A stretch of DNA of 64,000 bases from Bradyrhizobium sp. ISRA430 (lineage in GTDB: Bacteria > Pseudomonadota > Alphaproteobacteria > Rhizobiales > Xanthobacteraceae): NCBI RefSeq assembly GCF_029909975.1, contig NZ_CP094516.1, positions 6,076,001 through 6,140,000 of the forward strand, written 5' to 3'. The notes below the pieces were generated by a model, which saw only the letters and a list, made by a program, of their open reading frames with translations, made no database searches and was not told where the DNA came from. Position numbers and translations under genes: made by a program. Below are positions 1 to 64,000 of the stretch, in pieces; position 1 is the stretch's first letter, and each line of letters begins with the position of its first letter.

Positions 1-1594
<1,594 letters not shown>

Positions 1595-1837
1595 GGCGCC
1601 TACGCATAAGACCCCGGCCAGGCGAATTCAACCGACGGGCGCGTGATAGATCGCGGTTCCCGCCTCGCGCCTGATTGGGCGGTGATGTCCCGATGGCAGG
1701 AATTCGGCCGCAGGAACCAACCGCTTCCGCGAACATTCTGGTCAGGGGGTCGACGCGGGGGCGCGCTTTACGCGATCGAGGCGCTGATGCCTGCAATCGG
1801 ATTTGACCTGAATGTTCGTCTCGGGCGAGGGGGAGCT

Positions 1838-2002
1838 GTGAGTACGGTGATAGAGAACCTGCTGGCGCGAAAGCAGCAGCTCGTGGAGCAACTGGACAAA
1901 GCGCAGGCGGTCGAGGAACGCGACAGGATCGAGCACCAGCTCGAGCAGATCAACACCGCGCTCGATTTTCTGGATCGACCCGAACCGAACGGCGGGCACT
2001 AA
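1838..2002 (+). CDS. Small charged coiled-coil protein (54 aa), function unknown
   Basis: The start is a GTG at 1838, preceded by a purine-rich Shine-Dalgarno stretch (GCGAGGGGGAG). The 54-residue product is mostly one amphipathic helix rich in Glu, Gln, Leu and Lys (ARKQQLVEQLDKAQAVEERD), with heptad-like leucines suggesting a short coiled coil. A longer in-frame extension exists upstream, but it has an atypical composition and no ribosome-binding site. I do not recognise a named family. It resembles small conserved rhizobial proteins of unknown role. It stands between the ygiQ-like gene and a GntR regulator, both on the other strand, so it is probably transcribed alone. Confidence 0.6.
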   Translation: MSTVIENLLARKQQLVEQLDKAQAVEERDRIEHQLEQINTALDFLDRPEPNGGH

Positions 2003-2014
2003 TTTAGCGGCCGC

Positions 2015-2680
2015 TCAGTCCACCTTCAACGCCCGCGCATAGGCCACGCCTGAATTGGTGATATGCGTCGTGACCAGCGTCTCGAACGCCGCGAGCTCGC
2101 CGTGTGCGAACAAATCGAGCAGCTTGCGATGCTCGTCGAACGATGTGCGGGTCCGCACGTCGATCGGGGAGGTCAGGTTGGTGCGCAGCGCCGCGACGCG
2201 GCCCGAGACGAGCTGATAGGATTCGACGAGATAGCGGTTGCCGCAATGCGCGAACAGCGCCTCGTGAAAGGCGGCATCGGCGCGGCCATAGGCGATGTTG
2301 TCCCTGGCCGCGACCGCGGGCTCCATCGCCGCGATCGCGGCGCCCATTGTCGCAATCGCGCCGTCGCGATCGTGACGGAACGCGAGCTCGGCCGCCTTGG
2401 GTTCGAGCGCGATCCGGAAGGTGCACAGCGCGGTGATGTCCTCGGCGCTCGGCGTGAAGACGAAGCTGCCGACCTGCGGCCTGATCACCACGAGCCCCTG
2501 CGCCTGCAACTGCCCCATCGCCTCGCGCACCGGCGTGCGGCTGACGCCGAAGGAGTTCGCAACCATCTCCTCGGAAATCGCCGCGCCAAGCGCGAAATCG
2601 CCGTCGATGATGGCCTGGCGCAGTCGCAGCATGACGCGCTGCGACAGCGATTTCGGCGCATCGAGCTTCAAGGCTCTCAT
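2015..2680 (-). CDS. GntR/FCD family transcriptional regulator
   Basis: The N-terminal half is a GntR winged helix (QRVMLRLRQAIIDGDFALG, then SEEMVANSFGVSRTPVREAM). The C-terminal half is an all-helical FCD domain with the metal/ligand histidines expected for 2-hydroxyacid or sugar-acid sensing regulators. ATG 2680 is chosen because GGAG precedes it at a good distance; an ATG at 2692 is also in frame. The gene lies 25 bp after the FAD-linked dehydrogenase gene on the same strand, so the two form an operon, and the regulator probably senses that enzyme's substrate. A likely operator is the inverted repeat at 4182-4200, in the divergent control region shared with the DapA-like gene. Confidence 0.85.
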   Translation of the reverse strand: MRALKLDAPKSLSQRVMLRLRQAIIDGDFALGAAISEEMVANSFGVSRTPVREAMGQLQAQGLVVIRPQVGSFVFTPSAEDITALCTFRIALEPKAAELAFRHDRDGAIATMGAAIAAMEPAVAARDNIAYGRADAAFHEALFAHCGNRYLVESYQLVSGRVAALRTNLTSPIDVRTRTSFDEHRKLLDLFAHGELAAFETLVTTHITNSGVAYARALKVD

Positions 2681-2705
2681 CGGCGCTCCCATGGCGTTGC
2701 GGCAG

Positions 2706-4118
2706 TCAGATCACCTTGCCGGGGTTGAGCAGATGCTCGGGGTCGAGCGCGGCCTTCAGCGTGCGCATCAGCGCGATCTCGGCGTCACTCCTGGCATGCC
2801 CCAGCCACTGCTTCTTCAGCGTGCCGATGCCGTGCTCGGCGGAGACGCTGCCGCCCATTTCGCGTACCAGACCATAGATGATCGCGTCCATCTCCGCCTT
2901 CGGCTGGTGCTCGATGGCGCGGCCCGTGACCCAGGAGACGAGGTGCAGGTTGCCGTCGCCGATATGGCCATAATAGACGCTCTCGCATCCTTCAATGCCC
3001 TTCGCGAGCGCCGCCTTGCAGCGCGTGACGAACTCGTCCATCCGCGCCACGGCAAGGCCTATATCGTAGGAGATGTGCGGCCCCAGCACCTGGCCGAATT
3101 CGGCGCAGATGTCGCGCACCCGCCAGAACGCCTGGGTCTGCGCCAGCGATTGCGCTACGGCAGCATCCGCCAAGAGCCCGCGCTCCATCAGCTCTTCGAG
3201 CCAGCTCTGGAATCGCGGGGCATCTAAGCTCTCGTCGGTGCCCTGCGCCTCCACCAGCACGTAGAGACCGTGGCCTGCGGCGACCGGAGGCTTTACGCCG
3301 GCGCGCGCCGTGATCACCTCCCAATAGTCCGGCCACATCACTTCGAACGCCGAGAGCAGCGGGCCGAGCCCGCTTCGCGCGGCCCCGAGCAGCTCGATCA
3401 CCGCGGCATAGTCCTTCAGCGCGCACAGCGCAGCCATGGTCGAGCGCGGCTTTGGAAACAGCCGCAGCACCACGCGGGTGACGATGCCGAGCGTGCCCTC
3501 CGAGCCGATGAAGAGATGCTTGAGATCATAGCCGGCGTTGTTCTTCATCAGCTTGTTGAGACTGGTGATGATCGCGCCGTCGGGCAGCACCACTTCGAGG
3601 CCGAGCACCAGTTCGCGCGTCATGCCGTAGCGGATCACGTGGTTGCCGCCGGCATTGGTGGAGAGATTGCCGCCGATGGCGCAGGAGCCGCGCGAGCCGA
3701 GATCGAGCGGGAAGAAGAAGCCGGCCTCGTCGGCGGCCTTCTGGATCGTCTCGAGCGGGGTACCGGCCTTCACCGTCATCGTTGCGGACGCACGATCGAT
3801 CTCCTCGATGCCGACCATGCGCTCGAGCGAGATCGCGACCCAGCCTGGCTCGGGCGAGGCGCCGCGGCACAGACCTGTCAATCCGCCCTGCGGCACAAAC
3901 GGCAGCCGCGCCTGCCGGCAAGTCGCGATCGCGTCGGCGACGCCTTGCGCATCGAGCGGACGGATCACCGCGAGCGGCGTTTGCGGCAGGCTCGCGCTCC
4001 AGTCGTTGCAATTGCGCGCGGGCACCTCGGCGCCAGTCAGCACGGCCGCGGCGCCGAGCTTGTCGCGGAGGGCGCTGAGCAATTGGTTGGGATGATCGGC
4101 CGGGGTCACCATATCCAT
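2706..4118 (-). CDS. FAD-binding 2-hydroxyacid dehydrogenase (GlcD/D-lactate/D-2-HG family)
   Basis: The 470-residue product has the FAD_binding_4 (PCMH/VAO-type) fold. The FAD-contacting stretch PFVPQGGLTGLCRG is near residue 75, then come GGNLSTNAGGNHVIRYG and GSEGTLGIVT. The C-terminal FAD-oxidase domain has HIGDGNLHL (metal/substrate histidines) and the terminal SAEHGIGTLKK signature. Such enzymes oxidise D-2-hydroxyacids (D-lactate, glycolate, D-2-hydroxyglutarate) and pass electrons to quinone or cytochrome; which acid is used here cannot be told. ATG 4118 has AGAGG upstream. The frame stays open to 4229, but that extension runs through the probable promoter and operator. The GntR gene follows 25 bp downstream and a DapA-like gene is divergent. 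Confidence 0.88.
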   Translation of the reverse strand: MDMVTPADHPNQLLSALRDKLGAAAVLTGAEVPARNCNDWSASLPQTPLAVIRPLDAQGVADAIATCRQARLPFVPQGGLTGLCRGASPEPGWVAISLERMVGIEEIDRASATMTVKAGTPLETIQKAADEAGFFFPLDLGSRGSCAIGGNLSTNAGGNHVIRYGMTRELVLGLEVVLPDGAIITSLNKLMKNNAGYDLKHLFIGSEGTLGIVTRVVLRLFPKPRSTMAALCALKDYAAVIELLGAARSGLGPLLSAFEVMWPDYWEVITARAGVKPPVAAGHGLYVLVEAQGTDESLDAPRFQSWLEELMERGLLADAAVAQSLAQTQAFWRVRDICAEFGQVLGPHISYDIGLAVARMDEFVTRCKAALAKGIEGCESVYYGHIGDGNLHLVSWVTGRAIEHQPKAEMDAIIYGLVREMGGSVSAEHGIGTLKKQWLGHARSDAEIALMRTLKAALDPEHLLNPGKVI

Positions 4119-4181
4119 GCAGCACCTCTTGAGGTCGCCCGCAGCCGACTGAGCGCGAGCGAACACGGGAATTGCCCCGAG

Positions 4182-4200
4182 CTTGTATGTAAGGTACAAG
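4182..4200. promoter_or_regulatory. Inverted repeat, likely GntR operator in a divergent promoter
   Basis: CTTGTA (4182-4187) and TACAAG (4195-4200) form a perfect 6-bp dyad around a 7-bp centre. The position, between the divergent FAD dehydrogenase and DapA-like genes, fits an operator for the FCD-type GntR protein encoded at 2015-2680. Assignment to that regulator is inferred from position only. Confidence 0.5.
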
Positions 4201-4280
4201 GGGAAAAGTAAAGCAAAAACAAGGCCCAATCGAGCCCCGAAGGTCGTTATGCATCAGGGGCTTACGCCGAGGCCGCAGCA

Positions 4281-5177
4281 ATGGGTGGTGTGATGACGGA
4301 AGCGATTCGCGGATTCTGGGTGGCGGCAGCGACGCCGCTGACGTCGGACGGCGGCGTGGATCCCGTCCGGCTCGCGACGCATGCCCAATGGCTCTTCGGC
4401 AGAGGTGTCGACGGCGTCGTGCTGTTCGGCACCACCGGCGAAGGCACCTCATTCAACGTCGCCGAACGCATCGCGACCGTCGAGGCGCTGCTCAAGGCCG
4501 GCGTCGCGGCCGAGCGGATCGGGATCGGTGGCGGCTTTCCCGCCATCAGCGACAGCATCGCGCTGACGCGCGCCGTGCTTGGCCTCGGCCTGCGCCACGT
4601 GTTGCTGTTGCCGCCCTATTTCGACCGCAGCGTCACGCCCGAGGGTATCGAGGATGCCTTCGCGGCAATCATCGACGAGGTCGCCGACGATCGCGTGCGC
4701 GCCACGCTCTATCACATCCCGCAGGTCTCCGGCGTCGCGATTCCGACATCGGTGGCCGCGAACCTGCGCAAGCGCTACGGCAAGCTGGTCGCGGGCCTGA
4801 AAGATTCCAGCGGCGACTTCAAGCAATTCCGGGCGTTCCGCAGCGCGGCTCCCGAACTCGCCATCACCGTCGGCAATGAAGCCGACATCGCCCGCGCGAT
4901 CGCGGAGGGCGGTGCCGGCACCATCTGCGGCATGGCCAATATCGTACCGGAGCTGGTCAAGGGCATGATCGACGGCGCCGATGTCGAAGCGCGCATGCAG
5001 GCCGCGATCGACATCGTGGTGAAGACGCCGTCCTTCCTCGCGACGCTGAAGGCCATCCTCGCAGCGCAGACCGCAGATGCAGGCTGGCTGCGCGTCCGAC
5101 CGCCGCTGCGCCCGCTCTCCGACGGCGCCGCGCTCAAGCGGAAGCTCGACGAGCTGATGGCTCCTGTCGTCGCTTGA
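4281..5177 (+). CDS. DapA-like (DHDPS/NAL superfamily) lyase/aldolase
   Basis: A 298-residue class I aldolase of the N-acetylneuraminate lyase/dihydrodipicolinate synthase superfamily. Visible motifs are LFGTTGEGTSF (carboxylate-binding GTTGE), the catalytic tyrosine in TLYHIP, and the Schiff-base lysine in AGLKDSSGDF. These mark an active pyruvate- or 2-keto-acid-type lyase. True lysine-biosynthetic DapA is usually encoded elsewhere. The divergent partner operon (FAD dehydrogenase plus GntR) suggests a catabolic role, such as cleaving or dehydrating a 2-keto-3-deoxy acid whose product is oxidised by the partner; that is inference. ATG 4281 has a GAGG eight bases upstream; ATG 4293 is an alternative. 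Confidence 0.87.
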   Translation: MGGVMTEAIRGFWVAAATPLTSDGGVDPVRLATHAQWLFGRGVDGVVLFGTTGEGTSFNVAERIATVEALLKAGVAAERIGIGGGFPAISDSIALTRAVLGLGLRHVLLLPPYFDRSVTPEGIEDAFAAIIDEVADDRVRATLYHIPQVSGVAIPTSVAANLRKRYGKLVAGLKDSSGDFKQFRAFRSAAPELAITVGNEADIARAIAEGGAGTICGMANIVPELVKGMIDGADVEARMQAAIDIVVKTPSFLATLKAILAAQTADAGWLRVRPPLRPLSDGAALKRKLDELMAPVVA

Positions 5178-5267
5178 GATCGCGCAAAATCGCGACGCAT
5201 TGCGGCACGTTGCGTGTCGCGATCGCTGCGAAAGCGACCGATGATTGCCGTGCGGCGTCCATTCGCG

Positions 5268-5284
5268 TTTAGAACGATTCAACA
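5268..5284. promoter_or_regulatory. Candidate ICE/Irr iron-response box
   Basis: TTTAGAA (5268-5274), a CGA spacer and TTCAACA match the iron control element recognised by rhizobial Irr (TTTAGAA-N3-TTCTAAA): the left half is perfect and the right half matches at five of seven positions. It lies upstream of a PepSY-TM gene, a class often iron-regulated, which makes the match biologically coherent. Confidence 0.5.
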
Positions 5285-5547
5285 CTAGAGGGATTCAAGT
5301 CGCTCTACGGTTCTCTCCATCTGCGACGACTGCTAGATGCGCACACTTCAATGTTCGTGACTTGAAGTGGATCGAAAGTGCGTGCCTATCTGGGTGGCCA
5401 GCGCGTCAGCGGCCATCGAAACTGCGCCGGCAAGAGCCGGGCGAGTGTTCTCATCGGCGCAGCCGTCCGGCTCGCCGAATGTCCCATCACCACGACGACC
5501 GTGAAAGCGCAAGCGGCGCTGCCGCCGGCGACGGTGAAGTTCTAGCG

Positions 5548-6732
5548 ATGGCGGTGCAGTTGGGGCGCGCGATCAAGGTTGTCCTGCTTCAAGTCCATTC
5601 CATTGTGGGCCTGGTGCTCGCGCCGCTGCTTGCCTTGATCGCATTGACCGGCGCGATCATGGGTTTTGAGGACGAGCTCGTCGACCATCTGAACGCCGGG
5701 ATCATGCAAGTCGCGCCGCGAACGGCACCGGCGCTGCTGCCGGACGAGCTGGTCGCACGGTTGAAGGCGGCGCAGGATGTCGGCAAAGTTGCCGCCGTCA
5801 CGCTGTCGAGCGACCCGTCCGCAGCCGTCCACGTCCGCTTCGGGCGCGACGAGCAGGCCGGGCGGCCGGCTTCGCTCTATGTCGATCCCTATGACGCGCG
5901 CGTGCTGGGCATACCGCGCGGGGAGGAGTTCTTTGCGACCGTCCGCAGGTTGCATCGGTGGCTGCTGATCCCGGGCGATGCCAAGGGCTGGGGACGCCCG
6001 ATCACCGGCATTGCGGCGCTCGGCCTCATCGTCATGCTCGTTTCGGGCCTCGTGCTGCGCTGGCCCCGCCGCGCGCGCAGCGTGAAGATGTGGCTGAAGC
6101 CGAATCTCGGGCTCAGCGGCCGCGGCCTGCACCGGTCGCTGCACGCCGTGATCGGCACCTGGGTGCTGCCGATCTATCTGGTGATGACGCTGACGGGGCT
6201 TTGGTTCTCGTTCGACTGGTACAAGGACGGCGTCGTCTGGTTGTTGGCGCGTCCAGAGGTCACTGCCACAAGCACGTTGCCGAAGCCACCGCCCGCGGCT
6301 GCCCTGCGCGAGCCGGGTCAACCGATGGGATTCGATCGGGCCTGGTCGACCTTCCTCCACGAGGAGGGCGATCGCTTTTCCAGAGCCTTGCTGACGCTGC
6401 CCGCCGCACCGGGCACGGTGATGCGGATCCGGTCGTGGGGGAAGGAGGCTACGCTCGAGGCCACACGCGACGAATTCCGCATCGACGCCGCCACCGGCCA
6501 CATGGTCTCTGCGGAGCGCTATGCCGACAAGACGTTCGGCGAGAAGATTATCGCGAGCGTGTACGACCTTCACCGCGGCGCGATTCTGGGCTGGCCCGGC
6601 AAGCTCGCCTTCATGCTCGCCGCGGCGTTGATGCCGCTTTTCGCGGTCACGGGCATCCTGCTTTATCTGTCGCGCCGCCGGCTGCGACGTCCCGTGCAGC
6701 CGCCGGTCGGGCGCCTGGTTCCCGGCGAGTGA
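5548..6732 (+). CDS. PepSY-associated TM helix protein (PiuB-like, iron-linked)
   Basis: A membrane protein of about 394 residues. The first TM segment is near residues 12-35 (IVGLVLAPLLALIALTGAIMG). A periplasmic PepSY-like region follows, then LHRWLLIPG, a second TM (GIAALGLIVMLVSGLVLRW), the LHRSLHAVIGTWVLPIYLVM segment, and a last TM (FMLAAALMPLFAVTGILLYL). This is the PepSY_TM/PiuB layout, with paired His residues that may bind haem; family members act in siderophore-iron reduction or uptake. ATG 5548 puts the first TM at the usual distance from the N-terminus, but its ribosome-binding site is weak. ATG 5479 (His-rich leader) and an even earlier in-frame ATG exist. The iron box at 5268-5284 supports iron control through Irr. 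Confidence 0.8.
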   Translation: MAVQLGRAIKVVLLQVHSIVGLVLAPLLALIALTGAIMGFEDELVDHLNAGIMQVAPRTAPALLPDELVARLKAAQDVGKVAAVTLSSDPSAAVHVRFGRDEQAGRPASLYVDPYDARVLGIPRGEEFFATVRRLHRWLLIPGDAKGWGRPITGIAALGLIVMLVSGLVLRWPRRARSVKMWLKPNLGLSGRGLHRSLHAVIGTWVLPIYLVMTLTGLWFSFDWYKDGVVWLLARPEVTATSTLPKPPPAAALREPGQPMGFDRAWSTFLHEEGDRFSRALLTLPAAPGTVMRIRSWGKEATLEATRDEFRIDAATGHMVSAERYADKTFGEKIIASVYDLHRGAILGWPGKLAFMLAAALMPLFAVTGILLYLSRRRLRRPVQPPVGRLVPGE

Positions 6733-6808
6733 GCTGAAGCCGGAAAAGCTAGCCAACGCTTGCGCAATCGTCCAAAAGCTCCTGGCTCGTCCTTTCGAGG
6801 TTCATGCC

Positions 6809-8041
6809 ATGATGCTCAAGCCCGTCACTCCCGCCGAGATCCGCCGTGCGCTGCTGTTGCGCGAGGAGCTCGCGCTGCTCGATCTCAGGCACGAGGCGGC
6901 CTTCGCTACCGGCCATCCGCTGTTCGCCGCCAACATGGCCGTCGACCGTATCGCCATCGAGGCCGAGGTGAGGCTGCCGCGCAAAGACGCGCCCGTCGTG
7001 CTCTATGATGACGGCGACGGGCTGGTCGCGGCCGGCGCCGAGCGGCTTGCGGGCCTCGGTTACGCCAATGTTCGTGCGCTCGACGGCGGGCTGAAGGCCT
7101 GGCGCGCGGCGGGCTTTGAGGTATTCGCGGACGTCAATTCCTATTGCAAGGCCTTTGGCGAGCTGGTCGAAGCGCGCCGGCACACGCCCTCGCTCAGCGC
7201 CGACGAGGTCGCAAAGCTGATCGCCGACAAGGCTGACATCGCGATCCTCGACGTCCGCCGTTTCGACGAATACGCGACCATGAACATCCCGGGCTCGGTC
7301 AGCGTGCCCGGCGCGGAGCTGGTGCTGCGGGCCGGCAGCGCGGCGCCCGATCCAGGCACCACCATCATCGTCAATTGTGCAGGCCGCACGCGCTCGATCA
7401 TCGGCGCCCAGTCGCTGATCAATGCTGGCGTGCCCAACAAGGTGCGGGCGCTGCGCAACGGCACGATCGGCTGGACGTTGGCGCGGCACACGCTGGACCA
7501 CGGCTCGAACCGCCGCGGCGCCATCGGGCCGTTCGAAAGCGGCCCGGCCAACGCCCGCGATGTCGCCTATCGCGCCGGCGTTCGCCATATCGGCGCGAGC
7601 GAGGCGGCGGCGCTTTACGCGCAAACCGGTCGGACGCTCTATCGTTTCGACGTGCGCGATGCGGAGGAGTATGCGGTCGGCCACCTCCCGGGGTTCCGCC
7701 ACTATCCCGGCGGCCAGCTTGTTCAGGAGACCGACATGGCGGCGCCGGTGCGCGGCGCGCGCATTGTTTTGACCGACGGCAAAGGCGTTCGCGCCGACAT
7801 GACGGCGTCCTGGCTCGCGCAAATGGGCTGGGAGGTCTACGTGCTCGATGGCGGCTATGACGGCGCGCTCGAGGTCGGTCCGCCGCAGGTCGTGCCGAAG
7901 CCCGACCCGGCGCATCGCTACCGCCGCCCCTATGAGGGCACTGACGTCGCCGCGCGCGCGATGCAGGCCTATCTTGACTGGGAGTACGGCCTCGTCGAGC
8001 AGCTCCGTCGCGACGGCACGCACGGGTTTTACGTCATCTGA
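6809..8041 (+). CDS. Triple-rhodanese-domain sulfurtransferase
   Basis: A 410-residue protein with three rhodanese modules in tandem, about residues 5-105, 125-228 and 255-355. Only the middle one has a catalytic cysteine: C190 in VNCAGRTR (loop CAGRTRS), the persulfide-forming loop. The first domain has VLYDDGDG and the third VLTDGKG at the same place, each with Asp replacing Cys, so they are likely structural or regulatory. The enzyme would transfer sulfane sulfur to a thiol acceptor in the cytoplasm; no signal peptide is seen. A GAGG stretch precedes the paired ATGs at 6809/6812. It is likely monocistronic, followed by a repeat-containing gap and then serA. Confidence 0.88.
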   Translation: MMLKPVTPAEIRRALLLREELALLDLRHEAAFATGHPLFAANMAVDRIAIEAEVRLPRKDAPVVLYDDGDGLVAAGAERLAGLGYANVRALDGGLKAWRAAGFEVFADVNSYCKAFGELVEARRHTPSLSADEVAKLIADKADIAILDVRRFDEYATMNIPGSVSVPGAELVLRAGSAAPDPGTTIIVNCAGRTRSIIGAQSLINAGVPNKVRALRNGTIGWTLARHTLDHGSNRRGAIGPFESGPANARDVAYRAGVRHIGASEAAALYAQTGRTLYRFDVRDAEEYAVGHLPGFRHYPGGQLVQETDMAAPVRGARIVLTDGKGVRADMTASWLAQMGWEVYVLDGGYDGALEVGPPQVVPKPDPAHRYRRPYEGTDVAARAMQAYLDWEYGLVEQLRRDGTHGFYVI

Positions 8042-8075
8042 AGCGCCGGCCAGGCGGCCCGGCTGCAGCAGCGGG

Positions 8076-8180
8076 ACCGTTCATCCTTCGAGGCTCGCCC
8101 TGCGGTGCTTTCGCACCACAGGCCTCGCATCTCGAGCGACAACGGCTTCGCCGTTGCGCGGCGATGACGGGGCGCCTGTG
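8076..8180. repeat. Palindromic intergenic repeat before serA
   Basis: The 243-bp gap 8042-8284 holds a GC-rich palindromic element. Visible hairpins are GGTGC/GCACC (about 8104-8117) and a perfect CAACGGC-TTC-GCCGTTG stem (8140-8156). Text such as TCATCCTTCGAGGC recurs in related form near 57600. It looks like a member of a Bradyrhizobium interspersed repeat family; no gene is seen here. Confidence 0.6.
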
Positions 8181-8284
8181 ACATCTACCGTCGCGCCTTC
8201 TTGTTCCCATATCCAAACCCTATTGTGTTGCATCTCGTCCGCGGTCTATGAGCGCCGGACAAAGCCGATCGTCATGGAGATCCT

Positions 8285-9529
8285 ATGTCAGCCCCAGATC
8301 AAAGCCCCGAGCGGAATGCGAAGGCGCTGCTGCTCGAAGGTGTCAATGACAGCGCCGTGGACCTGTTCAGGAGCGCAGGCTTCACCAATGTCGAGCGCCT
8401 GACCAAGGCGCTGGACGGCGAGACGCTGCGGCAGGCGCTGAAGGGCGTGTCGCTGCTTGGCATCCGCTCGCGCACGCAGATCACTGCGGAGGTGCTCGAG
8501 GCCGCCGATCAGCTTCTCGCGGTCGGCTGCTTCAGCGTCGGTACCAACCAGGTTGACCTTTTGGCGGCGCGCAAGCGCGGCATTCCGGTCTTCAACGCCC
8601 CGTTCTCCAATACGCGCAGCGTGGCGGAGCTCGTGATCGGCGAGATCGTAATGCTGTTGCGGCGGATTTTTCCGCGCTCGGTGTCGGCGCATGAGGGCGG
8701 CTGGGACAAGTCGGCGACCGGCAGCCGGGAGGTGCGCGGCCGCACCCTCGGAATCATCGGCTACGGCAACATCGGCTCGCAGCTCTCGACGCTGGCCGAA
8801 GCCATGGGCATGCGGGTGATCTTCTTCGACCGCACCGACAAGCTCCGCCACGGCAACACCGAGCCGGTCGAGAAACTCGAAGAGCTCCTGGCGCAGAGCG
8901 ATATCGTCAGCCTGCACGTGCCGGAGACACCGGAGACCGCCGGCATGATCGGCGAGAAGGAACTGCGGGCGATGAAGCCGGGCTCGTTCCTGATCAACAA
9001 CAGCCGCGGCACCGTCGTCGATCTCGATGCGCTCGCCCGTACCCTGCGCGACGGTCACATCGCCGGTGCCGCCATCGACGTGTTTCCGGTCGAGCCGTCG
9101 TCGAATGCCGATCGCTTCAAGAGCCCGATGCAGGGCCTCGGCAACGTCATCCTGACCCCACATATCGGTGGCTCGACCGAGGAGGCGCAGGAGCGCATCG
9201 GCGGCGAGGTCGCGCGCAAGCTCGTCGACTATTTCATCACCGGCTCGACCATGGGCGCGGTGAATTTCCCGGAGGTGCAGCTACATCTGCGGCCCTCAGG
9301 CGCGCGCTTCAGCCACGTCCATCGCAACGTGCCGGGCATGCTGCAGCGGCTGAACGAGGTCTTCCTCCAGCGCGATATCAACATCGCCGCGCAATATCTG
9401 GAGACCGCCGGCGACCTCGGCTACGTCGTGCTCGATGCCGATCTGGGCGGCCAGGATTCGTCCACGCTGCTCGACCAGATCCGCGCCCTCGAGGGCACCG
9501 TCGGCGCACGGCTGGTCTTCGAACATTAG
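8285..9529 (+). CDS. serA: D-3-phosphoglycerate dehydrogenase
   Basis: Catalyses the first step of serine biosynthesis, NAD-dependent oxidation of 3-phosphoglycerate in the cytoplasm. At 414 residues it is the short E. coli-type form: a D-2-hydroxyacid dehydrogenase core with the NAD motif GIIGYGNIGSQLS, NNSRGTVVD, and the HIGGSTEEAQ segment carrying the catalytic His, then a C-terminal ACT regulatory domain (VPGMLQRLNEVFLQRDINI) that would allow feedback control by serine. The ATG has GGAG eight bases upstream. No serB or serC is adjacent, so it is probably a single-gene unit. Confidence 0.93.
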   Translation: MSAPDQSPERNAKALLLEGVNDSAVDLFRSAGFTNVERLTKALDGETLRQALKGVSLLGIRSRTQITAEVLEAADQLLAVGCFSVGTNQVDLLAARKRGIPVFNAPFSNTRSVAELVIGEIVMLLRRIFPRSVSAHEGGWDKSATGSREVRGRTLGIIGYGNIGSQLSTLAEAMGMRVIFFDRTDKLRHGNTEPVEKLEELLAQSDIVSLHVPETPETAGMIGEKELRAMKPGSFLINNSRGTVVDLDALARTLRDGHIAGAAIDVFPVEPSSNADRFKSPMQGLGNVILTPHIGGSTEEAQERIGGEVARKLVDYFITGSTMGAVNFPEVQLHLRPSGARFSHVHRNVPGMLQRLNEVFLQRDINIAAQYLETAGDLGYVVLDADLGGQDSSTLLDQIRALEGTVGARLVFEH

Positions 9530-9641
9530 ACGGCGGGACGTCACGTTCCGGTTGCATCAAGCGGCCACGGCTCTCTACACTGGCTCATCCTCGGCGTGGT
9601 ACAAATCGCGTCGAATTTGAGCTTCAGTCGCGTGGGTGCCG

Positions 9642-10661
9642 ATGGAACGGGACGCCGTACTGATTGATCTCGCACTTCAAGGCGGCGGCTCGCACGGCGC
9701 GTTCGCCTGGGGCGTGCTCGACCGTCTCCTCGAAGAAAAATGGCTCACGATCGCCGCCATCTCCGGCACGTCCGCCGGCGCGATGAACGCGGCCGTGCTG
9801 GCGGACGGCTGGACGGCCGGCGGTGCCGACGGCGCGCGTGATGCGCTCGAACAGTACTGGCAGCGCGTGTCGCGCGCGGCGGCCCTCAGTCCGTTGCAGC
9901 GCTCGCCGCTCGACCGGCTGATGGGGCGCTGGACACTCGATACCTCGCCGGCCTACATCCTCACCGATTTGATGTCGCGCGTGCTCTCGCCCTACGATCT
10001 CAATCCGACCGGCTACAACCCGCTGCGCGCTGTGCTGGCCGAGAGCATCGATTTCGAGCGCCTCGCACGCTCGCCGATCAAGCTGTTCATCACGGCGACG
10101 AGGGTGCGGACCGGGCGCGGGCGCATCTTCCGCAACGCGGAGATCACGGCAGACGTGCTGTTGGCGTCGGCCTGCCTGCCGACCATGTTTCGCGCGATCG
10201 AGATCGACGGCGAGCCCTATTGGGACGGCGGCTTCGCCGGCAATCCGACGATCACGCCGCTGGTGCGCGAAAGCGATGCCTACGACACCATTTTGGTACA
10301 GATTAATCCGACCGAGCGGCCGGAGGAGCCACGGACGGCGGCGGAGATCCTCAACCGCCTGAACGAGATTTCCTTCAACTCGCCGCTGATGAAGGAGCTG
10401 CGCATGATCGCGCTGCTGCGCCAGGCCGCCGATCCCGGCAGCGGCGAAGGTGCGCGCTGGGCGAAGATGCGGATGCACCGGATCAAGAGCGACATGCTGG
10501 CGAAGTTCGGCGCATCATCCAAGCTCAATGCGGAGTGGGAATTCATCTCGATGCTCCGGGCCGAGGGGCGGCTGGCCGCGCAAGCGTTTCTGGACGAGCA
10601 CGGCATGGACATCGGCCGGCGCTCGACTAGCGATCTCGATGCCCTACTGGCGGAGTGCTGA
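9642..10661 (+). CDS. Patatin-like phospholipase
   Basis: A 339-residue patatin-domain lipase/acyl hydrolase with a Ser-Asp dyad. The oxyanion glycine loop GGGSHGAF is at residues 14-21, the nucleophile elbow is GTSAG (Ser44), and the catalytic Asp lies in YWDGGFAG. Rhizobial members hydrolyse membrane phospholipids or act in polyhydroxybutyrate metabolism; the exact substrate cannot be read. There is no signal peptide, so it is cytoplasmic or membrane-peripheral. GTG 9636 is an alternative start two codons earlier. The GntP-like permease gene begins four bases after its stop, indicating translational coupling. Confidence 0.9.
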   Translation: MERDAVLIDLALQGGGSHGAFAWGVLDRLLEEKWLTIAAISGTSAGAMNAAVLADGWTAGGADGARDALEQYWQRVSRAAALSPLQRSPLDRLMGRWTLDTSPAYILTDLMSRVLSPYDLNPTGYNPLRAVLAESIDFERLARSPIKLFITATRVRTGRGRIFRNAEITADVLLASACLPTMFRAIEIDGEPYWDGGFAGNPTITPLVRESDAYDTILVQINPTERPEEPRTAAEILNRLNEISFNSPLMKELRMIALLRQAADPGSGEGARWAKMRMHRIKSDMLAKFGASSKLNAEWEFISMLRAEGRLAAQAFLDEHGMDIGRRSTSDLDALLAEC

Positions 10662-10664
10662 GGC

Positions 10665-12119
10665 ATGGGTCTTCTTGGCCTTCTCGTCGGGCTCGGCCTG
10701 CTCGTGGTGTTCGCCTTTCGCGGCTGGAGCGTTCTCCTGCTCGCGCCTTTCGCCGCGCTCGTTGCCGCGCTGTTCGGCGGCGAGCCGCTGCTCGCGAACC
10801 TGACGCAGGTCTTCATGGCGAGCGCGGCCGGGTTCCTGGCGCAGTTCTTCCCGATCTTCCTGCTCGGCGCCGTCTTCGGCAAGCTGATGGACGACAGCGG
10901 CGCCGTCACATCCGTCGCCGGCTTCATGGCGGCGCGTCTCGGCGAGCGGCGCGTGATGCTGGCGGTCGTGCTAGCCGGTGCGCTGGTCACCTATGGCGGC
11001 GTCAGCCTGTTCGTCGCGTTCTTTGTTATCGTGCCGATGGCCCGGTCGCTGTTTCGTGCCGCCGCAATTCCGCGCCGGTTGATCCCGGCCGCGATCGTGC
11101 TGGGGACGTCGACCTTCACCATGTCTGCGTTGCCGGGCACGCCGTCGATCCAGAATGCCATCCCGATGCCGTTCTTCGGCACGACGCCCTTTGCCGCGCC
11201 GGGCCTCGGCATCCTCGCCTCCCTGGTCATGCTTGCGACGGGATTGTGGTGGCTGCATCGTGCCGAAGCTGCCGCGCGCCGCGCCGGTGAAGGCTATGGC
11301 GAGGACACGAAGGATGCGACCGAGCGGGCTGCCGCCGATGAGCTCGTGCGCGAACGCGCCACTACGGCGCGCGAGTTCGATCCGGCGGAGCTGCAGCACG
11401 GCCATCGCAGCGGTACGCCGTCGCCGGTCGCAAGCGCCATCCTGCCGCTGATCGTCGTCGTGGCCGTCAATCTCGCGATGTCGCTGGTGGTGCTGCCGCG
11501 GCTCGACGTCGACTATCTCGCCGAGCCGCGCTTCGGCAGCACGTCGCTGGCCGCCGTGGCGGGCGTGTGGTCGGTCGCGGTCGCGCTGGCTGCCGCCATC
11601 GTCGCGACCATCGTGCTGAACTGGTCCCGGCTACCGGCGCTGCGGCAGACCATGGACGCCGGCGCCAATGCGTCGGTCCTGCCGGCGCTGAGCGTCGCCA
11701 GCCTCGTCGGCTTCGGCGCGGTCGTCGCCTCACTACCGGCGTTTACGGCGGTACGCGACTGGGTGCTCGCAATCGAAGGCGGCCCGCTGGTGTCGCTGGC
11801 GGTGGCAACCAACATCCTGGCCGCGTTGACCGGCTCGGCATCGGGCGGCCTGACCATCGCGCTCGATGCGCTCGGCCAGAACTATGTCGAACTTGCCGCA
11901 CGCACCGGGATCGATCTTTCGCTGATGCATCGCGTGGCGGTGATCGGTTCGGGGACGCTGGACATACTGCCGCACAACGGCGCCGTGGTCAGCCTGCTCG
12001 CGATCTGCGGCCTGACGCATAAGGACAGCTATTTCGACATCGTGATGGTGGGCATCGTGACATCGTTGCTGGCGCTGGTGGTTGTCATCACACTGGGCGG
12101 CGCGCTGGGGTCGTTCTAG
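10665..12119 (+). CDS. GntP-family permease (gluconate/organic acid:H+ symporter type)
   Basis: A 484-residue integral membrane protein with about twelve hydrophobic segments. The family-like stretches include the opening helix pair, ALVTYGGVSLFVAFFVIVPM, GTSTFTMSALPGTPSIQN, and GSGTLDILPHNGAVV near the C-terminus. A hydrophilic loop (residues about 205-250) separates the two halves. GntP relatives import gluconate, 3-hydroxybutyrate-like or other short hydroxy acids with protons. Translational coupling to the patatin gene hints at linked lipid or storage-polymer catabolism with transport of a released hydroxyacid, but this is inference. Confidence 0.85.
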   Translation: MGLLGLLVGLGLLVVFAFRGWSVLLLAPFAALVAALFGGEPLLANLTQVFMASAAGFLAQFFPIFLLGAVFGKLMDDSGAVTSVAGFMAARLGERRVMLAVVLAGALVTYGGVSLFVAFFVIVPMARSLFRAAAIPRRLIPAAIVLGTSTFTMSALPGTPSIQNAIPMPFFGTTPFAAPGLGILASLVMLATGLWWLHRAEAAARRAGEGYGEDTKDATERAAADELVRERATTAREFDPAELQHGHRSGTPSPVASAILPLIVVVAVNLAMSLVVLPRLDVDYLAEPRFGSTSLAAVAGVWSVAVALAAAIVATIVLNWSRLPALRQTMDAGANASVLPALSVASLVGFGAVVASLPAFTAVRDWVLAIEGGPLVSLAVATNILAALTGSASGGLTIALDALGQNYVELAARTGIDLSLMHRVAVIGSGTLDILPHNGAVVSLLAICGLTHKDSYFDIVMVGIVTSLLALVVVITLGGALGSF

Positions 12120-12217
12120 CTTGGATGCGGATGTCAATGAATTGACGGGCTATTGAAGGTCGCATTGAATGCCGCCCTCCTGTCGGATCGAACGAGAAAC
12201 AAATAAGGGTGGAAACG

Positions 12218-13880
12218 ATGGCGCGAATGGATGCGAGACTGCGTGCGTTGCTCGCGGGCGGGATGATCACGCTAGGCACAAACGCCGCATTCGCGGCGAC
12301 ATTGTCGGAAGATGCCGACGCAGTCTGCAAGAGCCTCGCCGGCGAAGGCGATGCGGTGAAGATCGATGCCGCGACGTTGCAGGCGCCGTCGCAACTCGCC
12401 GTGGCCGAGCGCGGGCCGACGCCTTCGGGGCGCATCACGCCGGCCAATCCCGCCTTCTGCAAGGTGCTCGGCCATATCGAGCCGACCGATCCGAAGGCGC
12501 CGCCGATCAAGTTCCAGGTCAATCTGCCGGTCGAGTGGAACGGGCGCTCCGTGCAGTATGGTGGCGGCGGCTTCAACGGCGTGCTCATCACGGGCCTCGC
12601 GCTGCCGCCGGCCTATCCCTTCGACAAGCCTTCGCCACTCGCCCGCGGCTTCGTCACCTACGGCACCCGACTCCGGCCACGAATCCAAGCCCGGCGAGCC
12701 GCCGCAGCTCTTCGCGCTCAACGACGAAGCGTTCGAGAATTTCTCTCATCGCGCCTACAAGAAAGTGCGCGATACCGCCGTTGCGCTGATGGAGCGCGCC
12801 TATGGCAGGAAGCCCGAGAAGATGTACTTCATGGGCTCCTCCGAGGGAGGCCGCGAAGGCCTCACCATGGCGCAGCGCTATCCGGACGATTTCGACGGCA
12901 TTTTCTCGCGCGTGCCCGTGATCAACTGGGTCGGCCTGCAGCACGCCGGCACACGCTCGGGCCTCGTGACCATGGGTGACGGCTGGATCAATCCGGCGCA
13001 GGTGAAGCTCGTGGGCGATGCGGTGCGGGCGGCCTGCGACAAGGCGGACGGCTCCGACGATGCGCTGGTACAGGATCCCGTGGCCTGCAAGGCAGCGTTC
13101 AAGGTCGAAACGCTGCGCTGTGCGAGCGGCCAGGCCGGCGACAAGTGCCTCACCGACGCACAAATCAAGGCAATCGACACGCTGCATGCGACCTACAAAT
13201 TCCCGTTCGCACTCGCCAATGGTCTAGACGATTATCCCGGCTGGGGCGTTTCGGGAGAGGATACGCCGGCCGTCGGTCCGACCGGCGGCTGGGTCGCATG
13301 GTGGCTCGGCACGGCACCGCCCGCGCAGCCGCCTGCGCCCAACAACGGCATCGCCTGGATCTACGGCGCGGGCGGCATCCAATATGTGTTCGCGCGCAAT
13401 CCCAAGCTGGACGTCACCACTTATAAGGTGGAGGAGCACAAGGCGCGGCTGCTCGAGGTCTCGGACCTCATGGATTCGACCAATCCCGATCTCAGTCGCT
13501 TCCGCGCTCGCGGCGGCCGGCTGATCATGCTCGAGCACATGGCCGACTATGCGCAGAGCCCGTATGCCGGTATCCGCTATTTCGAGAGCGTCGAGCGCAA
13601 GCTCGGCAAGTCCGAGACCGCGGAGTTCGCGCGGCTCTACACCGCGCCGGGCGTCGACCATGTCGGCTCCGGGGCGCCGGCCAATGTCGACATACTGAGC
13701 GTGCTGGTGGACTGGGTCGAGAAGGGCAAGGCGCCCGGCGATCTCGAGGTCACCGAGCAGAAGCTCGAGGCGCCGTCATTCGCGGTGCTACGCGCGCTGC
13801 CGTTGTGCCGCTGGCCGGCCTGGCCGCACTACAAGAGCGGCCCGGTGACGGAGGCATCGAGCTTCACCTGCGCACTCTAA
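12218..13880 (+). pseudogene. Tannase/feruloyl esterase family hydrolase, +1 frameshift
   Basis: A secreted alpha/beta-hydrolase of the tannase/feruloyl esterase family, expected to cleave ester bonds of plant phenolics. ATG 12218 follows AAGGGTGGA and encodes a signal peptide ending near AAFAA. Homology runs in one frame to GFVTYGT (codon 12665-12667) and resumes in the next frame at DSGHESKPGEPP (12669 on) after one extra C in the CCC run 12666-12668. The second part carries the nucleophile motif MGSSEGGREG and the C-terminal acid/His region (GVDHVGSGAP). Deleting one C would give a normal protein of about 553 residues with nothing else damaged. That suggests a very recent mutation or a sequencing error. 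Confidence 0.85.
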
Positions 13881-13915
13881 AGGGTGCTCAACCGGGCGGT
13901 CGTGGCCGCGGGGCT

Positions 13916-15634
13916 TCACCCCGCCGCCATCTGCTGCGCGCCGCCGAGAAGCCGCGCATTGAGCCGGCCGCCGGAGAACAGCATGTCGTCGAGCGCCTCG
14001 TCGATGTCGGCGGAGATGATGGAGTTGCCACCATCGCGCGCAAGGCTCGCCTGCGCCAGCCGCCGCATCAACTCCTTGATGAAGGCACAACTCGTACCCT
14101 CACTGCGTCGGGCGGCCTCAACGACGACCGCGTCTTCGAGCGGCAGTCCCTTGCCATAGAGCTGGACCAGCTTGCTGCGGCCGCTCTCGTCGGGAAGCGG
14201 CACTTCGATGGCCTGATCAATACGGCCGGGGCGGCCAGCGAGCGCGCCTTCGAGATCTTCGGGCCGATTGGTGGTCAGAACGAACAGGATGTCCGCATCC
14301 TCCTTCAGCCCGTCCATCTCGTTGAGCAGCTTGTTCAGCAGGGACTCCTCGCAGGGGCCCATGTCGTCGCGGTCGCGGGCGATGAGATCGACATCCTCGA
14401 TCACGACCATCGAGGGCTGAAGCAAACGTGCGAGGCTCATGTAAGCGCCCAGAAGGCCCATTTGCTCCGCGGTGATTATAAGCGTCGTATGCCCAGGCAA
14501 GTGTGTCGCGAGATAGCGGATCGTGTGGGTCTTGCCGGTGCCCGGCGGCCCGTACAACAAGATGCCCTTGCGCGTCGATTGTCCGAGCCGGCGCAGTTGG
14601 TCGCGGGTGCCGACGAAATTCAGCACGTTGCGATCGAGCAGCCGCAAGGTCTGCTCCGGCAGGATCACCTCGCTTCGTGCGACCGGCGGCAAGCGGTGCA
14701 CGGTGATGCCGCGTGAGCGGCCGCGATAGTCGGAATCGGCGTCGAGCGAGAGGATCTTGCCGCGATAGGTGCGTGCGGCTTGCACGGCCTCTTCCAGTTC
14801 ACCGAAGCATTGCTGGACGAGGGCTGCGCCTGCGGAGCCCGAGGGCACCGCGATCTCGATCCGGATGCCGCTCTCACGGCTATATTCGCGATGTACACAG
14901 AGCAACACGGCATAGCGGAGATCACCCTGCGCGCACAGCCAGAGCCCGTTGTCGAGGCATTTGACCGGACTCTTCTCGCCGATCTCAAGATCGAAATACT
15001 GGAGCGGGGCGAGCGCCTGCGCATGGCGCCCTTCGCGGAGAAGTCGTGAAATCGACAGAGTCTCGTAACGTTGATCCTCGTTGATGCCGTACAGCCGGAT
15101 CGCGGTGCTGAACAGTCGATCGATGGCCGCCTGGACGTCTGCCCGCATGTGGCCGGGAAACTGGCGGACCGTTGTCACGAGCTTGCTGCGCGGAACGTTG
15201 GTGAAGTGCCAGTCCAGAACGTCGCAGGCATAGTCGAACTCTTCTTCCGGTTCGTCCGAGGTGCTGTCTGCTGCACGAATGCAGTCGCTGCACAGCCAGA
15301 TCGTGCGGCTGCCGAGCCGAACATCTGTCTGTCCCTCTGGCTTGCCGCACAGCTCGCATGGCGTCTTGATCTCTTCGAGCGTGATCTTCAGGCTATGGCG
15401 TGCGAGGCAAACGTATTGCTGGGCGGATTTGAACAGCGCTTCGGCGACGGATTGCGGGTAGGGTCCGCAGGCGGCTTTTTCCTCTTGCTCAATCCTCGTC
15501 ACCAGGGCGATCGCCTCACGCTCCGACTTGCCGAAAACCCGGCGGAGCAGCTCGATGACAAACTCATCCGGAGTGTCATCATCATTGTGGATTACGAGCT
15601 GGGCTGGTTCGCGTTCGCTGCGCATATCGCTCAT
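13916..15634 (-). CDS. ClpS-like / ClpX-type zinc finger / AAA+ ATPase fusion protein
   Basis: A 572-residue protein with three recognisable modules. Residues 11-90 resemble the ClpS adaptor (HNDDDTPDEFVIELL, then EKAACG). Residues 93-118 form a C4 zinc finger (C93-x2-C96-x18-C115-x2-C118) with exactly the spacing of the ClpX zinc-binding domain. After a middle region of about 200 residues of unknown fold comes a classical (FtsH/Cdc48-like) AAA domain: Walker A GPPGTGKT (362-369), Walker B MVVIEDVD (409-416), and a second region of homology with TTNRPEDLEGALAGRPGR supplying arginine fingers. It should be an active ATPase that unfolds or remodels proteins. The ClpS-like pocket keeps N17-D18-D19 but has Asp23 and Glu49 where E. 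coli ClpS has Met40 and His66. ATG 15634 has GGAG upstream. It is convergent with the tannase gene. Confidence 0.85.
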   Translation of the reverse strand: MSDMRSEREPAQLVIHNDDDTPDEFVIELLRRVFGKSEREAIALVTRIEQEEKAACGPYPQSVAEALFKSAQQYVCLARHSLKITLEEIKTPCELCGKPEGQTDVRLGSRTIWLCSDCIRAADSTSDEPEEEFDYACDVLDWHFTNVPRSKLVTTVRQFPGHMRADVQAAIDRLFSTAIRLYGINEDQRYETLSISRLLREGRHAQALAPLQYFDLEIGEKSPVKCLDNGLWLCAQGDLRYAVLLCVHREYSRESGIRIEIAVPSGSAGAALVQQCFGELEEAVQAARTYRGKILSLDADSDYRGRSRGITVHRLPPVARSEVILPEQTLRLLDRNVLNFVGTRDQLRRLGQSTRKGILLYGPPGTGKTHTIRYLATHLPGHTTLIITAEQMGLLGAYMSLARLLQPSMVVIEDVDLIARDRDDMGPCEESLLNKLLNEMDGLKEDADILFVLTTNRPEDLEGALAGRPGRIDQAIEVPLPDESGRSKLVQLYGKGLPLEDAVVVEAARRSEGTSCAFIKELMRRLAQASLARDGGNSIISADIDEALDDMLFSGGRLNARLLGGAQQMAAG

Positions 15635-15761
15635 CGCCAAAACAACTCCGTTGATACAACCTTTACTTGAATGGAACAAATAAGGAACATAAAGTGAGGA
15701 GGCCGTCAAGTGCGACGGCCGCGCAAACTTTCAATCAGGGATATGCGGAGGACCGAAGCCC

Positions 15762-17381
15762 CTAATGCGCAGGTCCGCCGGCCGCCTTCACGCGCCGCGT
15801 CAGCAGCACGGCGATCGCGGCCAGCACAAGCACCACGCCGATGACGGCAAAGGTGTCGGAATAGCCCATCACCAGCGCCTGGCGCTTGACGGTCTTGCCG
15901 AGCGCGATGATCGCCTGCTCGCGTGCCGCGTTGGGATCGGGCACGCCATGCGCGATGAAGTAGTTCGTCATCTGTGCGATGCGGGCGCGGACTTCCTCGC
16001 GGCCTAGCGTGACGGATTGGCCGATGATGTTGGAATGGAACTGCTCGCGTTTGGTGATGATGGTCGCAAGCGTCGCCGTGCCGATCGCGCCGCCGAGATT
16101 GCGGAACATGTTGCTGATGCCGGAGGCGGCCGCCGCATCCTGTGGTGCAATGCCGCCGGAGAGAACCGACGTCAGCGGCGTCAGCACCATGGCCTGTCCC
16201 ACGGCGCGCACGATGTTCGGGATCCAGAGCTGGTCGCCGGCATAGTCCGGCGACATCGCGGTGTTCATGAAGCAGCTATAGGCGAAGATCAGAAGACCGG
16301 TGATCGCTATATAGCGCGTGTCGAAGCGCTGCATCAGCTTCGGGATCAGCGGGATCAGCACGAGCTGCGGCAGACCGGTCCAGGCCAACACGTTGCCGAT
16401 CTGCTCGGCATTGTAGCCCTGCGCCTGGCCAAGATAGGCCGGCAGGATGTAGACCGAACCGAACAGCGCGAAGCCGACCATCGTCATGGCGACGGTGCCG
16501 AAGCCGAAATTGCGCTGCGTCAGCAACCGCAGCCGGATCAGCGGCTTCTCGATCGACAGCTCGATCGCGACGAACAGCGAGAGGCTGATGGCTGCGATCA
16601 CCGCCAGCCTGACGATGAAGGGCGATGAGAACCAGTCGTCCTTGTTGCCTTCCTCGAGCACGGCCTGCAGCGCCGACAATCCGATCGCCATGGTGACGAT
16701 GCCGGCCCAGTCGCCTTCCCTCAGAAGGCCGAGCTGCATCTTCTGCCGCTCCAGCGTCAGATAAAGCGCGGCCACCATGACGGCGGTCGGGATCACGTTG
16801 ACGAAGAAGATGGTGCGCCAGCCATAGGTCTCGGTGAGATAGCCGCCGATGGTCGGGCCGATCGCCGGCGCGAAGGTGACGGACAGCGCGAAGATCGCAA
16901 GGCCAATGGGCTGCTGCGGCTTCGGCAGCTTGGTCAGGACCAGCGTGAACGCCATCGGGATCAGCACGCCGCCGGCAAAGCCCTGCAGGCCGCGCATCGC
17001 GATCATCGACGGCAGGTCGTGGGTGAAGGCACAGGCGACCGAGAAGACGGCGAACAGTGTCGCGCTTGCCAGCATGTAGCGGCGGAACGAGAACACGCGG
17101 CTCAAATAATCGGTCAGCGGGATCACGATGATCTCGCCGATCAGGTACGACGTCGAGATCCAGGAACCGTTGTCCGCGCCGGTGCCGATGCCGCCCTCGA
17201 TGTTGAGCAGCGAGGCGTTGGTGATCTGGATGTTCAGGATCGCCATGAACGAGCCGATCATGGCGGCGAGCACGGCGATCCAGGTGGCCGCACTCGCGCG
17301 GTCGGGATCAACGGCGGCGCGATCAGGCGTCGCGGCCGGCGTTGCGGCTGTCGGCGTCGAGATTGAGAGGCTGTTTGACAT
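15762..17381 (-). CDS. DHA2-family MFS multidrug efflux permease (EmrB-like)
   Basis: A 539-residue, 14-TM drug:H+ antiporter. The first helix contains ATWIAVLAAMIGSFMAILN, followed by DNGSWISTSYLIGE (the EmrB-type motif after TM1) and further helices to the end; motif C-like text GPTIGGYLTE is present. It would form a tripartite pump with the EmrA-like adaptor encoded just upstream (genes overlap by 59 bp) and an outer-membrane channel encoded elsewhere. ATG 17381 has a strong GGAGGG Shine-Dalgarno. The expected regulator is the divergent TetR protein at 18680. Confidence 0.92.
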   Translation of the reverse strand: MSNSLSISTPTAATPAATPDRAAVDPDRASAATWIAVLAAMIGSFMAILNIQITNASLLNIEGGIGTGADNGSWISTSYLIGEIIVIPLTDYLSRVFSFRRYMLASATLFAVFSVACAFTHDLPSMIAMRGLQGFAGGVLIPMAFTLVLTKLPKPQQPIGLAIFALSVTFAPAIGPTIGGYLTETYGWRTIFFVNVIPTAVMVAALYLTLERQKMQLGLLREGDWAGIVTMAIGLSALQAVLEEGNKDDWFSSPFIVRLAVIAAISLSLFVAIELSIEKPLIRLRLLTQRNFGFGTVAMTMVGFALFGSVYILPAYLGQAQGYNAEQIGNVLAWTGLPQLVLIPLIPKLMQRFDTRYIAITGLLIFAYSCFMNTAMSPDYAGDQLWIPNIVRAVGQAMVLTPLTSVLSGGIAPQDAAAASGISNMFRNLGGAIGTATLATIITKREQFHSNIIGQSVTLGREEVRARIAQMTNYFIAHGVPDPNAAREQAIIALGKTVKRQALVMGYSDTFAVIGVVLVLAAIAVLLTRRVKAAGGPAH

Positions 17382-18588
17382 GGCACGACCCTCCGGAAAC
17401 GAGCTTGGCCTTGATCTTTGCCTTGGGCGCGGTCGCCGCATCCGCGGTCGGCGCGCTCGAACGTGTTGCGATGGTCGGGATCACGGACATGCCGGGCCGC
17501 AGCGCGATCGCGGGCACGGTGTTGGCATCCAGCGCGATCTTGACGGGAATGCGCTGCACCACCTTGGTGAAATTGCCGGTGGCGTTATCCGGCGGTAGCA
17601 GCGCGAATTCCTGGCCGCTGGCTGGCGCGATGGAATCGACGTGACCGTGCACGATCTGGCCCGGGAAGGTGTCCACCTCGATCTCGACCGTCTGTCCCGC
17701 ACGCACGTGGGTGAGCTGGGTCTCCTTGAAGTTGGCGACCACATAGGCCCCCTCGGCCGGCACGATCGACATCAACTGCGTTCCCGCCTGCACATACTGT
17801 CCGACACGGAGCGTGCGGTTGCCGATTACGCCGTCGATCGGTGAGACGATCGTGGTGTAGCTGAGGTTGAGCTCGGCCTGCTGCTGGATCGCCGCGGCCC
17901 GCGCGGCTGCGGCCTTGGCCTGCACGATCTCGGCCTTCAAGAGATCGACCTGCTTGAGGGCGGAGGTGAGATTGGCATTGTCGCGCTGGATCGCGGCGTC
18001 CGCGCCGGCATCGCGCGCCTGCGCCTGCTGCGCATTCTGCAGGCTGCCATAGCCGGTCGCGGCGAGGTCGGTGTAGCGCTTGTTCTCCTGGCTTGCGAAT
18101 GTCTTCGCAGCGGTGTCGACGTCGATCGTCGCCTTCGCTGCCGCGATCACCGCCTGCTGAACCTCGAGCTGGGCTTCCTTGCTCGTCACCGTGGCGTTCG
18201 CTGCGGCGACATCGGCCCTGGCCTGGTCGAGCGCGACCCTGAAGTCGCGGTCGTCGATCCGCGCCAGCACCTGGCCGGCCTTCACATGCTCGTTATCTCC
18301 CACCAGGACGCGGTCGAGATAGCCGCTGACCTTCGGCGCGATGGTGGTGTTGTCGGCCTTCACGTAGGCGTCATCGGTGGAGACGAGGAAGCGGCCGACG
18401 GTCCAATAGTCGTAGCCATACCAGCTCGCCCCCGCCAGCGCGAGAACCGCCACCCCTGCCAGCAACAGCTTGCGAAGGTTCAGCTTTTGACGAAAGGCGG
18501 AGGGGGCCGGAGCGGGCAGAACGCCCTCCAGCGCACCCGTCGGGACGACGGCGGATTCGGTCTTGGACGGGCTGGTGTGGACGGTCAT
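17323..18588 (-). CDS. HlyD/EmrA-family periplasmic adaptor of the efflux pump
   Basis: A 421-residue membrane fusion protein. A short cytoplasmic N-terminus precedes one TM helix (LLLAGVAVLALAGASWYGYDYW, about residues 40-60). Then come the biotinyl-lipoyl half (VSTDDAYVKADNTTIAPKVSG), a long helical hairpin rich in Ala/Gln (about 110-235), the second lipoyl half (YTTIVSPIDGVIGNRTLRVGQ) and a beta-barrel domain. ATG 18588 is preceded by GGGGAG. The 3' end overlaps the start of the DHA2 permease gene by 59 bp, so the two are co-translated. The C-terminal tail is charged and probably disordered. Confidence 0.92.
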   Translation of the reverse strand: MTVHTSPSKTESAVVPTGALEGVLPAPAPSAFRQKLNLRKLLLAGVAVLALAGASWYGYDYWTVGRFLVSTDDAYVKADNTTIAPKVSGYLDRVLVGDNEHVKAGQVLARIDDRDFRVALDQARADVAAANATVTSKEAQLEVQQAVIAAAKATIDVDTAAKTFASQENKRYTDLAATGYGSLQNAQQAQARDAGADAAIQRDNANLTSALKQVDLLKAEIVQAKAAAARAAAIQQQAELNLSYTTIVSPIDGVIGNRTLRVGQYVQAGTQLMSIVPAEGAYVVANFKETQLTHVRAGQTVEIEVDTFPGQIVHGHVDSIAPASGQEFALLPPDNATGNFTKVVQRIPVKIALDANTVPAIALRPGMSVIPTIATRSSAPTADAATAPKAKIKAKLVSGGSCHVKQPLNLDADSRNAGRDA

Positions 18589-18607
18589 GGCCGGCTCCCC
18601 TGAATTA

Positions 18608-18625
18608 GGAAACTTGACGGTTTCC
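18608..18625. promoter_or_regulatory. TetR operator candidate (perfect 6-bp dyad)
   Basis: GGAAAC (18608-18613) and GTTTCC (18620-18625) flank a 6-bp centre (TTGACG). The site sits in the 91-bp gap between the efflux operon and the divergent TetR gene, where a local TetR-type repressor would control both promoters. The link to the neighbouring TetR is inferred from position. Confidence 0.6.
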
Positions 18626-18679
18626 AAAATAGGATTAGCTTTGGGACTGTCAATGGAATGACAGGCATCATGTAAAAAC

Positions 18680-19339
18680 ATGGCTCAGGAAAAATCTGTC
18701 AGGGAATGCCGCCCCCGCGGGCGGCCGCAACTGCGCAGCGACGAGGAGACGAAGCAGATCGTGTTCGACGCCGCACGTCACGCCTTCGCCGTCGACGGCT
18801 ATGCCGCCACCAGCACCGAAGAGCTGGCGCGCCTCGCCGGCATTTCCACCAGGACGCTCTACCGGCTGTTTCCGGGCAAGGCCGCGCTGTTCGAGGCCAT
18901 GTGCGCGGACCGGCTCGAGCGGCTGCTCGCCGACGTCCATCTCAAGGCGAACGAAGAGATCGATATCGAGACGGGCCTGCGCGCCGCGCTGCTCGCCTGC
19001 ACCGATCTCGCGCTCGATCCGGAGGTGGTGGCGTTGCAGCGCATGGTGCTGCAGGAATCCGCCGCGTTCCCCGAGCTTGCCGCAAACTTCTACAAGAATG
19101 GCATTGCCCGCACCGTTAGGGCGCTCGCGCACTGGCTCCGCGTCCAGGTGAAGAAGCAGCGCATCGCGCTCGATGACGTCGACGAGGCCGCCGGCATGCT
19201 GATCGGCATGGTCGCATCGGCACCGCAGCGCGCGGCGATCTATGGCGGCATAGCCTTGCCCTCGCGCAAGCAGATCGAGCGGCGCGTGCATAGCTGCGCG
19301 ACCCTTTTTCTGAATGGCTGTCGCGCCGCATCGCCATAG
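18680..19339 (+). CDS. TetR family transcriptional regulator
   Basis: A 219-residue repressor. Residues 15-65 form the TetR helix-turn-helix domain (AFAVDGYAATSTEELARLAG, ISTRTLYRLFPGKAALFEAM). The C-terminal region is the all-helical ligand pocket, similar in layout to the AefR-like C-terminal domain (LDPEVVALQRMVLQES). It is transcribed divergently from the EmrA/EmrB-like pump operon, so it very likely represses the pump and itself through the dyad at 18608-18625. The ligand is unknown. Confidence 0.9.
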   Translation: MAQEKSVRECRPRGRPQLRSDEETKQIVFDAARHAFAVDGYAATSTEELARLAGISTRTLYRLFPGKAALFEAMCADRLERLLADVHLKANEEIDIETGLRAALLACTDLALDPEVVALQRMVLQESAAFPELAANFYKNGIARTVRALAHWLRVQVKKQRIALDDVDEAAGMLIGMVASAPQRAAIYGGIALPSRKQIERRVHSCATLFLNGCRAASP

Positions 19340-19349
19340 CGATGGCCCT

Positions 19350-19392
19350 TTGACAACCGCCCGCGGCTTGGTTAGATGTTTCGCATGCGAAA
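19350..19392 (+). promoter_or_regulatory. Promoter with MarR-type palindromic operator
   Basis: A consensus -35 TTGACA is at 19350-19355. About 16-17 bp later a weak -10 (TTAGAT) is followed directly by the perfect 14-bp palindrome TTTCGCATGCGAAA (19379-19392), placed over the expected transcription start of the marR gene at 19408. The position suits autorepression by the MarR protein. Confidence 0.6.
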
Positions 19393-19407
19393 TAACTTGA
19401 AGCCCGC

Positions 19408-19845
19408 GTGAGCGCGGCGCGACATCACCGGCTGATCTATCTGCTGAGCGTCGCGCAGCGGCGTTTGCAGCGCTGGATGGCGTCGCAGCCCGAGAGTGAG
19501 GTGACGCCGGCGCAGGCGGGGCTGTTGTTCATCCTCGGCAAGCAGGACGGCATCCTGATGGGCGAGGCGGGTGCGGCGCTCGATCTCGGGCCGGCCGGCA
19601 TTTCAGGCCTCGTCGACCGCACGGCCACGGCAAAGCTGGTCGAGCGGCGGGCCGATCGCGCGGACGGACGGGCCTGGCGCGTCTGGCTGACCCCGAAGGG
19701 CCGTACTGCGCTGGCGCAGGCCAAAGCCGCCGCGGCGGAGGTCAATGCGGCGCTGACGCAAGGATTCACCCGCGCGGAGATCGACATCGTCGCGCGCTGG
19801 CTGACGAGCATTCAGGACAAGTTTCCAAGAGATCCAGAGGAATAA
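19408..19845 (+). CDS. MarR family transcriptional regulator
   Basis: A 145-residue winged-helix regulator. The recognition region is DLGPAGISGLVDRTATAKLVERR and the wing contains RADGRAWRVWLTPKG. The start is GTG 19408, right behind the palindromic operator at 19379-19392. An enoyl-CoA hydratase gene begins 13 bp after its stop, so this is a two-gene operon. MarR proteins in such pairs often answer to a CoA thioester or an aromatic acid, which would be the substrate pathway of the hydratase (inference). Confidence 0.88.
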   Translation: MSAARHHRLIYLLSVAQRRLQRWMASQPESEVTPAQAGLLFILGKQDGILMGEAGAALDLGPAGISGLVDRTATAKLVERRADRADGRAWRVWLTPKGRTALAQAKAAAAEVNAALTQGFTRAEIDIVARWLTSIQDKFPRDPEE

Positions 19846-19858
19846 GAGGAGCAGACCA

Positions 19859-20629
19859 ATGACCGAGCATGTGCGGATCGAGAGCAACGGCGGAATTCTC
19901 ACGCTGACCCTGGCGCGTCCCGACAAGAAGAACGCGCTGACAGACGCGATGTACGGCAAGCTCGCCGACACCATCGAATCCGCCGAATTCGACCCGTCGG
20001 TCCGCGTGTTGTTGATCCGCGGCGAGGGCGACATGTTCACCGCCGGCAACGATGTGGGCGAGTTCGCGGCAGTGGCCAGCGGCAAGTCCGAGGGTAGCCG
20101 CAACGTCGTGCGCTTCATCCAGTCGCTGGCGCGCTGCACCCGTCCGCTGGTCGCGGCTGTGCAGGGCCGCGCCGTCGGCGTCGGTACCACCATGCTGCTG
20201 CATTGCGACCTCGTCGTGCTCGCCGACGATACGCAATTGTCGACGCCGTTCGTCAGCCTTGCGCTGGTGCCGGAAGCCGCCTCGAGCCTGCTGATGCCGG
20301 CACGCATCGGCTACGCGCGTGCCTACGAGATGTTCGCACTCGGCGAGACCGTGCCGGCGAAGGCGGCGCTGGAATGGGGGTTGGCCAACCGGGTGGTGCC
20401 GCTCGACAGGCTCAATGCTGAAGCGCTCGCGCTGGCTCAGCGCCTGGCTCGCCAGCCGGCCGGCGCGCTGACCGCAACCAAGCGGCTGATGCGCAATGGC
20501 GAGGTGCTGATCGCGCAGATGAACGCGGAAAGCGAGCAGTTCGCGCAGCGCCTGCGCACGGCCGAGGCGCGCGAGGCTTTCACGGCGTTTGCCGAGCGCC
20601 GCCCGCCCGACTTCACGAAGGTCGCGTGA
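19859..20629 (+). CDS. Enoyl-CoA hydratase/isomerase family protein
   Basis: A 256-residue crotonase-fold enzyme. It has the CoA-binding and oxyanion stretches FTAGNDVGEFA and VQGRAVGVGTTM, and the region LALVPEAASS with the catalytic glutamate position. These proteins hydrate or isomerise enoyl-CoA intermediates of fatty acid or aromatic acid degradation; the precise substrate cannot be told. A strong AAGAGGAG ribosome-binding site precedes the ATG. Its co-transcription with a MarR regulator suggests inducible catabolism rather than a housekeeping beta-oxidation role. Confidence 0.88.
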   Translation: MTEHVRIESNGGILTLTLARPDKKNALTDAMYGKLADTIESAEFDPSVRVLLIRGEGDMFTAGNDVGEFAAVASGKSEGSRNVVRFIQSLARCTRPLVAAVQGRAVGVGTTMLLHCDLVVLADDTQLSTPFVSLALVPEAASSLLMPARIGYARAYEMFALGETVPAKAALEWGLANRVVPLDRLNAEALALAQRLARQPAGALTATKRLMRNGEVLIAQMNAESEQFAQRLRTAEAREAFTAFAERRPPDFTKVA

Positions 20630-20698
20630 ATCCGGTCTGCCCCGGAGGCAAATCGGGAGCTGTCCGCAATTCAATTAAAAGTTTAACGGAACTTTGGC

Positions 20699-22828
20699 AT
20701 GTCGCGATGCAAGGTGGCCGCCATCGAAGCGGTGGCCCCCAGACTCATGGCAATGTTTAAGAAATCGGTAAGTACGCTCCTCCTGGTCCTGATGGCCTTG
20801 CTGGCGGTCGGAGCCCTGACCAGCACGGCGATCCAGATGGCCGGAGCCTTCGGCCGCTATCGCGACAGCCTCGAGACCGGACGCCTGGCCGCGGCCGACA
20901 AGGCGATCTTCCAGGGCGTGCTGTCACTGCGCAACAATCGCGGCGATGCCCAGAGCGCGCTGCTCGGCGACGACGATCCGCGCACCAAGCTCGGCGAAGC
21001 CGAGAAGGCCGAGCAGGCGGGTTATGAAGCGATCGCCGCGGCGCTTTCCACCATCGAGTTTGCCGGACGCGACGATCTCGCGAGCACGCTGAAGCAGCGC
21101 TGGAGCGACGCCGCGCCGCAGTTCCAGTTGTTTTATGACGAGGCAAAGCGGCCGCGCGCCGAGCGCAAGATCGAGCGCACCAGCGCCTGGTATGATGCCG
21201 TCACCAAGGTCATCGACACGGCGAACCTGGCGTCCACGGCGGTGTCGAACCGGGCCTGGACGAATGATCCCTTCATCGCCCGCATGATTCAGGTCCGCCG
21301 GCTCGCCTGGCAGGTGCGCGACCGCTACGGCATCCAGTGCTCATCTCTGCGTCCGAACATCAACACGAGCAAGCCGCTCGACGAGACCCAGAAGCAGACC
21401 GTTGCCGGCTGGAACGGCATCGTCACCGCCGGCTGGACGGGTATGGGCGAGCTTCTGGCTGCGCCTGACGTGACGGCAGAGCTGGTCAACGCGGCGAAGG
21501 ACGCGCGGGCCAAGACCGACGGCGTTCTCAAGCAGATCGGCGAGCTGACCAAGAACCTCGACGGCAGCGGCCGCCCGGCGCTCCCCGCGGCGGAATGGAA
21601 TGCGCTGTGCCAGTCTCCCTTCGCGCAGATCGTCGCGGTCGCGACCAAGGCCCTGGACCAGTCGATCGCGCGGGCGGAGACGGTTCAGGAGAGGGCCCTC
21701 ACCAACCTCATCGTGCAGTCGTTCGCGTTTCTGCTTGCCCTGGCCGTGACCATCGCCGGCGTGTTCGTGGTGCGCAATCGCCTGGTTCGTCCGGTGCGCG
21801 CCATCCTGAATGCGATCGCGCGCATCGGCGCCCGCGATTTTGCGACTGCGGTTCCGCAGTCGAAATATCCCGACGAGTTCGGCACCATGGCAGCGGCGCT
21901 CGAAAGCCTGCGCGAGAGCGCGGCAACGGCCGAGCGTTTGGGGCAGGAGCGCGAATCGCAGCAGGCGTTGCAGCTCGCGCGTTCCGGCACCGTGGATGCC
22001 GCGTGCCGCAGCTTCGACGACACGGTGCAGGCCGTCATTCAGAGCGTCGCGGCATCGGCGAAGGAACTCGATGTGACCGCCACGGGCATGCGTTCGCTGG
22101 TCTCGGAGTCGAGCAGCCAGACCGCCGCGGTCTCCTCTGCCGCCGAGCAGGCCACCAACAATCTCGAAACCATCGCGGCCGCGACCGAAGAGCTCTCCGC
22201 CTCCGTCGGCGAAATCTCGGCACAGGTGCAGGCGAGCGCACACGAGGCGCGCCAGGCGGTGGCGCAGGCAGAGCAGACCAACGCGACGGTCGAGATCCTC
22301 GACCAGACCGCGAGCCGCATCGGCGAAGTCGTGAAGATGATCAACGCCATCGCCGGCCAGACCAATCTGCTGGCGCTGAACGCGACCATCGAGGCCGCGC
22401 GCGCCGGCGAGGCCGGCCGCGGATTCGCCGTGGTTGCCGGCGAGGTCAAGAGCCTTGCGGCGCAGACCGCGACGGCGACGGAAGAGATCTCGCGCCAGGT
22501 CGAGGAGATCCAGGGCGCGACGGGTCAGGCGGTCGCCGCCATCCGCTCCATCGGCGGTGCCATCAGCGGCATCGACGAGAAGATGACGGCGATTGCTGCG
22601 GCCGTGGAAGAGCAGCGCGCGGCCACCACCGAGATCTCGCGCAACTTCCAGCAGGCCGCGCAAGGCACCCGCGAGGTCACCGACACCATCGGCAGCGTCG
22701 CCAGCCTGAACCGTGAGACCGGCAATGCCGGAAACGTGTTGTTCGAGTCGGTCAGGAAGATGTCGGCCGATGCCGATCGTCTTCGCGTCGCGGTCGAGGG
22801 CTTCCTCGGAGCGGTGAAGACCGCATAA
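20699..22828 (+). CDS. Methyl-accepting chemotaxis protein (HAMP + MCP signal)
   Basis: A transmembrane chemoreceptor of up to 709 residues. TM1 is about residues 22-44 ([20 protein letters not shown]), with a large periplasmic sensor region of unrecognised fold to about 335. TM2 is [24 protein letters not shown] begins [17 protein letters not shown], and the long cytoplasmic coiled coil includes the conserved hairpin tip [20 protein letters not shown]. It would signal to CheA/CheW. No che genes are nearby, so it is an orphan receptor. ATG 20747 or 20753, immediately before the first TM, may be the true start; the upstream ATG 20699 has a modest ACGGA. There is no pentapeptide CheR-binding tail at the C-terminus. 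Confidence 0.9.
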
Positions 22829-22959
22829 CCCAACATCTTCTCCATTCCAACGGCGCGCGGATCGGCATTGCCGCCGGTCTCCGCGCCGAGTACATCTGTG
22901 ATACCGCGCCACGGGCGCGCTGCGACAGAGTTACGAGAACATCAGGGATGGAGAGTTCG

Positions 22960-23901
22960 ATGCCGGTCACGCCACAACCCAAGGCCCAACGCCCCTATCG
23001 CGGCGTGTTCCCGGTCGTACCCACCATCTTCGACGATCGCGGCGAGCTCGATCTCGAGGGCCAGCGCCGCTGCGTCGATTTCATGATCGACGCCGGTTCA
23101 AACGGCCTGTGCATCCTCGCCAATTTTTCCGAGCAGTTCGTGCTGACCGATGCCGAGCGGGAAACCGTGATGCATGCCGTGCTGGAGCATGTCGCGGGCC
23201 GGGTTCCCGTCATCGTCACCACCAGCCATTTCAGTTCGGCCGTCTGTGCCACGCGTAGCAAGCAGGCCGAGGCGGCGGGTGCGGCCATGGTGATGGTCAT
23301 GCCGCCCTATCACGGCGCGACCTTCCGGGTGCCGGAGAAGGGTATCGTCGAATTCTTCCGCGTGCTCTCGGGCGCGATCACGATTCCCATCATGATCCAG
23401 GATGCCCCTGTGGCGGGCACGCCACTCTCGGTCGAGCTGCTCGCGCGGCTGTCGCGCGAGTTCTCCAATGTCCGTTACTTCAAGATCGAAGTGCCGTTCG
23501 CTGCCGCGAAGCTGCGGAGCCTGATCGAGGCGGGCGGCAGCGACATCGAGGGTCCGTGGGACGGCGAGGAAGCGATCACGCTGCTCGCCGACCTCGATGC
23601 CGGCGCCACCGGTGCAATGACCGGCGGCGGCTATCCCGACGGCATCCGTCAGATCATCGATCCCTATTTTGCGGGCAAGCGCGACGAGGCGAAGGCCGCT
23701 TACGAGCGCTGGTTGCCGCTGATCAACTACGAGAACCGCCAATGCGGCCTGATCGCCTGCAAGGTCATGATGCAGGCCGGCGGTGTGATCAAGTCGGATG
23801 CCGTGCGGCACCCGCTTCAACCGCTGCACCCGGCGACCCGCACGGGCTTGCTGGAACTGGCCAAAGAGCGCGATGCGCTGGCGCTGCGCTGGGGGAAGTA
23901 G
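22960..23901 (+). CDS. DapA-superfamily protein with altered active site
   Basis: A 313-residue member of the DHDPS/N-acetylneuraminate lyase superfamily. The Schiff-base lysine is in the segment VRYFKIEVPF. The usual catalytic tyrosine motif (YNxP) is replaced by QDAP in IPIMIQDAPVAG, and the GTTGE loop by ILANFSEQF. Such departures are known in family members that dehydrate sugar acids rather than condense pyruvate, so a 2-keto-3-deoxy-sugar acid dehydratase is one possibility; this is inference. ATG 22960 has GGAGAG seven bases upstream; ATG 22948 is also in frame. It stands alone after the chemoreceptor gene, and the two might be linked by ligand. Confidence 0.78.
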   Translation: MPVTPQPKAQRPYRGVFPVVPTIFDDRGELDLEGQRRCVDFMIDAGSNGLCILANFSEQFVLTDAERETVMHAVLEHVAGRVPVIVTTSHFSSAVCATRSKQAEAAGAAMVMVMPPYHGATFRVPEKGIVEFFRVLSGAITIPIMIQDAPVAGTPLSVELLARLSREFSNVRYFKIEVPFAAAKLRSLIEAGGSDIEGPWDGEEAITLLADLDAGATGAMTGGGYPDGIRQIIDPYFAGKRDEAKAAYERWLPLINYENRQCGLIACKVMMQAGGVIKSDAVRHPLQPLHPATRTGLLELAKERDALALRWGK

Positions 23902-23941
23902 GCGGGCCACTCACTCCGCTGTCGTCCGCATATCTCCCCTG

Positions 23942-24081
23942 TCGTCCCGGACAAGCGCAGCGAAGCGGAGCGCCGATCCGGGACCCATAACCACAGGGAG
24001 TAGTTTGGCGAAGACTGATAACCACTATCTTGCGCTGCAACTGCATGCTGGGGTTATGGGTCCCGGCCTTCGCCGGGACGA
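23942..24081. repeat. Large palindromic intergenic repeat (rhizobial type)
   Basis: The gap 23902-24294 contains nested inverted repeats: TCGTCCCGG (23942-23950) with CCGGGACGA (24073-24081), and GGGACCCATAACC (23980-23992) with its perfect complement at 24052-24064. This is a very common interspersed repeat in Bradyrhizobium as I recall. Related forms occur here at 50628-50651 and 60337-60452. No gene is visible between it and the SBP56 gene. Confidence 0.75.
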
Positions 24082-24294
24082 CACTGAATGTAAGGCGGTC
24101 ATCCACTCAGCCCTTTCGGCCGAAGGCGTCGAATTGGCGCGGTTCGGCCAGTTTTCGGCTGCTCGGCGATGACGTATTGTACGCCGGTCAGCCAGGCCCA
24201 GCGGAGCAATCTCAAGACATCGCGTAACACCTCTTCATTATACCGCTATCCCGAGCCAGGTTGGCGCAAACCGAGGAAACAGGGAGGCAGTGCC

Positions 24295-25695
24295 ATGACG
24301 ATGAGGCCGGATCCGACCTTTCACGCATCGCCCAAGCTTGCGATGGAAGCACCTGCTGAGAATTTTGCCTACACGCTGCTGCTCAGTCCGGATTTCTCAA
24401 AGCCGGATGCTCTCGCGGTCATCGACGTCAAGCCGGGATCGCCGACCTACAGCCAGATCGTCCACACCGTGACGATGCCCAACAAGGGCGATGAGTTTCA
24501 TCACTTCGGCTGGAATGCCTGCTCCTCAGCACTGTCGCCGCTCGCCGGACACGCCTTCATCGAGCGGCGCTATCTCATCATCCCCGGGCTGCGCTCGTCG
24601 CGGATCTACATCATCGATACCAAGCCCGATCCGACCAAGGCCAAGATCCACAAGATCATCGAACCCGAGGAGGTCTTGAAGAAGACCGGCTACTCGCGGC
24701 CGCATACCATCCATTGCGGGCCGGACGGCATCTATGTGAGCACCTTGGGCGGCAGCGGCACCGACGGCACCAACGGGCCTCCAGGCGTCTTCATCATGGA
24801 TTGCGAGACATTCGAGGTGCTTGGACGATGGGAGATCGACCGCGGTCCGCAAACGCTGCACTATGATTTCTGGTGGAACCTGCCGCGCGACTACATGGTG
24901 ACGAGCGAATGGGGGTTGCCGCCGCAGTTCGAGAACGGGATCGTCCCGGAAGACCTGCTGTCGAACAAATACGGCCATCGTCTCCACTTCTGGGATCTCC
25001 GCGCCCGGCGTAACGTGCAGACCATCGATCTCGGCGCCAATCATCAGATGGCGCTGGAGGTACGGCCCGCGCACGATCCGGTTCGCGAATACGGCTTTGC
25101 CGGCGTGGTGGTCGACACCACCAATCTCGAAGGCTCGATCTGGACTTGGTGGCGCGAGGGCGGGAAATTCCATGCCGAGAAGACGGCGACCATCCCGCCG
25201 GAGCCCGCAGCCAAAGAGAAGCTTCCGCCGCTCTTGCAGGGTTTTGGTGCTGTACCGCCACTGGTGACCGACATCGATCTGTCGATGGACGACAGGTTCC
25301 TCTATGTCTCCTGTTGGGGCACCGGCGAGATGCGCCAGTACGATGTCAGCGACCCGAGAAAGCCCAAGCTTGCGGGCTCGGTGCGCACCGGAGGCATCGT
25401 GCACCGCGCGCCGCATCCGAACGGCAAGGCATATGCAGGTGGCCCGCAGATGGTCGAGATCAGCCGCGACGGCCGGCGCGTGTACTGGACCAATTCGCTC
25501 TATTCCACCTGGGACGACCAGTTCTATCCCGATGGGATGCCGGGCGTCGAAGTCATGGCCAATGTCGGCCACAACGGCGGCCTCGAGCTCGCCAAGGACT
25601 ATTTCGTGAGCTTCCCCGACGGATATCGTGCGCACCAGATCAGGCTGGAGGGCGGCGATTGTTCGACGGATTCGTTTTGCTACCCGTCGGTCTAG
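24295..25695 (+). CDS. Selenium-binding protein SBP56 / methanethiol oxidase family
   Basis: A 466-residue protein of the SBP56 family (usual length about 460-470), a beta-propeller metalloprotein. Recognised stretches include DEFHHFGWNACSSAL, RPHTIHCGPDGIYVSTLGG, LHYDFWWNLPR, YGHRLHFWDL, YVSCWGTGEMRQYDV and YSTWDDQFYPDG. Characterised relatives are copper-dependent methanethiol oxidases that make formaldehyde, H2S and H2O2. Conserved His residues for metal binding are visible; no signal peptide is seen. ATG 24295 follows a strong GGGAGGC. The frame is open to 24169, but that part runs through repeat-flanking sequence. The following membrane-protein gene overlaps its 3' end by 37 bp, so the two are one transcription and translation unit. 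Confidence 0.9.
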   Translation: MTMRPDPTFHASPKLAMEAPAENFAYTLLLSPDFSKPDALAVIDVKPGSPTYSQIVHTVTMPNKGDEFHHFGWNACSSALSPLAGHAFIERRYLIIPGLRSSRIYIIDTKPDPTKAKIHKIIEPEEVLKKTGYSRPHTIHCGPDGIYVSTLGGSGTDGTNGPPGVFIMDCETFEVLGRWEIDRGPQTLHYDFWWNLPRDYMVTSEWGLPPQFENGIVPEDLLSNKYGHRLHFWDLRARRNVQTIDLGANHQMALEVRPAHDPVREYGFAGVVVDTTNLEGSIWTWWREGGKFHAEKTATIPPEPAAKEKLPPLLQGFGAVPPLVTDIDLSMDDRFLYVSCWGTGEMRQYDVSDPRKPKLAGSVRTGGIVHRAPHPNGKAYAGGPQMVEISRDGRRVYWTNSLYSTWDDQFYPDGMPGVEVMANVGHNGGLELAKDYFVSFPDGYRAHQIRLEGGDCSTDSFCYPSV

Positions 25696-26372
25696 ATTGG
25701 GGGCACGCGAGCCCGGCGCTCGGCTGGCTGTGGCTCGCTCTCGTCGCGAGCGGTCTCTATCACGGCGTCAATCCGGGAATGGGATGGCCGCTCGCCGTTT
25801 CGGCAGGGCTCATGGACAAGAGTCCGCGCGCGCTCGTCCGTGCGTTGTGGGCTCTGTCGGCCGGACATCTCCTGGCAACACTTCTCGTGCTGCTGCCATT
25901 CGCGTTCCTGCTCGCGCTGGCCGAGTGGCAGCGTTCAATCCAGTTCAGTGCGAGCCTCCTCGTCATCGGCTTCGGCGTCTATCGGCTGATCGAGCGGCGC
26001 CATCCGCGGGCGCTGGCACGGATCCCGCCGACGCAGTTGGCGCTCTGGTCGTTTGCTGTCGCCATTGCTCACGGCGCGGCCTTGATGCTCGTGCCGATCT
26101 ATCTCGGGCTCTGCCAGGCCTTTGAACTCGATGCCGGCCACGCGGCGGCCGGCGCGCTGATGAAGGCAAGTCTCGGGATGGCGGTGCTGGTGTCCGTGGT
26201 GCACGTTGCCGCCATGATCAGCGCCGGCGGATGCCTGGCTTGGCTGGTCTACCGCTATCTGGGACTGAGGTTCGTCTCGCGAAGCTGGTTTAATCTGGAT
26301 GCAGTCTGGGCGACCAGCCTTGTCCTGGTCGGCGCCGTGGCACTCGCCTTCAATGTTGCGAGCTGGCGCTGA
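25659..26372 (+). CDS. Multi-pass membrane protein coupled to SBP56, function unknown
   Basis: TTG 25659 is preceded by GGAGGGCGGCGA, an excellent ribosome-binding site lying inside the end of the SBP56 gene; the next likely start would remove the first helix. The 237-residue product has about six TM segments. Two motifs put polar residues in helices: YHGVNPGMGWPLAV near residue 30 and AIAHGAALMLVP near 135. His-containing helices of this kind recall HupE/UreJ- and nickel/cobalt-type transporters, but I cannot place it in a named family. Its tight coupling to a metal-dependent SBP56 enzyme suggests metal supply, product export or membrane tethering for that enzyme. Confidence 0.75.
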   Translation: MFDGFVLLPVGLDWGHASPALGWLWLALVASGLYHGVNPGMGWPLAVSAGLMDKSPRALVRALWALSAGHLLATLLVLLPFAFLLALAEWQRSIQFSASLLVIGFGVYRLIERRHPRALARIPPTQLALWSFAVAIAHGAALMLVPIYLGLCQAFELDAGHAAAGALMKASLGMAVLVSVVHVAAMISAGGCLAWLVYRYLGLRFVSRSWFNLDAVWATSLVLVGAVALAFNVASWR

Positions 26373-26375
26373 CGG

Positions 26376-27074
26376 TTATCGCGTCAGAACCCACTCGCCG
26401 ATGATGCGGAAGCGCGCGTTCGCATTTTCCTGCTTGAACAACGCGAGGCGATCGATTGTCAGCGTGTCGAGCTTTAACGCTGCAAACCGCGATCGCAGCA
26501 TCTCGATAATCGTTCCGCGACGCTCCGCGTCCAGTCGCCCCGTCAGCGTCATGTGGAAGCGGAATTCTTCCATCACGTACGGGTAGCCCCAGCGGTCGAG
26601 ATAATCGCGCTGCCGTTCGCTCAGCTTCTCGGGTTTGCGCCGCGCGCGGTCCTCCGTGGTCAGTGCTGCGCGAAAAGAGTCGAAATCGCGCGTGCAATCA
26701 GCGGCGAGCTGCTGGAGCGCGGCGACCGGCTCGGCCGGAATGACGGCAATGAAGCCGCTGATGGAATCGACAACGGGACGGATCACCGGAATGGGCCGCG
26801 CTTTCGCGGCGAACGTCGCGCAGGCGGCGGCGAGCTCGGCTTCGGTCTTTTCGGGCGCGAGTGCCATCGGCGCTTTCAGCGTGCCGTGAAAGCCGTATTT
26901 GCGAGGATCGGCGGTGACGTCGCGCCAGTCCGGCGCGACACGCCGTGCTTCCTCGGGGAAGGGCAGCTCGTTGCCGGTGTGAGCGTCATAGCCGAGCAGC
27001 TCGGCGCCAAAACGCGAGAGAGCGCTATGGGCGCTGGCTGCATGATAGATCGCGTAGCGGGGAAAACCTGTCAT
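26376..27074 (-). CDS. DUF1045 2H phosphoesterase of phosphonate operon
   Basis: A 232-residue protein with the two His-x-Thr-type signatures of the 2H phosphoesterase superfamily: FHGTLKAP (about residues 62-69) and FRFHMTLTG (about 172-180). It matches the phosphonate-operon DUF1045 family. It is the third gene of the acetyltransferase-phnM operon (18 bp after phnM). No phnP (metallo-phosphodiesterase that opens 5-phosphoribosyl 1,2-cyclic phosphate) is present in this locus, so this protein is the natural candidate to do that step; that substitution is inference. It ends three bases from the convergent membrane-protein gene at 26372. Confidence 0.85.
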   Translation of the reverse strand: MTGFPRYAIYHAASAHSALSRFGAELLGYDAHTGNELPFPEEARRVAPDWRDVTADPRKYGFHGTLKAPMALAPEKTEAELAAACATFAAKARPIPVIRPVVDSISGFIAVIPAEPVAALQQLAADCTRDFDSFRAALTTEDRARRKPEKLSERQRDYLDRWGYPYVMEEFRFHMTLTGRLDAERRGTIIEMLRSRFAALKLDTLTIDRLALFKQENANARFRIIGEWVLTR

Positions 27075-27092
27075 TGCCTGAGCATAACCGCT

Positions 27093-28286
27093 TTACGCCG
27101 CGACGACAGCCTCGCGCGGCGTGGCCGCGGGGCCGAGCAGCCGCGCCGCATCTGTCAGGTGCACGAGCCGCCCTGCTGCGATCACGGCGACGAGCCGCGG
27201 CCGCAGCGGTACGGTGTCGTCGACCAGGAGAATGTCGGCACGACGTCCTTCCGCCAGCGTGCCGCGATCGCCAAGGCCGGTGGCGCGTGCGGGCCCGGCG
27301 GAGACCAGATTCCAGGCTTCGGTGAGCGGCAGTATGCCATCGGCAGCGAGTCGGAACGCCGCGAGCAATTGCGCAGGATAATAATAGTCCGACGCCAGCA
27401 CGGTGCAGAGCCCCTTGGCGATCATGTCGGACGCCCTGGTCCAGCCGGTGTGGCTGCCGCCGCGCACGACGTTCGGCGCACCGTAGACGATGGCGTCGCC
27501 GTTGGCGGCGGCATCCCGCGCCGTCTCCTCGTTGATCGGAAACTCGGCGATCATCGCACCCAGGGCGCGATATTCCCGGCGCATCGCCGGCGTTCCGTCG
27601 TCATGCGACAGCATCCGCACCTCGGCGGCGCGTGCCGCAGCGGCCAACCGCGAAATCGAGGCCGGCACCTCGGCGGCGCGCGAGACCACGCGATCGACCA
27701 GCCGGTCGAAGTCTTCGTTCGACAGCCCGGTGCGCTCCACCATGCGGTTGCGCTTGCGCGGCTTCGCCATGTCGGCAACGGTACCGTCCATGTGGTCGTT
27801 GAAGGCGAACAGGTCGATGCGACCCTCGGCCAGCCACTGGCCGATCTCGTCTTCGGCGTCGAGATTGTAGGTCTCGTGCCGCAGGTGGAAGCGGGTGTCG
27901 GCGGCGAATTGCGGGCGCTGGCGCTCGATCGCCTCCATCAGGCTCCTCGCATTGTCGCCGCTGCGCAGGCCCGGCTCCCACGAACAGGTCGTGGCGTGGA
28001 ACACCGTGGTGATGCCGTTGCTGATCGCCTGGCGGTCGCTGTCGGCAAGCGCGACATCGATCGGGAAGTCGACGCCGGCGCGCGGCATCATCTGCCGCTC
28101 GAAGGCATCGCCATGCAGATCGACGATGCCGGGCAGGACCAGCAGGTTGCGCGCGTCGATCGCCAGCCGCGCACGGGCGCGAGGCGCATCGATCCGCGCA
28201 ATGTCCTGTCCGGACACGGCAAGCGAAGTTTCGACGAGCTCGGAGCCGATCAGGGTCCGGCCACCTTCAAGGAAAATGTCTGTCAC
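27093..28286 (-). CDS. phnM2: Second PhnM-type amidohydrolase (RPnTP diphosphatase)
   Basis: A 397-residue amidohydrolase-superfamily enzyme of the PhnM type, which removes diphosphate from alpha-D-ribose 1-alkylphosphonate 5-triphosphate. Metal motifs are visible: [11 protein letters not shown] near the N-terminus, MLSHDDGT in the middle, and [13 protein letters not shown] followed by LASDYYYP. It is a paralog of the phnM in the main lyase operon (38337-39494). The start ATG overlaps the acetyltransferase stop by four bases and DUF1045 follows, so it belongs to the divergent accessory operon under a Pho box (29002-29030). Whether it duplicates the first PhnM or serves a different phosphonate is unknown. 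The symbol is a working label. Confidence 0.88.
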
Positions 28287-28954
28287 GCGACCGCGCTTCG
28301 TTTGCTGGCAGGAGAGCTCGTAAGGGAACTTGCCCGTGCTTCGTATGTCGACAGGAAATCTTCAATCCCGAGATTGCGGAAATCGGGCAGAGCTTCACGC
28401 AACTTGTCGTGATCCCAATCCCACCAGGCGAGCCTGGCGAGCCGTCCGGCGATCTCTTCCGAGAATCGCCGCCGGACGATCCGCGCCGGATTGCCGGCGA
28501 CGATGGTATAGGCCGGCACGTCCTTGGTGGCGATGGCGCCGGCCGCGATCACCGCGCCGGTGCCGATGTTGCGGCCAGGCAGCACGATCGCGCCGTGACC
28601 GATCCAGACGTCGTGGCCGATATGGACATGATGCTGACGTCGCCAGTCGAAGAAATCGGCGTCGTCGCTCTCGCCCGGGAAATAAGCGCTCGAGCGATAG
28701 GTGAAATGGGCCTGCGTGGCGCGATGCATCGGATGGTTTCCGGGATTGATGCGCGTCATCGCCGCGATCGAGCAGAACTTGCCGATCGTCGTGTAGGTGA
28801 TCTGCGCGTCATTCATCACGTAGGAGTAATCGCCCATCGTCACTTCGTGCAGGATCGTGCGCGCGCCGACCTCGGTATAGGCGCCGAGCCTCGTCTCGTG
28901 CAGCTTTGCCGAGGGATCGATGGTCGGTTGGACCGAAAGCACTTTGGCGACCAT
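28283..28954 (-). CDS. Hexapeptide-repeat acetyltransferase of phosphonate operon
   Basis: A 223-residue left-handed beta-helix acyltransferase: [18 protein letters not shown], then [18 protein letters not shown] and [34 protein letters not shown], the usual xenobiotic (CAT-type) acetyltransferase ending. It matches the hexapeptide transferase family found in phn operons. A plausible role is N-acetylation of aminoalkylphosphonates before or during C-P lyase breakdown, as PhnO does in enterics; that is inference. ATG 28954 ([10 protein letters not shown]) is chosen because the Pho box lies 48 bp upstream and the longer frame runs through the control region. It is the first gene of the operon continuing with the second phnM and DUF1045. 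Confidence 0.88.
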
Positions 28955-29001
28955 GTTGCATCCGAAAGATCGAGGAGGGGCGCCTGTCTTCGAGCGGCTC
29001 G

Positions 29002-29030
29002 ATGACAATGTCATGACGCCACAATGACAG
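29002..29030 (-). promoter_or_regulatory. PhoB box, three half-sites, accessory phn operon
   Basis: Read on the minus strand, CTGTCAT, GCGTCAT and TTGTCAT recur at exact 11-bp steps (plus-strand starts 29002, 29013, 29024), matching the PhoB half-site CTGTCAT with 4-bp linkers. It ends 48 bp before the acetyltransferase ATG, the usual spacing for a PhoB-activated promoter. Confidence 0.75.
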
Positions 29031-29067
29031 GGGATGAGGTGTGTAGGATCGCCGCACGGCAACGCGC

Positions 29068-29085
29068 ATGTCACACAAGTGTCAA
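29068..29085 (+). promoter_or_regulatory. PhoB box upstream of phnC
   Basis: ATGTCAC-ACAA-GTGTCAA gives two TGTCA cores 11 bp apart, a two-half-site Pho box on the plus strand. It ends 43 bp before the phnC ATG and lies back to back with the minus-strand box at 29002-29030. Confidence 0.65.
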
Positions 29086-29128
29086 GCGTCGGCGTTAGCG
29101 GTGGCAGCCAGTTACTCTGGAGCCCTGC

Positions 29129-29938
29129 ATGCTGGTGGTGGAAGGTCTGACGTGCCGCTTCGGCGCAAAAGCTGCGGTGGACGACGCTTCGTTTCAAATT
29201 TCCCCCGGCGGCTTCGTCGGCGTGATCGGACGTTCCGGTGCCGGCAAGTCGACCTTGCTGCGGACCATCAATCGCCTCGTGACGCCGACGCACGGACGCA
29301 TCCTGTTCGAGGGCGTCGACGTCACTGCGCTGCGCGGCAAGGAGCTGCGGCAATGGCGGGCGCGATCGGCGATGATCTTCCAGCAATTCAACCTGGTCGG
29401 TCGGCTCGATGTGCTGACCAACGTGCTGATGGGACGTCTGGCCGTCATTCCCGCCTGGCGCTCGCTCGCGCAAGTGTGGCCCGAGCAAGACAGGGCGCTG
29501 GCGATGTCGGCGCTGGAGCAATTTGACATTGCCTCGCTCGCCGCCCAGCGCGCCGACCAGCTCTCCGGCGGCCAGCAGCAGCGCGTTGCGATCGCACGCG
29601 CACTGGTCCAGCAGCCCGACATCATTCTCGCCGACGAGCCGATCGCCTCGCTCGATCCGCGCAACACCAAGATCGTGATGGATGCGCTGCTCCGCATCAA
29701 CAAGCACTTCGGCATCACCGTGCTCTGCAACCTGCATTCGCTCGATCTGGCGCGCACCTATTGCGACCGCCTGATCGGCATGGCGGCGGGCCGCGTGGTT
29801 TTCGACGGCGCGCCGTCCGCGCTGACCGATCACGTCGCGCGAGAGCTGTACGATCTCGAAGCCGCCGACGTCATGGGCGGCATGCCCGTGCCCGCGCCTC
29901 AAGGCGTTCCGGCGCTCGGGACTGCGGCAGCCGCCTGA
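29129..29938 (+). CDS. phnC: Phosphonate ABC transporter ATP-binding protein PhnC
   Basis: A 269-residue ABC ATPase driving phosphonate import. Walker A is GRSGAGKST (residues 34-42), the Q-loop is IFQQFNLV, the signature is LSGGQQQR, Walker B is [13 protein letters not shown], and the switch His lies in CNLHSLDLA. The sequence matches the PhnC subfamily, including [23 protein letters not shown] precedes the ATG. It is the first gene of phnC-phnD-phnE-phnE, activated presumably by PhoB through the box at 29068-29085. It would sit at the cytoplasmic face, bound to the two PhnE permeases. Confidence 0.95.
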
Positions 29939-29996
29939 GCCAGCGCCTGCGTTTTCAGTTTTGCGTCAACCGACCCCAACCGATGAAGAGGGTACC

Positions 29997-30932
29997 ATGA
30001 TCACTCGCAGATTAGTCCTTGCCGGCGCCACCATGCTGGCCTTTGCCGGATCCGCTTACGCCGATGACTGGAAGGCCAAATATCCCGAACTGACCTTCGC
30101 GGTGGTTCCGGCCGAAAACGCCTCCGGCGTCACCGAGCGCTGGACGCCCTTCGTGGAATACCTGTCGAAGCAACTCGGCGTGAAGGTCACGCTGCGCATC
30201 GCCAATGACTATGCCGCGGTGATCGAGGGCCAGCGCGCCGGCAACATCCACATCGCAAGCTACGGCTCGGCCTCGTTCGCGCGCGCTCGCCTGACCGGCG
30301 TCAAGACCGATGCCTTTGCCAACGACATCAACGCCGATGGCTCGACCGGCTACTACTCGGTGTTCTTCGTTAAAGCGAGCAGCCCGTACAAGAGCGTCGA
30401 TCAGCTCAAGGGCAAGAACCTCGGCCTCGTCGACCCGAACTCGACCTCCGGTAACAACGTGCCGCGCTTCGAGCTCGACAAGATGGGCATTCCGGATGCC
30501 GACGGCTATTTCAGCAAGGTCGTGTTCACGGGCAGCCATGAGAACGCGATGCTGGCGCTGGCGCAGGGCACGGTCGACGTCGCGGCCAACCAGTGGACCA
30601 GCGACGACGATTCCACGCTGGCGCAGATGCTGACCAAGGGCATGCTGAAGAATGCCGACGGTTCGGCGATGAAGAAGGACGATTTCCGCATCATCCACAA
30701 GTCGGCGCCGATCATCAACGGGCCCTACGCCTACAACTCTGACCTGCCGGAAGACGCCAAGGCGGCGATCGCGAAGGCGTTCTTCGATGCGCCGACCAAG
30801 GACAAGGCCGCGTTCGAGCGCCTCTCCGACGGCCAGAAGAAGGGCTTTCATCCCGCGACCACCAAGGATTGGGATGGCACGATCGAGCTGATCAAGTTCG
30901 TCGATGCTCTGCGTAAGAAGAAGGCGTCCTGA
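29997..30932 (+). CDS. phnD: Phosphonate-binding periplasmic protein PhnD
   Basis: A 311-residue solute-binding protein. A signal peptide (MITRRLVLAGATMLAFAGSA, cleavage after about residue 21) precedes a type II binding-protein fold with VPAENASGVTERWTPFVEYL and GLVDPNSTSGNNVPRFELDK, the latter the phosphonate-contacting STSG-type loop. It delivers phosphonates to PhnC/PhnE. ATG 29997 follows GAAGAGGG. An intrinsic terminator lies directly behind it, so it and phnC may be made in excess over the permeases, as usual for binding proteins. Confidence 0.94.
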   Translation: MITRRLVLAGATMLAFAGSAYADDWKAKYPELTFAVVPAENASGVTERWTPFVEYLSKQLGVKVTLRIANDYAAVIEGQRAGNIHIASYGSASFARARLTGVKTDAFANDINADGSTGYYSVFFVKASSPYKSVDQLKGKNLGLVDPNSTSGNNVPRFELDKMGIPDADGYFSKVVFTGSHENAMLALAQGTVDVAANQWTSDDDSTLAQMLTKGMLKNADGSAMKKDDFRIIHKSAPIINGPYAYNSDLPEDAKAAIAKAFFDAPTKDKAAFERLSDGQKKGFHPATTKDWDGTIELIKFVDALRKKKAS

Positions 30933-30951
30933 GTTTTCGGGACGATGCACT

Positions 30952-30984
30952 GGAGCCGGGTCGAGGGACCCGGCTCCTTCTCTT
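30952..30984 (+). terminator. Intrinsic terminator/attenuator between phnD and phnE
   Basis: GGAGCCGGGTC (30952-30962), a GAGG loop and GACCCGGCTCC (30967-30977) form a perfect 11-bp stem followed by TTCTCTTTT. Because phnE starts 25 bp later with no clear new promoter, partial read-through probably sets the ratio of binding protein to permease. Confidence 0.85.
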
Positions 30985-31009
30985 TTGACGGGTCACGCTC
31001 CCTGATCAA

Positions 31010-31894
31010 ATGACGCTCGCGGTTTCGATCCTTCCCGAACAGCAATTGGCCGCGCTCGATGCCGCCTATCGCCAGGCAGTGACGCGCAAGCGGCTTCGTC
31101 TCCTGCTTGGGATTGCACTATTCATTTCCGCTCTGGTCCTGTCAGCGATTGGCGCGGAAGTGAACCTGCGCACTCTCTTCACCTATTTCGGCAACTTCGT
31201 CAGCTATTTCGATCGCATTCTCACGCTCGACAGCGGCCAGCGCGTCTGGACCGATGTTGGCGAGTGGCTGTGGGGCTGGCGCAAATGGTTGAAGATGTTG
31301 GCGGAGACCCTGCTGATCAGCTATGTCGGCACGCTGATCGGCGCGACCCTCGCCTTTGCCCTGAACTTCGTCGCGGCGGAGAACACCTCGCCGGCGCCCT
31401 GGCTGCGCTTCGTGGTACGGCGCCTGCTCGAATTCGCTCGCACCGTCCCGGGCATCGTGTTTGCCCTGGTCTTCGTCATCGCCTTCGGCCTCGGGCCGAT
31501 GGCGGGTGTGCTCGCGATCGCGATCCACTCCACCGGTGCGCTCGGCAAGCTGTTCTCGGAGATCGTCGAGAACGCCGACATGAAGCCGGTCGAGGGCATC
31601 CGCTCGACCGGCGCGAGCTGGCTCTCCTGCATGCGCTTCGCCGTCGTGCCCCAGGTGACCGCGGGCTATGCCAGCTACGCGCTGCTGCGCTTCGAGATCA
31701 ACGTCCGCGAAGCCTCCGTGATGGGCTTCGTCGGCGCCGGCGGCATCGGTCAGGAGCTCGTCGTCGCAATCCGCAAGTTCTACTATTCGGACGTCAGCGC
31801 GATCCTGCTCACCATCATCGTGACGGTCTTCATCATCGACATCACGACCGGCTGGCTGCGCAGCCGCCTGTTCGGCAAGGAGGCGCGGACGTGA
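31010..31894 (+). CDS. phnE1: Phosphonate ABC transporter permease PhnE (first copy)
   Basis: A 294-residue permease with about six TM segments. The N-terminus contains ITRKRLRLLLG-like basic residues, then ALFISALVLSAIGAEV as TM1. The EAA loop that docks on PhnC is in VEGIRSTGASWLSCMRFAVVPQV, and GFVGAGGIGQELVVAIRKF is the typical C-terminal motif. The following phnE2 start overlaps its stop (GTGA). The two PhnE proteins would form a heterodimeric channel in the inner membrane. Confidence 0.93.
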   Translation: MTLAVSILPEQQLAALDAAYRQAVTRKRLRLLLGIALFISALVLSAIGAEVNLRTLFTYFGNFVSYFDRILTLDSGQRVWTDVGEWLWGWRKWLKMLAETLLISYVGTLIGATLAFALNFVAAENTSPAPWLRFVVRRLLEFARTVPGIVFALVFVIAFGLGPMAGVLAIAIHSTGALGKLFSEIVENADMKPVEGIRSTGASWLSCMRFAVVPQVTAGYASYALLRFEINVREASVMGFVGAGGIGQELVVAIRKFYYSDVSAILLTIIVTVFIIDITTGWLRSRLFGKEART

Positions 31895-32739
31895 GCAAGC
31901 CTCAGGAGGTCGACACCGCACAGCTTCGCGCGCGCTATCCCGATGTGTTCGAGCGGCCGGCTTCGGCGCGCCTTGCGACCCCGGCGATGATTGCCGCGGC
32001 GCTCGCGCTTCTGGTGTATGGCCTCGTCGATCTCGATTTCTCGCCGTCGCGCTTCGTCGCCGGTCTCGGTCAGCTCGGCTGGATCAGCCTGATGATGATC
32101 CCGCCGGATCCCGGCTCGTCTCTGCCGATCTATCTGCAGGCGCTGGGCGAGACGTTGTCGATCGCGCTGCTCGGTACCACGCTCGCCGCGCTGTTCGCGC
32201 TTCCCGTGAGCCTGCTTGCCGCGCGGAACGTGGTGCCGTCGAATATCCTGCGCTTTCCGGTGCGGCGCTTCCTCGATTCGATCCGTGGCGTCGATACGCT
32301 GATCTGGGCGCTGGTCTGGATCAATGTCGTCGGCCTCGGTCCGTTCGCCGGCGTGCTCGCGATCGCGGTGTCGGATTTCGGCGCCTTCGGCAAGCTGTTC
32401 TCGGAGGCGATCGAGGGTGCCGACCAGAAGCAGGTCGAAGGGATCCGCGCCTCCGGCGGCAGTGCGCTGCACGAGATCAGGTTCGGCCTGATGCCGCAGG
32501 TGCTGCCGGTGATCGCCGGCCAGGTGCTCTATTTCATCGAATCGAACACGCGCTCGGCCACCATCATCGGCATCGTCGGTGCCGGCGGCATCGGCCTCCA
32601 GCTCGCCGAGCAGATCCGCGTGCTGGAATGGCAGAAGGTATCGTTCCTGATCCTGATGATCCTGGTTGCGGTCGCCGCGATCGATTTCATCTCGGGAAAA
32701 CTCCGCTTCGCCATCATCGGGCGGCGGGCGGTGGCTTAG
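31891..32739 (+). CDS. phnE2: Phosphonate ABC transporter permease PhnE (second copy)
   Basis: A 282-residue permease starting at GTG 31891, which overlaps the phnE1 stop by four bases (GTGA) and has AAGGAGG upstream. Six or so TM helices, the EAA loop VEGIRASGGSALHEIRFGLMPQV, and IVGAGGIGLQLAEQI are seen. It shares clear similarity with PhnE1, so the pair arose by duplication. The same frame is open far upstream, but that region lies inside phnE1. A convergent repeat element separates it from phnF. Confidence 0.93.
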   Translation: MSKPQEVDTAQLRARYPDVFERPASARLATPAMIAAALALLVYGLVDLDFSPSRFVAGLGQLGWISLMMIPPDPGSSLPIYLQALGETLSIALLGTTLAALFALPVSLLAARNVVPSNILRFPVRRFLDSIRGVDTLIWALVWINVVGLGPFAGVLAIAVSDFGAFGKLFSEAIEGADQKQVEGIRASGGSALHEIRFGLMPQVLPVIAGQVLYFIESNTRSATIIGIVGAGGIGLQLAEQIRVLEWQKVSFLILMILVAVAAIDFISGKLRFAIIGRRAVA

Positions 32740-32754
32740 CGTGTTTTCCTTCGC

Positions 32755-32901
32755 CTCTCCCCGCCTGCGGGGAGAGGCCGGATTGCATCGAAGATGCCAT
32801 CCGGGTGAGGGGGAGCTTCCGCGAGTCTCACTCGCACCGTTTTCGTGGATAGAGCCCCTCACCCCAACCCTCTCCCCGTAAGAACGGGGAGAGGGAGAAC
32901 A
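32755..32901. repeat. Palindromic intergenic repeat between phnE2 and phnF
   Basis: A composite GC-rich element between convergent genes with hairpins CTCCCCG-CCTG-CGGGGAG near 32757 and CTCTCCCCGT-AAGA-ACGGGGAGAG near 32872. Text such as CCCTCACCC and GTGAGGGGG is shared with the element at 40730-40890. It may also serve as a bidirectional terminator. Confidence 0.7.
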
Positions 32902-32907
32902 GGCACT

Positions 32908-33639
32908 TCACCCGTTCTCCACCAGAAACTCGACGCGCTCCGCGGCAAAACGCGAGTGCTTGGTCACCAGCGGCTTGCCGTCGAGATCGAGGTCGGTTGC
33001 GTCGACCACGAGGATCGGCCGGCCGAGCGCCAGATCGAGCCGCGCGGCGTCGGTCGCATCCACGATGCCGGCCGTGATCCGGGTCGCGCCGCGGTGATAG
33101 TCGCGGACGCCGTAATGCTCGAGCAGTTTTGTCATCGAGCGCGTGGCCGCGAACACGGTTCCTGCATTCGGAAACAGCTCTGCTGACAGCCAGGTGGTGG
33201 AGACGCAGATCGGCGTGCGATCGGCGAGGCGTATAGCCTCGATCCGGACCAGCGGTGCGCCGACCTTCAGGCCGAGCTCTCGCGCCAGTTCACGCGTTGC
33301 GACGTCCTGCGACGCCCCGATCAACTGACCGCGCGGCTCGCGACCGCCGGCGCCGACGATCTCGGAGAAGCGCGTGCGCGAACGCAGCGGGTAGGCAAGG
33401 CGCTGCGCCTCGACATAGGTTCCGCTGCCGCGCTCGGCCCGCACCAGGCCGCGCTCCGCAAGTGCCGCGAGCGCGCGCCGTACGGTGTGGCGGTTCACGC
33501 GATAAGTTTCAGCGATCTCCATCTCGCCCGGCAGCTTTTCCCCGGCGGCAAAGCGGCCGTCGGCAATGCCGCGCTCGATGCCGTCGGCCACGAGGCGCCA
33601 CAACGCGACGCCGGAAGAGGCGGTGTCCTGCATACTCAT
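32908..33639 (-). CDS. phnF: PhnF, GntR/HutC family regulator of phosphonate genes
   Basis: A 243-residue regulator with a GntR winged helix (FAAGEKLPGEMEIAETYRVN, then RHTVRRALAALAERGLV) and a C-terminal UTRA/HutC ligand domain (YPLRSRTRFSEIVGAGG, LVTKHSRFAAERVEF). It is divergent from phnG, and a dyad with 13-bp arms between them (33703-33732) is its probable operator. PhnF is expected to repress C-P lyase genes until a phosphonate-derived ligand or phosphate starvation lifts repression. ATG 33639 is used; an in-frame ATG at 33672 would leave no room for a leader. Confidence 0.9.
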   Translation of the reverse strand: MSMQDTASSGVALWRLVADGIERGIADGRFAAGEKLPGEMEIAETYRVNRHTVRRALAALAERGLVRAERGSGTYVEAQRLAYPLRSRTRFSEIVGAGGREPRGQLIGASQDVATRELARELGLKVGAPLVRIEAIRLADRTPICVSTTWLSAELFPNAGTVFAATRSMTKLLEHYGVRDYHRGATRITAGIVDATDAARLDLALGRPILVVDATDLDLDGKPLVTKHSRFAAERVEFLVENG

Positions 33640-33661
33640 GTCGCCGGGCAGGCTATCCCAC

Positions 33662-33690
33662 AAATCATACACTTGTCACGAAACAGTCAT
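33662..33690 (+). promoter_or_regulatory. PhoB box upstream of the C-P lyase operon
   Basis: AAATCAT (33662-33668), TTGTCAC (33673-33679) and CAGTCAT (33684-33690) recur at 11-bp steps, with the last two fitting CTGTCAT well. The box points to phnG and ends just before a possible -10 region and the PhnF dyad, giving a joint activator-repressor arrangement. Confidence 0.65.
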
Positions 33691-33702
33691 GGCCTTCCCT
33701 TA

Positions 33703-33732
33703 TCAAGTTGTCTATTATCATAGACAACTTGA
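33703..33732. promoter_or_regulatory. PhnF operator: perfect 13-bp inverted repeat
   Basis: TCAAGTTGTCTAT (33703-33715) and ATAGACAACTTGA (33720-33732) are perfect complements around a 4-bp centre (TATC). The inner TCTAT/ATAGA core resembles sites of HutC-family repressors. It overlaps the expected start region of phnG transcription, in the phnF-phnG divergent gap. Confidence 0.85.
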
Positions 33733-33755
33733 ATTCGGCAAGTTCGGTGGATCCG

Positions 33756-34211
33756 GTGACCCAGCACAACGACCAGCAAGCCCAGCGCAAGGCCGCGATG
33801 GCCGTGCTGGCGCACGCGGAGGCGGGCGAGATCGCCGCTCGCCTCCGTACTCTCGCCCTGCCGGACCATCAGGATCTGCGCGAGGCCGAAAACGGCCTTG
33901 TGATGCTGCGCGGCCGGGTCGGCGGTGACGGTGCGCCGTTCAATCTCGGCGAAGCGACGGTGTCGCGCGCGGCGGTGCGGCTTGCGAGCGGCGAGGTCGG
34001 CTTCGGCTACACGCTGGGACGCGACCGCGAGAAGGCGAGGCTGATCGCGCTGTGTGACGCGCTGGTGCAGTCGAGGGATTTCGGTGCGGCTGTTGAGCGG
34101 GACGTCATTGCGCCGCTGCGCGAGGATCTTCTGGCACGACGCAAGAGTGTGGCGGAGGAGACCGCCGCAACGAAGGTTGATTTCTACACAATGGTGCGCG
34201 GTGAGGGATGA
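33756..34211 (+). CDS. phnG: C-P lyase system subunit PhnG
   Basis: A 151-residue subunit of the C-P lyase core complex (PhnGHIJ), needed with PhnI to couple phosphonate to ATP ribose. Family stretches include RKAAMAVLAHAEAGEIAARL, ENGLVMLRGRVGG, FNLGEATVSRAAVRL and GYTLGRD. The start is GTG 33756 with GGTGGA just upstream; GTG 33747 and TTG 33729 are in-frame alternatives, the latter inside the PhnF operator. It is the first gene of the phnGHIJKLMN operon, four bases before phnH. Confidence 0.92.
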   Translation: MTQHNDQQAQRKAAMAVLAHAEAGEIAARLRTLALPDHQDLREAENGLVMLRGRVGGDGAPFNLGEATVSRAAVRLASGEVGFGYTLGRDREKARLIALCDALVQSRDFGAAVERDVIAPLREDLLARRKSVAEETAATKVDFYTMVRGEG

Positions 34212-34215
34212 GGCC

Positions 34216-34824
34216 ATGACCAGGATTGCGGAATTGCCGCCGGGGTTCGCCGACAAGGTCTTGTCGGCGCAATCGACATTTCGCTCCGTCATGGATGCGA
34301 TGGCGCGTCCGGGTTCGGTCCAGCGCATCGTGCCGGCGGCGGGGACGCCTGGCGCAATGATGCGCGGCACGGCCGCGATCGCGCTGACGCTGTTCGATCA
34401 CGATACGCCGCTCTGGCTTGATGCACGGATGTCGGAAAGTTCCGACACGGTGAAGTGGCTGAAGTTTCACACCGGCGCGCCGGTCGTGCAGGATTCCTCG
34501 ATTGCCGCTTTCGCGCTGATCGCCGACGGTTCGGCGCTGCCGCCGCTCGAGCGCTTTGCGCTCGGCTCCAGCGAGTATCCGGATCGTTCAACCACACTGA
34601 TCCTTCAAGTCGACAGCCTCGACGCGGGGCGCGCTTTCGAGCTGCGTGGCCCGGGAATCGATGGGGTTGCGACGCTCCAGGCGGCGATCCGGCCTGCCGA
34701 TCTGTTCGAGCGGCTGCGCATCAACGAGGCGCTGTTCCCGCGCGGCATCGACGTGGTGCTGGTCGCGGAAGAAGCCGTGGTTGCGATCCCGCGCACCACG
34801 CGTGTCGCGAACAAGGGAAACTAG
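34216..34824 (+). CDS. phnH: C-P lyase system subunit PhnH
   Basis: A 202-residue core-complex subunit with a fold like PLP transferases but without a PLP-binding lysine. Typical segments are FRSVMDAMARPGSVQRI near residue 22, IALTLFDHDTPLW, and PRGIDVVLV near the C-terminus. It binds the PhnGIJ core in a 2:2:2:2 assembly in E. coli. Genes phnG and phnH are separated by only four bases and phnI follows after four more, indicating tight co-expression. Confidence 0.93.
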   Translation: MTRIAELPPGFADKVLSAQSTFRSVMDAMARPGSVQRIVPAAGTPGAMMRGTAAIALTLFDHDTPLWLDARMSESSDTVKWLKFHTGAPVVQDSSIAAFALIADGSALPPLERFALGSSEYPDRSTTLILQVDSLDAGRAFELRGPGIDGVATLQAAIRPADLFERLRINEALFPRGIDVVLVAEEAVVAIPRTTRVANKGN

Positions 34825-34828
34825 AAGC

Positions 34829-35932
34829 ATGTATGTCGCAGTCAAAGGCGGCGAACGCGCCATCGAGAACGCCCATCGCCTGCTGGCCCATGCGCGGCGC
34901 GGCGACCGGAGCGTTCCGGAGGTCACGCTCGATCAGATATCCGAGCAGCTCGGCCTCGCCGTCGACCGCGTCATGAGCGAGGGGTCGCTCTATGACCGCG
35001 AGCTCGCGGCGCGCGCGATCAAGCAGGCGCGCGGCGATCTGATCGAGGCGATCTTCCTGGTCCGCGCCTTTCGCGCCACCCTGCCGCGCTTCGGCGCGAG
35101 CGAGCCGATCGACACCGGCGCGATGCGGGTGCAGCGGCGGGTATCATCGACCTTCAAGGACATTCCGGGCGGCCAGATTCTCGGGCCGACCTTCGACTAT
35201 ACGCATCGCCTGCTCGATCCGACTCTGGCAGAGGGATTTGTACCGGAGGTGCCGGCGACGGCGGAAGCGTCGCCCGCGGCCACGCCGCGTGTGACCGACA
35301 TTCTGGGCCGCGACGGACTGATCGAGTCCTCGCCGCAAGCCGAAGAGGGCGCAAGCGTCGGCGATCTCACGCGCGAGCCGCTGAACTTCCCGGCCGATCG
35401 CGACCTGCGCCTGCAGAATCTGGCGCGCGGTGACGAAGGCTTTCTGCTGGCGATGGGCTATTCAACCCAGCGCGGCTACGGCCGCAACCATCCTTTCGCC
35501 GGCGAGATCCGGTTTGGCGAAGTCGAGGTCGAATTCTTCGCGGAGGACGTCGGTTTCGCGGTGCCGCTCGGCGCTATCGAACTCACCGAATGCCAGATGG
35601 TCAACCAGTTCAAGGGTTCGGCCACCGAGGCGCCGTGCTTCACCCGCGGCTATGGCCTCGCCTTCGGCCAGAGCGAGCGCAAGACCATGTCGATGGCGCT
35701 GGTCGACCGTGCGCTCCGGGCGCGCGAGCTCGGCGAGGAGGTGGGGGCGCCGGCGCAGGACGAGGAATTCGTGATGTCGCATTCGGACAACGTCCAGGCG
35801 ACCGGCTTCGTCGAGCATCTGAAGCTGCCGCACTATGTCGACTTCCAGTCCGAGCTCGGCCTGCTGCGCAAGCTGCGTCAGGAATTCGCAGAGGCCAATG
35901 CGGTCGAGCCGATGAAGGAGGCCGCGGAATGA
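34829..35932 (+). CDS. phnI: C-P lyase system subunit PhnI
   Basis: A 367-residue protein. With PhnG/H/L, PhnI acts as the nucleosidase that displaces adenine from ATP by phosphonate, giving ribose 1-phosphonate 5-triphosphate. Conserved stretches are MYVAVKGGERAIENAHRLL at the start, STFKDIPGGQILGPTFDYTH, GYSTQRGYGRNHPFAGEIR and MVNQFKGSATEAPCFTRGYG. The stop overlaps the phnJ start (ATGA). Full length compared with E. coli PhnI (354). Confidence 0.95.
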   Translation: MYVAVKGGERAIENAHRLLAHARRGDRSVPEVTLDQISEQLGLAVDRVMSEGSLYDRELAARAIKQARGDLIEAIFLVRAFRATLPRFGASEPIDTGAMRVQRRVSSTFKDIPGGQILGPTFDYTHRLLDPTLAEGFVPEVPATAEASPAATPRVTDILGRDGLIESSPQAEEGASVGDLTREPLNFPADRDLRLQNLARGDEGFLLAMGYSTQRGYGRNHPFAGEIRFGEVEVEFFAEDVGFAVPLGAIELTECQMVNQFKGSATEAPCFTRGYGLAFGQSERKTMSMALVDRALRARELGEEVGAPAQDEEFVMSHSDNVQATGFVEHLKLPHYVDFQSELGLLRKLRQEFAEANAVEPMKEAAE

Positions 35933-36825
35933 ACGCGCCTGCCTACAATTTCGCCTATCTCGACGAACAAACCAAACGGATGATCCGTCGCGCGATCCTC
36001 AAGGCGATCGCAATCCCCGGCTATCAGGTGCCGTTTGCCAGCCGCGAAATGCCGATGCCCTATGGCTGGGGCACCGGCGGCGTGCAGGTGACCGCGGCGA
36101 TCCTCGGTCCTCGGGACGTGCTGAAGGTGATCGACCAGGGTTCCGACGACACCACGAACGCGATCTCGATCCGCAAATTCTTCGCCAAGACCGCCGGAGT
36201 TGCCACGACGACCGCGACGGAAGATGCGACCGTGATCCAGACCCGTCACCGCATCCCCGAGGCGGCGCTGCAAGAAAATCAGGTGCTGGTCTACCAGGTG
36301 CCGATTCCCGAGCCGCTACGCTTCCTCGAGCCGCGCGAGACCGAGACGCGGCGCATGCATGCGCTCGGCGAATACGGCCTGATGCATGTGAAGCTCTACG
36401 AGGACATCGCCCGCTTCGGTCACATCGCGACCGCCTACGCCTATCCGGTGAAGGTGAACGCGCGCTATGTGATGGACCCGTCGCCGACGCCGAAATTCGA
36501 CAATCCGAAGATGGATAACTGCCCGGCGCTGCAGCTCTTCGGCGCCGGCCGCGAGAAGCGCATCTATGCGATCCCGCCCTACACGCAGGTGGTATCGCTC
36601 GATTTCGAGGACCATCCGTTCGAGCCCTACCGCTTCAACGCGCCTTGCGCGCTGTGCGGGGCGGAAAATTCCTACCTCGACGAGATCGTCACCGACGACA
36701 GGGGCGGACGCATGTTCGTGTGCTCGGACACCGATTATTGCGAGGGCCGCCAGGCCGCCGGCCATCACGGCAGCCTGAGTGCCGCGCCTTACAAGGAGAG
36801 GGCGCAAGGGGGATCAAATGGTTGA
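35929..36825 (+). CDS. phnJ: Carbon-phosphorus lyase PhnJ (radical SAM)
   Basis: The catalytic subunit that breaks the carbon-phosphorus bond by radical SAM chemistry, releasing alkane and a ribose 1,2-cyclic phosphate. Length is 298 residues. The Fe-S ligands are C240-x2-C243 and C265, with C271 also conserved, one residue earlier than C241/C244/C266/C272 of E. coli PhnJ. The glycyl-radical position is in IPGYQVPF (Gly31, E. coli Gly32). All key residues are present, so the locus should be active. The ATG overlaps the phnI stop, and phnK starts eight bases before its end. Confidence 0.96.
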   Translation: MNAPAYNFAYLDEQTKRMIRRAILKAIAIPGYQVPFASREMPMPYGWGTGGVQVTAAILGPRDVLKVIDQGSDDTTNAISIRKFFAKTAGVATTTATEDATVIQTRHRIPEAALQENQVLVYQVPIPEPLRFLEPRETETRRMHALGEYGLMHVKLYEDIARFGHIATAYAYPVKVNARYVMDPSPTPKFDNPKMDNCPALQLFGAGREKRIYAIPPYTQVVSLDFEDHPFEPYRFNAPCALCGAENSYLDEIVTDDRGGRMFVCSDTDYCEGRQAAGHHGSLSAAPYKERAQGGSNG

Positions 36826-37615
36826 CCAGGAGAAGGTCGAGAACGATCAGCCGCTGCTGATCGCGGAGGCCTTGAGCAAATCCTACGGCAGGATCGCCGC
36901 CTGCCGCGACGTCTCCTTTGCGCTCTATCCGGGCGAGGTGCTGGCGATCGTCGGCGAATCCGGCTCGGGCAAGTCGACGCTGCTGCAATTGTTGTCGGGC
37001 CAGCTCGCGCCGAGCGGGGGCTGCGTGTCCTACCGGATGCGCGATGGCGTCAGGCGTGACCTTGCGACGCTTGGCGAGGCTGAGCGGCGCTTTCTGTTCC
37101 GCACCGATTGGGGCTATGTGCACCAGGATCCGGCGCAGGGCCTGCGCATGGCGGTCTCGGCCGGCGCCAATGTCGGCGAGCGGTTGATGGCGGTGGGCTG
37201 GAATCACTACGGCCGTATCCGCGACACCGCGTCCGACTGGCTGACGCGGGTCGAGATCGACGTCGCGCGCATCGACGATGCGCCGCGTACCTATTCCGGC
37301 GGCATGCGCCAGCGCCTCCAGATCGCCCGCAATCTCGTTACCGAGCCGCGCCTTGTGTTCATGGACGAGCCGACCGGCGGCCTCGACGTCTCCGTGCAGG
37401 CCCGCCTGCTCGATCTGTTGCGCAACCTCGTCGCCGAACTGCACCTCGCCGTCGTCATCGTCACCCACGATCTCGCGGTCGCGCGGCTGTTGTCGCATCG
37501 CGTGATGGTGATGAAGGGCGGCCGTGTCATCGAGACCGGCCTCACCGACCAGGTGCTCGACGATCCGCGCGAGCCCTACACCCAACTCCTCGTTTCCTCG
37601 ATTCTGCCGCCATGA
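36818..37615 (+). CDS. phnK: C-P lyase ABC-type ATPase PhnK
   Basis: A 265-residue ABC-family ATPase that binds the PhnGHIJ core rather than a membrane permease. Walker A is GESGSGKST, the signature is YSGGMRQRLQIARNL, Walker B is RLVFMDEPTGGLD, and VIVTHDLAVA carries the switch His. In E. coli a PhnK dimer caps the core and controls access for ATP-driven turnover. ATG 36818 follows AAGGGGGA and overlaps the phnJ stop. The downstream phnL overlaps by four bases. Confidence 0.94.
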   Translation: MVDQEKVENDQPLLIAEALSKSYGRIAACRDVSFALYPGEVLAIVGESGSGKSTLLQLLSGQLAPSGGCVSYRMRDGVRRDLATLGEAERRFLFRTDWGYVHQDPAQGLRMAVSAGANVGERLMAVGWNHYGRIRDTASDWLTRVEIDVARIDDAPRTYSGGMRQRLQIARNLVTEPRLVFMDEPTGGLDVSVQARLLDLLRNLVAELHLAVVIVTHDLAVARLLSHRVMVMKGGRVIETGLTDQVLDDPREPYTQLLVSSILPP

Positions 37616-38322
37616 GCCCGCCGATGACTGCCATGATCGACATCGCCGATGCCAAGAAGACCTTTACGATGCACCTGCAAGGCGGCATCGAGCTGCCAGT
37701 GGTCCGCGGCGTGACCTTCCACGTCGATCCCGGCGAATGCGTCGTGCTGTCCGGTCCGTCCGGTGCAGGCAAGTCGTCGATCCTGAAGATGATATTCGGG
37801 AACTATCGCTGCGACTCCGGCCGCATCGGCATTCGCCACCGCGGCGGGCTGATCGACCTCGCCACCGCCGAACCGCGGCAGGTCCTCAACGTCCGCCGTT
37901 CGACCATCGGTTATGTCAGCCAGTTTCTGCGCGCGGTGCCGCGGGTTGCCACCATCGACGTCGTCGCCGAGCCCCTGATCGCTGGTGGTATGGCGCGTGC
38001 CGACGCGCAGCAGCGCGCAGGCGGCCTGCTGCATCGGCTCAACATTCCCGAACGGCTCTGGCAGCTTCCGCCGGCGACGTTTTCCGGCGGCGAGCAGCAG
38101 CGCGTCAACATCGCGCGCGGTTTCATTTCGGACCTGCCGATCCTGCTGCTCGACGAACCGACCGCCTCCCTCGATGCCGCTAATCGCGCCGTGGTAGTCG
38201 AGCTGATCGGCGAGAAGAAGCGCCGCGGCGTCGCAATGGTCGCGATTGTCCATGACGACGAGATCCGCCATTTGATCGCCGACCGCATCGTCGACGTCAC
38301 CACCTTTGCCGCCGCGGCCTGA
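37612..38322 (+). CDS. phnL: C-P lyase ABC-type ATPase PhnL
   Basis: A 236-residue ABC-type ATPase partner of PhnK. Walker A is GPSGAGKSS, the signature is FSGGEQQRVNIARGF, Walker B is LPILLLDEPTASLD, and the switch His is in AIVHDDEIR. The PhnL-type stretch IGYVSQFLRAVPRV is present. ATG 37612 overlaps the phnK stop (ATGA); ATG 37624 is a possible alternative. In structural work a PhnL dimer sits on the PhnK dimer, forming a two-tier ATPase on the lyase core. Confidence 0.94.
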   Translation: MSPPMTAMIDIADAKKTFTMHLQGGIELPVVRGVTFHVDPGECVVLSGPSGAGKSSILKMIFGNYRCDSGRIGIRHRGGLIDLATAEPRQVLNVRRSTIGYVSQFLRAVPRVATIDVVAEPLIAGGMARADAQQRAGGLLHRLNIPERLWQLPPATFSGGEQQRVNIARGFISDLPILLLDEPTASLDAANRAVVVELIGEKKRRGVAMVAIVHDDEIRHLIADRIVDVTTFAAAA

Positions 38323-38336
38323 AGGACGAGAAGGAC

Positions 38337-39494
38337 ATGAACGCCAAGCCGAATGAAACCGTGATCGCCAACGCCAGGATCGTGCTGGCCGACCGGGTGA
38401 TCGAACGGGGCTGGGTTGCCGTTGCGGACGGGAGCATCGCCGAGATCGGCGAGGGCAGGGCGCCCGCGGGCGCGGAGGATGCCGGCGGCGATCTGCTCAC
38501 GCCCGGCCTGATCGAGCTCCACACCGACCATCTCGAGGCGCACTACGTGCCGCGCCCAAAGGTGTTCTGGGATCCGGTCGCGGCTGTCCTCTCCTATGAC
38601 GGCCAGCTCGCCACTTCGGGCATCACCACCGTGCTCGATTCGCTGCGGGTCTGGCGCGAGGACGGCGCCGAGGAGGTCGATGGCCGAGCGGGCACGCTCG
38701 CGGCGGCGATCTCGGTCGCGCGCGAGAACAATCTGCTGCGCGCCGATCACTTCCTGCATCTGCGCTGCGAAATCCCGATGCCGAGCGTGGTCGAGGAGGC
38801 CAAGGAGCTGGTCGACCGCCCCGATGTGCGGCTGATGTCGCTGATGGACCACACTCCCGGCCAGCGCCAGTTCCGCGACGAGGTCAAGCTGCGCGACTAT
38901 TATCGCGGCAAGGGCGGCGGCAAGACCGATGCCGAGCTCGACGCGCTGTTCGCGCGGCGCTTCGAGTACCAGAAGGCCTACGCCACGACCAACATGCGCG
39001 CGATCGTGGCGCTGGCGCATGAACATGGCATCCCGTTGGCGAGCCATGACGACACCACCGAGGAGAACGTCGCGGACGCCGTGCGCGACCGCGTGGCGGT
39101 GGCGGAATTCCCGACCACGATCGAGGCCGCGCGCGGGCTCCATCGGGCCGGCATCGATATCCTGATGGGCGCGCCCAACGTCGTGCGTGGCGGCTCGCAC
39201 TCCGGCAACATCGCTGCGGTCGACCTCGCGCGCGAGGGTCTGCTCGACATCCTGTCGTCCGACTACATCCCCTCCAGCCTGCTGATGGCGGCACTGCAAC
39301 TGCCGGAGCATGTGCCGGCGATCGATCTGCCCGCGGCGATCCGCACCGTGACCAAGGCCCCGGCGGACGCGGTCGGGCTCTCCGATCGCGGCGAGATTGC
39401 GATCGGCAAGCGCGCCGACCTGATCCGTGTACACCTTGCCGGCCGCGTTCCCGCGGTCCGCAGCGTCTGGCGTGAAGGAAGCCGCGTCGCATGA
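38337..39494 (+). CDS. phnM: Alpha-D-ribose 1-methylphosphonate 5-triphosphate diphosphatase PhnM
   Basis: A 385-residue amidohydrolase that removes diphosphate from ribose 1-phosphonate 5-triphosphate to give the PhnJ substrate. Metal and substrate motifs are [49 protein letters not shown] and ILSSDYIPSSLL, all of the canonical PhnM type. This is the copy in the core operon; a second PhnM is encoded at 27093-28286. AAGGAC precedes the ATG and phnN overlaps its end by four bases. Confidence 0.95.
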   Translation: MNAKPNETVIANARIVLADRVIERGWVAVADGSIAEIGEGRAPAGAEDAGGDLLTPGLIELHTDHLEAHYVPRPKVFWDPVAAVLSYDGQLATSGITTVLDSLRVWREDGAEEVDGRAGTLAAAISVARENNLLRADHFLHLRCEIPMPSVVEEAKELVDRPDVRLMSLMDHTPGQRQFRDEVKLRDYYRGKGGGKTDAELDALFARRFEYQKAYATTNMRAIVALAHEHGIPLASHDDTTEENVADAVRDRVAVAEFPTTIEAARGLHRAGIDILMGAPNVVRGGSHSGNIAAVDLAREGLLDILSSDYIPSSLLMAALQLPEHVPAIDLPAAIRTVTKAPADAVGLSDRGEIAIGKRADLIRVHLAGRVPAVRSVWREGSRVA

Positions 39495-40087
39495 GCGAGA
39501 TAGTGGCGATTGCGCAGGAGCAGGCGTCCGCGATCGGGCCGGGACGGCTTGTCCTCGTGGTCGGTCCGAGCGGCGCAGGCAAGGACACGTTGCTGCGGCT
39601 CGCACAAGCAGCCTGCATCGACGATCACAACGTCGCCTTCCCCCGCCGTGTCGTGACGCGGGAATCGTCGGTGGCCGAAGACAATTTGGCTGTCAGTCCC
39701 GACGAATTCCGGCGCGCCCTCGACCACGGCGATTTCGCCGTGCATTGGCAGGCGCACGGGCATTGCTACGCCCTGCCGCGCGAAATCAACGACGACATCC
39801 GTGCGGGTCGGACGGTCGTCATTAATGTCTCGCGCACGGTGATTGGCGAGCTGCGCGGCGCTTATGCCAATGTCGTGGTGGTCGCGATCACGGCGCCGCC
39901 GGACGTGCTGGCCCAGCGGCTCGCCGCGCGGGCACGACTCAGCGATGGCAACATCGCGGAGCGGCTCGCCCGCAGCGTCGAGGAGACGGCAGCGCAGGCA
40001 GATGTCACTATCGTCAATGCCGGCAGCGCCGAGTACCACGGCCGCCAGCTCGTGCGCGTGATCAGGAACGAAGGCTGGCACGAGTAG
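39491..40087 (+). CDS. phnN: Ribose 1,5-bisphosphokinase PhnN
   Basis: A 198-residue kinase that converts ribose 1,5-bisphosphate to PRPP, feeding the sugar part of the phosphonate pathway back to nucleotide synthesis. It has a guanylate-kinase-like fold with P-loop GPSGAGKDT (residues 25-33), RRVVTRESS and DFAVHWQAHGHCYALP. The ATG overlaps the phnM stop. It is the last core phn gene; the PPOX flavoprotein gene follows after 25 bp. Confidence 0.93.
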   Translation: MSEIVAIAQEQASAIGPGRLVLVVGPSGAGKDTLLRLAQAACIDDHNVAFPRRVVTRESSVAEDNLAVSPDEFRRALDHGDFAVHWQAHGHCYALPREINDDIRAGRTVVINVSRTVIGELRGAYANVVVVAITAPPDVLAQRLAARARLSDGNIAERLARSVEETAAQADVTIVNAGSAEYHGRQLVRVIRNEGWHE

Positions 40088-40112
40088 CGGCCGGCGCAAC
40101 CAGGAGAATGGA

Positions 40113-40724
40113 ATGTCGGTGATTGAAACGGTCGAACAACTCGAAGCCATCTACGGTGTCACCAACGACGCCTCGACCGTGAAAGTCGCCGACCATGTTA
40201 CGCCGCTTTATCGCATCTTCATCGAGAAGGCGCCGTTCGCGGCACTCGCGACCATAGGGCCGGAGGGCATCGACTGCTCTCCGCGCGGCGATCTGCCCGG
40301 CTTCGTCCGGATTCATGATCCGAAGACACTGATGCTGCCGGATCGCCGCGGCAACAATCGGGTCGATTCCCTGCGCAACATCGTGCGCGATCCGCGCGTC
40401 GCGTTGATGTTCCTGATCCCCGGCTCGGGCAACGCGATCCGCGTCAACGGCCGTGCCCATCTCTCCGTCGATCCCGAGCTGCTGGCCTCTTTCAAGGTCG
40501 ACGGCAAGGCGCCGCGCAGCGTCATGGTGATGACGGTGGAGGAGATTTATTTCCAGTGCGCCCGAGCCATCGTCCGCTCCGACCTCTGGAATCCCGACAG
40601 GCGCGTCGATCCGAAGACGCTGCCGACACCCGGCCAGATTCTCGCCGAGATGAGCCAGAACAAGGTCGGCGGCGAAGAATACGACCGCATCTGGCCCGAG
40701 CGCGCCGCGGCGACGATGTGGTAG
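40113..40724 (+). CDS. PPOX-class flavoprotein (MSMEG_1061-like)
   Basis: A 203-residue split-barrel flavoprotein of the pyridoxamine 5'-phosphate oxidase-like superfamily. Matching stretches are FIEKAPFAALATIGPEGIDC, SPRGDLPGFVRI, LMLPDRRGNNRVDSLRNI and NAIRVNGRAHLS. It probably binds FMN or F420 and reduces or oxidises a small molecule; the reaction is unknown. AACCAGGAG precedes the ATG and it starts 25 bp after phnN, so it may be the last member of the lyase operon. Whether it helps phosphonate use or is a passenger cannot be told. Confidence 0.8.
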   Translation: MSVIETVEQLEAIYGVTNDASTVKVADHVTPLYRIFIEKAPFAALATIGPEGIDCSPRGDLPGFVRIHDPKTLMLPDRRGNNRVDSLRNIVRDPRVALMFLIPGSGNAIRVNGRAHLSVDPELLASFKVDGKAPRSVMVMTVEEIYFQCARAIVRSDLWNPDRRVDPKTLPTPGQILAEMSQNKVGGEEYDRIWPERAAATMW

Positions 40725-40729
40725 TTTCC

Positions 40730-40890
40730 CTCTCCCCTTGTTGTGGGAGAGGGTGGCTCGCCGCAAAGCGGCGAGACGGGTGAGGGGTTTGTCGCCGCGC
40801 TTGACCTCTCGCGATCGAGTTCGCCGATAGAGACCCCTCATCCGGCGCTTCGCGCCACCTTCTCCCACAAGGGGAGAAGGGAAGAGAGAT
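40730..40890. repeat. Palindromic intergenic repeat between convergent genes
   Basis: A GC-rich composite repeat fills the gap 40725-40901. It opens with CCTCTCCCCTTGT-like sequence and ends with its complement (ACAAGGGGAGAAGG), and contains the inner dyads CGCCGCAAAGCGGCG and GGCGCTTCGCGCC. It shares text with the element at 32755-32901 and probably acts as a bidirectional terminator. Confidence 0.7.
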
Positions 40891-40901
40891 CGCAAATCGG
40901 C

Positions 40902-41633
40902 TCAATTAAACGCCATCCCGCCGCTGAGCGCGACCGTCTGTCCGGTCATGTAGGCGTTGTCGACCAGCAGCATCACGGCCTTGGCGACCTCGTCCGCGGT
41001 GCCGAAGCGGCCGAGCGGGATGCGGCTGACGAGTTGCGGCTGACCGCTCATCATGTCGGTCTCGATCAGCGAGGGTGCCACCGCATTGACGGTGATTCCT
41101 TCCTTCACCAGGCGTGCTGCATAGCCGCGCGTCAGACCCTCCACGCCGGCCTTCGACGCATTGTAGTGCGGCCCGATCGCGCCGGCGCCTCGCGCCGCAC
41201 CGGAGGAGATGTTGACGATGCGGCCCCATTTCCGCGCGCGCATCGCCGGTAGCACCGCCTGCGTGCACAGGAAGGCGGATTTCAGGTTGACGAGCATCGT
41301 GCGGTCGAAATCGTCTTCGGTGAGATCATCGACGCCGCGCGTGATGGCGATGCCGGCATTGTTGACGAGGATGTCGACGGGGCCGAGCACCGCCGCTACG
41401 TGCTCGATCATTCCGGCGACGGCCTCGCGCTGCGACACGTCGGCGGCCACGGCGATTGCGCGACCGCCACGTTTGCTGATCTCGTTCGCCAATTGCTCGG
41501 CCTGTCCGATCCGCTCGCGGCAGTTGATTGCCACGGCCGCGCCGGCCTCGGCCAATGCGCGGCAGACCGCCGCGCCGATCCCGCGCGAGCCGCCGGTGAC
41601 GAGCGCGGTATGCCCTTTCAAATTGTCCGCCAT
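40902..41633 (-). CDS. SDR family oxidoreductase (FabG-like)
   Basis: A 243-residue classical short-chain dehydrogenase/reductase. The NAD(P)-binding loop is TGGSRGIG (residues 13-20), then NNAG (91-94). The catalytic triad is Ser143, Tyr157 and Lys161 (YNASK). It is close to 3-oxoacyl-ACP/acetoacetyl-CoA reductases, but the context gives no pathway. ATG 41633 is preceded by AAGGACGG. A symmetrical 30-bp dyad about 65 bp upstream (41698-41727) may control it. The gene ends next to the repeat at 40730-40890. Confidence 0.88.
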   Translation of the reverse strand: MADNLKGHTALVTGGSRGIGAAVCRALAEAGAAVAINCRERIGQAEQLANEISKRGGRAIAVAADVSQREAVAGMIEHVAAVLGPVDILVNNAGIAITRGVDDLTEDDFDRTMLVNLKSAFLCTQAVLPAMRARKWGRIVNISSGAARGAGAIGPHYNASKAGVEGLTRGYAARLVKEGITVNAVAPSLIETDMMSGQPQLVSRIPLGRFGTADEVAKAVMLLVDNAYMTGQTVALSGGMAFN

Positions 41634-41697
41634 GTCCCGACCGTCCTTCTCGTTCGTCGCCTGCCGGTCAGACCGTACCACGCCGGTGGCTCGCCCG

Positions 41698-41727
41698 AAT
41701 TGAACTCATCGCGAGATGAATCCAATT
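41698..41727. promoter_or_regulatory. 30-bp two-tier dyad upstream of SDR gene
   Basis: AATTG (41698-41702) and TCATC (41706-41710) are mirrored exactly by GATGA (41715-41719) and CAATT (41723-41727) around a GCGA centre. The two nested dyads share one axis, as in operators contacted by a dimer or tetramer. The rest of the 387-bp gap 41634-42020 shows no convincing gene. Confidence 0.5.
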
Positions 41728-42020
41728 GCCGCCGTTTGCGCCGAGAGAAGCACCGATATGTGCGGGGTGCAAATATGGATAGCCATTTCATTGACCAATC
41801 GCGCCGATCGCTCGATATTCGAGGCATCGAAACTGCTCCCAGAGCCGAAGCCGCGACATGAGAAGCGATCACCAGCGTATTTGGGGCGACATGCATGAGT
41901 GCATGACGCGACGCTGTTTCTCCGCGGCGACCGGCGCCTGTTGTTGCTGACCGCAGCCGCCTAGCAATCCCCACCGCAAACAACCGACAGGAACGTCGCA
42001 TCCGCGACGAACGAGCAGCC

Positions 42021-42242
42021 ATGTCCCAAGCCCAGTCGAACGCCTACATCATCGAAATTCACGATCGCGCCGCCGGCATCATTACCCGGGATGCGCGCGG
42101 CTTCCGCTTCTTCTCATCCGAGCGCCTGTTCGACAGCCTCGAAGGTCGCCAGTTCCGCTCAGCTCGCGAGGCCGAGCGCGCCGCTCGCGCGGTGTTCTCG
42201 GAACGGCGTCAGCGGGCGAACTCTTCATTTCTCGCCATCTGA
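42021..42242 (+). CDS. Small conserved protein (73 aa), function unknown
   Basis: A 73-residue protein that looks like a small conserved rhizobial protein. Its first half reads like a compact beta-rich fold (AYIIEIHDRAAGIITRDARG, then FRFFSSERLFDSLEGRQF); its second half is an Ala/Arg-rich helix. It is strongly basic. It stands alone with a modest GAACGAG upstream, convergent with the DUF6496 gene. I cannot assign a role. Confidence 0.6.
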   Translation: MSQAQSNAYIIEIHDRAAGIITRDARGFRFFSSERLFDSLEGRQFRSAREAERAARAVFSERRQRANSSFLAI

Positions 42243-42285
42243 GCCGCCGGCTCGGGGCGTCTGGCGCGTGAGCCGGTGCACCTGC

Positions 42286-42789
42286 TCAACGCCGGCGGCG
42301 TGCCCTGGTGCGTGCCGCCTTCTTCGCGGCGGTGGAGCGGGCCTTGGCGCCCTTGGTGCGGCTGGCCTTGCGCGCGGCGGCCGAACGCGACGCGGCGCTG
42401 CGATGGCTCGCGGCGCGCTTGCCTTGCTTCGACAGCGCGCGGCGCGATGCGGCTGATCGCGGCTCCTTCTTCAGGACTCCTTCCACCGCGCGCGACACGC
42501 GCGGTCGCTTCTTCGGATGCCGCTTGCCCTGGCCGGCCTCATAGGCGTATTTGGCGCTGCGGCGCGTAGCCTTCTTGGTCCGCCCTTTGCGTGGCGGCGG
42601 CAGATCGACGCCGGCGCGCCGCGCCTCGGAGAGACCGATGGCGATGGCCTGGCGCGTCGAGCGCGCGCCATGCTTGCCCTTCCTGATCTTGTCGATCTCG
42701 TCCTTGACGAATTCGCCGGCCTGCGTGCTCGGCGACTTGCCCGTGCGCTTGTCCTGCTTGGCTTTGCGAACGACTTCCTGTCTTGGCAT
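42286..42789 (-). CDS. DUF6496 protein with histone H1-like basic tail
   Basis: A 167-residue protein. The N-terminal part (about 25-70: GEFVKDEIDKIRKGKHGARS, QAIAIGLSEARRAGVDLPPP) is the DUF6496 block shared by many proteobacterial small basic proteins. The C-terminal 90 residues are almost all Lys, Arg, Ala and Ser (SAAARKASRTKGAKARSTAA) and resemble eukaryotic H1 or bacterial HU-like tails. Nucleic-acid binding or nucleoid packing is therefore likely, but not shown. It is transcribed alone, with a GGGGAAC ribosome-binding region. Confidence 0.8.
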   Translation of the reverse strand: MPRQEVVRKAKQDKRTGKSPSTQAGEFVKDEIDKIRKGKHGARSTRQAIAIGLSEARRAGVDLPPPRKGRTKKATRRSAKYAYEAGQGKRHPKKRPRVSRAVEGVLKKEPRSAASRRALSKQGKRAASHRSAASRSAAARKASRTKGAKARSTAAKKAARTRARRRR

Positions 42790-42858
42790 GGGTCGAGTTC
42801 CCCTTTGGATTTACAGGGATATCTGACCGCAACGCATCAGACGGAAGATTGATCCGTC

Positions 42859-43641
42859 TCAGTTCCTCAGCGCCGCCAGCAATTCGTCGGGACGCTCGGC
42901 CATGATCATGTGGCCTGCGCCCGGCACCACGACGGTCCTCGCATGCGGGATCGCCGCCGCGAGCGCCTTGCCGGCCTTCGCCGGCGTCATCATGTCCCGT
43001 TCGCCCAGGATGAGCGTGGTCGGCACCTTGACGCTGGCGGCAGCGGTGAGGGCATTCGTATAGGAATTGCAGGCGGATAGGTCCCTGAACAGCACGTCCG
43101 GCTCGCAAGCTTTAAGCACCGCCTGCGCGCCGCCATGCATCCACAGGCCCGGCGCGAGGCTGCCGCCGAGCTCGGCCTTGAAGCCGAGACCCCAGATCGA
43201 GACCATGTCGATGGCATCCTGATCGTTGGCTTCGGCGGCCTTTAGGAGATCCGGTCCGACCGTCATGGTCGCGGCGGTGCCGATCAGGCTCAGCGCGGAG
43301 ACCCTGTCGGGATGCCGCGCGGCGGTCTCCAGCGAGATCAGCGATCCCATGGAGTGGCCGATCAGATGCGCCTTGGCCGCGCCGGCGGCGTCGAGCAGCG
43401 CAGCCGTCCAGTCAGCCATCTCCGCGATGCCTGGGAGCGAGGGGCCGGCCGAACGGCCATGGCCGGGCAGGTCAGGCGCCAGCACGCCAAACCCATGGTG
43501 CGCGAACCAGCGCGTGTGCAGCGCCCAGGTCGAATGGTCGAAGCCTGCGCCATGGATGAACACCACCGCGGGCAGGGACTTGTCGAATTCGCGGCCGCCG
43601 GTCGCGACAAACACCTCGGCGCCGTTGACGGAGAGCTTCAT
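42859..43641 (-). CDS. Alpha/beta hydrolase
   Basis: A 260-residue alpha/beta-fold hydrolase. The oxyanion HG motif is FIHGAGFDHSTW, the nucleophile elbow is GHSMG (Ser97), the catalytic Asp is in LILGERDMMTP and His in GAGHMIM. It resembles esterases or C-C hydrolases, with the substrate unknown. The ATG lies four bases after the stop of metY on the same strand, so the two are coupled. A role in processing a methionine-related or sulfur ester is possible but speculative. Confidence 0.87.
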   Translation of the reverse strand: MKLSVNGAEVFVATGGREFDKSLPAVVFIHGAGFDHSTWALHTRWFAHHGFGVLAPDLPGHGRSAGPSLPGIAEMADWTAALLDAAGAAKAHLIGHSMGSLISLETAARHPDRVSALSLIGTAATMTVGPDLLKAAEANDQDAIDMVSIWGLGFKAELGGSLAPGLWMHGGAQAVLKACEPDVLFRDLSACNSYTNALTAAASVKVPTTLILGERDMMTPAKAGKALAAAIPHARTVVVPGAGHMIMAERPDELLAALRN

Positions 43642-43645
43642 GGCT

Positions 43646-44941
43646 TCAGACCTTTTGCGAGATGCGCAGCGCTTGGGCGAGATCGTCAATGATGTCGGAG
43701 GCCGTCTCGATGCCGACCGACAACCGCACCAGCTCCTCGCCGACGCCGGCGGCCTTGAGCTGCTCGGCATCCATCTGCTGATGCGTGGTGCTGGCGGGAT
43801 GGATCACCAGCGTCTTGGCATCGCCGACATTGGCGAGATGGCTGATCATGCGCAGCGACTCGATGAATTTGCGGCCGGCGGCTCGCCCGCCCTTGATGCC
43901 GAAGGAGACGATCGAGCCGGCGCCGCGCGGCAGAAGCTGCTTGGCAAGCCGGTAGTCGGGGTGATTCTCCAGCGAAGGGTGCAGCACCCAGTCGACCGCC
44001 TTGTTGGCCTTCAGCGCCTCCAGCACCAGATGCGTGTTCTGCATGTGGCGGTCCATGCGCACGCCGAGCGTCTCCACGCCCTGCAGGAGCTGGAACGCAT
44101 TGGTCGGCGACAGGCAGGCGCCGAAATCGCGCAAGCCCTCCGTGCGTGCGCGCATGATGAAGGCGGCGGTGCCGAATTGCTCGTCGAAGACGATGCCGTG
44201 ATAGCCGCCATAGGGCTCCGTCAGCACGCCGAACTTGGCCGACGCGCGCCAGTCGAAGCGGCCGCCGTCGATGACGGCGCCGCCGATCGCGATGCCGTGT
44301 CCGCCGATCCATTTGGTCGCCGAATGCATGACGATGTCGGCCCCTAGCTCGATCGGGCGGCTGAGATAGGGCGTGGCAAAGGTGTTGTCGATCAGCAGGG
44401 GGATTTTCGCATCATGCGCGATGGCCGCGACCTTCGGAATGTCCAGCACCTCGAGCCCGGGATTGCCGATGGTCTCGCCGATCACGAGTTTTGTGTTCGG
44501 CTTGAGCGCCGAGCGGAAGGCGTCGAGGTCGCGTGGCTTCACGAATGTCGTGGTGATGCCGAAGCGTGGCAGCGTGTGCGCGAGCAGGTTGATCGTGCCG
44601 CCATAGAGCGAGCTCGACGCCACGATGTGGTCGCCGGCATTGAGGAGCGTGGCGATGGCCAGATGCATCGCCGCCTGACCGCTTGCGGTGCAGATTGCGC
44701 CAACGCCGCCTTCCAGCGCCGCGAGACGCTCCTCGAGCACGCCCGTGGTCGGATTGGAGATGCGGGTATAGATGTGGCCGGCCCGCTCGAGGTTGAACAG
44801 CGCCGCCGCGTGATCGGAATCCTGGAACACGTAGGACGTGGTCTGGTAGATCGGCACCGCTCGGGCGCCGGTCACTGGATCCGGATGCTGGCCCGCATGC
44901 AGGCTCAGGGTCTCAAAGGCTGGCGGCTTGGGCGCGGGCAT
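43646..44941 (-). CDS. metY: O-acetylhomoserine aminocarboxypropyltransferase (sulfhydrylase)
   Basis: A 431-residue PLP enzyme that makes homocysteine from O-acetylhomoserine and sulfide in methionine biosynthesis. It has LHAGQHPDPVTGARAVPIYQ, TRISNPTTGVLEERLAALEGG, CTASGQAAMHLA, and the PLP lysine K210 in HSATKWIGGHG. Length fits the MetY/Cys25 type rather than shorter MetB/MetC enzymes. No SAM riboswitch was recognised in the short upstream region. It is transcribed with an alpha/beta hydrolase gene. Confidence 0.9.
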   Translation of the reverse strand: MPAPKPPAFETLSLHAGQHPDPVTGARAVPIYQTTSYVFQDSDHAAALFNLERAGHIYTRISNPTTGVLEERLAALEGGVGAICTASGQAAMHLAIATLLNAGDHIVASSSLYGGTINLLAHTLPRFGITTTFVKPRDLDAFRSALKPNTKLVIGETIGNPGLEVLDIPKVAAIAHDAKIPLLIDNTFATPYLSRPIELGADIVMHSATKWIGGHGIAIGGAVIDGGRFDWRASAKFGVLTEPYGGYHGIVFDEQFGTAAFIMRARTEGLRDFGACLSPTNAFQLLQGVETLGVRMDRHMQNTHLVLEALKANKAVDWVLHPSLENHPDYRLAKQLLPRGAGSIVSFGIKGGRAAGRKFIESLRMISHLANVGDAKTLVIHPASTTHQQMDAEQLKAAGVGEELVRLSVGIETASDIIDDLAQALRISQKV

Positions 44942-45038
44942 GCGTGGCCTCGTTGGTCGGTCGAGAGAGGCGGCCCTTGTGCCACAAATCGGCGCGCCGC
45001 GTCAGCCCATTGACAGCGCGGTGCGACGCCGCGCAGCG

Positions 45039-45833
45039 CTAGCCAAACCCACTCCGGATGTTCTGCTCGATGGCGCGGGCCTCGCGCAGCAGGATGTCCA
45101 CGACTTCCTGCTCACGGCGGGGGCCGAGCCGCGTCCGCACGGCGGAGACGGTCATTGCCGCGGCGGGCCGCCCGTCGGGAGTCTTGATCCAGGTGGAGAT
45201 CGATTTCGTGCCCTGCACCAAGCCGATCTCGCGCAAATTGTATCCCCGCCGCCGCGCTGCGGTGACCTGGGCGAGCACGGTCGCGACATCGGTGCGGTAG
45301 GCGTCGAACCGCTTCTCGTTGGCCGCGACGACTTTTCGCGCGTCCTGCGCCGCCATTGCGGCAAGGATCGCGACGCCCGCGCTGCTGACGCCGAGCGGCC
45401 GGCGCGCGCCGACCTCGATCGATAGCACCTGGATCGGATAGGCGCCGATCCTGCGGTCGACGCACAGCGTGTCGTTTCCGGTCCGCACCGTCAGGAACAG
45501 CGTGTCGCCGATGTCGGCGGATGCGCGCCGCAGCGAAGGGCCTGCCGCAACCAGCAGCGGCGAAGGCCGGGCGCGGGCCAGCGCCAATTCCGGCACTTGG
45601 TTGCCGATCGCGTAACGGCCGGTCTTGCCCTGCCGTTCGACTATACCTTCCTCGATCAGCACGTGGACGATGCGATGCACCGTCGGACGGGTGAGGCCGG
45701 TGACCTGCACGACCTCGGTCAGCGGCACACCGTCCTCGCGGCCTGCGGCAAGAATGCGCAGCACCGCGAGCGCGCGCCGGATCGCCTGCGCGCCCCGTCG
45801 CGGTTCCGCGGAGAGGCCGGGTGTCTTGTCCAT
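45039..45833 (-). CDS. IclR family transcriptional regulator
   Basis: A 264-residue regulator. The N-terminal winged helix (AIRRALAVLRILAAGREDG, PLTEVVQVTGLTRPTVHRIV) is followed by the IclR effector domain (GDTLFLTVRTGNDTLCVDRR, RPLGVSSAGVAILAAM). It is divergent from the Bug/flavin-reductase/FAH operon and almost surely regulates it. The ATG lies inside a perfect 21-bp palindrome (45825-45845), which should be its own operator. No Shine-Dalgarno is seen, so the mRNA may be leaderless. Confidence 0.9.
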   Translation of the reverse strand: MDKTPGLSAEPRRGAQAIRRALAVLRILAAGREDGVPLTEVVQVTGLTRPTVHRIVHVLIEEGIVERQGKTGRYAIGNQVPELALARARPSPLLVAAGPSLRRASADIGDTLFLTVRTGNDTLCVDRRIGAYPIQVLSIEVGARRPLGVSSAGVAILAAMAAQDARKVVAANEKRFDAYRTDVATVLAQVTAARRRGYNLREIGLVQGTKSISTWIKTPDGRPAAAMTVSAVRTRLGPRREQEVVDILLREARAIEQNIRSGFG

Positions 45834-45845
45834 AATATGGACAAG
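45825..45845. promoter_or_regulatory. Perfect 21-bp palindrome over the iclR start codon
   Basis: CTTGTCCATA (45825-45834) and TATGGACAAG (45836-45845) are perfect complements around one central A. The site covers the iclR initiation codon and lies 128 bp before the first gene of the divergent operon. Binding there would block iclR transcription start and could control the other operon. Confidence 0.75.
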
Positions 45846-45972
45846 AACCGCATAATTCGGTCGACAGGTAAAGTCCGGAATCGACACATTGCGTTGGATC
45901 GGAGGCGCTGCGCACGGCGCCGATGGACTTTTGAGAAGAGGGCGGCCCCGGATCCGCTCGTGGGAGGCTGAG

Positions 45973-46938
45973 ATGAGACTGCTCTGGATAGCCATGGCTG
46001 CGGTGGCGGCGATGCTGGCGGGTCCCGCGTCGGGCCAGCAATGGCCGGCGCGCAATGTCAAGCTGATCGTGCCCTATCCGGCCGGCGGCAATGTCGACAG
46101 CGCGGCTCGCATTGTCGCCGACAAGCTTCAGGAGCGGCTCGGCCAGCCCTTCATCATCGAGAACAAGGCCGGTGCCGGCGGCATGATCGCTGGCGAAGCC
46201 TTCGCGAAATCGCCGAACGACGGCTACACGCTGTTCGTCGGCGCCAACGGTCCGGTGCTGTTCGCGACCGAGATCAACAAGCGCGACGCCTATAGCTGGA
46301 AGCGGGATTTCCTCCCCATCTCGACCATCTCGATGACGCCGCTGGTGCTCGAGGTCCACCCATCCGTCCAGGCTGCGAACTTCAAGGAGTTTCTCGACCT
46401 TGCCAAGCGCGAGCCTGGCAAGCTGACGATGGCCTCGCCCGGTCCGGGAACCACCAACCATCTCCTCAGCGAATTGATGCAGTCCAGCCTTGGCCTGCAA
46501 TGGGTCACCGCGCATTACCGCGGCAATGCGCCGGCGACCAACGACCTGCTCGGCGGCCAGGTGCAGTTCGCCTTCGACCAGCTTTCGGTCAGCCTGCAAT
46601 ACATCAAGACCGGCCTGTTCCGCGCGCTTGCCGTCACCAGCCCGCATCGCCTGAAAGCGCTGCCTGACGTGCCGACCTTCGCCGAGCTTGGCTACAAGGA
46701 TTTCGATGCCCAGACCTTCACCGGCCTGTTCGCGCCTGCCGGCACGCCGGCGCCGGTCGTGGACAAGCTGCATGAGACGCTGGTGGCGATCCTCAAAGAC
46801 CCCGGCGTGGTGGACAAGTTCGACAAGCTCGGAGCGGAAGCGGTTCCGATGACGCCGGCCGAGTTCACGGCCTATCTGGAGCGCGAGGATGCCAAGTGGA
46901 TTCCGATCGTGCGCAAGGCCAACATCAGGGCTGACTGA
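45973..46938 (+). CDS. Bug-family (TctC) periplasmic solute-binding protein
   Basis: A 321-residue tripartite-tricarboxylate-type binding protein. A signal peptide (MRLLWIAMAAVAAMLAGPA, cleavage near GQQ) precedes the typical Bug start WPARNVKLIVPYPAGGNVD, then NKAGAGGMIAGEAFAKSPNDGYT and HYRGNAPATNDLLGGQVQF. Such proteins bind carboxylates; here no TctA/TctB permease is adjacent, as is usual for orphan Bug proteins. ATG 45973 follows GGGAGG. First gene of the operon regulated by the divergent IclR protein. Confidence 0.9.
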   Translation: MRLLWIAMAAVAAMLAGPASGQQWPARNVKLIVPYPAGGNVDSAARIVADKLQERLGQPFIIENKAGAGGMIAGEAFAKSPNDGYTLFVGANGPVLFATEINKRDAYSWKRDFLPISTISMTPLVLEVHPSVQAANFKEFLDLAKREPGKLTMASPGPGTTNHLLSELMQSSLGLQWVTAHYRGNAPATNDLLGGQVQFAFDQLSVSLQYIKTGLFRALAVTSPHRLKALPDVPTFAELGYKDFDAQTFTGLFAPAGTPAPVVDKLHETLVAILKDPGVVDKFDKLGAEAVPMTPAEFTAYLEREDAKWIPIVRKANIRAD

Positions 46939-46941
46939 GCG

Positions 46942-47559
46942 ATGCAGATCGATCCTAGCGATCTCGGCGCAGAGCGCATCTATCGGCTGATGACCGGCAT
47001 CGTGGTGCCGCGCCCGATCGCCTGGGTGACCAGCCTGTCGCGGAACGGCGTGCTCAATCTCGCGCCTTTCAGCGCCTTCACCTTCGTCTCGCAGAAGCCG
47101 CCGATGCTCGCCATCAGCGTCGGCCGCAAGGGAAGCGACTACAAGGACACCGCGCACAACATCCTCGATACCGAGGAATACGTGATTCACATCGCCGACA
47201 CTCCGCTGATGAATGCGGTGCACGACAGCTCCATCGAGCATCCGCCCGAGGTCAGCGAGGTCGAGGCGCTTGGCCTCGAGACGCATCCCAGCGAGCGCAT
47301 CAAGGTGCCGCGGCTCGCCGCCGCGCCGGTCGCGATGGAATGCCGCTTCCGGCAGTGCCTCGAATTCGGAGAAGCCCGCAGCCGGCTCATCGTCGGCGAG
47401 GTCGTGATGTTCCACCTCCGCGACGGCCTTCTGACCAACGGCAAGGTCGAGACCGAGGCGCTCGACCCGATCGCCCGCATTGGCGGGCCGCGCTATGCCC
47501 GTCTCGGCGAGATCGTGACGCTGCACACCGTCTTCCAGACTCCGAAATCGACCGATTGA
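46942..47559 (+). CDS. Flavin reductase family protein (FMN-binding split barrel)
   Basis: A 205-residue protein of the flavin reductase/DIM6-NTAB family. Visible family stretches are RLMTGIVVPRPIAWVTSLS, NLAPFSAFTFVSQKPPML and GRKGSDYKDTAHNI. It probably binds FMN and reduces it for a two-component monooxygenase, or acts on a ring intermediate; no partner oxygenase is in this operon. It starts three bases after the Bug gene stop and is followed by the FAH-fold enzyme genes. Confidence 0.88.
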   Translation: MQIDPSDLGAERIYRLMTGIVVPRPIAWVTSLSRNGVLNLAPFSAFTFVSQKPPMLAISVGRKGSDYKDTAHNILDTEEYVIHIADTPLMNAVHDSSIEHPPEVSEVEALGLETHPSERIKVPRLAAAPVAMECRFRQCLEFGEARSRLIVGEVVMFHLRDGLLTNGKVETEALDPIARIGGPRYARLGEIVTLHTVFQTPKSTD

Positions 47560-47612
47560 GCGCGGGCCGGCGCATACCCGTCGCGCCGCCTGAATAATTT
47601 GGGAGAACGACA

Positions 47613-48473
47613 ATGCGACTGCTGAGCTATCAGGTGGACGGGGAGCTGCGTTACGGCGCGGCCGTCGAAGGCGGTATCGTCGATCTGACCAGGCGGATTG
47701 GCCGGGACTTCTCCGATGTGAAGGCGCTGATTGCGGCCAATGCGCTCGCCGATGCGCAAGAAGCGGTGGCCGGGCAGAAGCCCGACTATGCGCTTGCGGA
47801 CCTGGTCCTGCTCCCGCCGGTGCTCGCGCCGGAAAAGCTCTGGTGCATCGGCGTCAACTACGCCGAGCGCAACGCGGAATACAAAGACAATTCCGATCTG
47901 CCAAAATATCCGAGCCTGTTCGTGCGCAGCATGTCCTCGATGACCGGCTCTGGCCAGTCGATCGAGAAGCCGAACGTGTCGGAGCAGCTTGATTACGAGG
48001 GCGAGCTGGTCATCGTGATCGGCCAAGGCGGCCGACACATTCCACGCGAAAAAGCCTGGTCGCACATCTTCGGCATGACGCTGTGCAACGAGGGCACCGT
48101 GCGGGATTGGCTGCGCCACGGCAAGTTCAACGTCACGCAGGGCAAGAATTTCGATCGCTCCGGCAGCATCGGCCCGTGGATCGTCACGGCGGACGAGCTC
48201 GATCCGCGCGGTCCGCACGACATCGTCACGCGCGTGAACGGCGAGGTGCGCCAGCAGGATACGACCGAACGGCTGATGTTCCCGTTCGACTTCCTGATCT
48301 CCTATCTCTCCACCTTCGCCACGCTGAAGCCGGGCGACATGATCGTGACGGGCACGCCGACCGGGGCCGGCGCGCGTTTTGATCCACCACGATGGCTTAA
48401 GGTCGGCGACGTCGTCGAGGTCGAGTCGCGCCGCATCGGCGTGCTCAGCAATACAGTGGCGGCGGAGAGTTAA
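47613..48473 (+). CDS. Fumarylacetoacetate hydrolase family protein
   Basis: A 286-residue FAH-fold enzyme. The metal-binding acidic residues are in SEQLDYEGELVIVIG, with KNFDRSGSIGPWIVTADEL, DTTERLMFPFDFLISYLST and GTPTGAGARFDPP as typical segments. Members are C-C hydrolases, decarboxylases or isomerases of diketo acids (for example in homoprotocatechuate or gentisate degradation). The next gene encodes a related hydratase, as HpaG and HpaH are paired elsewhere, so a lower aromatic meta-cleavage role is likely. GGGAG precedes the ATG. Confidence 0.88.
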   Translation: MRLLSYQVDGELRYGAAVEGGIVDLTRRIGRDFSDVKALIAANALADAQEAVAGQKPDYALADLVLLPPVLAPEKLWCIGVNYAERNAEYKDNSDLPKYPSLFVRSMSSMTGSGQSIEKPNVSEQLDYEGELVIVIGQGGRHIPREKAWSHIFGMTLCNEGTVRDWLRHGKFNVTQGKNFDRSGSIGPWIVTADELDPRGPHDIVTRVNGEVRQQDTTERLMFPFDFLISYLSTFATLKPGDMIVTGTPTGAGARFDPPRWLKVGDVVEVESRRIGVLSNTVAAES

Positions 48474-48476
48474 GCC

Positions 48477-49280
48477 GTGCTCGATGTCGCCACGATTGAA
48501 CGTCTCGCCAACAGCCTGGACGAGGCCGAGCGCACCAAGACGCTGATCCCGATGTTTTCGAAGGACCATCCCGGCATCACCATCGCGGACGCCTATGCCA
48601 TCCAGCGCGCCTGGACCAAGCTCCAGCTCGGCCGCGGCCGCGTCATCAGGGGTCACAAGATCGGCCTGACCTCGAAGGCGATGCAGAATGCGGTCGGCAT
48701 CACTGAGCCCGATTACGGCGTGCTGTTCGCCGACATGTTCTATGCGGACGCCGGCCCCATTCCGTTCGATCGCTTTCACGCGCCAAGAATCGAGGTCGAG
48801 CTCGCCTTCGTGCTGAAAGCGCCGCTGCGCGGGCCGGACTGCACCATCTTCGACGTGCTCAACGCCTCCGACTACGTGACGCCGGCGCTCGAGATCCTGG
48901 AGACGCGCATGCACCGCGTCGATCCCGAAACCGGCAAGACCCGCAAGGTCATGGACACGATCTCGGACAATGCCGCGAACGCCGCGCTCGTGCTGGGCGG
49001 GCGGCCGTTCCGCCCGATGGATGCCGACTTGCGCTGGATCGGCGCGCTCTTGTTCCGCAACGGCGAGGTCGAGGAGACCGGGCTTGCCGCCGGCGTGCTC
49101 AACCATCCCGCCAACGGGATCGCCTGGCTCGCCAACCGGCTCGCGCCACACGACGAATATCTCGCCGCCGGCGAGGTCGTGCTGGCGGGATCGTTCACGC
49201 GGCCGGTCGACATCCGCCGCGGCGACACGTTCCACGCCGACTATGGCGGGTTCGGTTCGGTGTCGTGCCAGTTTGTCTGA
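48477..49280 (+). CDS. HpaH/MhpD-type 2-oxo-alkenoate hydratase
   Basis: A 267-residue hydratase of the 2-keto-4-pentenoate/2-oxo-hepta-3-ene-1,7-dioate type. Metal ligands are in the segment [12 protein letters not shown], with [17 protein letters not shown] near residue 60 and [13 protein letters not shown] near the C-terminus. It would add water to an enol acid produced by the preceding FAH-fold enzyme. GTG 48477 starts three bases after the previous stop. Closest in layout to HpaH/HpcG of 4-hydroxyphenylacetate degradation; the actual substrate is not proven. Confidence 0.87.
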
Positions 49281-49305
49281 ACCAACAAGCAAGAGGAAGC
49301 GAACG

Positions 49306-49701
49306 ATGACGGGTCATACGCGGCGCAAGAGCATTCACATCGGCGGCTTCAAGCACGCCAATCCGATTCCGAACGCCTGCCGTATCGGCAATCTCGTGAT
49401 GTCGGGCGTCATCCTCGGCCGCGATGGCGCGACCGGCTCCATGCCGGAGAGCCTGGAGGCCCAATGCGCCAACATGTTCGCGCATATGAAGGCGACGGTG
49501 GAGGCCGCCGGCGGCACCACCGATGACATCATCAAGATGACGGTGTGGCTGAAGGATCGCTCGCAGCGCGGCCCGGTCAACGCCGAGTGGTTGAAGATGT
49601 TTCCGGACGAACATTCGCGCCCGGCGCGCCACGCGCTGCCGATGGACAACATGGATGGCGGCGCGCTGGTGCAGTGCGACTTCACCGCCGTGATCGACTG
49701 A
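49306..49701 (+). CDS. RidA/YjgF family protein
   Basis: A 131-residue RidA-like protein. Family segments are NACRIGNLVMSGVILGRDG, ANMFAHMKATVEAAGGTTDD and HALPMDNMDGGALVQCDF. RidA proteins deaminate reactive enamine/imine intermediates, and related ones act on aminoacrylate-type ring fragments in aromatic operons. Here it lies between the hydratase and the LigI-like hydrolase genes, suggesting that the pathway passes through an unstable enol or enamine. AAGAGGAAG precedes the ATG. The usual RidA arginine position could not be confirmed by eye. Confidence 0.85.
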   Translation: MTGHTRRKSIHIGGFKHANPIPNACRIGNLVMSGVILGRDGATGSMPESLEAQCANMFAHMKATVEAAGGTTDDIIKMTVWLKDRSQRGPVNAEWLKMFPDEHSRPARHALPMDNMDGGALVQCDFTAVID

Positions 49702-49714
49702 AGGAGCATTGCGC

Positions 49715-50590
49715 ATGCCGACCTATCTGCCGTTCGACCCCAATCCGCGCCGCCCGCTCAAGGCGCCGCCGCCGAAGACAGTCGACAGCCAGTTTCACGT
49801 GCTGGGTCCGCTGGACAAATATCCGATCCGCCCCGGTGCGGCCTATCAGATGCCGTCGGCGACTTGGGAGGCGGCGCTGCGCATGCACAAGACGCTCGGC
49901 ATCGAGCGCGGCATCATCGTGCAGACCACGACCTATGGCGCGGATCATTCCGTTGTGCTCGACGGGCTCGCCGCCATGGGACCGAACTATCGCGGCTGCG
50001 CCAACGCCTTGGTCTTCGCCGAAGCGAGCGACGCGTACCTTGCGAAGCTGGATGACGCAGGCGTCCGCGGCGCGCGCTTCAGCTTTCGCCAGGAACTCGG
50101 CGCCGTGCTCTCGGATCAGGACTTCGCCCGTGCGATTGCGCGAATCCGCGAGCTCGGCTGGTATGTCAAGATCCAACCCGAGAAGGACGGCATCGTCTCA
50201 AGCGTCGCGAAGTACGAGAAGCTCGATGTGCCCGTGCTGATTGACCACATGGCGCGGCCCGAGCCCGTGCGCGGCAAGGACGACCCCAATCTGCGCAAGA
50301 TGCTCGAGCTGCTCGCCAAGGGCAATTTCTGGGTCATGTTGTCGCTTGGCGAGAAGACCTCGCAGGCCGGCCCTCCTTACGACGACGTGATCCCGATCGC
50401 GCGCAGCTATATCGAGGCCGCACCCGACCGTTGCGTCTGGGCCAGCGACTGGCCGCATCCGGTCTCGGTGAAGCAGCCGCCCAATGATGCCGACCTGATC
50501 GAACTGATGTACCGCTATGCCCCGGACCAGGCGACGCTGGAAAAGATCATGGTGCACAATCCGGCCAAGCTGTTCGGCTTTCCGGATTAG
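49715..50590 (+). CDS. Amidohydrolase 2 family protein (LigI-like lactonase)
   Basis: A 291-residue TIM-barrel hydrolase of the amidohydrolase-2 family, similar to 2-pyrone-4,6-dicarboxylate lactonase LigI. It has TVDSQFHVLGP (HxH-like metal site altered to QFHV), VLIDHMARPEP, and WASDWPHPVSV with the catalytic Asp, plus the C-terminal NPAKLFGF. AAGGAG lies eight bases before ATG 49715. As the last gene of the operon it may open a lactone ring formed from the aromatic or dicarboxylate substrate. Confidence 0.87.
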   Translation: MPTYLPFDPNPRRPLKAPPPKTVDSQFHVLGPLDKYPIRPGAAYQMPSATWEAALRMHKTLGIERGIIVQTTTYGADHSVVLDGLAAMGPNYRGCANALVFAEASDAYLAKLDDAGVRGARFSFRQELGAVLSDQDFARAIARIRELGWYVKIQPEKDGIVSSVAKYEKLDVPVLIDHMARPEPVRGKDDPNLRKMLELLAKGNFWVMLSLGEKTSQAGPPYDDVIPIARSYIEAAPDRCVWASDWPHPVSVKQPPNDADLIELMYRYAPDQATLEKIMVHNPAKLFGFPD

Positions 50591-50627
50591 AGCGTGACGA
50601 AATTAGGTCGCGGCGGCAAATTCGATA

Positions 50628-50651
50628 TCGTCCTGGCTTTTGCCAGGACGA
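50628..50651. terminator. Bidirectional terminator-like hairpin
   Basis: TCGTCCTGGC and GCCAGGACGA form a perfect 10-bp stem around a TTTT loop, between the convergent LigI-like and luciferase-like genes. It is a short member of the palindromic repeat family seen at 23942-24081 and 60337-60452. Confidence 0.65.
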
Positions 50652-50708
50652 CAGCGGAGTGTTTAGCGCGAGTGCGCCTTCGTCTTCGCCGATATCAACA
50701 TCTTCGCT

Positions 50709-51707
50709 TCAAGGCGCCCCCAGCCTGTCGCGCACCTCGGCAGCGATCTCGAAGGAGCGAAGCCGCGCGGCGTGATCGTAGATCTGTCCCGTCGTCATCA
50801 ATTCGTCCGCGCCGGTCTGATCGATCAACGCCTTCAGCCCGCGCTCGATGACTGCGGGCGAGCCGACTACGGAGCAGGCGAGCGACTGGCCGACGCCGGC
50901 CTTCTCCGCAGGCGACCATAACGCGTCCATGTCGTCGACCGGCGGCGGAAGGGGCCCAGGCGTGCCGCGGCGCAAATTGATGAACTGCTGCTGCAGCGAG
51001 GAGAACATGCGCTGCGCATCAGTGTCGCTGTCGGCGGCGAACACGTTGACGCCGATCATCGCATAGGGCCGGTCGAGCTGCGCGGACGGCTCGAAGCGCG
51101 ACCGGTATTCGCTCAGCGCCTGCATCATCATGCCAGGTGCGAAGTGCGAGGCGAACGCGAAGGGCAGGCCAAGCATCGCCGCGAGCTGTGCGCCGAACGT
51201 GCTCGAGCCGAGGATCCAGAGCGGCACCTTGAGCCCCATGCCGGGCACGGCGCGGATGGCCTGGTTTGGCTGCACGTCGCCGAGCAGCGCCTGCAATTCC
51301 AAGACGTCATGCGGAAAATTTTCGGCAGCCGTGGCGAGGTCGCGCCGCAGCGCTCGCGCGGTGAACTGGTCAGTGCCCGGTGCACGCCCGAGCCCGAGAT
51401 CGATCCGCCCCGGATACAGCGACTCCAGCGTGCCGAACTGCTCAGCGATGATCAGAGGCGAATGGTTCGGCAGCATGATGCCGCCGGAGCCGACGCGGAT
51501 CGTCTTGGTGCCGCCTGCGACATGGGCGATCACCACCGACGTCGCGGCGCTGGCGATGCCGGTCATGTTGTGATGCTCGGCCAGCCAGAACCGTTTGTAG
51601 CCCCAAGCCTCGGCATGCTGGGCGAGATCGAGCGAATTGGCAAACGCCTGCGCCGCATCGCCACCTTGGCGGATGGGGGCGAGGTCGAGCACGGAGAATG
51701 GGATCAT
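50709..51707 (-). CDS. LLM-class flavin-dependent oxidoreductase
   Basis: A 332-residue luciferase-like monooxygenase of the single-component alkanal type (YhbW-like). Typical stretches are [15 protein letters not shown] at the start, [33 protein letters not shown], and [14 protein letters not shown]. It should use reduced FMN to oxidise a small organic substrate, unknown. ATG 51707 is preferred since the longer frame has no ribosome-binding site. It is the last core gene before the tRNA-bounded island. Confidence 0.9.
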
Positions 51708-51831
51708 GCGAGGACACCGGAGTTGCGCAATTATGCGCGCTTGTAAGCTTAACATGTAGTGTCCGCGGCACGCGGCCGGTCACCCATTTGGGCAACGACG
51801 CCATCCAAAATTGCTGTGCATGGTATAAGAG

Positions 51832-51893
51832 TGGTGCTGCCGGGCAGGATTGAGCTGTCGACCTTTCCATTGCCAATGGAGAGGGTACCAATG
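51832..51893 (-). pseudogene. Degenerate tRNA-Thr 3' half (direct repeat, possible att site)
   Basis: 51832-51880 matches 55194-55242, the 3' half of the intact tRNA-Thr(GGT) gene, with six mismatches in 49 positions. The CCA end, acceptor 3' strand and most of the T arm are kept, but the T stem has a mismatch and T54 is lost. The anticodon-loop position now reads GGC, and no matching 5' acceptor strand exists. It is thus not a functional tRNA. A partial tRNA copy in direct orientation on the 3' side of the intact gene is the usual trace of an integrative element. Confidence 0.7.
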
Positions 51894-51912
51894 CCTTGGT
51901 CTCGGGAAGGCC

Positions 51913-52959
51913 TTATAGGCGGCGAATAAGAGCTTTTGACCAACTCATACATGCTTCGATCGCCCAGTCGGACTGAACTGGATTCAGGGCGGGCGCAAAC
52001 GAATCTCCTGCACCATGACCCAACGGATTGCGGACTTTCGCAAAGAAGGCCTTTAGCGCGTCAGCCTCCCATCCCCCAATCAGAGACCCGCGGACAAGAT
52101 TGTCAATGTAGTTCGCCGCACCTCTCTCCTTTCCAGTTGATAGATTCCTATCGTTCGAAATGATTTTGATGGTGCTTTCCAAGGCCTTTGCCGCGTGGAA
52201 CGGGGCATCGCCCAAACCGTTGTCGCGACGGTCGAAGGCTTCTTTCATCTCCAAATCAACATTCCTCCATTTGGGGTCGGCAACCAACTCCCAGAAGGGG
52301 ATCTCGATTGTTTCCGCAGAGAGGGCATCGTCAGCGAGCTGAATGAAGCCGTTGTGATAGTGAAGCCTAGTTTCGGCCTGACGAAAGCGCTCGTTCAGCT
52401 CGATGACAGAATCCGAATAGAGTATGTTTTGGCGCTTGTTGATCTCGATTAGGTGTTCCGCGGGATCGCCCGGCAAGACGAGCCGGCCGGTGCTCCGTCG
52501 GCGTCGTTCTCTCTCGGATTTGACGGCGTTCGGCAGGGCGGCGTTCGACGCCGCAACTTCATCGCCGCACTTGCGAAAACCGATCTCAATCAAACTAATC
52601 CGCTCCTTGATAAAGCGGTCGGCAGTAATGCCTGTATTCGGATCGAAGTTCTGCAATATCCAATTTTTGCAAATGTAGTCGTATTCCCAGGTGCCTGACA
52701 TAAAAGCCCCCGAGGGGGCCGTGAATGCATAAGCAACGGGGGAAAGAGAATCTAATCCCAATTCCATCGATATACTTGATTGCAAGTCTTGCCAAAACGC
52801 CTTGCCGCCGGCGTCAACTCTACCATTCGAGTCATAGTAGGGGCGTAGCTGATCAAGCAGAATTCGAAAGCCCTGTACGATGAGGCGTCGTTCGGGGACG
52901 CCAAACGCGTGCCATATCTTGGTTTTTGAGTATCGGTTCGCAAAGATGTCAGTAAGCAT
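51913..52959 (-). CDS. AbiJ-type protein with C-terminal HEPN (Rx4H) domain
   Basis: A 348-residue protein. The N-terminal part (IFANRYSKTKIWHAFGVPER, then RLIVQGFRILLDQLRPYY, and GITADRFIKERISLIEIGFR near residue 115) resembles the AbiJ N-terminal domain 4 of abortive-infection proteins, as I recall it. The C-terminal 100 residues (GDAPFHAAKALESTIKIISN to the end) form an all-helical HEPN-like domain with the ribonuclease-type signature R310-x4-H315 (RNPLGHGAG). A phage-triggered RNase toxin is a reasonable expectation, not proven. The gene overlaps the 94-aa frame upstream by 11 bp. Base composition is clearly more AT-rich than the flanking chromosome. Confidence 0.75.
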   Translation of the reverse strand: MLTDIFANRYSKTKIWHAFGVPERRLIVQGFRILLDQLRPYYDSNGRVDAGGKAFWQDLQSSISMELGLDSLSPVAYAFTAPSGAFMSGTWEYDYICKNWILQNFDPNTGITADRFIKERISLIEIGFRKCGDEVAASNAALPNAVKSERERRRRSTGRLVLPGDPAEHLIEINKRQNILYSDSVIELNERFRQAETRLHYHNGFIQLADDALSAETIEIPFWELVADPKWRNVDLEMKEAFDRRDNGLGDAPFHAAKALESTIKIISNDRNLSTGKERGAANYIDNLVRGSLIGGWEADALKAFFAKVRNPLGHGAGDSFAPALNPVQSDWAIEACMSWSKALIRRL

Positions 52960-53233
52960 TTGCTGCGTCCGCTCTGGCTTCTGGCTGCTCGGAAGACGCG
53001 ATAATCAGTTGCGACGCACTTAGGCGCGCACAGCGCAACGCCAACCTCGCCGACGCCCGAATCCCAGCCTCGTCAGCCGAATAATGTCGCGATTCGCCCG
53101 ATAGCGCTATCCGTAGCTCATGTATCGACACTTGTCCGCCTGGAGCAACAATCTCCAAAAGAAGCCGTCGTAGCGGACGCAGGCGTTGGCTAGGATGGTC
53201 CTTGTGAGGCGTTTGAGAATCTCGCAACTGCAT
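52949..53233 (-). CDS. Small protein (94 aa) between the two HEPN genes, unknown
   Basis: A 94-residue frame that overlaps both neighbours: 44 bp with the gene before and 11 bp with the AbiJ-like gene after. Its middle (RLLLEIVAPGGQVSIHELRI, then ALSGESRHYSADEAGIR) has the spacing of a small winged-helix or helix-turn-helix fold, which would suit an operon regulator or antitoxin, but no family is recognised. No strong Shine-Dalgarno is visible, so translational coupling would be needed. It could also be a chance frame filling the 230-bp gap. Confidence 0.45.
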   Translation of the reverse strand: MQLRDSQTPHKDHPSQRLRPLRRLLLEIVAPGGQVSIHELRIALSGESRHYSADEAGIRASARLALRCARLSASQLIIASSEQPEARADAANAY

Positions 53234-54425
53234 TCTGAACTACCGCCAAGGCAGCCTTCAAAATGCGAACATCCTCCCCACCGAATCTGATTCCCAATTG
53301 ATGAGCTTTGTGGGGGTGCGCCAGATTTATGCGCTGTGCTCCATTGACGCCGAACAGCCGCTTCGAAACTGTTGAGCGATCTTCGTCGAAATATGCTTCG
53401 AATGCAGGCCAGTTGTCTCGGAGTATCTCGATAATATCGGCAAAGTAGGCATTACTGTACACGAAGCGTTGAATCTTTTCGTCCCAGAGCTTCTTCCTGA
53501 CGCGCTCGGGCAGAAATTCATCAAGCGAATTCGAGGAGCTCTTCCGGATGAGGACGTCATATACAAACTGTCCCAACATTCTCTCGAGTGTCGCGAAGCG
53601 GTCGTAAGCGTCGGCCCGATCTCTCTCCTTTGATCGCGCTTCCTTATCGATAAAATCAATAAGATTTGCAGCGAACTCTCGATTCTCTTGGATTCCGGCG
53701 ACATATCCTCCCGGAGATTCGTATCCTTCCTTCAGAAGACTAACTGAGAGAAGTATTTGAAGCTCCCGTCCTCGTCGGCGTCGTACAGCCACAGCATTCC
53801 GTCGTCCGGGAATGCCCGATGTGAAGAAATCGCTCTTGCCATCAACTAAGAAGTGCAGTGGAGATGCTTCAATAATTGGAAAGGAGCCAGCTTCGTAGTC
53901 CAATAAATAGGCGCCGTGTCCGACAAGCTTGTGAACGCCGTCAAACAATTCAGGATCATTCAAAGAATTATCTTCGTTGTTGAACTCGCATACATATGGG
54001 GAACTGTGTGAGGAGGTTGCGAGGAGTTCGCTGCCTACCTTCGTGTCCGTGGGATTGCAGCCGAAGCTTCTTAAGAGATCCTCCATTCCCTCCGGAGCTT
54101 GCTTTGTGGTTAGGCTGTGACGCATTCCACCGACTTGGAAGAGAATGGGGCATCCCTCAGAAGCTTTTTCTTTGATCCGTTGCAGCAGACGGGGCGCATC
54201 AGATCCAACTTGACGCAGAGTGACATAATCACCGAGGCAAATGATTATCTCTGCCTCAGCAACGGCGGCCCACACTCGTTCGAGCCATTTTTGTCCATCC
54301 GTTTGACCATCGAAGAAGGGCAATCGACGAACAGGTCGAGACATTCGTTGTCGCGCAAGTTCCGTAAACTGGCTCGCCCGGTCGTTGTATGAGGTGTAAA
54401 TCGGATCGAATATCAGGGCGGTCAT
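53190..54425 (-). CDS. Two-domain protein: alpha/beta N-terminus, Swt1-like HEPN C-terminus
   Basis: A 411-residue protein. Residues 1-270 look like an alpha/beta Rossmann-type domain (ALIFDPIYTSYNDRASQF, AEAEIIICLGDYVTLRQVG, GCPILFQVGG, LVGHGAYLLDY) and may be a class-I-amidotransferase- or ThuA-like fold, but this is not secure. The C-terminal 120 residues (LGQFVYDVLIRKSSSNSLDE, NAYFADIIEILRDNWPAFEA) match the pattern of Swt1-type HEPN domains and end in R365-INLA-H370, the HEPN Rx4H motif. ATG 54425 is chosen; a TTG at 54461 is in frame. It is probably the first gene of the operon with the 94-aa and AbiJ-like proteins. AT-rich for this genome. Confidence 0.7.
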   Translation of the reverse strand: MTALIFDPIYTSYNDRASQFTELARQRMSRPVRRLPFFDGQTDGQKWLERVWAAVAEAEIIICLGDYVTLRQVGSDAPRLLQRIKEKASEGCPILFQVGGMRHSLTTKQAPEGMEDLLRSFGCNPTDTKVGSELLATSSHSSPYVCEFNNEDNSLNDPELFDGVHKLVGHGAYLLDYEAGSFPIIEASPLHFLVDGKSDFFTSGIPGRRNAVAVRRRRGRELQILLSVSLLKEGYESPGGYVAGIQENREFAANLIDFIDKEARSKERDRADAYDRFATLERMLGQFVYDVLIRKSSSNSLDEFLPERVRKKLWDEKIQRFVYSNAYFADIIEILRDNWPAFEAYFDEDRSTVSKRLFGVNGAQRINLAHPHKAHQLGIRFGGEDVRILKAALAVVQNAVARFSNASQGPS

Positions 54426-54445
54426 GGTGGTATAAGCATGTAGGA

Positions 54446-54643
54446 CTACGAGTCTTGGCAAACTTCTGACTTAGATAATGCCGCAAGAGCAAACCAAAGC
54501 ATATAGGATGAATAGAGACCAGCGAACCCATCAAAATCGCCAGCCCATGTCGACCCGTCGGGCAAAACACCTGCCCAATGAAAAAAACCGTCAAGCCTCT
54601 TCCACAAAAAAGATTCTGCTTTACAGAAATTCGGAATTACAGT
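54446..54643 (-). pseudogene. Possible C-terminal gene fragment at island edge
   Basis: From about 54643 to a stop at 54446 the minus strand reads a protein-like stretch (ESFLWKRLDGFFHWAGVLPD, then STWAGDFDGFAGLYSSYMLW) rich in aromatic residues, of natural appearance. Upstream the frame passes abruptly into GC-rich repeat-type sequence of improbable composition. It may be the 3' remnant of a further island gene truncated on its 5' side, 20 bp before the HEPN gene start. Low confidence; it could be chance. Confidence 0.3.
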
Positions 54644-54959
54644 ATGCGTCCCCCATTCCGGTCCATGAAGAGGGGCGATCGTACGTCGTAACGAACGTGG
54701 ATCGGGGTGCGGTGGACGCGGCAGCGTCGGGCACGCGAATGCGGGACCAGGGCGAGATGAACCTCGTGAGGTCCTTCTGCGTGCGGACGAACGGCGCCTG
54801 TGTCCGGTGAAGCTCTTTGGGCGGAGCCGGATGGCTGCGTACGGCAAAACCGTGTGGTCCTGGCCGTCGTTGCTACGGTCAAGCTTTGCGGAGATGGATC
54901 GGGGCTCAACCGGGTCTTAGGCCATCGTCAATTCGCGAAGCGACGGTGACAAAAGGAAC

Positions 54960-55129
54960 TCGTCGCCGGGGAGAGCGCGGCATAAGCCGTCAACCCGCTG
55001 CGCAGGGAAGGCCGAGTGTTCGGCTACACCTGTATGCTGCTGTGCGGTTTCTCTGCGCTACATGCGCACAGTGGACCGCGGGTGCCAGCCGGCACCTGGT
55101 CTTCCCTGCGCCCTCTTCACCAAAGAGGG
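54960..55129. repeat. Interspersed structured element (branched RNA-like fold)
   Basis: An outer stem GCGCAGGGAAG (55000-55010) with CTTCCCTGCGC (55101-55111) encloses two hairpins: CTGTGCG/CGCACAG (55040-55046 and 55065-55071) and GGTGCC-AGCC-GGCACC (55081-55096). A further CCCTCTT-CACCA-AAGAGGG hairpin follows at 55111-55129. I recall closely similar sequence as a high-copy element in Bradyrhizobium genomes; its function is unknown. The GC-rich part 54650-54960 seems to belong to the same element. It might be a non-coding RNA. Confidence 0.6.
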
Positions 55130-55193
55130 TCAAGGAAAAAAGCAAAACTCGGGCGCTTCGAGCCGCGAGAACGCTGATCCACGGGTGAAACGC

Positions 55194-55268
<75 letters not shown>

Positions 55269-55457
55269 AAATGCTGGCGAAGAATCAGGCCGCGACATGG
55301 GCCCGCCAAGCGGGGCGATGGATGCCACAAGGCCCCCTCATGTGCAAGCTTGCCGCCTTGCGAAATCGATAAAATCGGCCCCGTTGGATGCCGGAGGTGG
55401 CCTTTTTGTCCCGAAATGACCGGTTTTGGCTCGATTTGGTTCCCGAAGAAATCCCCA

Positions 55458-55475
55458 GCCAACTGGCCAGTTGGC
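55458..55475. promoter_or_regulatory. Perfect 18-bp palindrome in a geneless gap
   Basis: GCCAACTGGCCAGTTGGC is fully self-complementary. It lies in the 320-bp stretch 55269-55588 between tRNA-Thr and a small gene, where no credible coding frame is seen. It could be an operator for the downstream genes; the binding protein is unknown. Confidence 0.4.
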
Positions 55476-55588
55476 CGCGCCCTTGGATTCGACCAATTCT
55501 CCCGCCTTCGTTGCGCCGGCGGCCTGGCGCCCCTTGAGCTGTCGTTTTTCGGTGGCATGCTGCCGCCGACCAACCGTGATGGGCCACG

Positions 55589-55771
55589 ATGACCGGCGAA
55601 AACGACAAGAGGCGAACGGGCGACTCCCGGCAGGACCGGCTGAAATCGGCGCTGCGCGAAAATCTGAAGCGGCGGAAGGCGCAGGCGCGCGAACGCGCGG
55701 AGAACACCGGTCCCTCGCACAATGACGAATCCTCCGTGGATGAGGAGACCGCCGGGAAGCCCGGCCGCTGA
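55589..55771 (+). CDS. Small hydrophilic protein (60 aa), unknown
   Basis: A 60-residue, very charged protein (MTGENDKRRTGDSRQDRLKS, then ALRENLKRRKAQARERAENT). Predicted mostly helical with an acidic, probably disordered tail. I recall similar small proteins of this type next to murA in Bradyrhizobium; here murA is not adjacent. The ribosome-binding site is poor. Expression and function are unknown. Confidence 0.55.
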   Translation: MTGENDKRRTGDSRQDRLKSALRENLKRRKAQARERAENTGPSHNDESSVDEETAGKPGR

Positions 55772-55796
55772 ATTTTGCGAATGAGCGAGAGTGACG

Positions 55797-57503
55797 ATGG
55801 TGCAGGACGAACCGCAACGAGCCGACAGGGACACGCTGATCTTAAAGTTCTCCCGCCCCGAGCAGACATTCCCGACGCTTGCCGCCGCCGAGATCGAGCG
55901 GCTGCGCCTGTTCGGCGAGATCAGGCATTACGAGAACGGGGAGCTCCTGTTCGAGACCGGCAAGCGCGGGCCGGGCATGTTCGTGGTGCTGTCGGGTCGT
56001 GTCGCCATCACCGAGCGTGATGGTCTCGGTCACGTCACGCCGGTGATCGACCAGGGGCCCGGCCAGTTCCTGGCCGAGCTCGGCCAGCTCTCCGGGCGGC
56101 CGGCGCTGGTCGATGGACGCGCCGAGGGCGATGTCGAGGTGCTGCTGATCCCGCCGGATCGGCTGCGCGCGCTGCTGGTCGCCGAGGCCGATCTTGGCGA
56201 ACGCATCATGCGCGCGCTGATCCTGCGCCGGGTCAGCCTGATCCAGGGCGGCGTCGGCGGCCCCGTGCTGATTGGGCCGTCGAGCTCCGCCGGCGTGGTG
56301 CGATTGCAGGGCTTCCTCACCCGCAACGGCCAGCCGCATCACCTGCTCGACCCCGACAGTGAGCATGATGCGGCCGAGGTGATCGCGCGCTACTCGCCGA
56401 AGCCGGAGGACTGGCCGCTCGTCGTCACCGCCGACGGCACCGTGCTGCGCAATCCGAGCGAGATCGAGCTCGGGCGCGCCATCGGCATGATCGGCGGCGC
56501 GAAGGACGATCGCATCTACGACGTCGCGATCGTCGGCTGCGGACCGGCGGGGCTTGCGACCGCGGTCTATGCGGCCTCCGAGGGCCTCTCGGTCGCCGTC
56601 CTCGACACCCGTGCCTTCGGCGGTCAGGCCGGCGCGAGCGCGCGCATCGAAAACTATCTGGGCTTTCCGACCGGTATCTCCGGCCAGGCGCTGGCCGGTC
56701 GCGCCTTCACCCAGGCGCAGAAGTTCGGCGCCGACATCATGATCCCGATGTCGGTGCAGTCGCTGGATTGCTCGCGCGCCGGCGGCACCTTCGCGCTGGC
56801 GCTGGATTGCGGCGACACCCTGCGCTCGCGCGCGGTGGTGGTCGCGAGCGGTGCGCGCTATCGCCGGCCGGGAATCGCGAACCTGGACAAGTTCGAAGGC
56901 CGCGGCGTCTGGTATTGGGCCTCGCCGATCGAGGCACGGCTCTGCGCCGGCGAAGAGGTGGCCCTGGTCGGCGCCGGCAATTCGGCGGGCCAGGCTGCGG
57001 TGTTCCTGTCGGGACACGCGAAAAAGGTGCTGATGATCATCCGCGGCGGCGGCCTGGGCGCCAGCATGTCGCGCTATCTCATCGAACGCATCGAGGCGAC
57101 GCCGAATATCGAACTGCTGTTCAATACCGAGATCACGGCGCTGGAGGGTGACGAGTCCTCGCTGCTGAAGCGCATCCGCTGGAAGAGCCGGCTGTCGAGC
57201 GACGAGGATTCCGCCGAGATCCGCAATCTCTTTTTGTTCGTCGGTGCCGATCCCGCCACCGGCTGGCTCGATGGCTGCGGTGTCACGCTCGATCGCGCCG
57301 GCTTCGTCGTCACCGGAGCGCAGTCCGAGCAGAATCTGGGACGGCTTGTAGCTCCGCTCGAAACCTCGGTGCCCGGCGTCTACGCCGTCGGCGACGTCCG
57401 CTCCGGCTCGGTCAAGCGCGTCGGCGGCGCCATCGGCGAAGGCGCGCAGGTCGTGGCCTCGTTGCACGGCTACCTCGGCGACGCCGCAAAACCGGCGCTT
57501 TAG
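55797..57503 (+). CDS. Cyclic-nucleotide-binding domain fused to thioredoxin-reductase-like flavoprotein
   Basis: A 568-residue fusion. Residues about 15-135 are a cNMP/Crp-type beta-roll (IERLRLFGEIRHYENGELLF, then FVVLSGRVAITERDG and QFLAELGQLSGRPALVDGRA). From about 240 there is a thioredoxin-reductase-like FAD/NAD(P)H domain pair with AIVGCGPAGLATAVYAASEG (FAD), VALVGAGNSAGQAAVF (NADPH) and VPGVYAVGDVRSGS. No CxxC redox pair is found, so it cannot be a classical thioredoxin reductase. It may be a ligand-gated NADPH oxidoreductase, perhaps like ferredoxin/flavodoxin reductases of this fold. ATG 55797 is used; GTG 55791 is in frame. Confidence 0.88.
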   Translation: MVQDEPQRADRDTLILKFSRPEQTFPTLAAAEIERLRLFGEIRHYENGELLFETGKRGPGMFVVLSGRVAITERDGLGHVTPVIDQGPGQFLAELGQLSGRPALVDGRAEGDVEVLLIPPDRLRALLVAEADLGERIMRALILRRVSLIQGGVGGPVLIGPSSSAGVVRLQGFLTRNGQPHHLLDPDSEHDAAEVIARYSPKPEDWPLVVTADGTVLRNPSEIELGRAIGMIGGAKDDRIYDVAIVGCGPAGLATAVYAASEGLSVAVLDTRAFGGQAGASARIENYLGFPTGISGQALAGRAFTQAQKFGADIMIPMSVQSLDCSRAGGTFALALDCGDTLRSRAVVVASGARYRRPGIANLDKFEGRGVWYWASPIEARLCAGEEVALVGAGNSAGQAAVFLSGHAKKVLMIIRGGGLGASMSRYLIERIEATPNIELLFNTEITALEGDESSLLKRIRWKSRLSSDEDSAEIRNLFLFVGADPATGWLDGCGVTLDRAGFVVTGAQSEQNLGRLVAPLETSVPGVYAVGDVRSGSVKRVGGAIGEGAQVVASLHGYLGDAAKPAL

Positions 57504-57568
57504 GCAAGGATAAGACAAGCAATCGGCAAGCGGGATGTGACTTGCCATCTTGCCGGCAACCACTGACT

Positions 57569-57715
57569 ATCCCCTCATCCTGAGGAGCGCGCCGCGCGCG
57601 CGTCTCGAAGGATGAAGGCCGAGCTGTTGCATTGCGGCCTTCATGGTTCTCGCGGCGATGCGAAAGCATCGTCCGCAAGGCGCTGGCGCGCCTCCTCACC
57701 ATGAGGATCGAAAGC
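57569..57715. repeat. Palindromic intergenic repeat (TCATCCTGAGGAGC type)
   Basis: The 250-bp gap 57504-57753 contains TCATCCTGAGGAGCGCG, AAGGATGAAGGCC, its partial complement GGCCTTCATGGTTCTCG and CTCCTCACCATGAGG, giving nested imperfect dyads. It is typical of an abundant Bradyrhizobium repeat and related to the one at 8076-8180. No gene is present here. Confidence 0.7.
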
Positions 57716-57753
57716 TGACCGAACGAACGAGGATTTCAATAAGGGAGGACTAA

Positions 57754-58062
57754 ATGGCTGAACTCGTCGTGCTCTACAAGACGCCCAAGGATGCTGCGGC
57801 CTTCGACCAACATTATGCCGAAACGCACATTCCGCTTGCAAAGAAACTTCCCGGCTTGAAGAAGTACGCGATCAGCAAGGGGCCGGTCGGAACGCCCGCA
57901 GGTCCCTCGCAATTCCATCTCATTGCGATCCTGACCTTCGACAGCGTCGGCGATATCCAGGAGGCGTTCGGCACGCCTGAGGGCAAGGCGGCCGCAGCCG
58001 ACGTGGCGAAATTTGCCACTGGCGGCGTCGAGATGCAGATCTTCGAGACCAAGGAAGTGTGA
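57754..58062 (+). CDS. EthD family protein
   Basis: A 102-residue ferredoxin-like (dimeric alpha/beta barrel) protein of the EthD family: VVLYKTPKDAAAFDQHYAET, HIPLAKKLPGLKKYAISKG, and a C-terminal strand VEMQIFETKEV. EthD was first met beside an ether-degrading P450, but most copies act in unknown monooxygenase- or isomerase-like steps. GGGAGG precedes the ATG. It is monocistronic, with a terminator hairpin 12 bp behind the stop. Confidence 0.88.
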   Translation: MAELVVLYKTPKDAAAFDQHYAETHIPLAKKLPGLKKYAISKGPVGTPAGPSQFHLIAILTFDSVGDIQEAFGTPEGKAAAADVAKFATGGVEMQIFETKEV

Positions 58063-58073
58063 GGCGCGCAGCA

Positions 58074-58104
58074 AAGGACGGCGCGCGTGCGACGGGCCGT
58101 CCTT
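58074..58104 (+). terminator. Terminator-like hairpin after EthD gene
   Basis: AAGGACGGC (58074-58082) and GCCGTCCTT (58096-58104) form a perfect 9-bp stem with a 13-nt loop directly behind the EthD stop. No T-run follows, so termination would rely on the stem or on Rho. Confidence 0.55.
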
Positions 58105-58117
58105 GCCAAGCCGACTC

Positions 58118-58134
58118 AACTTTCGTCGAAAGTT
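58118..58134. promoter_or_regulatory. Perfect 17-bp palindrome upstream of membrane-protein gene
   Basis: AACTTTCG (58118-58125) and CGAAAGTT (58127-58134) mirror around a single T. The gap 58063-58298 otherwise has no gene. It may be an operator for the gene at 58299. Confidence 0.45.
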
Positions 58135-58298
58135 TGCTGTCGTTTGTGACAGCGGTGCAAAAAGTTCGAGCATGCGTCTGTCCATTCGCACGACGGCGCA
58201 TGGCTCGGCGTGCGTGCGTGGCGCCAACGCATGTAGCAATCCGATGAGGGCCGTAATACCATACTTCCGATCTCAGCGCAGAGAGTAGGAGAGATGCC

Positions 58299-58808
58299 AT
58301 GGTTCTCGGGTTGAGCCTGCCCGCCTTCACGATGGTACATGTCATCATCAGCTTGATCGCGATCGTCAGCGGCCTCTTCGTGATGTCTGGATTGCTCGGC
58401 TCGAAGCGGATGCCGGGCCTTACCGCGATCTTCCTCCTCTTCACCATCCTGACCAGCGCTACCGGCTTCCTGTTTCCGTTCAAAGAGCTAATGCCGTCGC
58501 ATATGATCGGCATCCTCTCACTGGTGCTGCTCGCGATCGCCTGCATCGCGCTCTACGGCATGAAGCTATTGGGCGCGTGGCGCCCGATCTACGTCGTGAC
58601 CGCGATGACATCGCTCTATCTCAACGTCTTCGTGCTGGTGATCCAGTCCTTCCTGAAGGTGCCGGCACTGGCTGCGCTGGCGCCCGCCGTGCCGCCGGCG
58701 CCGCCGTCAGGTCCCGTGTTCGCCGTGGTGCAGGGCATCGTGCTCGTGTTCTTCGTGCTCGTGATCATCGGCGCGTGGCGCCGCTTCAGGCCGATCGCGT
58801 TCGTCTGA
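58299..58808 (+). CDS. Small four-TM membrane protein, unknown
   Basis: A 169-residue inner-membrane protein with four hydrophobic segments: MVHVIISLIAIVSGLFVMSG, LTAIFLLFTILTSATGFLFP, IGILSLVLLAIACIALYGMK and the final FAVVQGIVLVFFVLVIIGAW, plus a weaker one around residue 105. No family assignment is made. AGGAGAG precedes the ATG. It lies alone between EthD and the haloperoxidase gene; function is unknown. Confidence 0.75.
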   Translation: MVLGLSLPAFTMVHVIISLIAIVSGLFVMSGLLGSKRMPGLTAIFLLFTILTSATGFLFPFKELMPSHMIGILSLVLLAIACIALYGMKLLGAWRPIYVVTAMTSLYLNVFVLVIQSFLKVPALAALAPAVPPAPPSGPVFAVVQGIVLVFFVLVIIGAWRRFRPIAFV

Positions 58809-58915
58809 TCGATCGCGGGCCGGCTCGCCACGGCCCGTCATTCCGGGGCATCGCGCAGCGATGAACCTGGAATCTCGCACAACAATCCCCAGATTCCGGC
58901 CACCAAGGAGCAATC

Positions 58916-59740
58916 ATGCCCACCATCACCACCAAAGACGGCGTCGAGATCTTCTACAAGGACTGGGGCTCGGGTCAGCCGATCGTGTTCAGCCACGGCT
59001 GGCCGCTGTCGTCCGACGACTGGGACGCGCAGATGATGTTCTTCGTGACCCGTGGCTATCGCGTCGTCGCCCATGACCGCCGCGGCCATGGCCGCTCGGC
59101 GCAGGTCGCGGACGGCCACGACATGGATCACTACGCCGACGATCTCGCGGCGCTGACGGCGCATCTCGACCTGAAGGATGCCATTCATGTCGGCCATTCC
59201 ACCGGCGGCGGCGAGGTCGTGCACTACATCGCTCGCCACGGCGAGAGCCGGGTGGCGAAGGCGGCGATCATTTCCGCGGTGCCGCCGCTGATGGTGCAGA
59301 CGCCGGCCAATCCGGGCGGCCTGCCCAAGAAGGTGTTCGACGATTTCCAGACACAGCTCGCCGCGGGCCGCTCGAGCTTCTATCGCGACATCGCCGCCGG
59401 TCCCTTCTACGGCTACAATCGCCCCGGCGCGAAGCCGTCGGAGGCGGTGATCCAGAACTGGTGGCGGCAGGGCATGATGGGCGGCGCAAAGGCGCATTAC
59501 GACGGTATCGTCGCCTTCTCGCAGACCGACTTCACCGAGGATCTGAAGAAGATCAACGTGCCGGTCCTGGTGATGCACGGCGACGACGACCAGATCGTGC
59601 CTTATGCCGATTCCGCGCCGCTGTCGGCCAAGCTGCTCAAGAACGGCACGCTGAAGACCTACAAGGGCTTTCCGCACGGCATGCCGACCACGGAAGCCGA
59701 AGCCATTAATGCGGACCTTCTGGCGTTCTTCAAGGGGTGA
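58916..59740 (+). CDS. Alpha/beta hydrolase, non-haem haloperoxidase/arylesterase type
   Basis: A 274-residue alpha/beta hydrolase close to bacterial non-haem chloroperoxidases. Oxyanion loop [12 protein letters not shown], nucleophile GHSTGGGE (Ser95), acid in [11 protein letters not shown] and His in KGFPHGMP make a full triad. In vivo it is more likely an esterase or perhydrolase than a halogenating enzyme. AAGGAGCA precedes the ATG. There is no signal peptide, so it is cytoplasmic. Confidence 0.92.
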
Positions 59741-59842
59741 GGCACGCCGCGTTGGCTTCAAGCCGCCGGTCCGCTAGCTTCGCGGAAATATCAGCGCTCC
59801 CGCGCGTTGAGATGATCCCGCGTCGAAGGAGAGGTGCCGGCG

Positions 59843-60292
59843 ATGTCTCCTCTGCTCAAGATGATTGCGCTCGACGCCGACGATCTGGCCGTGATCTCGG
59901 CCCAGGTGCAGGATGCCCGGGTGCAGACCGCGGACATCATCTGGCGGCAGGGCGAGAAGCGGCTGGTGGTCGCCATGAGCCGGCTCGACTGGGAGCAGAC
60001 GCTGGCCGGCGAAACCGAGCCGCGCCGGCTGGTCGCTGCGCTCCGCTTCGACCGCGTGCTCGCCTGCAAATCGCGCAACATCGATCTTGCCGTGCCCGAG
60101 CAGATTCTGGACCTCATCGGCATCGAGTTTCATCCCCAGGACGGCCGCGCCGACGAGCCCAGTGGCAGCGCCCTGCTCCTGTTCGCCCATGGCGGCGCCA
60201 TCCGCCTCGACGTGGAATGCCTGGAATGCGAGCTGACCGATCTCGGCACGGACGAGCTCGGGATCGGGTCGAGAATAAAGGGGGAGGGGTGA
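59843..60292 (+). CDS. DUF2948 family protein
   Basis: A 149-residue conserved alphaproteobacterial protein, DUF2948. Segments such as LKMIALDADDLAVISAQVQD, LVVAMSRLDWEQ and GGAIRLDVECLECELTDLG support it. Unknown function; it is found just before hisD in many relatives, as here. ATG 59843 follows GGAGAG; GTG 59834 is in frame but has no room for the ribosome-binding site. It may be co-transcribed with hisD across the 290-bp repeat gap, or separately. Confidence 0.85.
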   Translation: MSPLLKMIALDADDLAVISAQVQDARVQTADIIWRQGEKRLVVAMSRLDWEQTLAGETEPRRLVAALRFDRVLACKSRNIDLAVPEQILDLIGIEFHPQDGRADEPSGSALLLFAHGGAIRLDVECLECELTDLGTDELGIGSRIKGEG

Positions 60293-60336
60293 GGCCCGGG
60301 GCGAGGGATGGATATCCGTGCCACATTTCCGCTGGC

Positions 60337-60452
60337 GTCCTGGCGAAAGCCGGGACTCATAACCCCAGGGTTCGGTTGTTGAAACGATATGTGGCCGAGG
60401 TCCGCGCCGTCGCATCTGCCGGTGGTAATGGGTCCTGGCTTTTCGCCAGGAC
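60337..60452. repeat. Palindromic intergenic repeat between DUF2948 and hisD
   Basis: GTCCTGGCGAAAGCC (60337-60351) and GGCTTTTCGCCAGGAC (60437-60452) are near-perfect complements, with inner GGGACTCATAACC-type text as in the element at 23942-24081. It fills most of the 290-bp gap 60293-60582. Confidence 0.7.
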
Positions 60453-60582
60453 GACATTGAACGGGGATGACGGCGGAAAACGACCACATCTCCCAAGGGT
60501 TGACGCCGCTTCCCCGCCGCGCCATTGAGCAGGGATCGGGTGAGCCGATCCGCCCCAAAGACCAGCCAGAAGCCAAGCCAAA

Positions 60583-61878
60583 ATGCCCGTTCGTCTCGAC
60601 CGCAGCAGCGCCGATTTTGACCAACGATTTGCGGCCTTCCTCGCCGCCAAGCGCGAGGCCTCGGCTGACGTCGAGGCCGCCGCACGCGCCATCGTCGAGG
60701 ACGTGGCGAAGCGCGGCGATGCCGCCCTGATCGAGGCGACGGCGAAGTTCGACAGGCTGACGCTGGCTGCATCGGCCTTGCGCGTTTCCGCCGCGGAGGT
60801 CGAGGCCGCGAAAAAGGCCTGCGATGCCGCGACGCTCGATGCGCTCAAGCTCGCGCGCGACCGCATCGAGGCCTATCACGCGCGGCAGTTGCCGAAGGAC
60901 GAGCGCTTCACCGATCCCCTCGGCGTCGAGCTCGGCTGGCGCTACTCGGCAATCGAATCCGCCGGCCTCTATGTGCCCGGCGGCACTGCGGCCTATCCGT
61001 CCTCGGTGCTGATGAACGCGGTGCCGGCCAAGGTTGCCGGCGTCGCGCGCCTCGTGATGGTGGTGCCGGCGCCGGACGGCAAGCTCAATCCGCTGGTGCT
61101 GGCGGCGGCCCAGCTCGGCGGCGTCAGCGAGATCTATCGCGTCGGCGGCGCGCAGGCGGTGGCCGCGCTAGCCTATGGCACCGCGACGATCGCGCCGGTC
61201 GCAAAGATCGTCGGTCCCGGCAACGCCTATGTCGCCGCCGCAAAACGACTGGTGTTCGGCAAGGTCGGCATCGACATGATCGCCGGCCCCTCCGAGGTGC
61301 TGGTCATCGCCGACGACACCGGCAACGCCGACTGGATCGCCGCCGACCTGCTGGCGCAGGCCGAGCATGATGCCAGCGCGCAGTCGATCCTAATCACCGA
61401 CTCCGCGCGCCTCGCCGCCGATGTCGAAGCCGCGGTCGCGGCGCAGTTGAAGACGCTGCCGCGCGCCGCGATCGCTAGCGCCTCGTGGAACGACTTCGGC
61501 GCCGTCATCATGGTGAAGACCCTCGCCGACGCCATCCCGCTCGCGGATGCCATCGCCGCCGAGCATCTCGAGATCATGACGACGGATCCGGATGCGCTCG
61601 CCGCCAAGATCCGCAACGCCGGCGCGATCTTCCTCGGCGCGCATACACCGGAGGCGATCGGCGATTATGTCGGCGGCTCCAACCACGTGCTGCCGACGGC
61701 GCGCTCGGCGCGGTTCTCCTCGGGGCTGTCGGTGCACGATTTCATGAAGCGCACCTCGATCCTGAAATGCGGCCCGGACCAGCTCCGTGCGCTGGGCCCG
61801 GCCGCGATGACGCTCGGCAAGGCGGAAGGGCTGGACGCCCATTCGCGCTCGGTTGGATTGCGCCTCAATCTGTCATGA
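60583..61878 (+). CDS. hisD: Histidinol dehydrogenase
   Basis: A 431-residue zinc enzyme that performs the last two steps of histidine synthesis (histidinol to histidine, NAD-dependent). Family stretches: [48 protein letters not shown], and [17 protein letters not shown] with the catalytic/zinc His and Glu; AEHLEIMT and GGSNHVLPT follow. It is the first gene of hisD - UPF0262 - LMW phosphatase, the UPF0262 ATG overlapping its stop by four bases. Confidence 0.96.
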
Positions 61879-62372
61879 CCAGCTCGCCCGAACAGGACGA
61901 CTCCAGCAATCGCATCGTCGCGGTCACCCTCGACGAGGACTCGATCGGCCGTTCCGGCCCCGACATCGAGCATGAGCGCGCGATCGCGATCTACGACCTG
62001 ATCGAGCAAAACCTGTTCGCGCCTGATGGCGCCGACGGACAGGGCCCGTTCACACTGCATATCGGCATCACAGGCAACCGGCTGATGTTCGACATCCGCC
62101 GCGAGGACGGCACGCCGGTGGTCGCGCATCTTTTGTCGCTGACGCCGTTCCGCCGGATCGTGAAGGACTATTTCATGATCTGCGACAGCTACTACCAGGC
62201 GATCCGCACGGCGACGCCGGACAAGATCGAGGCCATCGACATGGGCCGCCGCGGCATCCATGACGAGGGCTCGCGCACGCTCCAGGAGCGGCTGAAGGGC
62301 AAGGTGCGGGTCGACTTCGAGACCTCGCGCCGCCTGTTCACGCTCATCACCGTCCTGCACTGGAAAGGATAA
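61875..62372 (+). CDS. UPF0262 family protein
   Basis: A 165-residue alphaproteobacterial protein of UPF0262. Segments [36 protein letters not shown] and [20 protein letters not shown] are diagnostic. The function is unknown. The ATG at 61875 overlaps the hisD stop (ATGA), so it is translationally coupled; the LMW phosphatase gene follows six bases later. The longer upstream frame lies within hisD. Confidence 0.9.
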
Positions 62373-62378
62373 ACGCGG

Positions 62379-62846
62379 ATGGCTGCGCCCGCACGCGCAC
62401 GCGATCCGCAGTCGGTGCTGTTCGCCTGCGCGCTGAACAGCGTGCGCTCGCCGATGGCCGAGAGCCTGCTTAGGCACATGTTTCCGCAAGGCCTCTACGT
62501 CAAATCCGCCGGCGCCAGGAAGGGCGAACTCGATCCGTTCGCCGTCACCGTGATGGCCGAGCTGGGGCAGGACATCTCCACCCACAAGCCGATGACTTTC
62601 GAGGAGCTGGAGGATTGGGAGGGGTTGAACTTTGACCTCATCATCACGCTCTCGCCCGAGGCGCACCACAAGGCGCTGGAGCTGACGCGGACGCTCGCCG
62701 CCGATGTCGAATACTGGCCGACGCAGGATCCGACCGGCGCCGAAGGCAGTCGCGACCAGAAGCTCGCCGCCTATCGCGACGTCTGCGACCAGCTCCTGCT
62801 GCGCATCCGCCGCCGCTTTGCCAAGGTGGGGGCGGCGAGCGGGTAA
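62379..62846 (+). CDS. Low-molecular-weight phosphatase / arsenate reductase-like protein
   Basis: A 155-residue LMW protein-tyrosine-phosphatase-fold protein. The P-loop is C17-ALNSV-R23 (CX5R) followed by SP, and the general-acid Asp lies in WPTQDPTG. It would dephosphorylate a phosphotyrosine or small substrate, or reduce arsenate; rhizobial relatives in the hisD operon are uncharacterised. It starts six bases after the UPF0262 stop. In several other Rhizobiales infA lies between this gene and maf; here the 185-bp gap has no such gene. Confidence 0.9.
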   Translation: MAAPARARDPQSVLFACALNSVRSPMAESLLRHMFPQGLYVKSAGARKGELDPFAVTVMAELGQDISTHKPMTFEELEDWEGLNFDLIITLSPEAHHKALELTRTLAADVEYWPTQDPTGAEGSRDQKLAAYRDVCDQLLLRIRRRFAKVGAASG

Positions 62847-63031
62847 CTCTCGCCCCTGGATGCGCCGGGTCCGCGACAGACACCGCCGTAACACCCCCGT
62901 CACAGACCGCAGGCACACGCATCCTGGCAGCCTCGAATCAGTAAAGTCCGGGTTCCCGGGTTGTGAAATCAGCCCCCTTCCGATAGGTTCCGCGCGCAAT
63001 TCACCCTGCTTCGTCCCCTCAAAATCACCTG

Positions 63032-63661
63032 ATGCTTGGCCGCCCCAAATTCGTTCTTGCCTCCGGTTCGCCGCGCCGCCTGTCGCTGCTCAACCAGGCC
63101 GGCATTGAGCCGGACGCGCTCAGGCCCGCCGACGTCGACGAGACGCCGAGGCGGGGCGAGCTGCCGCGCGCCTGCGCCAACCGCCTCGCGCGGGCGAAGG
63201 CCGACGCGGCGCTGAAGTCGGTGCAGCTCGACGATGAGCTGCGCGGCGCCTTCATCCTTTCCGCCGACACGGTGGTGGCGGTCGGCCGCCGCATCCTGCC
63301 CAAGGCCAACCTGGTGGATGAAGCCGCGCAGTGCCTGCGCCTCCTCTCGGGCCGCAACCACCGCGTCTACACCGCGATCACGCTGGTGACGCCGCGCGAG
63401 GCCTTCCGCCAGCGCCTGGTCGAGACCCGCGTCCGCTTCAAGCGCCTGTCGGAGGACGACATCCAGGCCTATATCGGCTCCGGCGAATGGCGCGGCAAAG
63501 CCGGCGGCTACGCCGTGCAGGGCATCGCTGGCTCCTTCGTGGTGAAGATGGTCGGCTCCTATACCAACGTTGTCGGCCTGCCGCTCTACGAGACCACGGC
63601 GCTGCTCGGCGGCGAAGGTTTTCCGATCCGCTTCGGCTGGCTCAACGCCGCCGGCATGTGA
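63032..63661 (+). CDS. maf: Maf-like nucleotide pyrophosphatase
   Basis: A 209-residue Maf family protein. The start [20 protein letters not shown] is the Maf signature. Then come [14 protein letters not shown] segment ([14 protein letters not shown]), [18 protein letters not shown] with the catalytic Asp, and [20 protein letters not shown]. Maf enzymes hydrolyse non-canonical nucleoside triphosphates (dTTP/UTP or m7GTP) to monophosphates, keeping the nucleotide pool clean. yacG follows 153 bp later, as usual in alphaproteobacteria. Confidence 0.94.
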
Positions 63662-63814
63662 GCGCGACGGCGGCGCCGGCCGCGCCGACAAAAATCTCGA
63701 AAACAACCCCATGCAAAGTAGAATCGCCCCTACGGGATACGTGCGCGTGCGCCGGAGGAACCCGTTTGCCGACAGGCGCTTGAACTCCCTCACCTTGTGG
63801 AAGTTGCCGCGACC

Positions 63815-63994
63815 ATGAACGACCACGTCAAAAACCCCGCCCCGCAGCGAAAATGCCCGATCTGCGGCAAGCCCGCCGAGCATGCGACCCGCCCGTTCTG
63901 CTCCTCGCGCTGCCGCGACGTCGACCTGAACCGCTGGCTGAAGGGCGCCTACGTCATCCCCGGCCGTGACGACGAGGAAGACGACGTCGAATAG
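63815..63994 (+). CDS. yacG: DNA gyrase inhibitor YacG (zinc protein)
   Basis: A 59-residue zinc-ribbon protein. The four ligands are in CPICGKP (CxxC) and [17 protein letters not shown] (CxxxC), the typical YacG pattern, with an acidic tail ([10 protein letters not shown]). In E. coli YacG binds GyrB and inhibits DNA gyrase. ATG 63815 is used; a GTG six codons earlier is in frame. The stop at 63992-63994 ends just before the window edge. Confidence 0.93.
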
Positions 63995-64000
63995 ATGAAT

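Follow-up and report, generated by a model that had tools for sequence, protein, structure and literature searches.

One Bradyrhizobium protein combines a ClpS domain, a ClpX-type zinc finger and a classical AAA domain

Results

Architecture of the fusion gene

As far as is known, ClpS is a stand-alone adaptor, and the zinc finger of ClpX belongs to a single unfoldase. In the window (the whole 64,000-nucleotide stretch of Bradyrhizobium sp. ISRA430 that was analysed), one chain joins a ClpS domain, a ClpX-type C4 zinc finger, a middle domain and a classical AAA domain (Table 1). The open frame starts from an ATG at 15634 and encodes 572 amino acids; an alternative TTG start at 15709 would give a protein of 597. 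The Pfam scan of the 572-residue protein, a search that an earlier note on this DNA had proposed, placed ClpS at residues 8-84, zf-C4_ClpX at 93-123 and AAA at 358-480; the ClpS and AAA matches lie above their cut-offs, and the zf-C4_ClpX match lies below its own and is supported by a profile of the finger family, so that Pfam and the profile together agree with the three-part fusion that the note had read from the sequence. The ATPase had been described there as neither ClpA nor ClpX, and this is borne out by its match to PF00004 and by the lack of a Clp-type ATPase model among 25 of the 26 matched Pfam families listed for the protein. Likewise, the suggestion that there is possibly no dedicated protease agrees with the Pfam scan, which found no protease domain in the chain, and with the absence of a peptidase among the six window neighbours scanned. 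The middle domain, searched as a ten-sequence profile, gave no match in the PDB at E 10 and no credible one in Pfam; the [LIV]G[FL] motif of the ClpP-binding loop is absent anywhere in the protein, and by eye no HbYX-like C-terminal end was seen.

Table 1. Position and supporting evidence of the features of the fusion gene and of the adjoining efflux genes
Feature	Position in window	Strand	Evidence
Whole gene: ClpS / ClpX-finger / middle domain / AAA protein	13916..15634	(-)	572 aa, stop codon included
ClpS domain, residues 8-84	15383..15613	(-)	Pfam PF02617, E=2.2e-15
ClpX-type C4 zinc finger, C93-C96-C115-C118	15281..15358	(-)	Pfam, family profile and conserved cysteines
Middle domain, about residues 127-340	14615..15256	(-)	Conserved YRGK...VHRLP...VILP motifs
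Classical AAA domain, about residues 346-545	14000..14599	(-)	PF00004, E=2e-20 at 358-480
Walker A GPPGTGKT, 362-369	14528..14551	(-)	T366, K368 and T369 in 105/105 rows
Shortened pore-loop-1 region, 389-398	14441..14470	(-)	Loop eight residues shorter than in the second AAA domain of Cdc48
Variant Walker B MVVIEDVD, 409-416	14387..14410	(-)	E413 in 104/105, D414 and D416 in 105/105 rows
Arginine fingers R468, R471 (RPGR)	14222..14233	(-)	105/105 rows each
C-terminal tail	13919..13990	(-)	Conserved GGRLN..LLGG
HlyD and MFS efflux genes	15762-18681	(-)	Directly upstream, same strand

No description of the fusion was found in the open-access literature searched (subscription papers were outside its scope), consistent with the statement in the earlier note that no system of this kind was known to it. 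Excerpts of three papers mention ClpS domains or neighbours, and these describe other fusions or gene neighbours (PMC7159879, PMC1779556, PMC12419801).

The ClpS domain has an altered pocket

The N-terminal domain matched PF02617 with 56.6 bits against a curated cut-off of 23, and the ClpS structures 3g1b, 3dnj and 1mbu were matched at E=4e-9 to 2e-8. Asn34, Asp35, Met40 and His66 of ClpS (E. coli numbering) have roles in N-degron binding. Alignment with ClpS confirmed the pocket read in the earlier note, which keeps Asn-Asp-Asp and carries Asp for Met40 and Glu for His66: N34, D35 and D36 correspond to N17, D18 and D19 of the fusion protein, M40 to D23 and H66 to E49. The alteration holds across the family, as none of the 78 ClpS-bearing rows of alignment A1 has His at position 66, where Glu or Asp stands in 64 (P0179, which is present in the 79-row set and is without a real ClpS domain, is excluded from these counts). 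Of the same rows, 72 keep Asp35, 74 Thr38 and 77 Leu99, and 72 have Asn or Asp at position 34; His66 is present in both ordinary ClpS proteins of the same genome. Among 28 representatives sharing less than 65% identity, position 66 is Glu in 11, Asp in 7, Ser in 4 and another residue in 6, and the Met40 position is among the least conserved, 73rd of 75. An acid at position 66 is not general, however, because P0218, P0231 and P0239, the ClpS-bearing rows that branch deepest in the tree, carry Gly, Asn and Ser, respectively. Glu79 is kept in 2/28 representatives and Lys84 in 0/28; both are positions that we take to be ClpA contacts of ClpS. About 11 residues precede the ClpS core, leaving almost no N-terminal extension. 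Thus the domain resembles ClpS of E. coli and Caulobacter in its fold, as judged by sequence, and in the Asn-Asp-Asp and Thr-Pro of the pocket entrance, but differs in its fusion to an ATPase, in the missing His66 and relaxed Met40 gate, in the near-lack of an extension and in the changed positions 79 and 84.

These features bear on the idea that the protein regulates the Clp system, its head mimicking an adaptor plus the ClpX zinc domain and capturing clients or partner adaptors, which the AAA core would then sequester or release. Both head modules are of Clp-system origin, and the host has two ordinary ClpS copies with which such a protein could compete; furthermore, the conserved Asp35 could contact a ClpC N-domain, as in a simulation of M. 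tuberculosis ClpC1 with ClpS, in which, according to an excerpt of that work, Asp35 contacts the N-domain of the ATPase (PMC6274998). Since Asp35 may serve docking to the N-domain of ClpA or ClpC, its conservation alone is no proof of amine binding. Nevertheless, regulation of this kind appears quite unlikely: positions 79 and 84 are not kept, core-only relatives exist without any Clp module, and ClpS delivery relies on the N-terminal extension, according to an excerpt of PMC9663308, whereas hardly any is present here.

A ClpS-like fold inside a longer chain has a counterpart among N-recognins. Ubr1 and Ubr11 are eukaryotic ubiquitin ligases that are not known to carry an AAA domain. In these large proteins, too, a ClpS-like domain is embedded, as an excerpt of PMC4447728 describes.

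The zinc finger is of the ClpX kind

In the window protein alone, the zf-C4_ClpX match reached E=0.14 and 12.5 bits, below the cut-off of 27. All four cysteines are nevertheless present in 72 of the 78 ClpS-bearing rows, and 18 residues separate the cysteine pairs in 68 of these 72, so that the 2-18-2 spacing of ClpX noted for the window protein (C-x2-C-x18-C-x2-C) is a property of its relatives as well. When a profile of 22 fingers was compared with the PDB, the seven best matches were all ClpX sequences (E=9.9e-7 to 0.0027), and the match after these stood at 0.55. Six other finger-bearing relatives were scanned with Pfam: P0218 (E=1.2e-9) and P0238 (E=4.8e-7) exceeded the cut-off, P0235 matched below it, and P0212, P0231 and P0234 gave no zf-C4_ClpX match at E 0.01. 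Because the cysteines are conserved, the family profile finds ClpX structures and two relatives pass the Pfam cut-off, the match is not due to chance, and by these sequence criteria the finger is of the ClpX kind. The residues between the zinc cysteines drift widely while the cysteines are kept. The motif occurs in 32 of the 38 loci read, and on the tree of cores the finger alone is missing from one clade of six ClpS-bearing rows; P0095, marked as fingerless in the tree, does possess four cysteines, but its two pairs are separated by 24 residues. Relative to the ClpX zinc domain (PF06689; 2ds5, 1ovx), with which it shares the spacing and the profile match, the finger differs in standing behind ClpS and before a non-ClpX ATPase, and in its loss from a clade that keeps ClpS.

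The AAA core lacks a pore-loop segment

Cdc48/p97, PAN and FtsH are the best-scoring relatives of the AAA domain and share with it Walker A, sensor 1 and the double arginine finger; the second AAA domain of Cdc48 was matched at 89 bits. The NCBIfam scores all fall below their cut-offs (FtsH 103/600, PAN 99/500, CDC48 92/803 and IetA 64/510 bits). Unlike these relatives, the fusion protein has no pore-loop aromatic segment, no protease domain, a single AAA domain and other N-domains. The earlier note had recorded intact Walker A/B motifs and arginine fingers: Walker A and the arginine fingers are indeed invariant, as is the sensor-1 Asn456 in 105 rows, whereas Walker B is swapped, with IEDVD (E413-D414) in place of LDELD in Cdc48. 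Alignment with the second AAA domain of Cdc48 placed a gap of eight residues opposite WYGESESN of its pore loop. Both the shortened loop and the swapped Walker B are also found in core relatives from Actinobacteria (L067/L068) and Acidobacteria (L074).

In AAA+ unfoldases the pore-1 aromatics grip the chain, as stated in an excerpt of PMC9663308, and in Cdc48 one ring has lost the aromatic and its threading is called less effective in an excerpt of PMC5511170. Since the pore-loop segment with the translocating aromatic is missing and Walker B is swapped, a threading unfoldase is unlikely on these sequence features and is not the first expectation, and the 'working unfoldase' of the earlier note is not upheld. 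Such an enzyme would combine N-degron adaptor and unfoldase in one chain, its built-in ClpS selecting substrates that are fed to ClpP or another protease. It would suit the derivation of both the ClpS and the ClpX parts from Clp proteases, the closeness of the classical AAA domain to Cdc48, FtsH and PAN by score, and a genome with a normal Clp system, in which one ordinary ClpS adjoins a ClpA-type gene (recognised by eye). Tyr398, at the shortened loop, is kept in 103/105 rows and could be a displaced gripping aromatic that restores threading, which is the main doubt about a non-threading reading. With the eight residues and their gripping aromatic missing, no ClpP loop, no protease domain and the ClpA contacts at positions 79 and 84 changed, we consider threading into a protease unlikely.

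The Walker B of Bcs1 is of the EDxD type. Bcs1 differs from the fusion protein in being mitochondrial, membrane-bound and heptameric and in having neither ClpS nor zinc finger, and it was not among the 18 matches of one similarity search. The likeness lies in a classical AAA protein that works without threading: excerpts of PMC11143374 describe a concerted cycle by which Bcs1 moves folded protein without threading it.

Gene neighbourhood

In the window, a tannase gene neighbours the fusion gene on the other strand, the MFS and HlyD genes lie upstream on the strand of the fusion gene itself, followed further out by a TetR gene, and 127 bases separate the MFS stop codon from the ATG of the fusion gene. 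We searched 21 neighbourhoods of about 20 kb for partner genes with a rough gene finder. The order and strand of HlyD, MFS and the fusion gene are kept in five of them, window included; because of this arrangement and the 127-base gap in the window, co-transcription in those five loci is possible, judging from gene layout. A helper of the efflux pump, which in its own clade would be transcribed with HlyD and MFS and would remodel or regulate the pump, is very improbable nonetheless, as the pump genes are not adjacent in the other 16 neighbourhoods, of which two belong to the chromosomal block of those five loci and 14 do not. Seven close loci share this block and account for most occurrences of the best-recurring neighbour families (9, 8, 8 and 7 of the 21 neighbourhoods); among the loci outside the block no common neighbour was seen.

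Elsewhere in the window, 51913-54461 holds an AbiJ_NTD4 protein of abortive-infection type (E=4.9e-14) and a 423-residue protein without a Pfam match. The GC fraction at 52-56 kb is 0.556, compared with 0.64-0.67 in the other 4-kb bins, and a tRNA-Thr lies nearby at 55194-55268; the stretch resembles a small island.

The fusion belongs to a wider AAA family

With the middle domain as query, matches were found in 74 of 146 sampled Bradyrhizobium genomes (six of the 74, G340, G356, G374, G422, G425 and G431, with fragments or split matches only), in 8 of 297 genomes and 3 of 122 genera of the order sample, and in 7 of 398 genomes of the phylum sample, all seven Bradyrhizobium; the three samples overlap. 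Two order-sample matches lie outside the genus, one with the head (L011) and one without (L012). Such a genome count had been proposed in the earlier note, and it shows the fusion to be rare outside Bradyrhizobium. Among the matches listed (the best 120 proteins at least), all are at least 66% identical, the organism where named is Bradyrhizobium plus one Frankia, and the product is often named ClpS or FtsH. The genome of the window itself has four ClpS domains: those of the two ordinary ClpS proteins, that of the fusion protein, and a weak one (E=3e-5) in a 539-residue paralog without finger (own genome, 7.10 Mb; L004, 1444-3063), in which Asn34-Asp35-Asp36 has become Asp-Gly-Gly. Nine bases upstream of this paralog lies a gene for a 201-residue protein without a Pfam match, preceded by a gene for a DPPIV-type peptidase.

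With a core-only protein as query, headless relatives of about 440-475 residues were found, among the matches listed, in Methylobacterium, Mesorhizobium, Rhizobium, Burkholderia and Steroidobacter; named genome records among the best 80 of 312 relatives, most of which are other AAA proteins, add Abditibacterium, two Planctomycetes, Actinobacteria and one Acidobacterium. Within Bradyrhizobium, a nested headless clade of six loci (five in the tree) has intact cores 79-81% identical to the window protein, and tblastn upstream of these six cores found no trace of a head. The ClpS-finger head is one of several N-terminal arrangements within a wider AAA family, which is also found without it; we regard the head as an optional specificity module, because headless cores are known both from other lineages and from one clade of Bradyrhizobium. 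On the tree of 67 cores (of 69 intended, with L145 and L152 excluded by a reading-frame filter), the presence of the ClpS head needs three changes. The simplest history, with Planctomycete and Abditibacterium rows as outgroup, suggests an early gain of the head and two losses, probably one in the Methylobacterium-Rhizobium-Burkholderia group and the other in the headless Bradyrhizobium clade; we infer these events only, because this is a quick tree with SH-aLRT support alone and long outgroup branches.

Several core-only or differently headed relatives show features of their own. In the Planctomycete core relatives (L065 from 5173, L066 from 7695 onwards), an apparent N-terminal membrane helix replaces the ClpS-finger head. 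Residues 21-117 of P0179 form a third kind of head, DUF5069-like (E=1.7e-5, just under the Pfam cut-off). Cys-containing tails (DECC, DDCGSC, GDQCF and ECDCCD) end the core-only relatives P0122, P0187, P0195 and P0150 and are absent from others such as P0183 and P0214.

Core matches were also found in 43 plasmid records (42 from Rhizobium, Sinorhizobium or Mesorhizobium, the last from Paraburkholderia), 37 of them conjugative; coverage of the query stays below 80% in every plasmid record, and the 30 matches listed all start at residue 115 or later. A phage origin was rejected, as coverage of the protein did not exceed 47% in any of 14 phage records.

The absence of the gene from half of the genus would suit a dispensable remnant, a fusion without present use that is being lost. 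Frame-broken parts occur in 7 of 20 loci (L149, L150, L154, L155, L157, L158 and L159), a sample in which most loci had been picked because their frames were short or split or because they were second copies; some of these copies may reflect sequencing errors and some real decay. The split ClpS and AAA gene pair of L057 was considered as a two-gene version and rejected, the frame change lying within the gene and recurring in other loci. Intact copies, however, are under purifying selection in all four parts tested, with dN/dS of about 0.17 for ClpS, 0.21 for the finger region, 0.12 for the middle domain and 0.05 for AAA (22 close copies, 231 pairs, 214 to 231 usable; parts offset by three residues with the second Met as start, C-terminal tail left out). 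Together with the zinc cysteines kept amid drifting residues, this makes a remnant the scarcely credible reading, even less probable than a pump helper.

Patchy presence, broken copies and plasmid-borne core relatives would also be expected of an ATPase for conflict or plasmid maintenance like IetA, acting as antitoxin or against phage with a partner toxin. IetS, the partner of IetA in IetAS, is a protease. The PADLOC IetA model matched four of the proteins (E=1e-19 to 1e-22), and its matches, like those of NCBIfam, extend N-terminal of the AAA domain. On the other hand, in each of the seven proteins tested the FtsH, PAN and Cdc48 models score higher than IetA, and six IetA-like proteins, which also fall below the NCBIfam cut-off, keep a full pore loop and a DE Walker B, both of which the fusion family lacks. 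The window neighbours are the tannase, efflux and TetR genes. As to a partner gene, the six window neighbours scanned for domains include no peptidase, and the top neighbour recurs in 9 of 21 neighbourhoods, a minority of whose genes entered the domain scan; beside the paralog, a DPPIV-type peptidase gene lies two genes upstream. Membership of IetA was accordingly rejected on score, loop and Walker B, and an IetA-like role appears improbable.

Discussion

Taken together, these data lead us to favour, tentatively and at somewhat less than even confidence, an AAA+ remodeller without a protease of its own and with a built-in, relaxed receptor for N-termini. The core would form a ring and hydrolyse ATP. 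The ClpS domain would capture clients through their free amino terminus or some other cationic end, using the acidic side of the pocket that is kept in Asp35, Asn/Asp34 and, mostly, Glu or Asp for His66; with the side-chain gate at Met40 relaxed, the classical preference for Leu, Phe, Tyr and Trp would be weak or changed. The zinc finger may pair the heads or add a second docking surface, as in ClpX. Ring movement driven by ATP would then bring the captured protein into another conformation or state of assembly without pore threading, in the manner of Bcs1 and unlike ClpA or ClpX. Ring, pocket geometry and pore are all predicted from sequence here. A non-threading remodeller fits the observations better than an unfoldase does. 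Counting against it, half of the genus is without the gene, the acid at position 66 is not general, and the fusion protein may act with the efflux genes rather than alone; the possible operon slightly lowers the support for the remodeller. The more specific picture of a ring that senses N-termini, in which Clp recognition parts sit on a non-threading, protease-free AAA core and the N-terminus marks proteins for reshaping or disassembly rather than for degradation, we regard as rather unlikely.

If it were true, recognition of N-termini would be separated from proteolysis, giving a branch of N-degron biology without destruction. The fusion also offers a testable case for what a ClpS pocket without His66 binds. 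More widely, the core defines an unnamed and widespread AAA family, from Planctomycetes to Rhizobium, that swaps its heads (ClpS-finger, membrane anchor or DUF5069-like), and the database names 'ClpS' and 'FtsH' are ill-suited to its motor.
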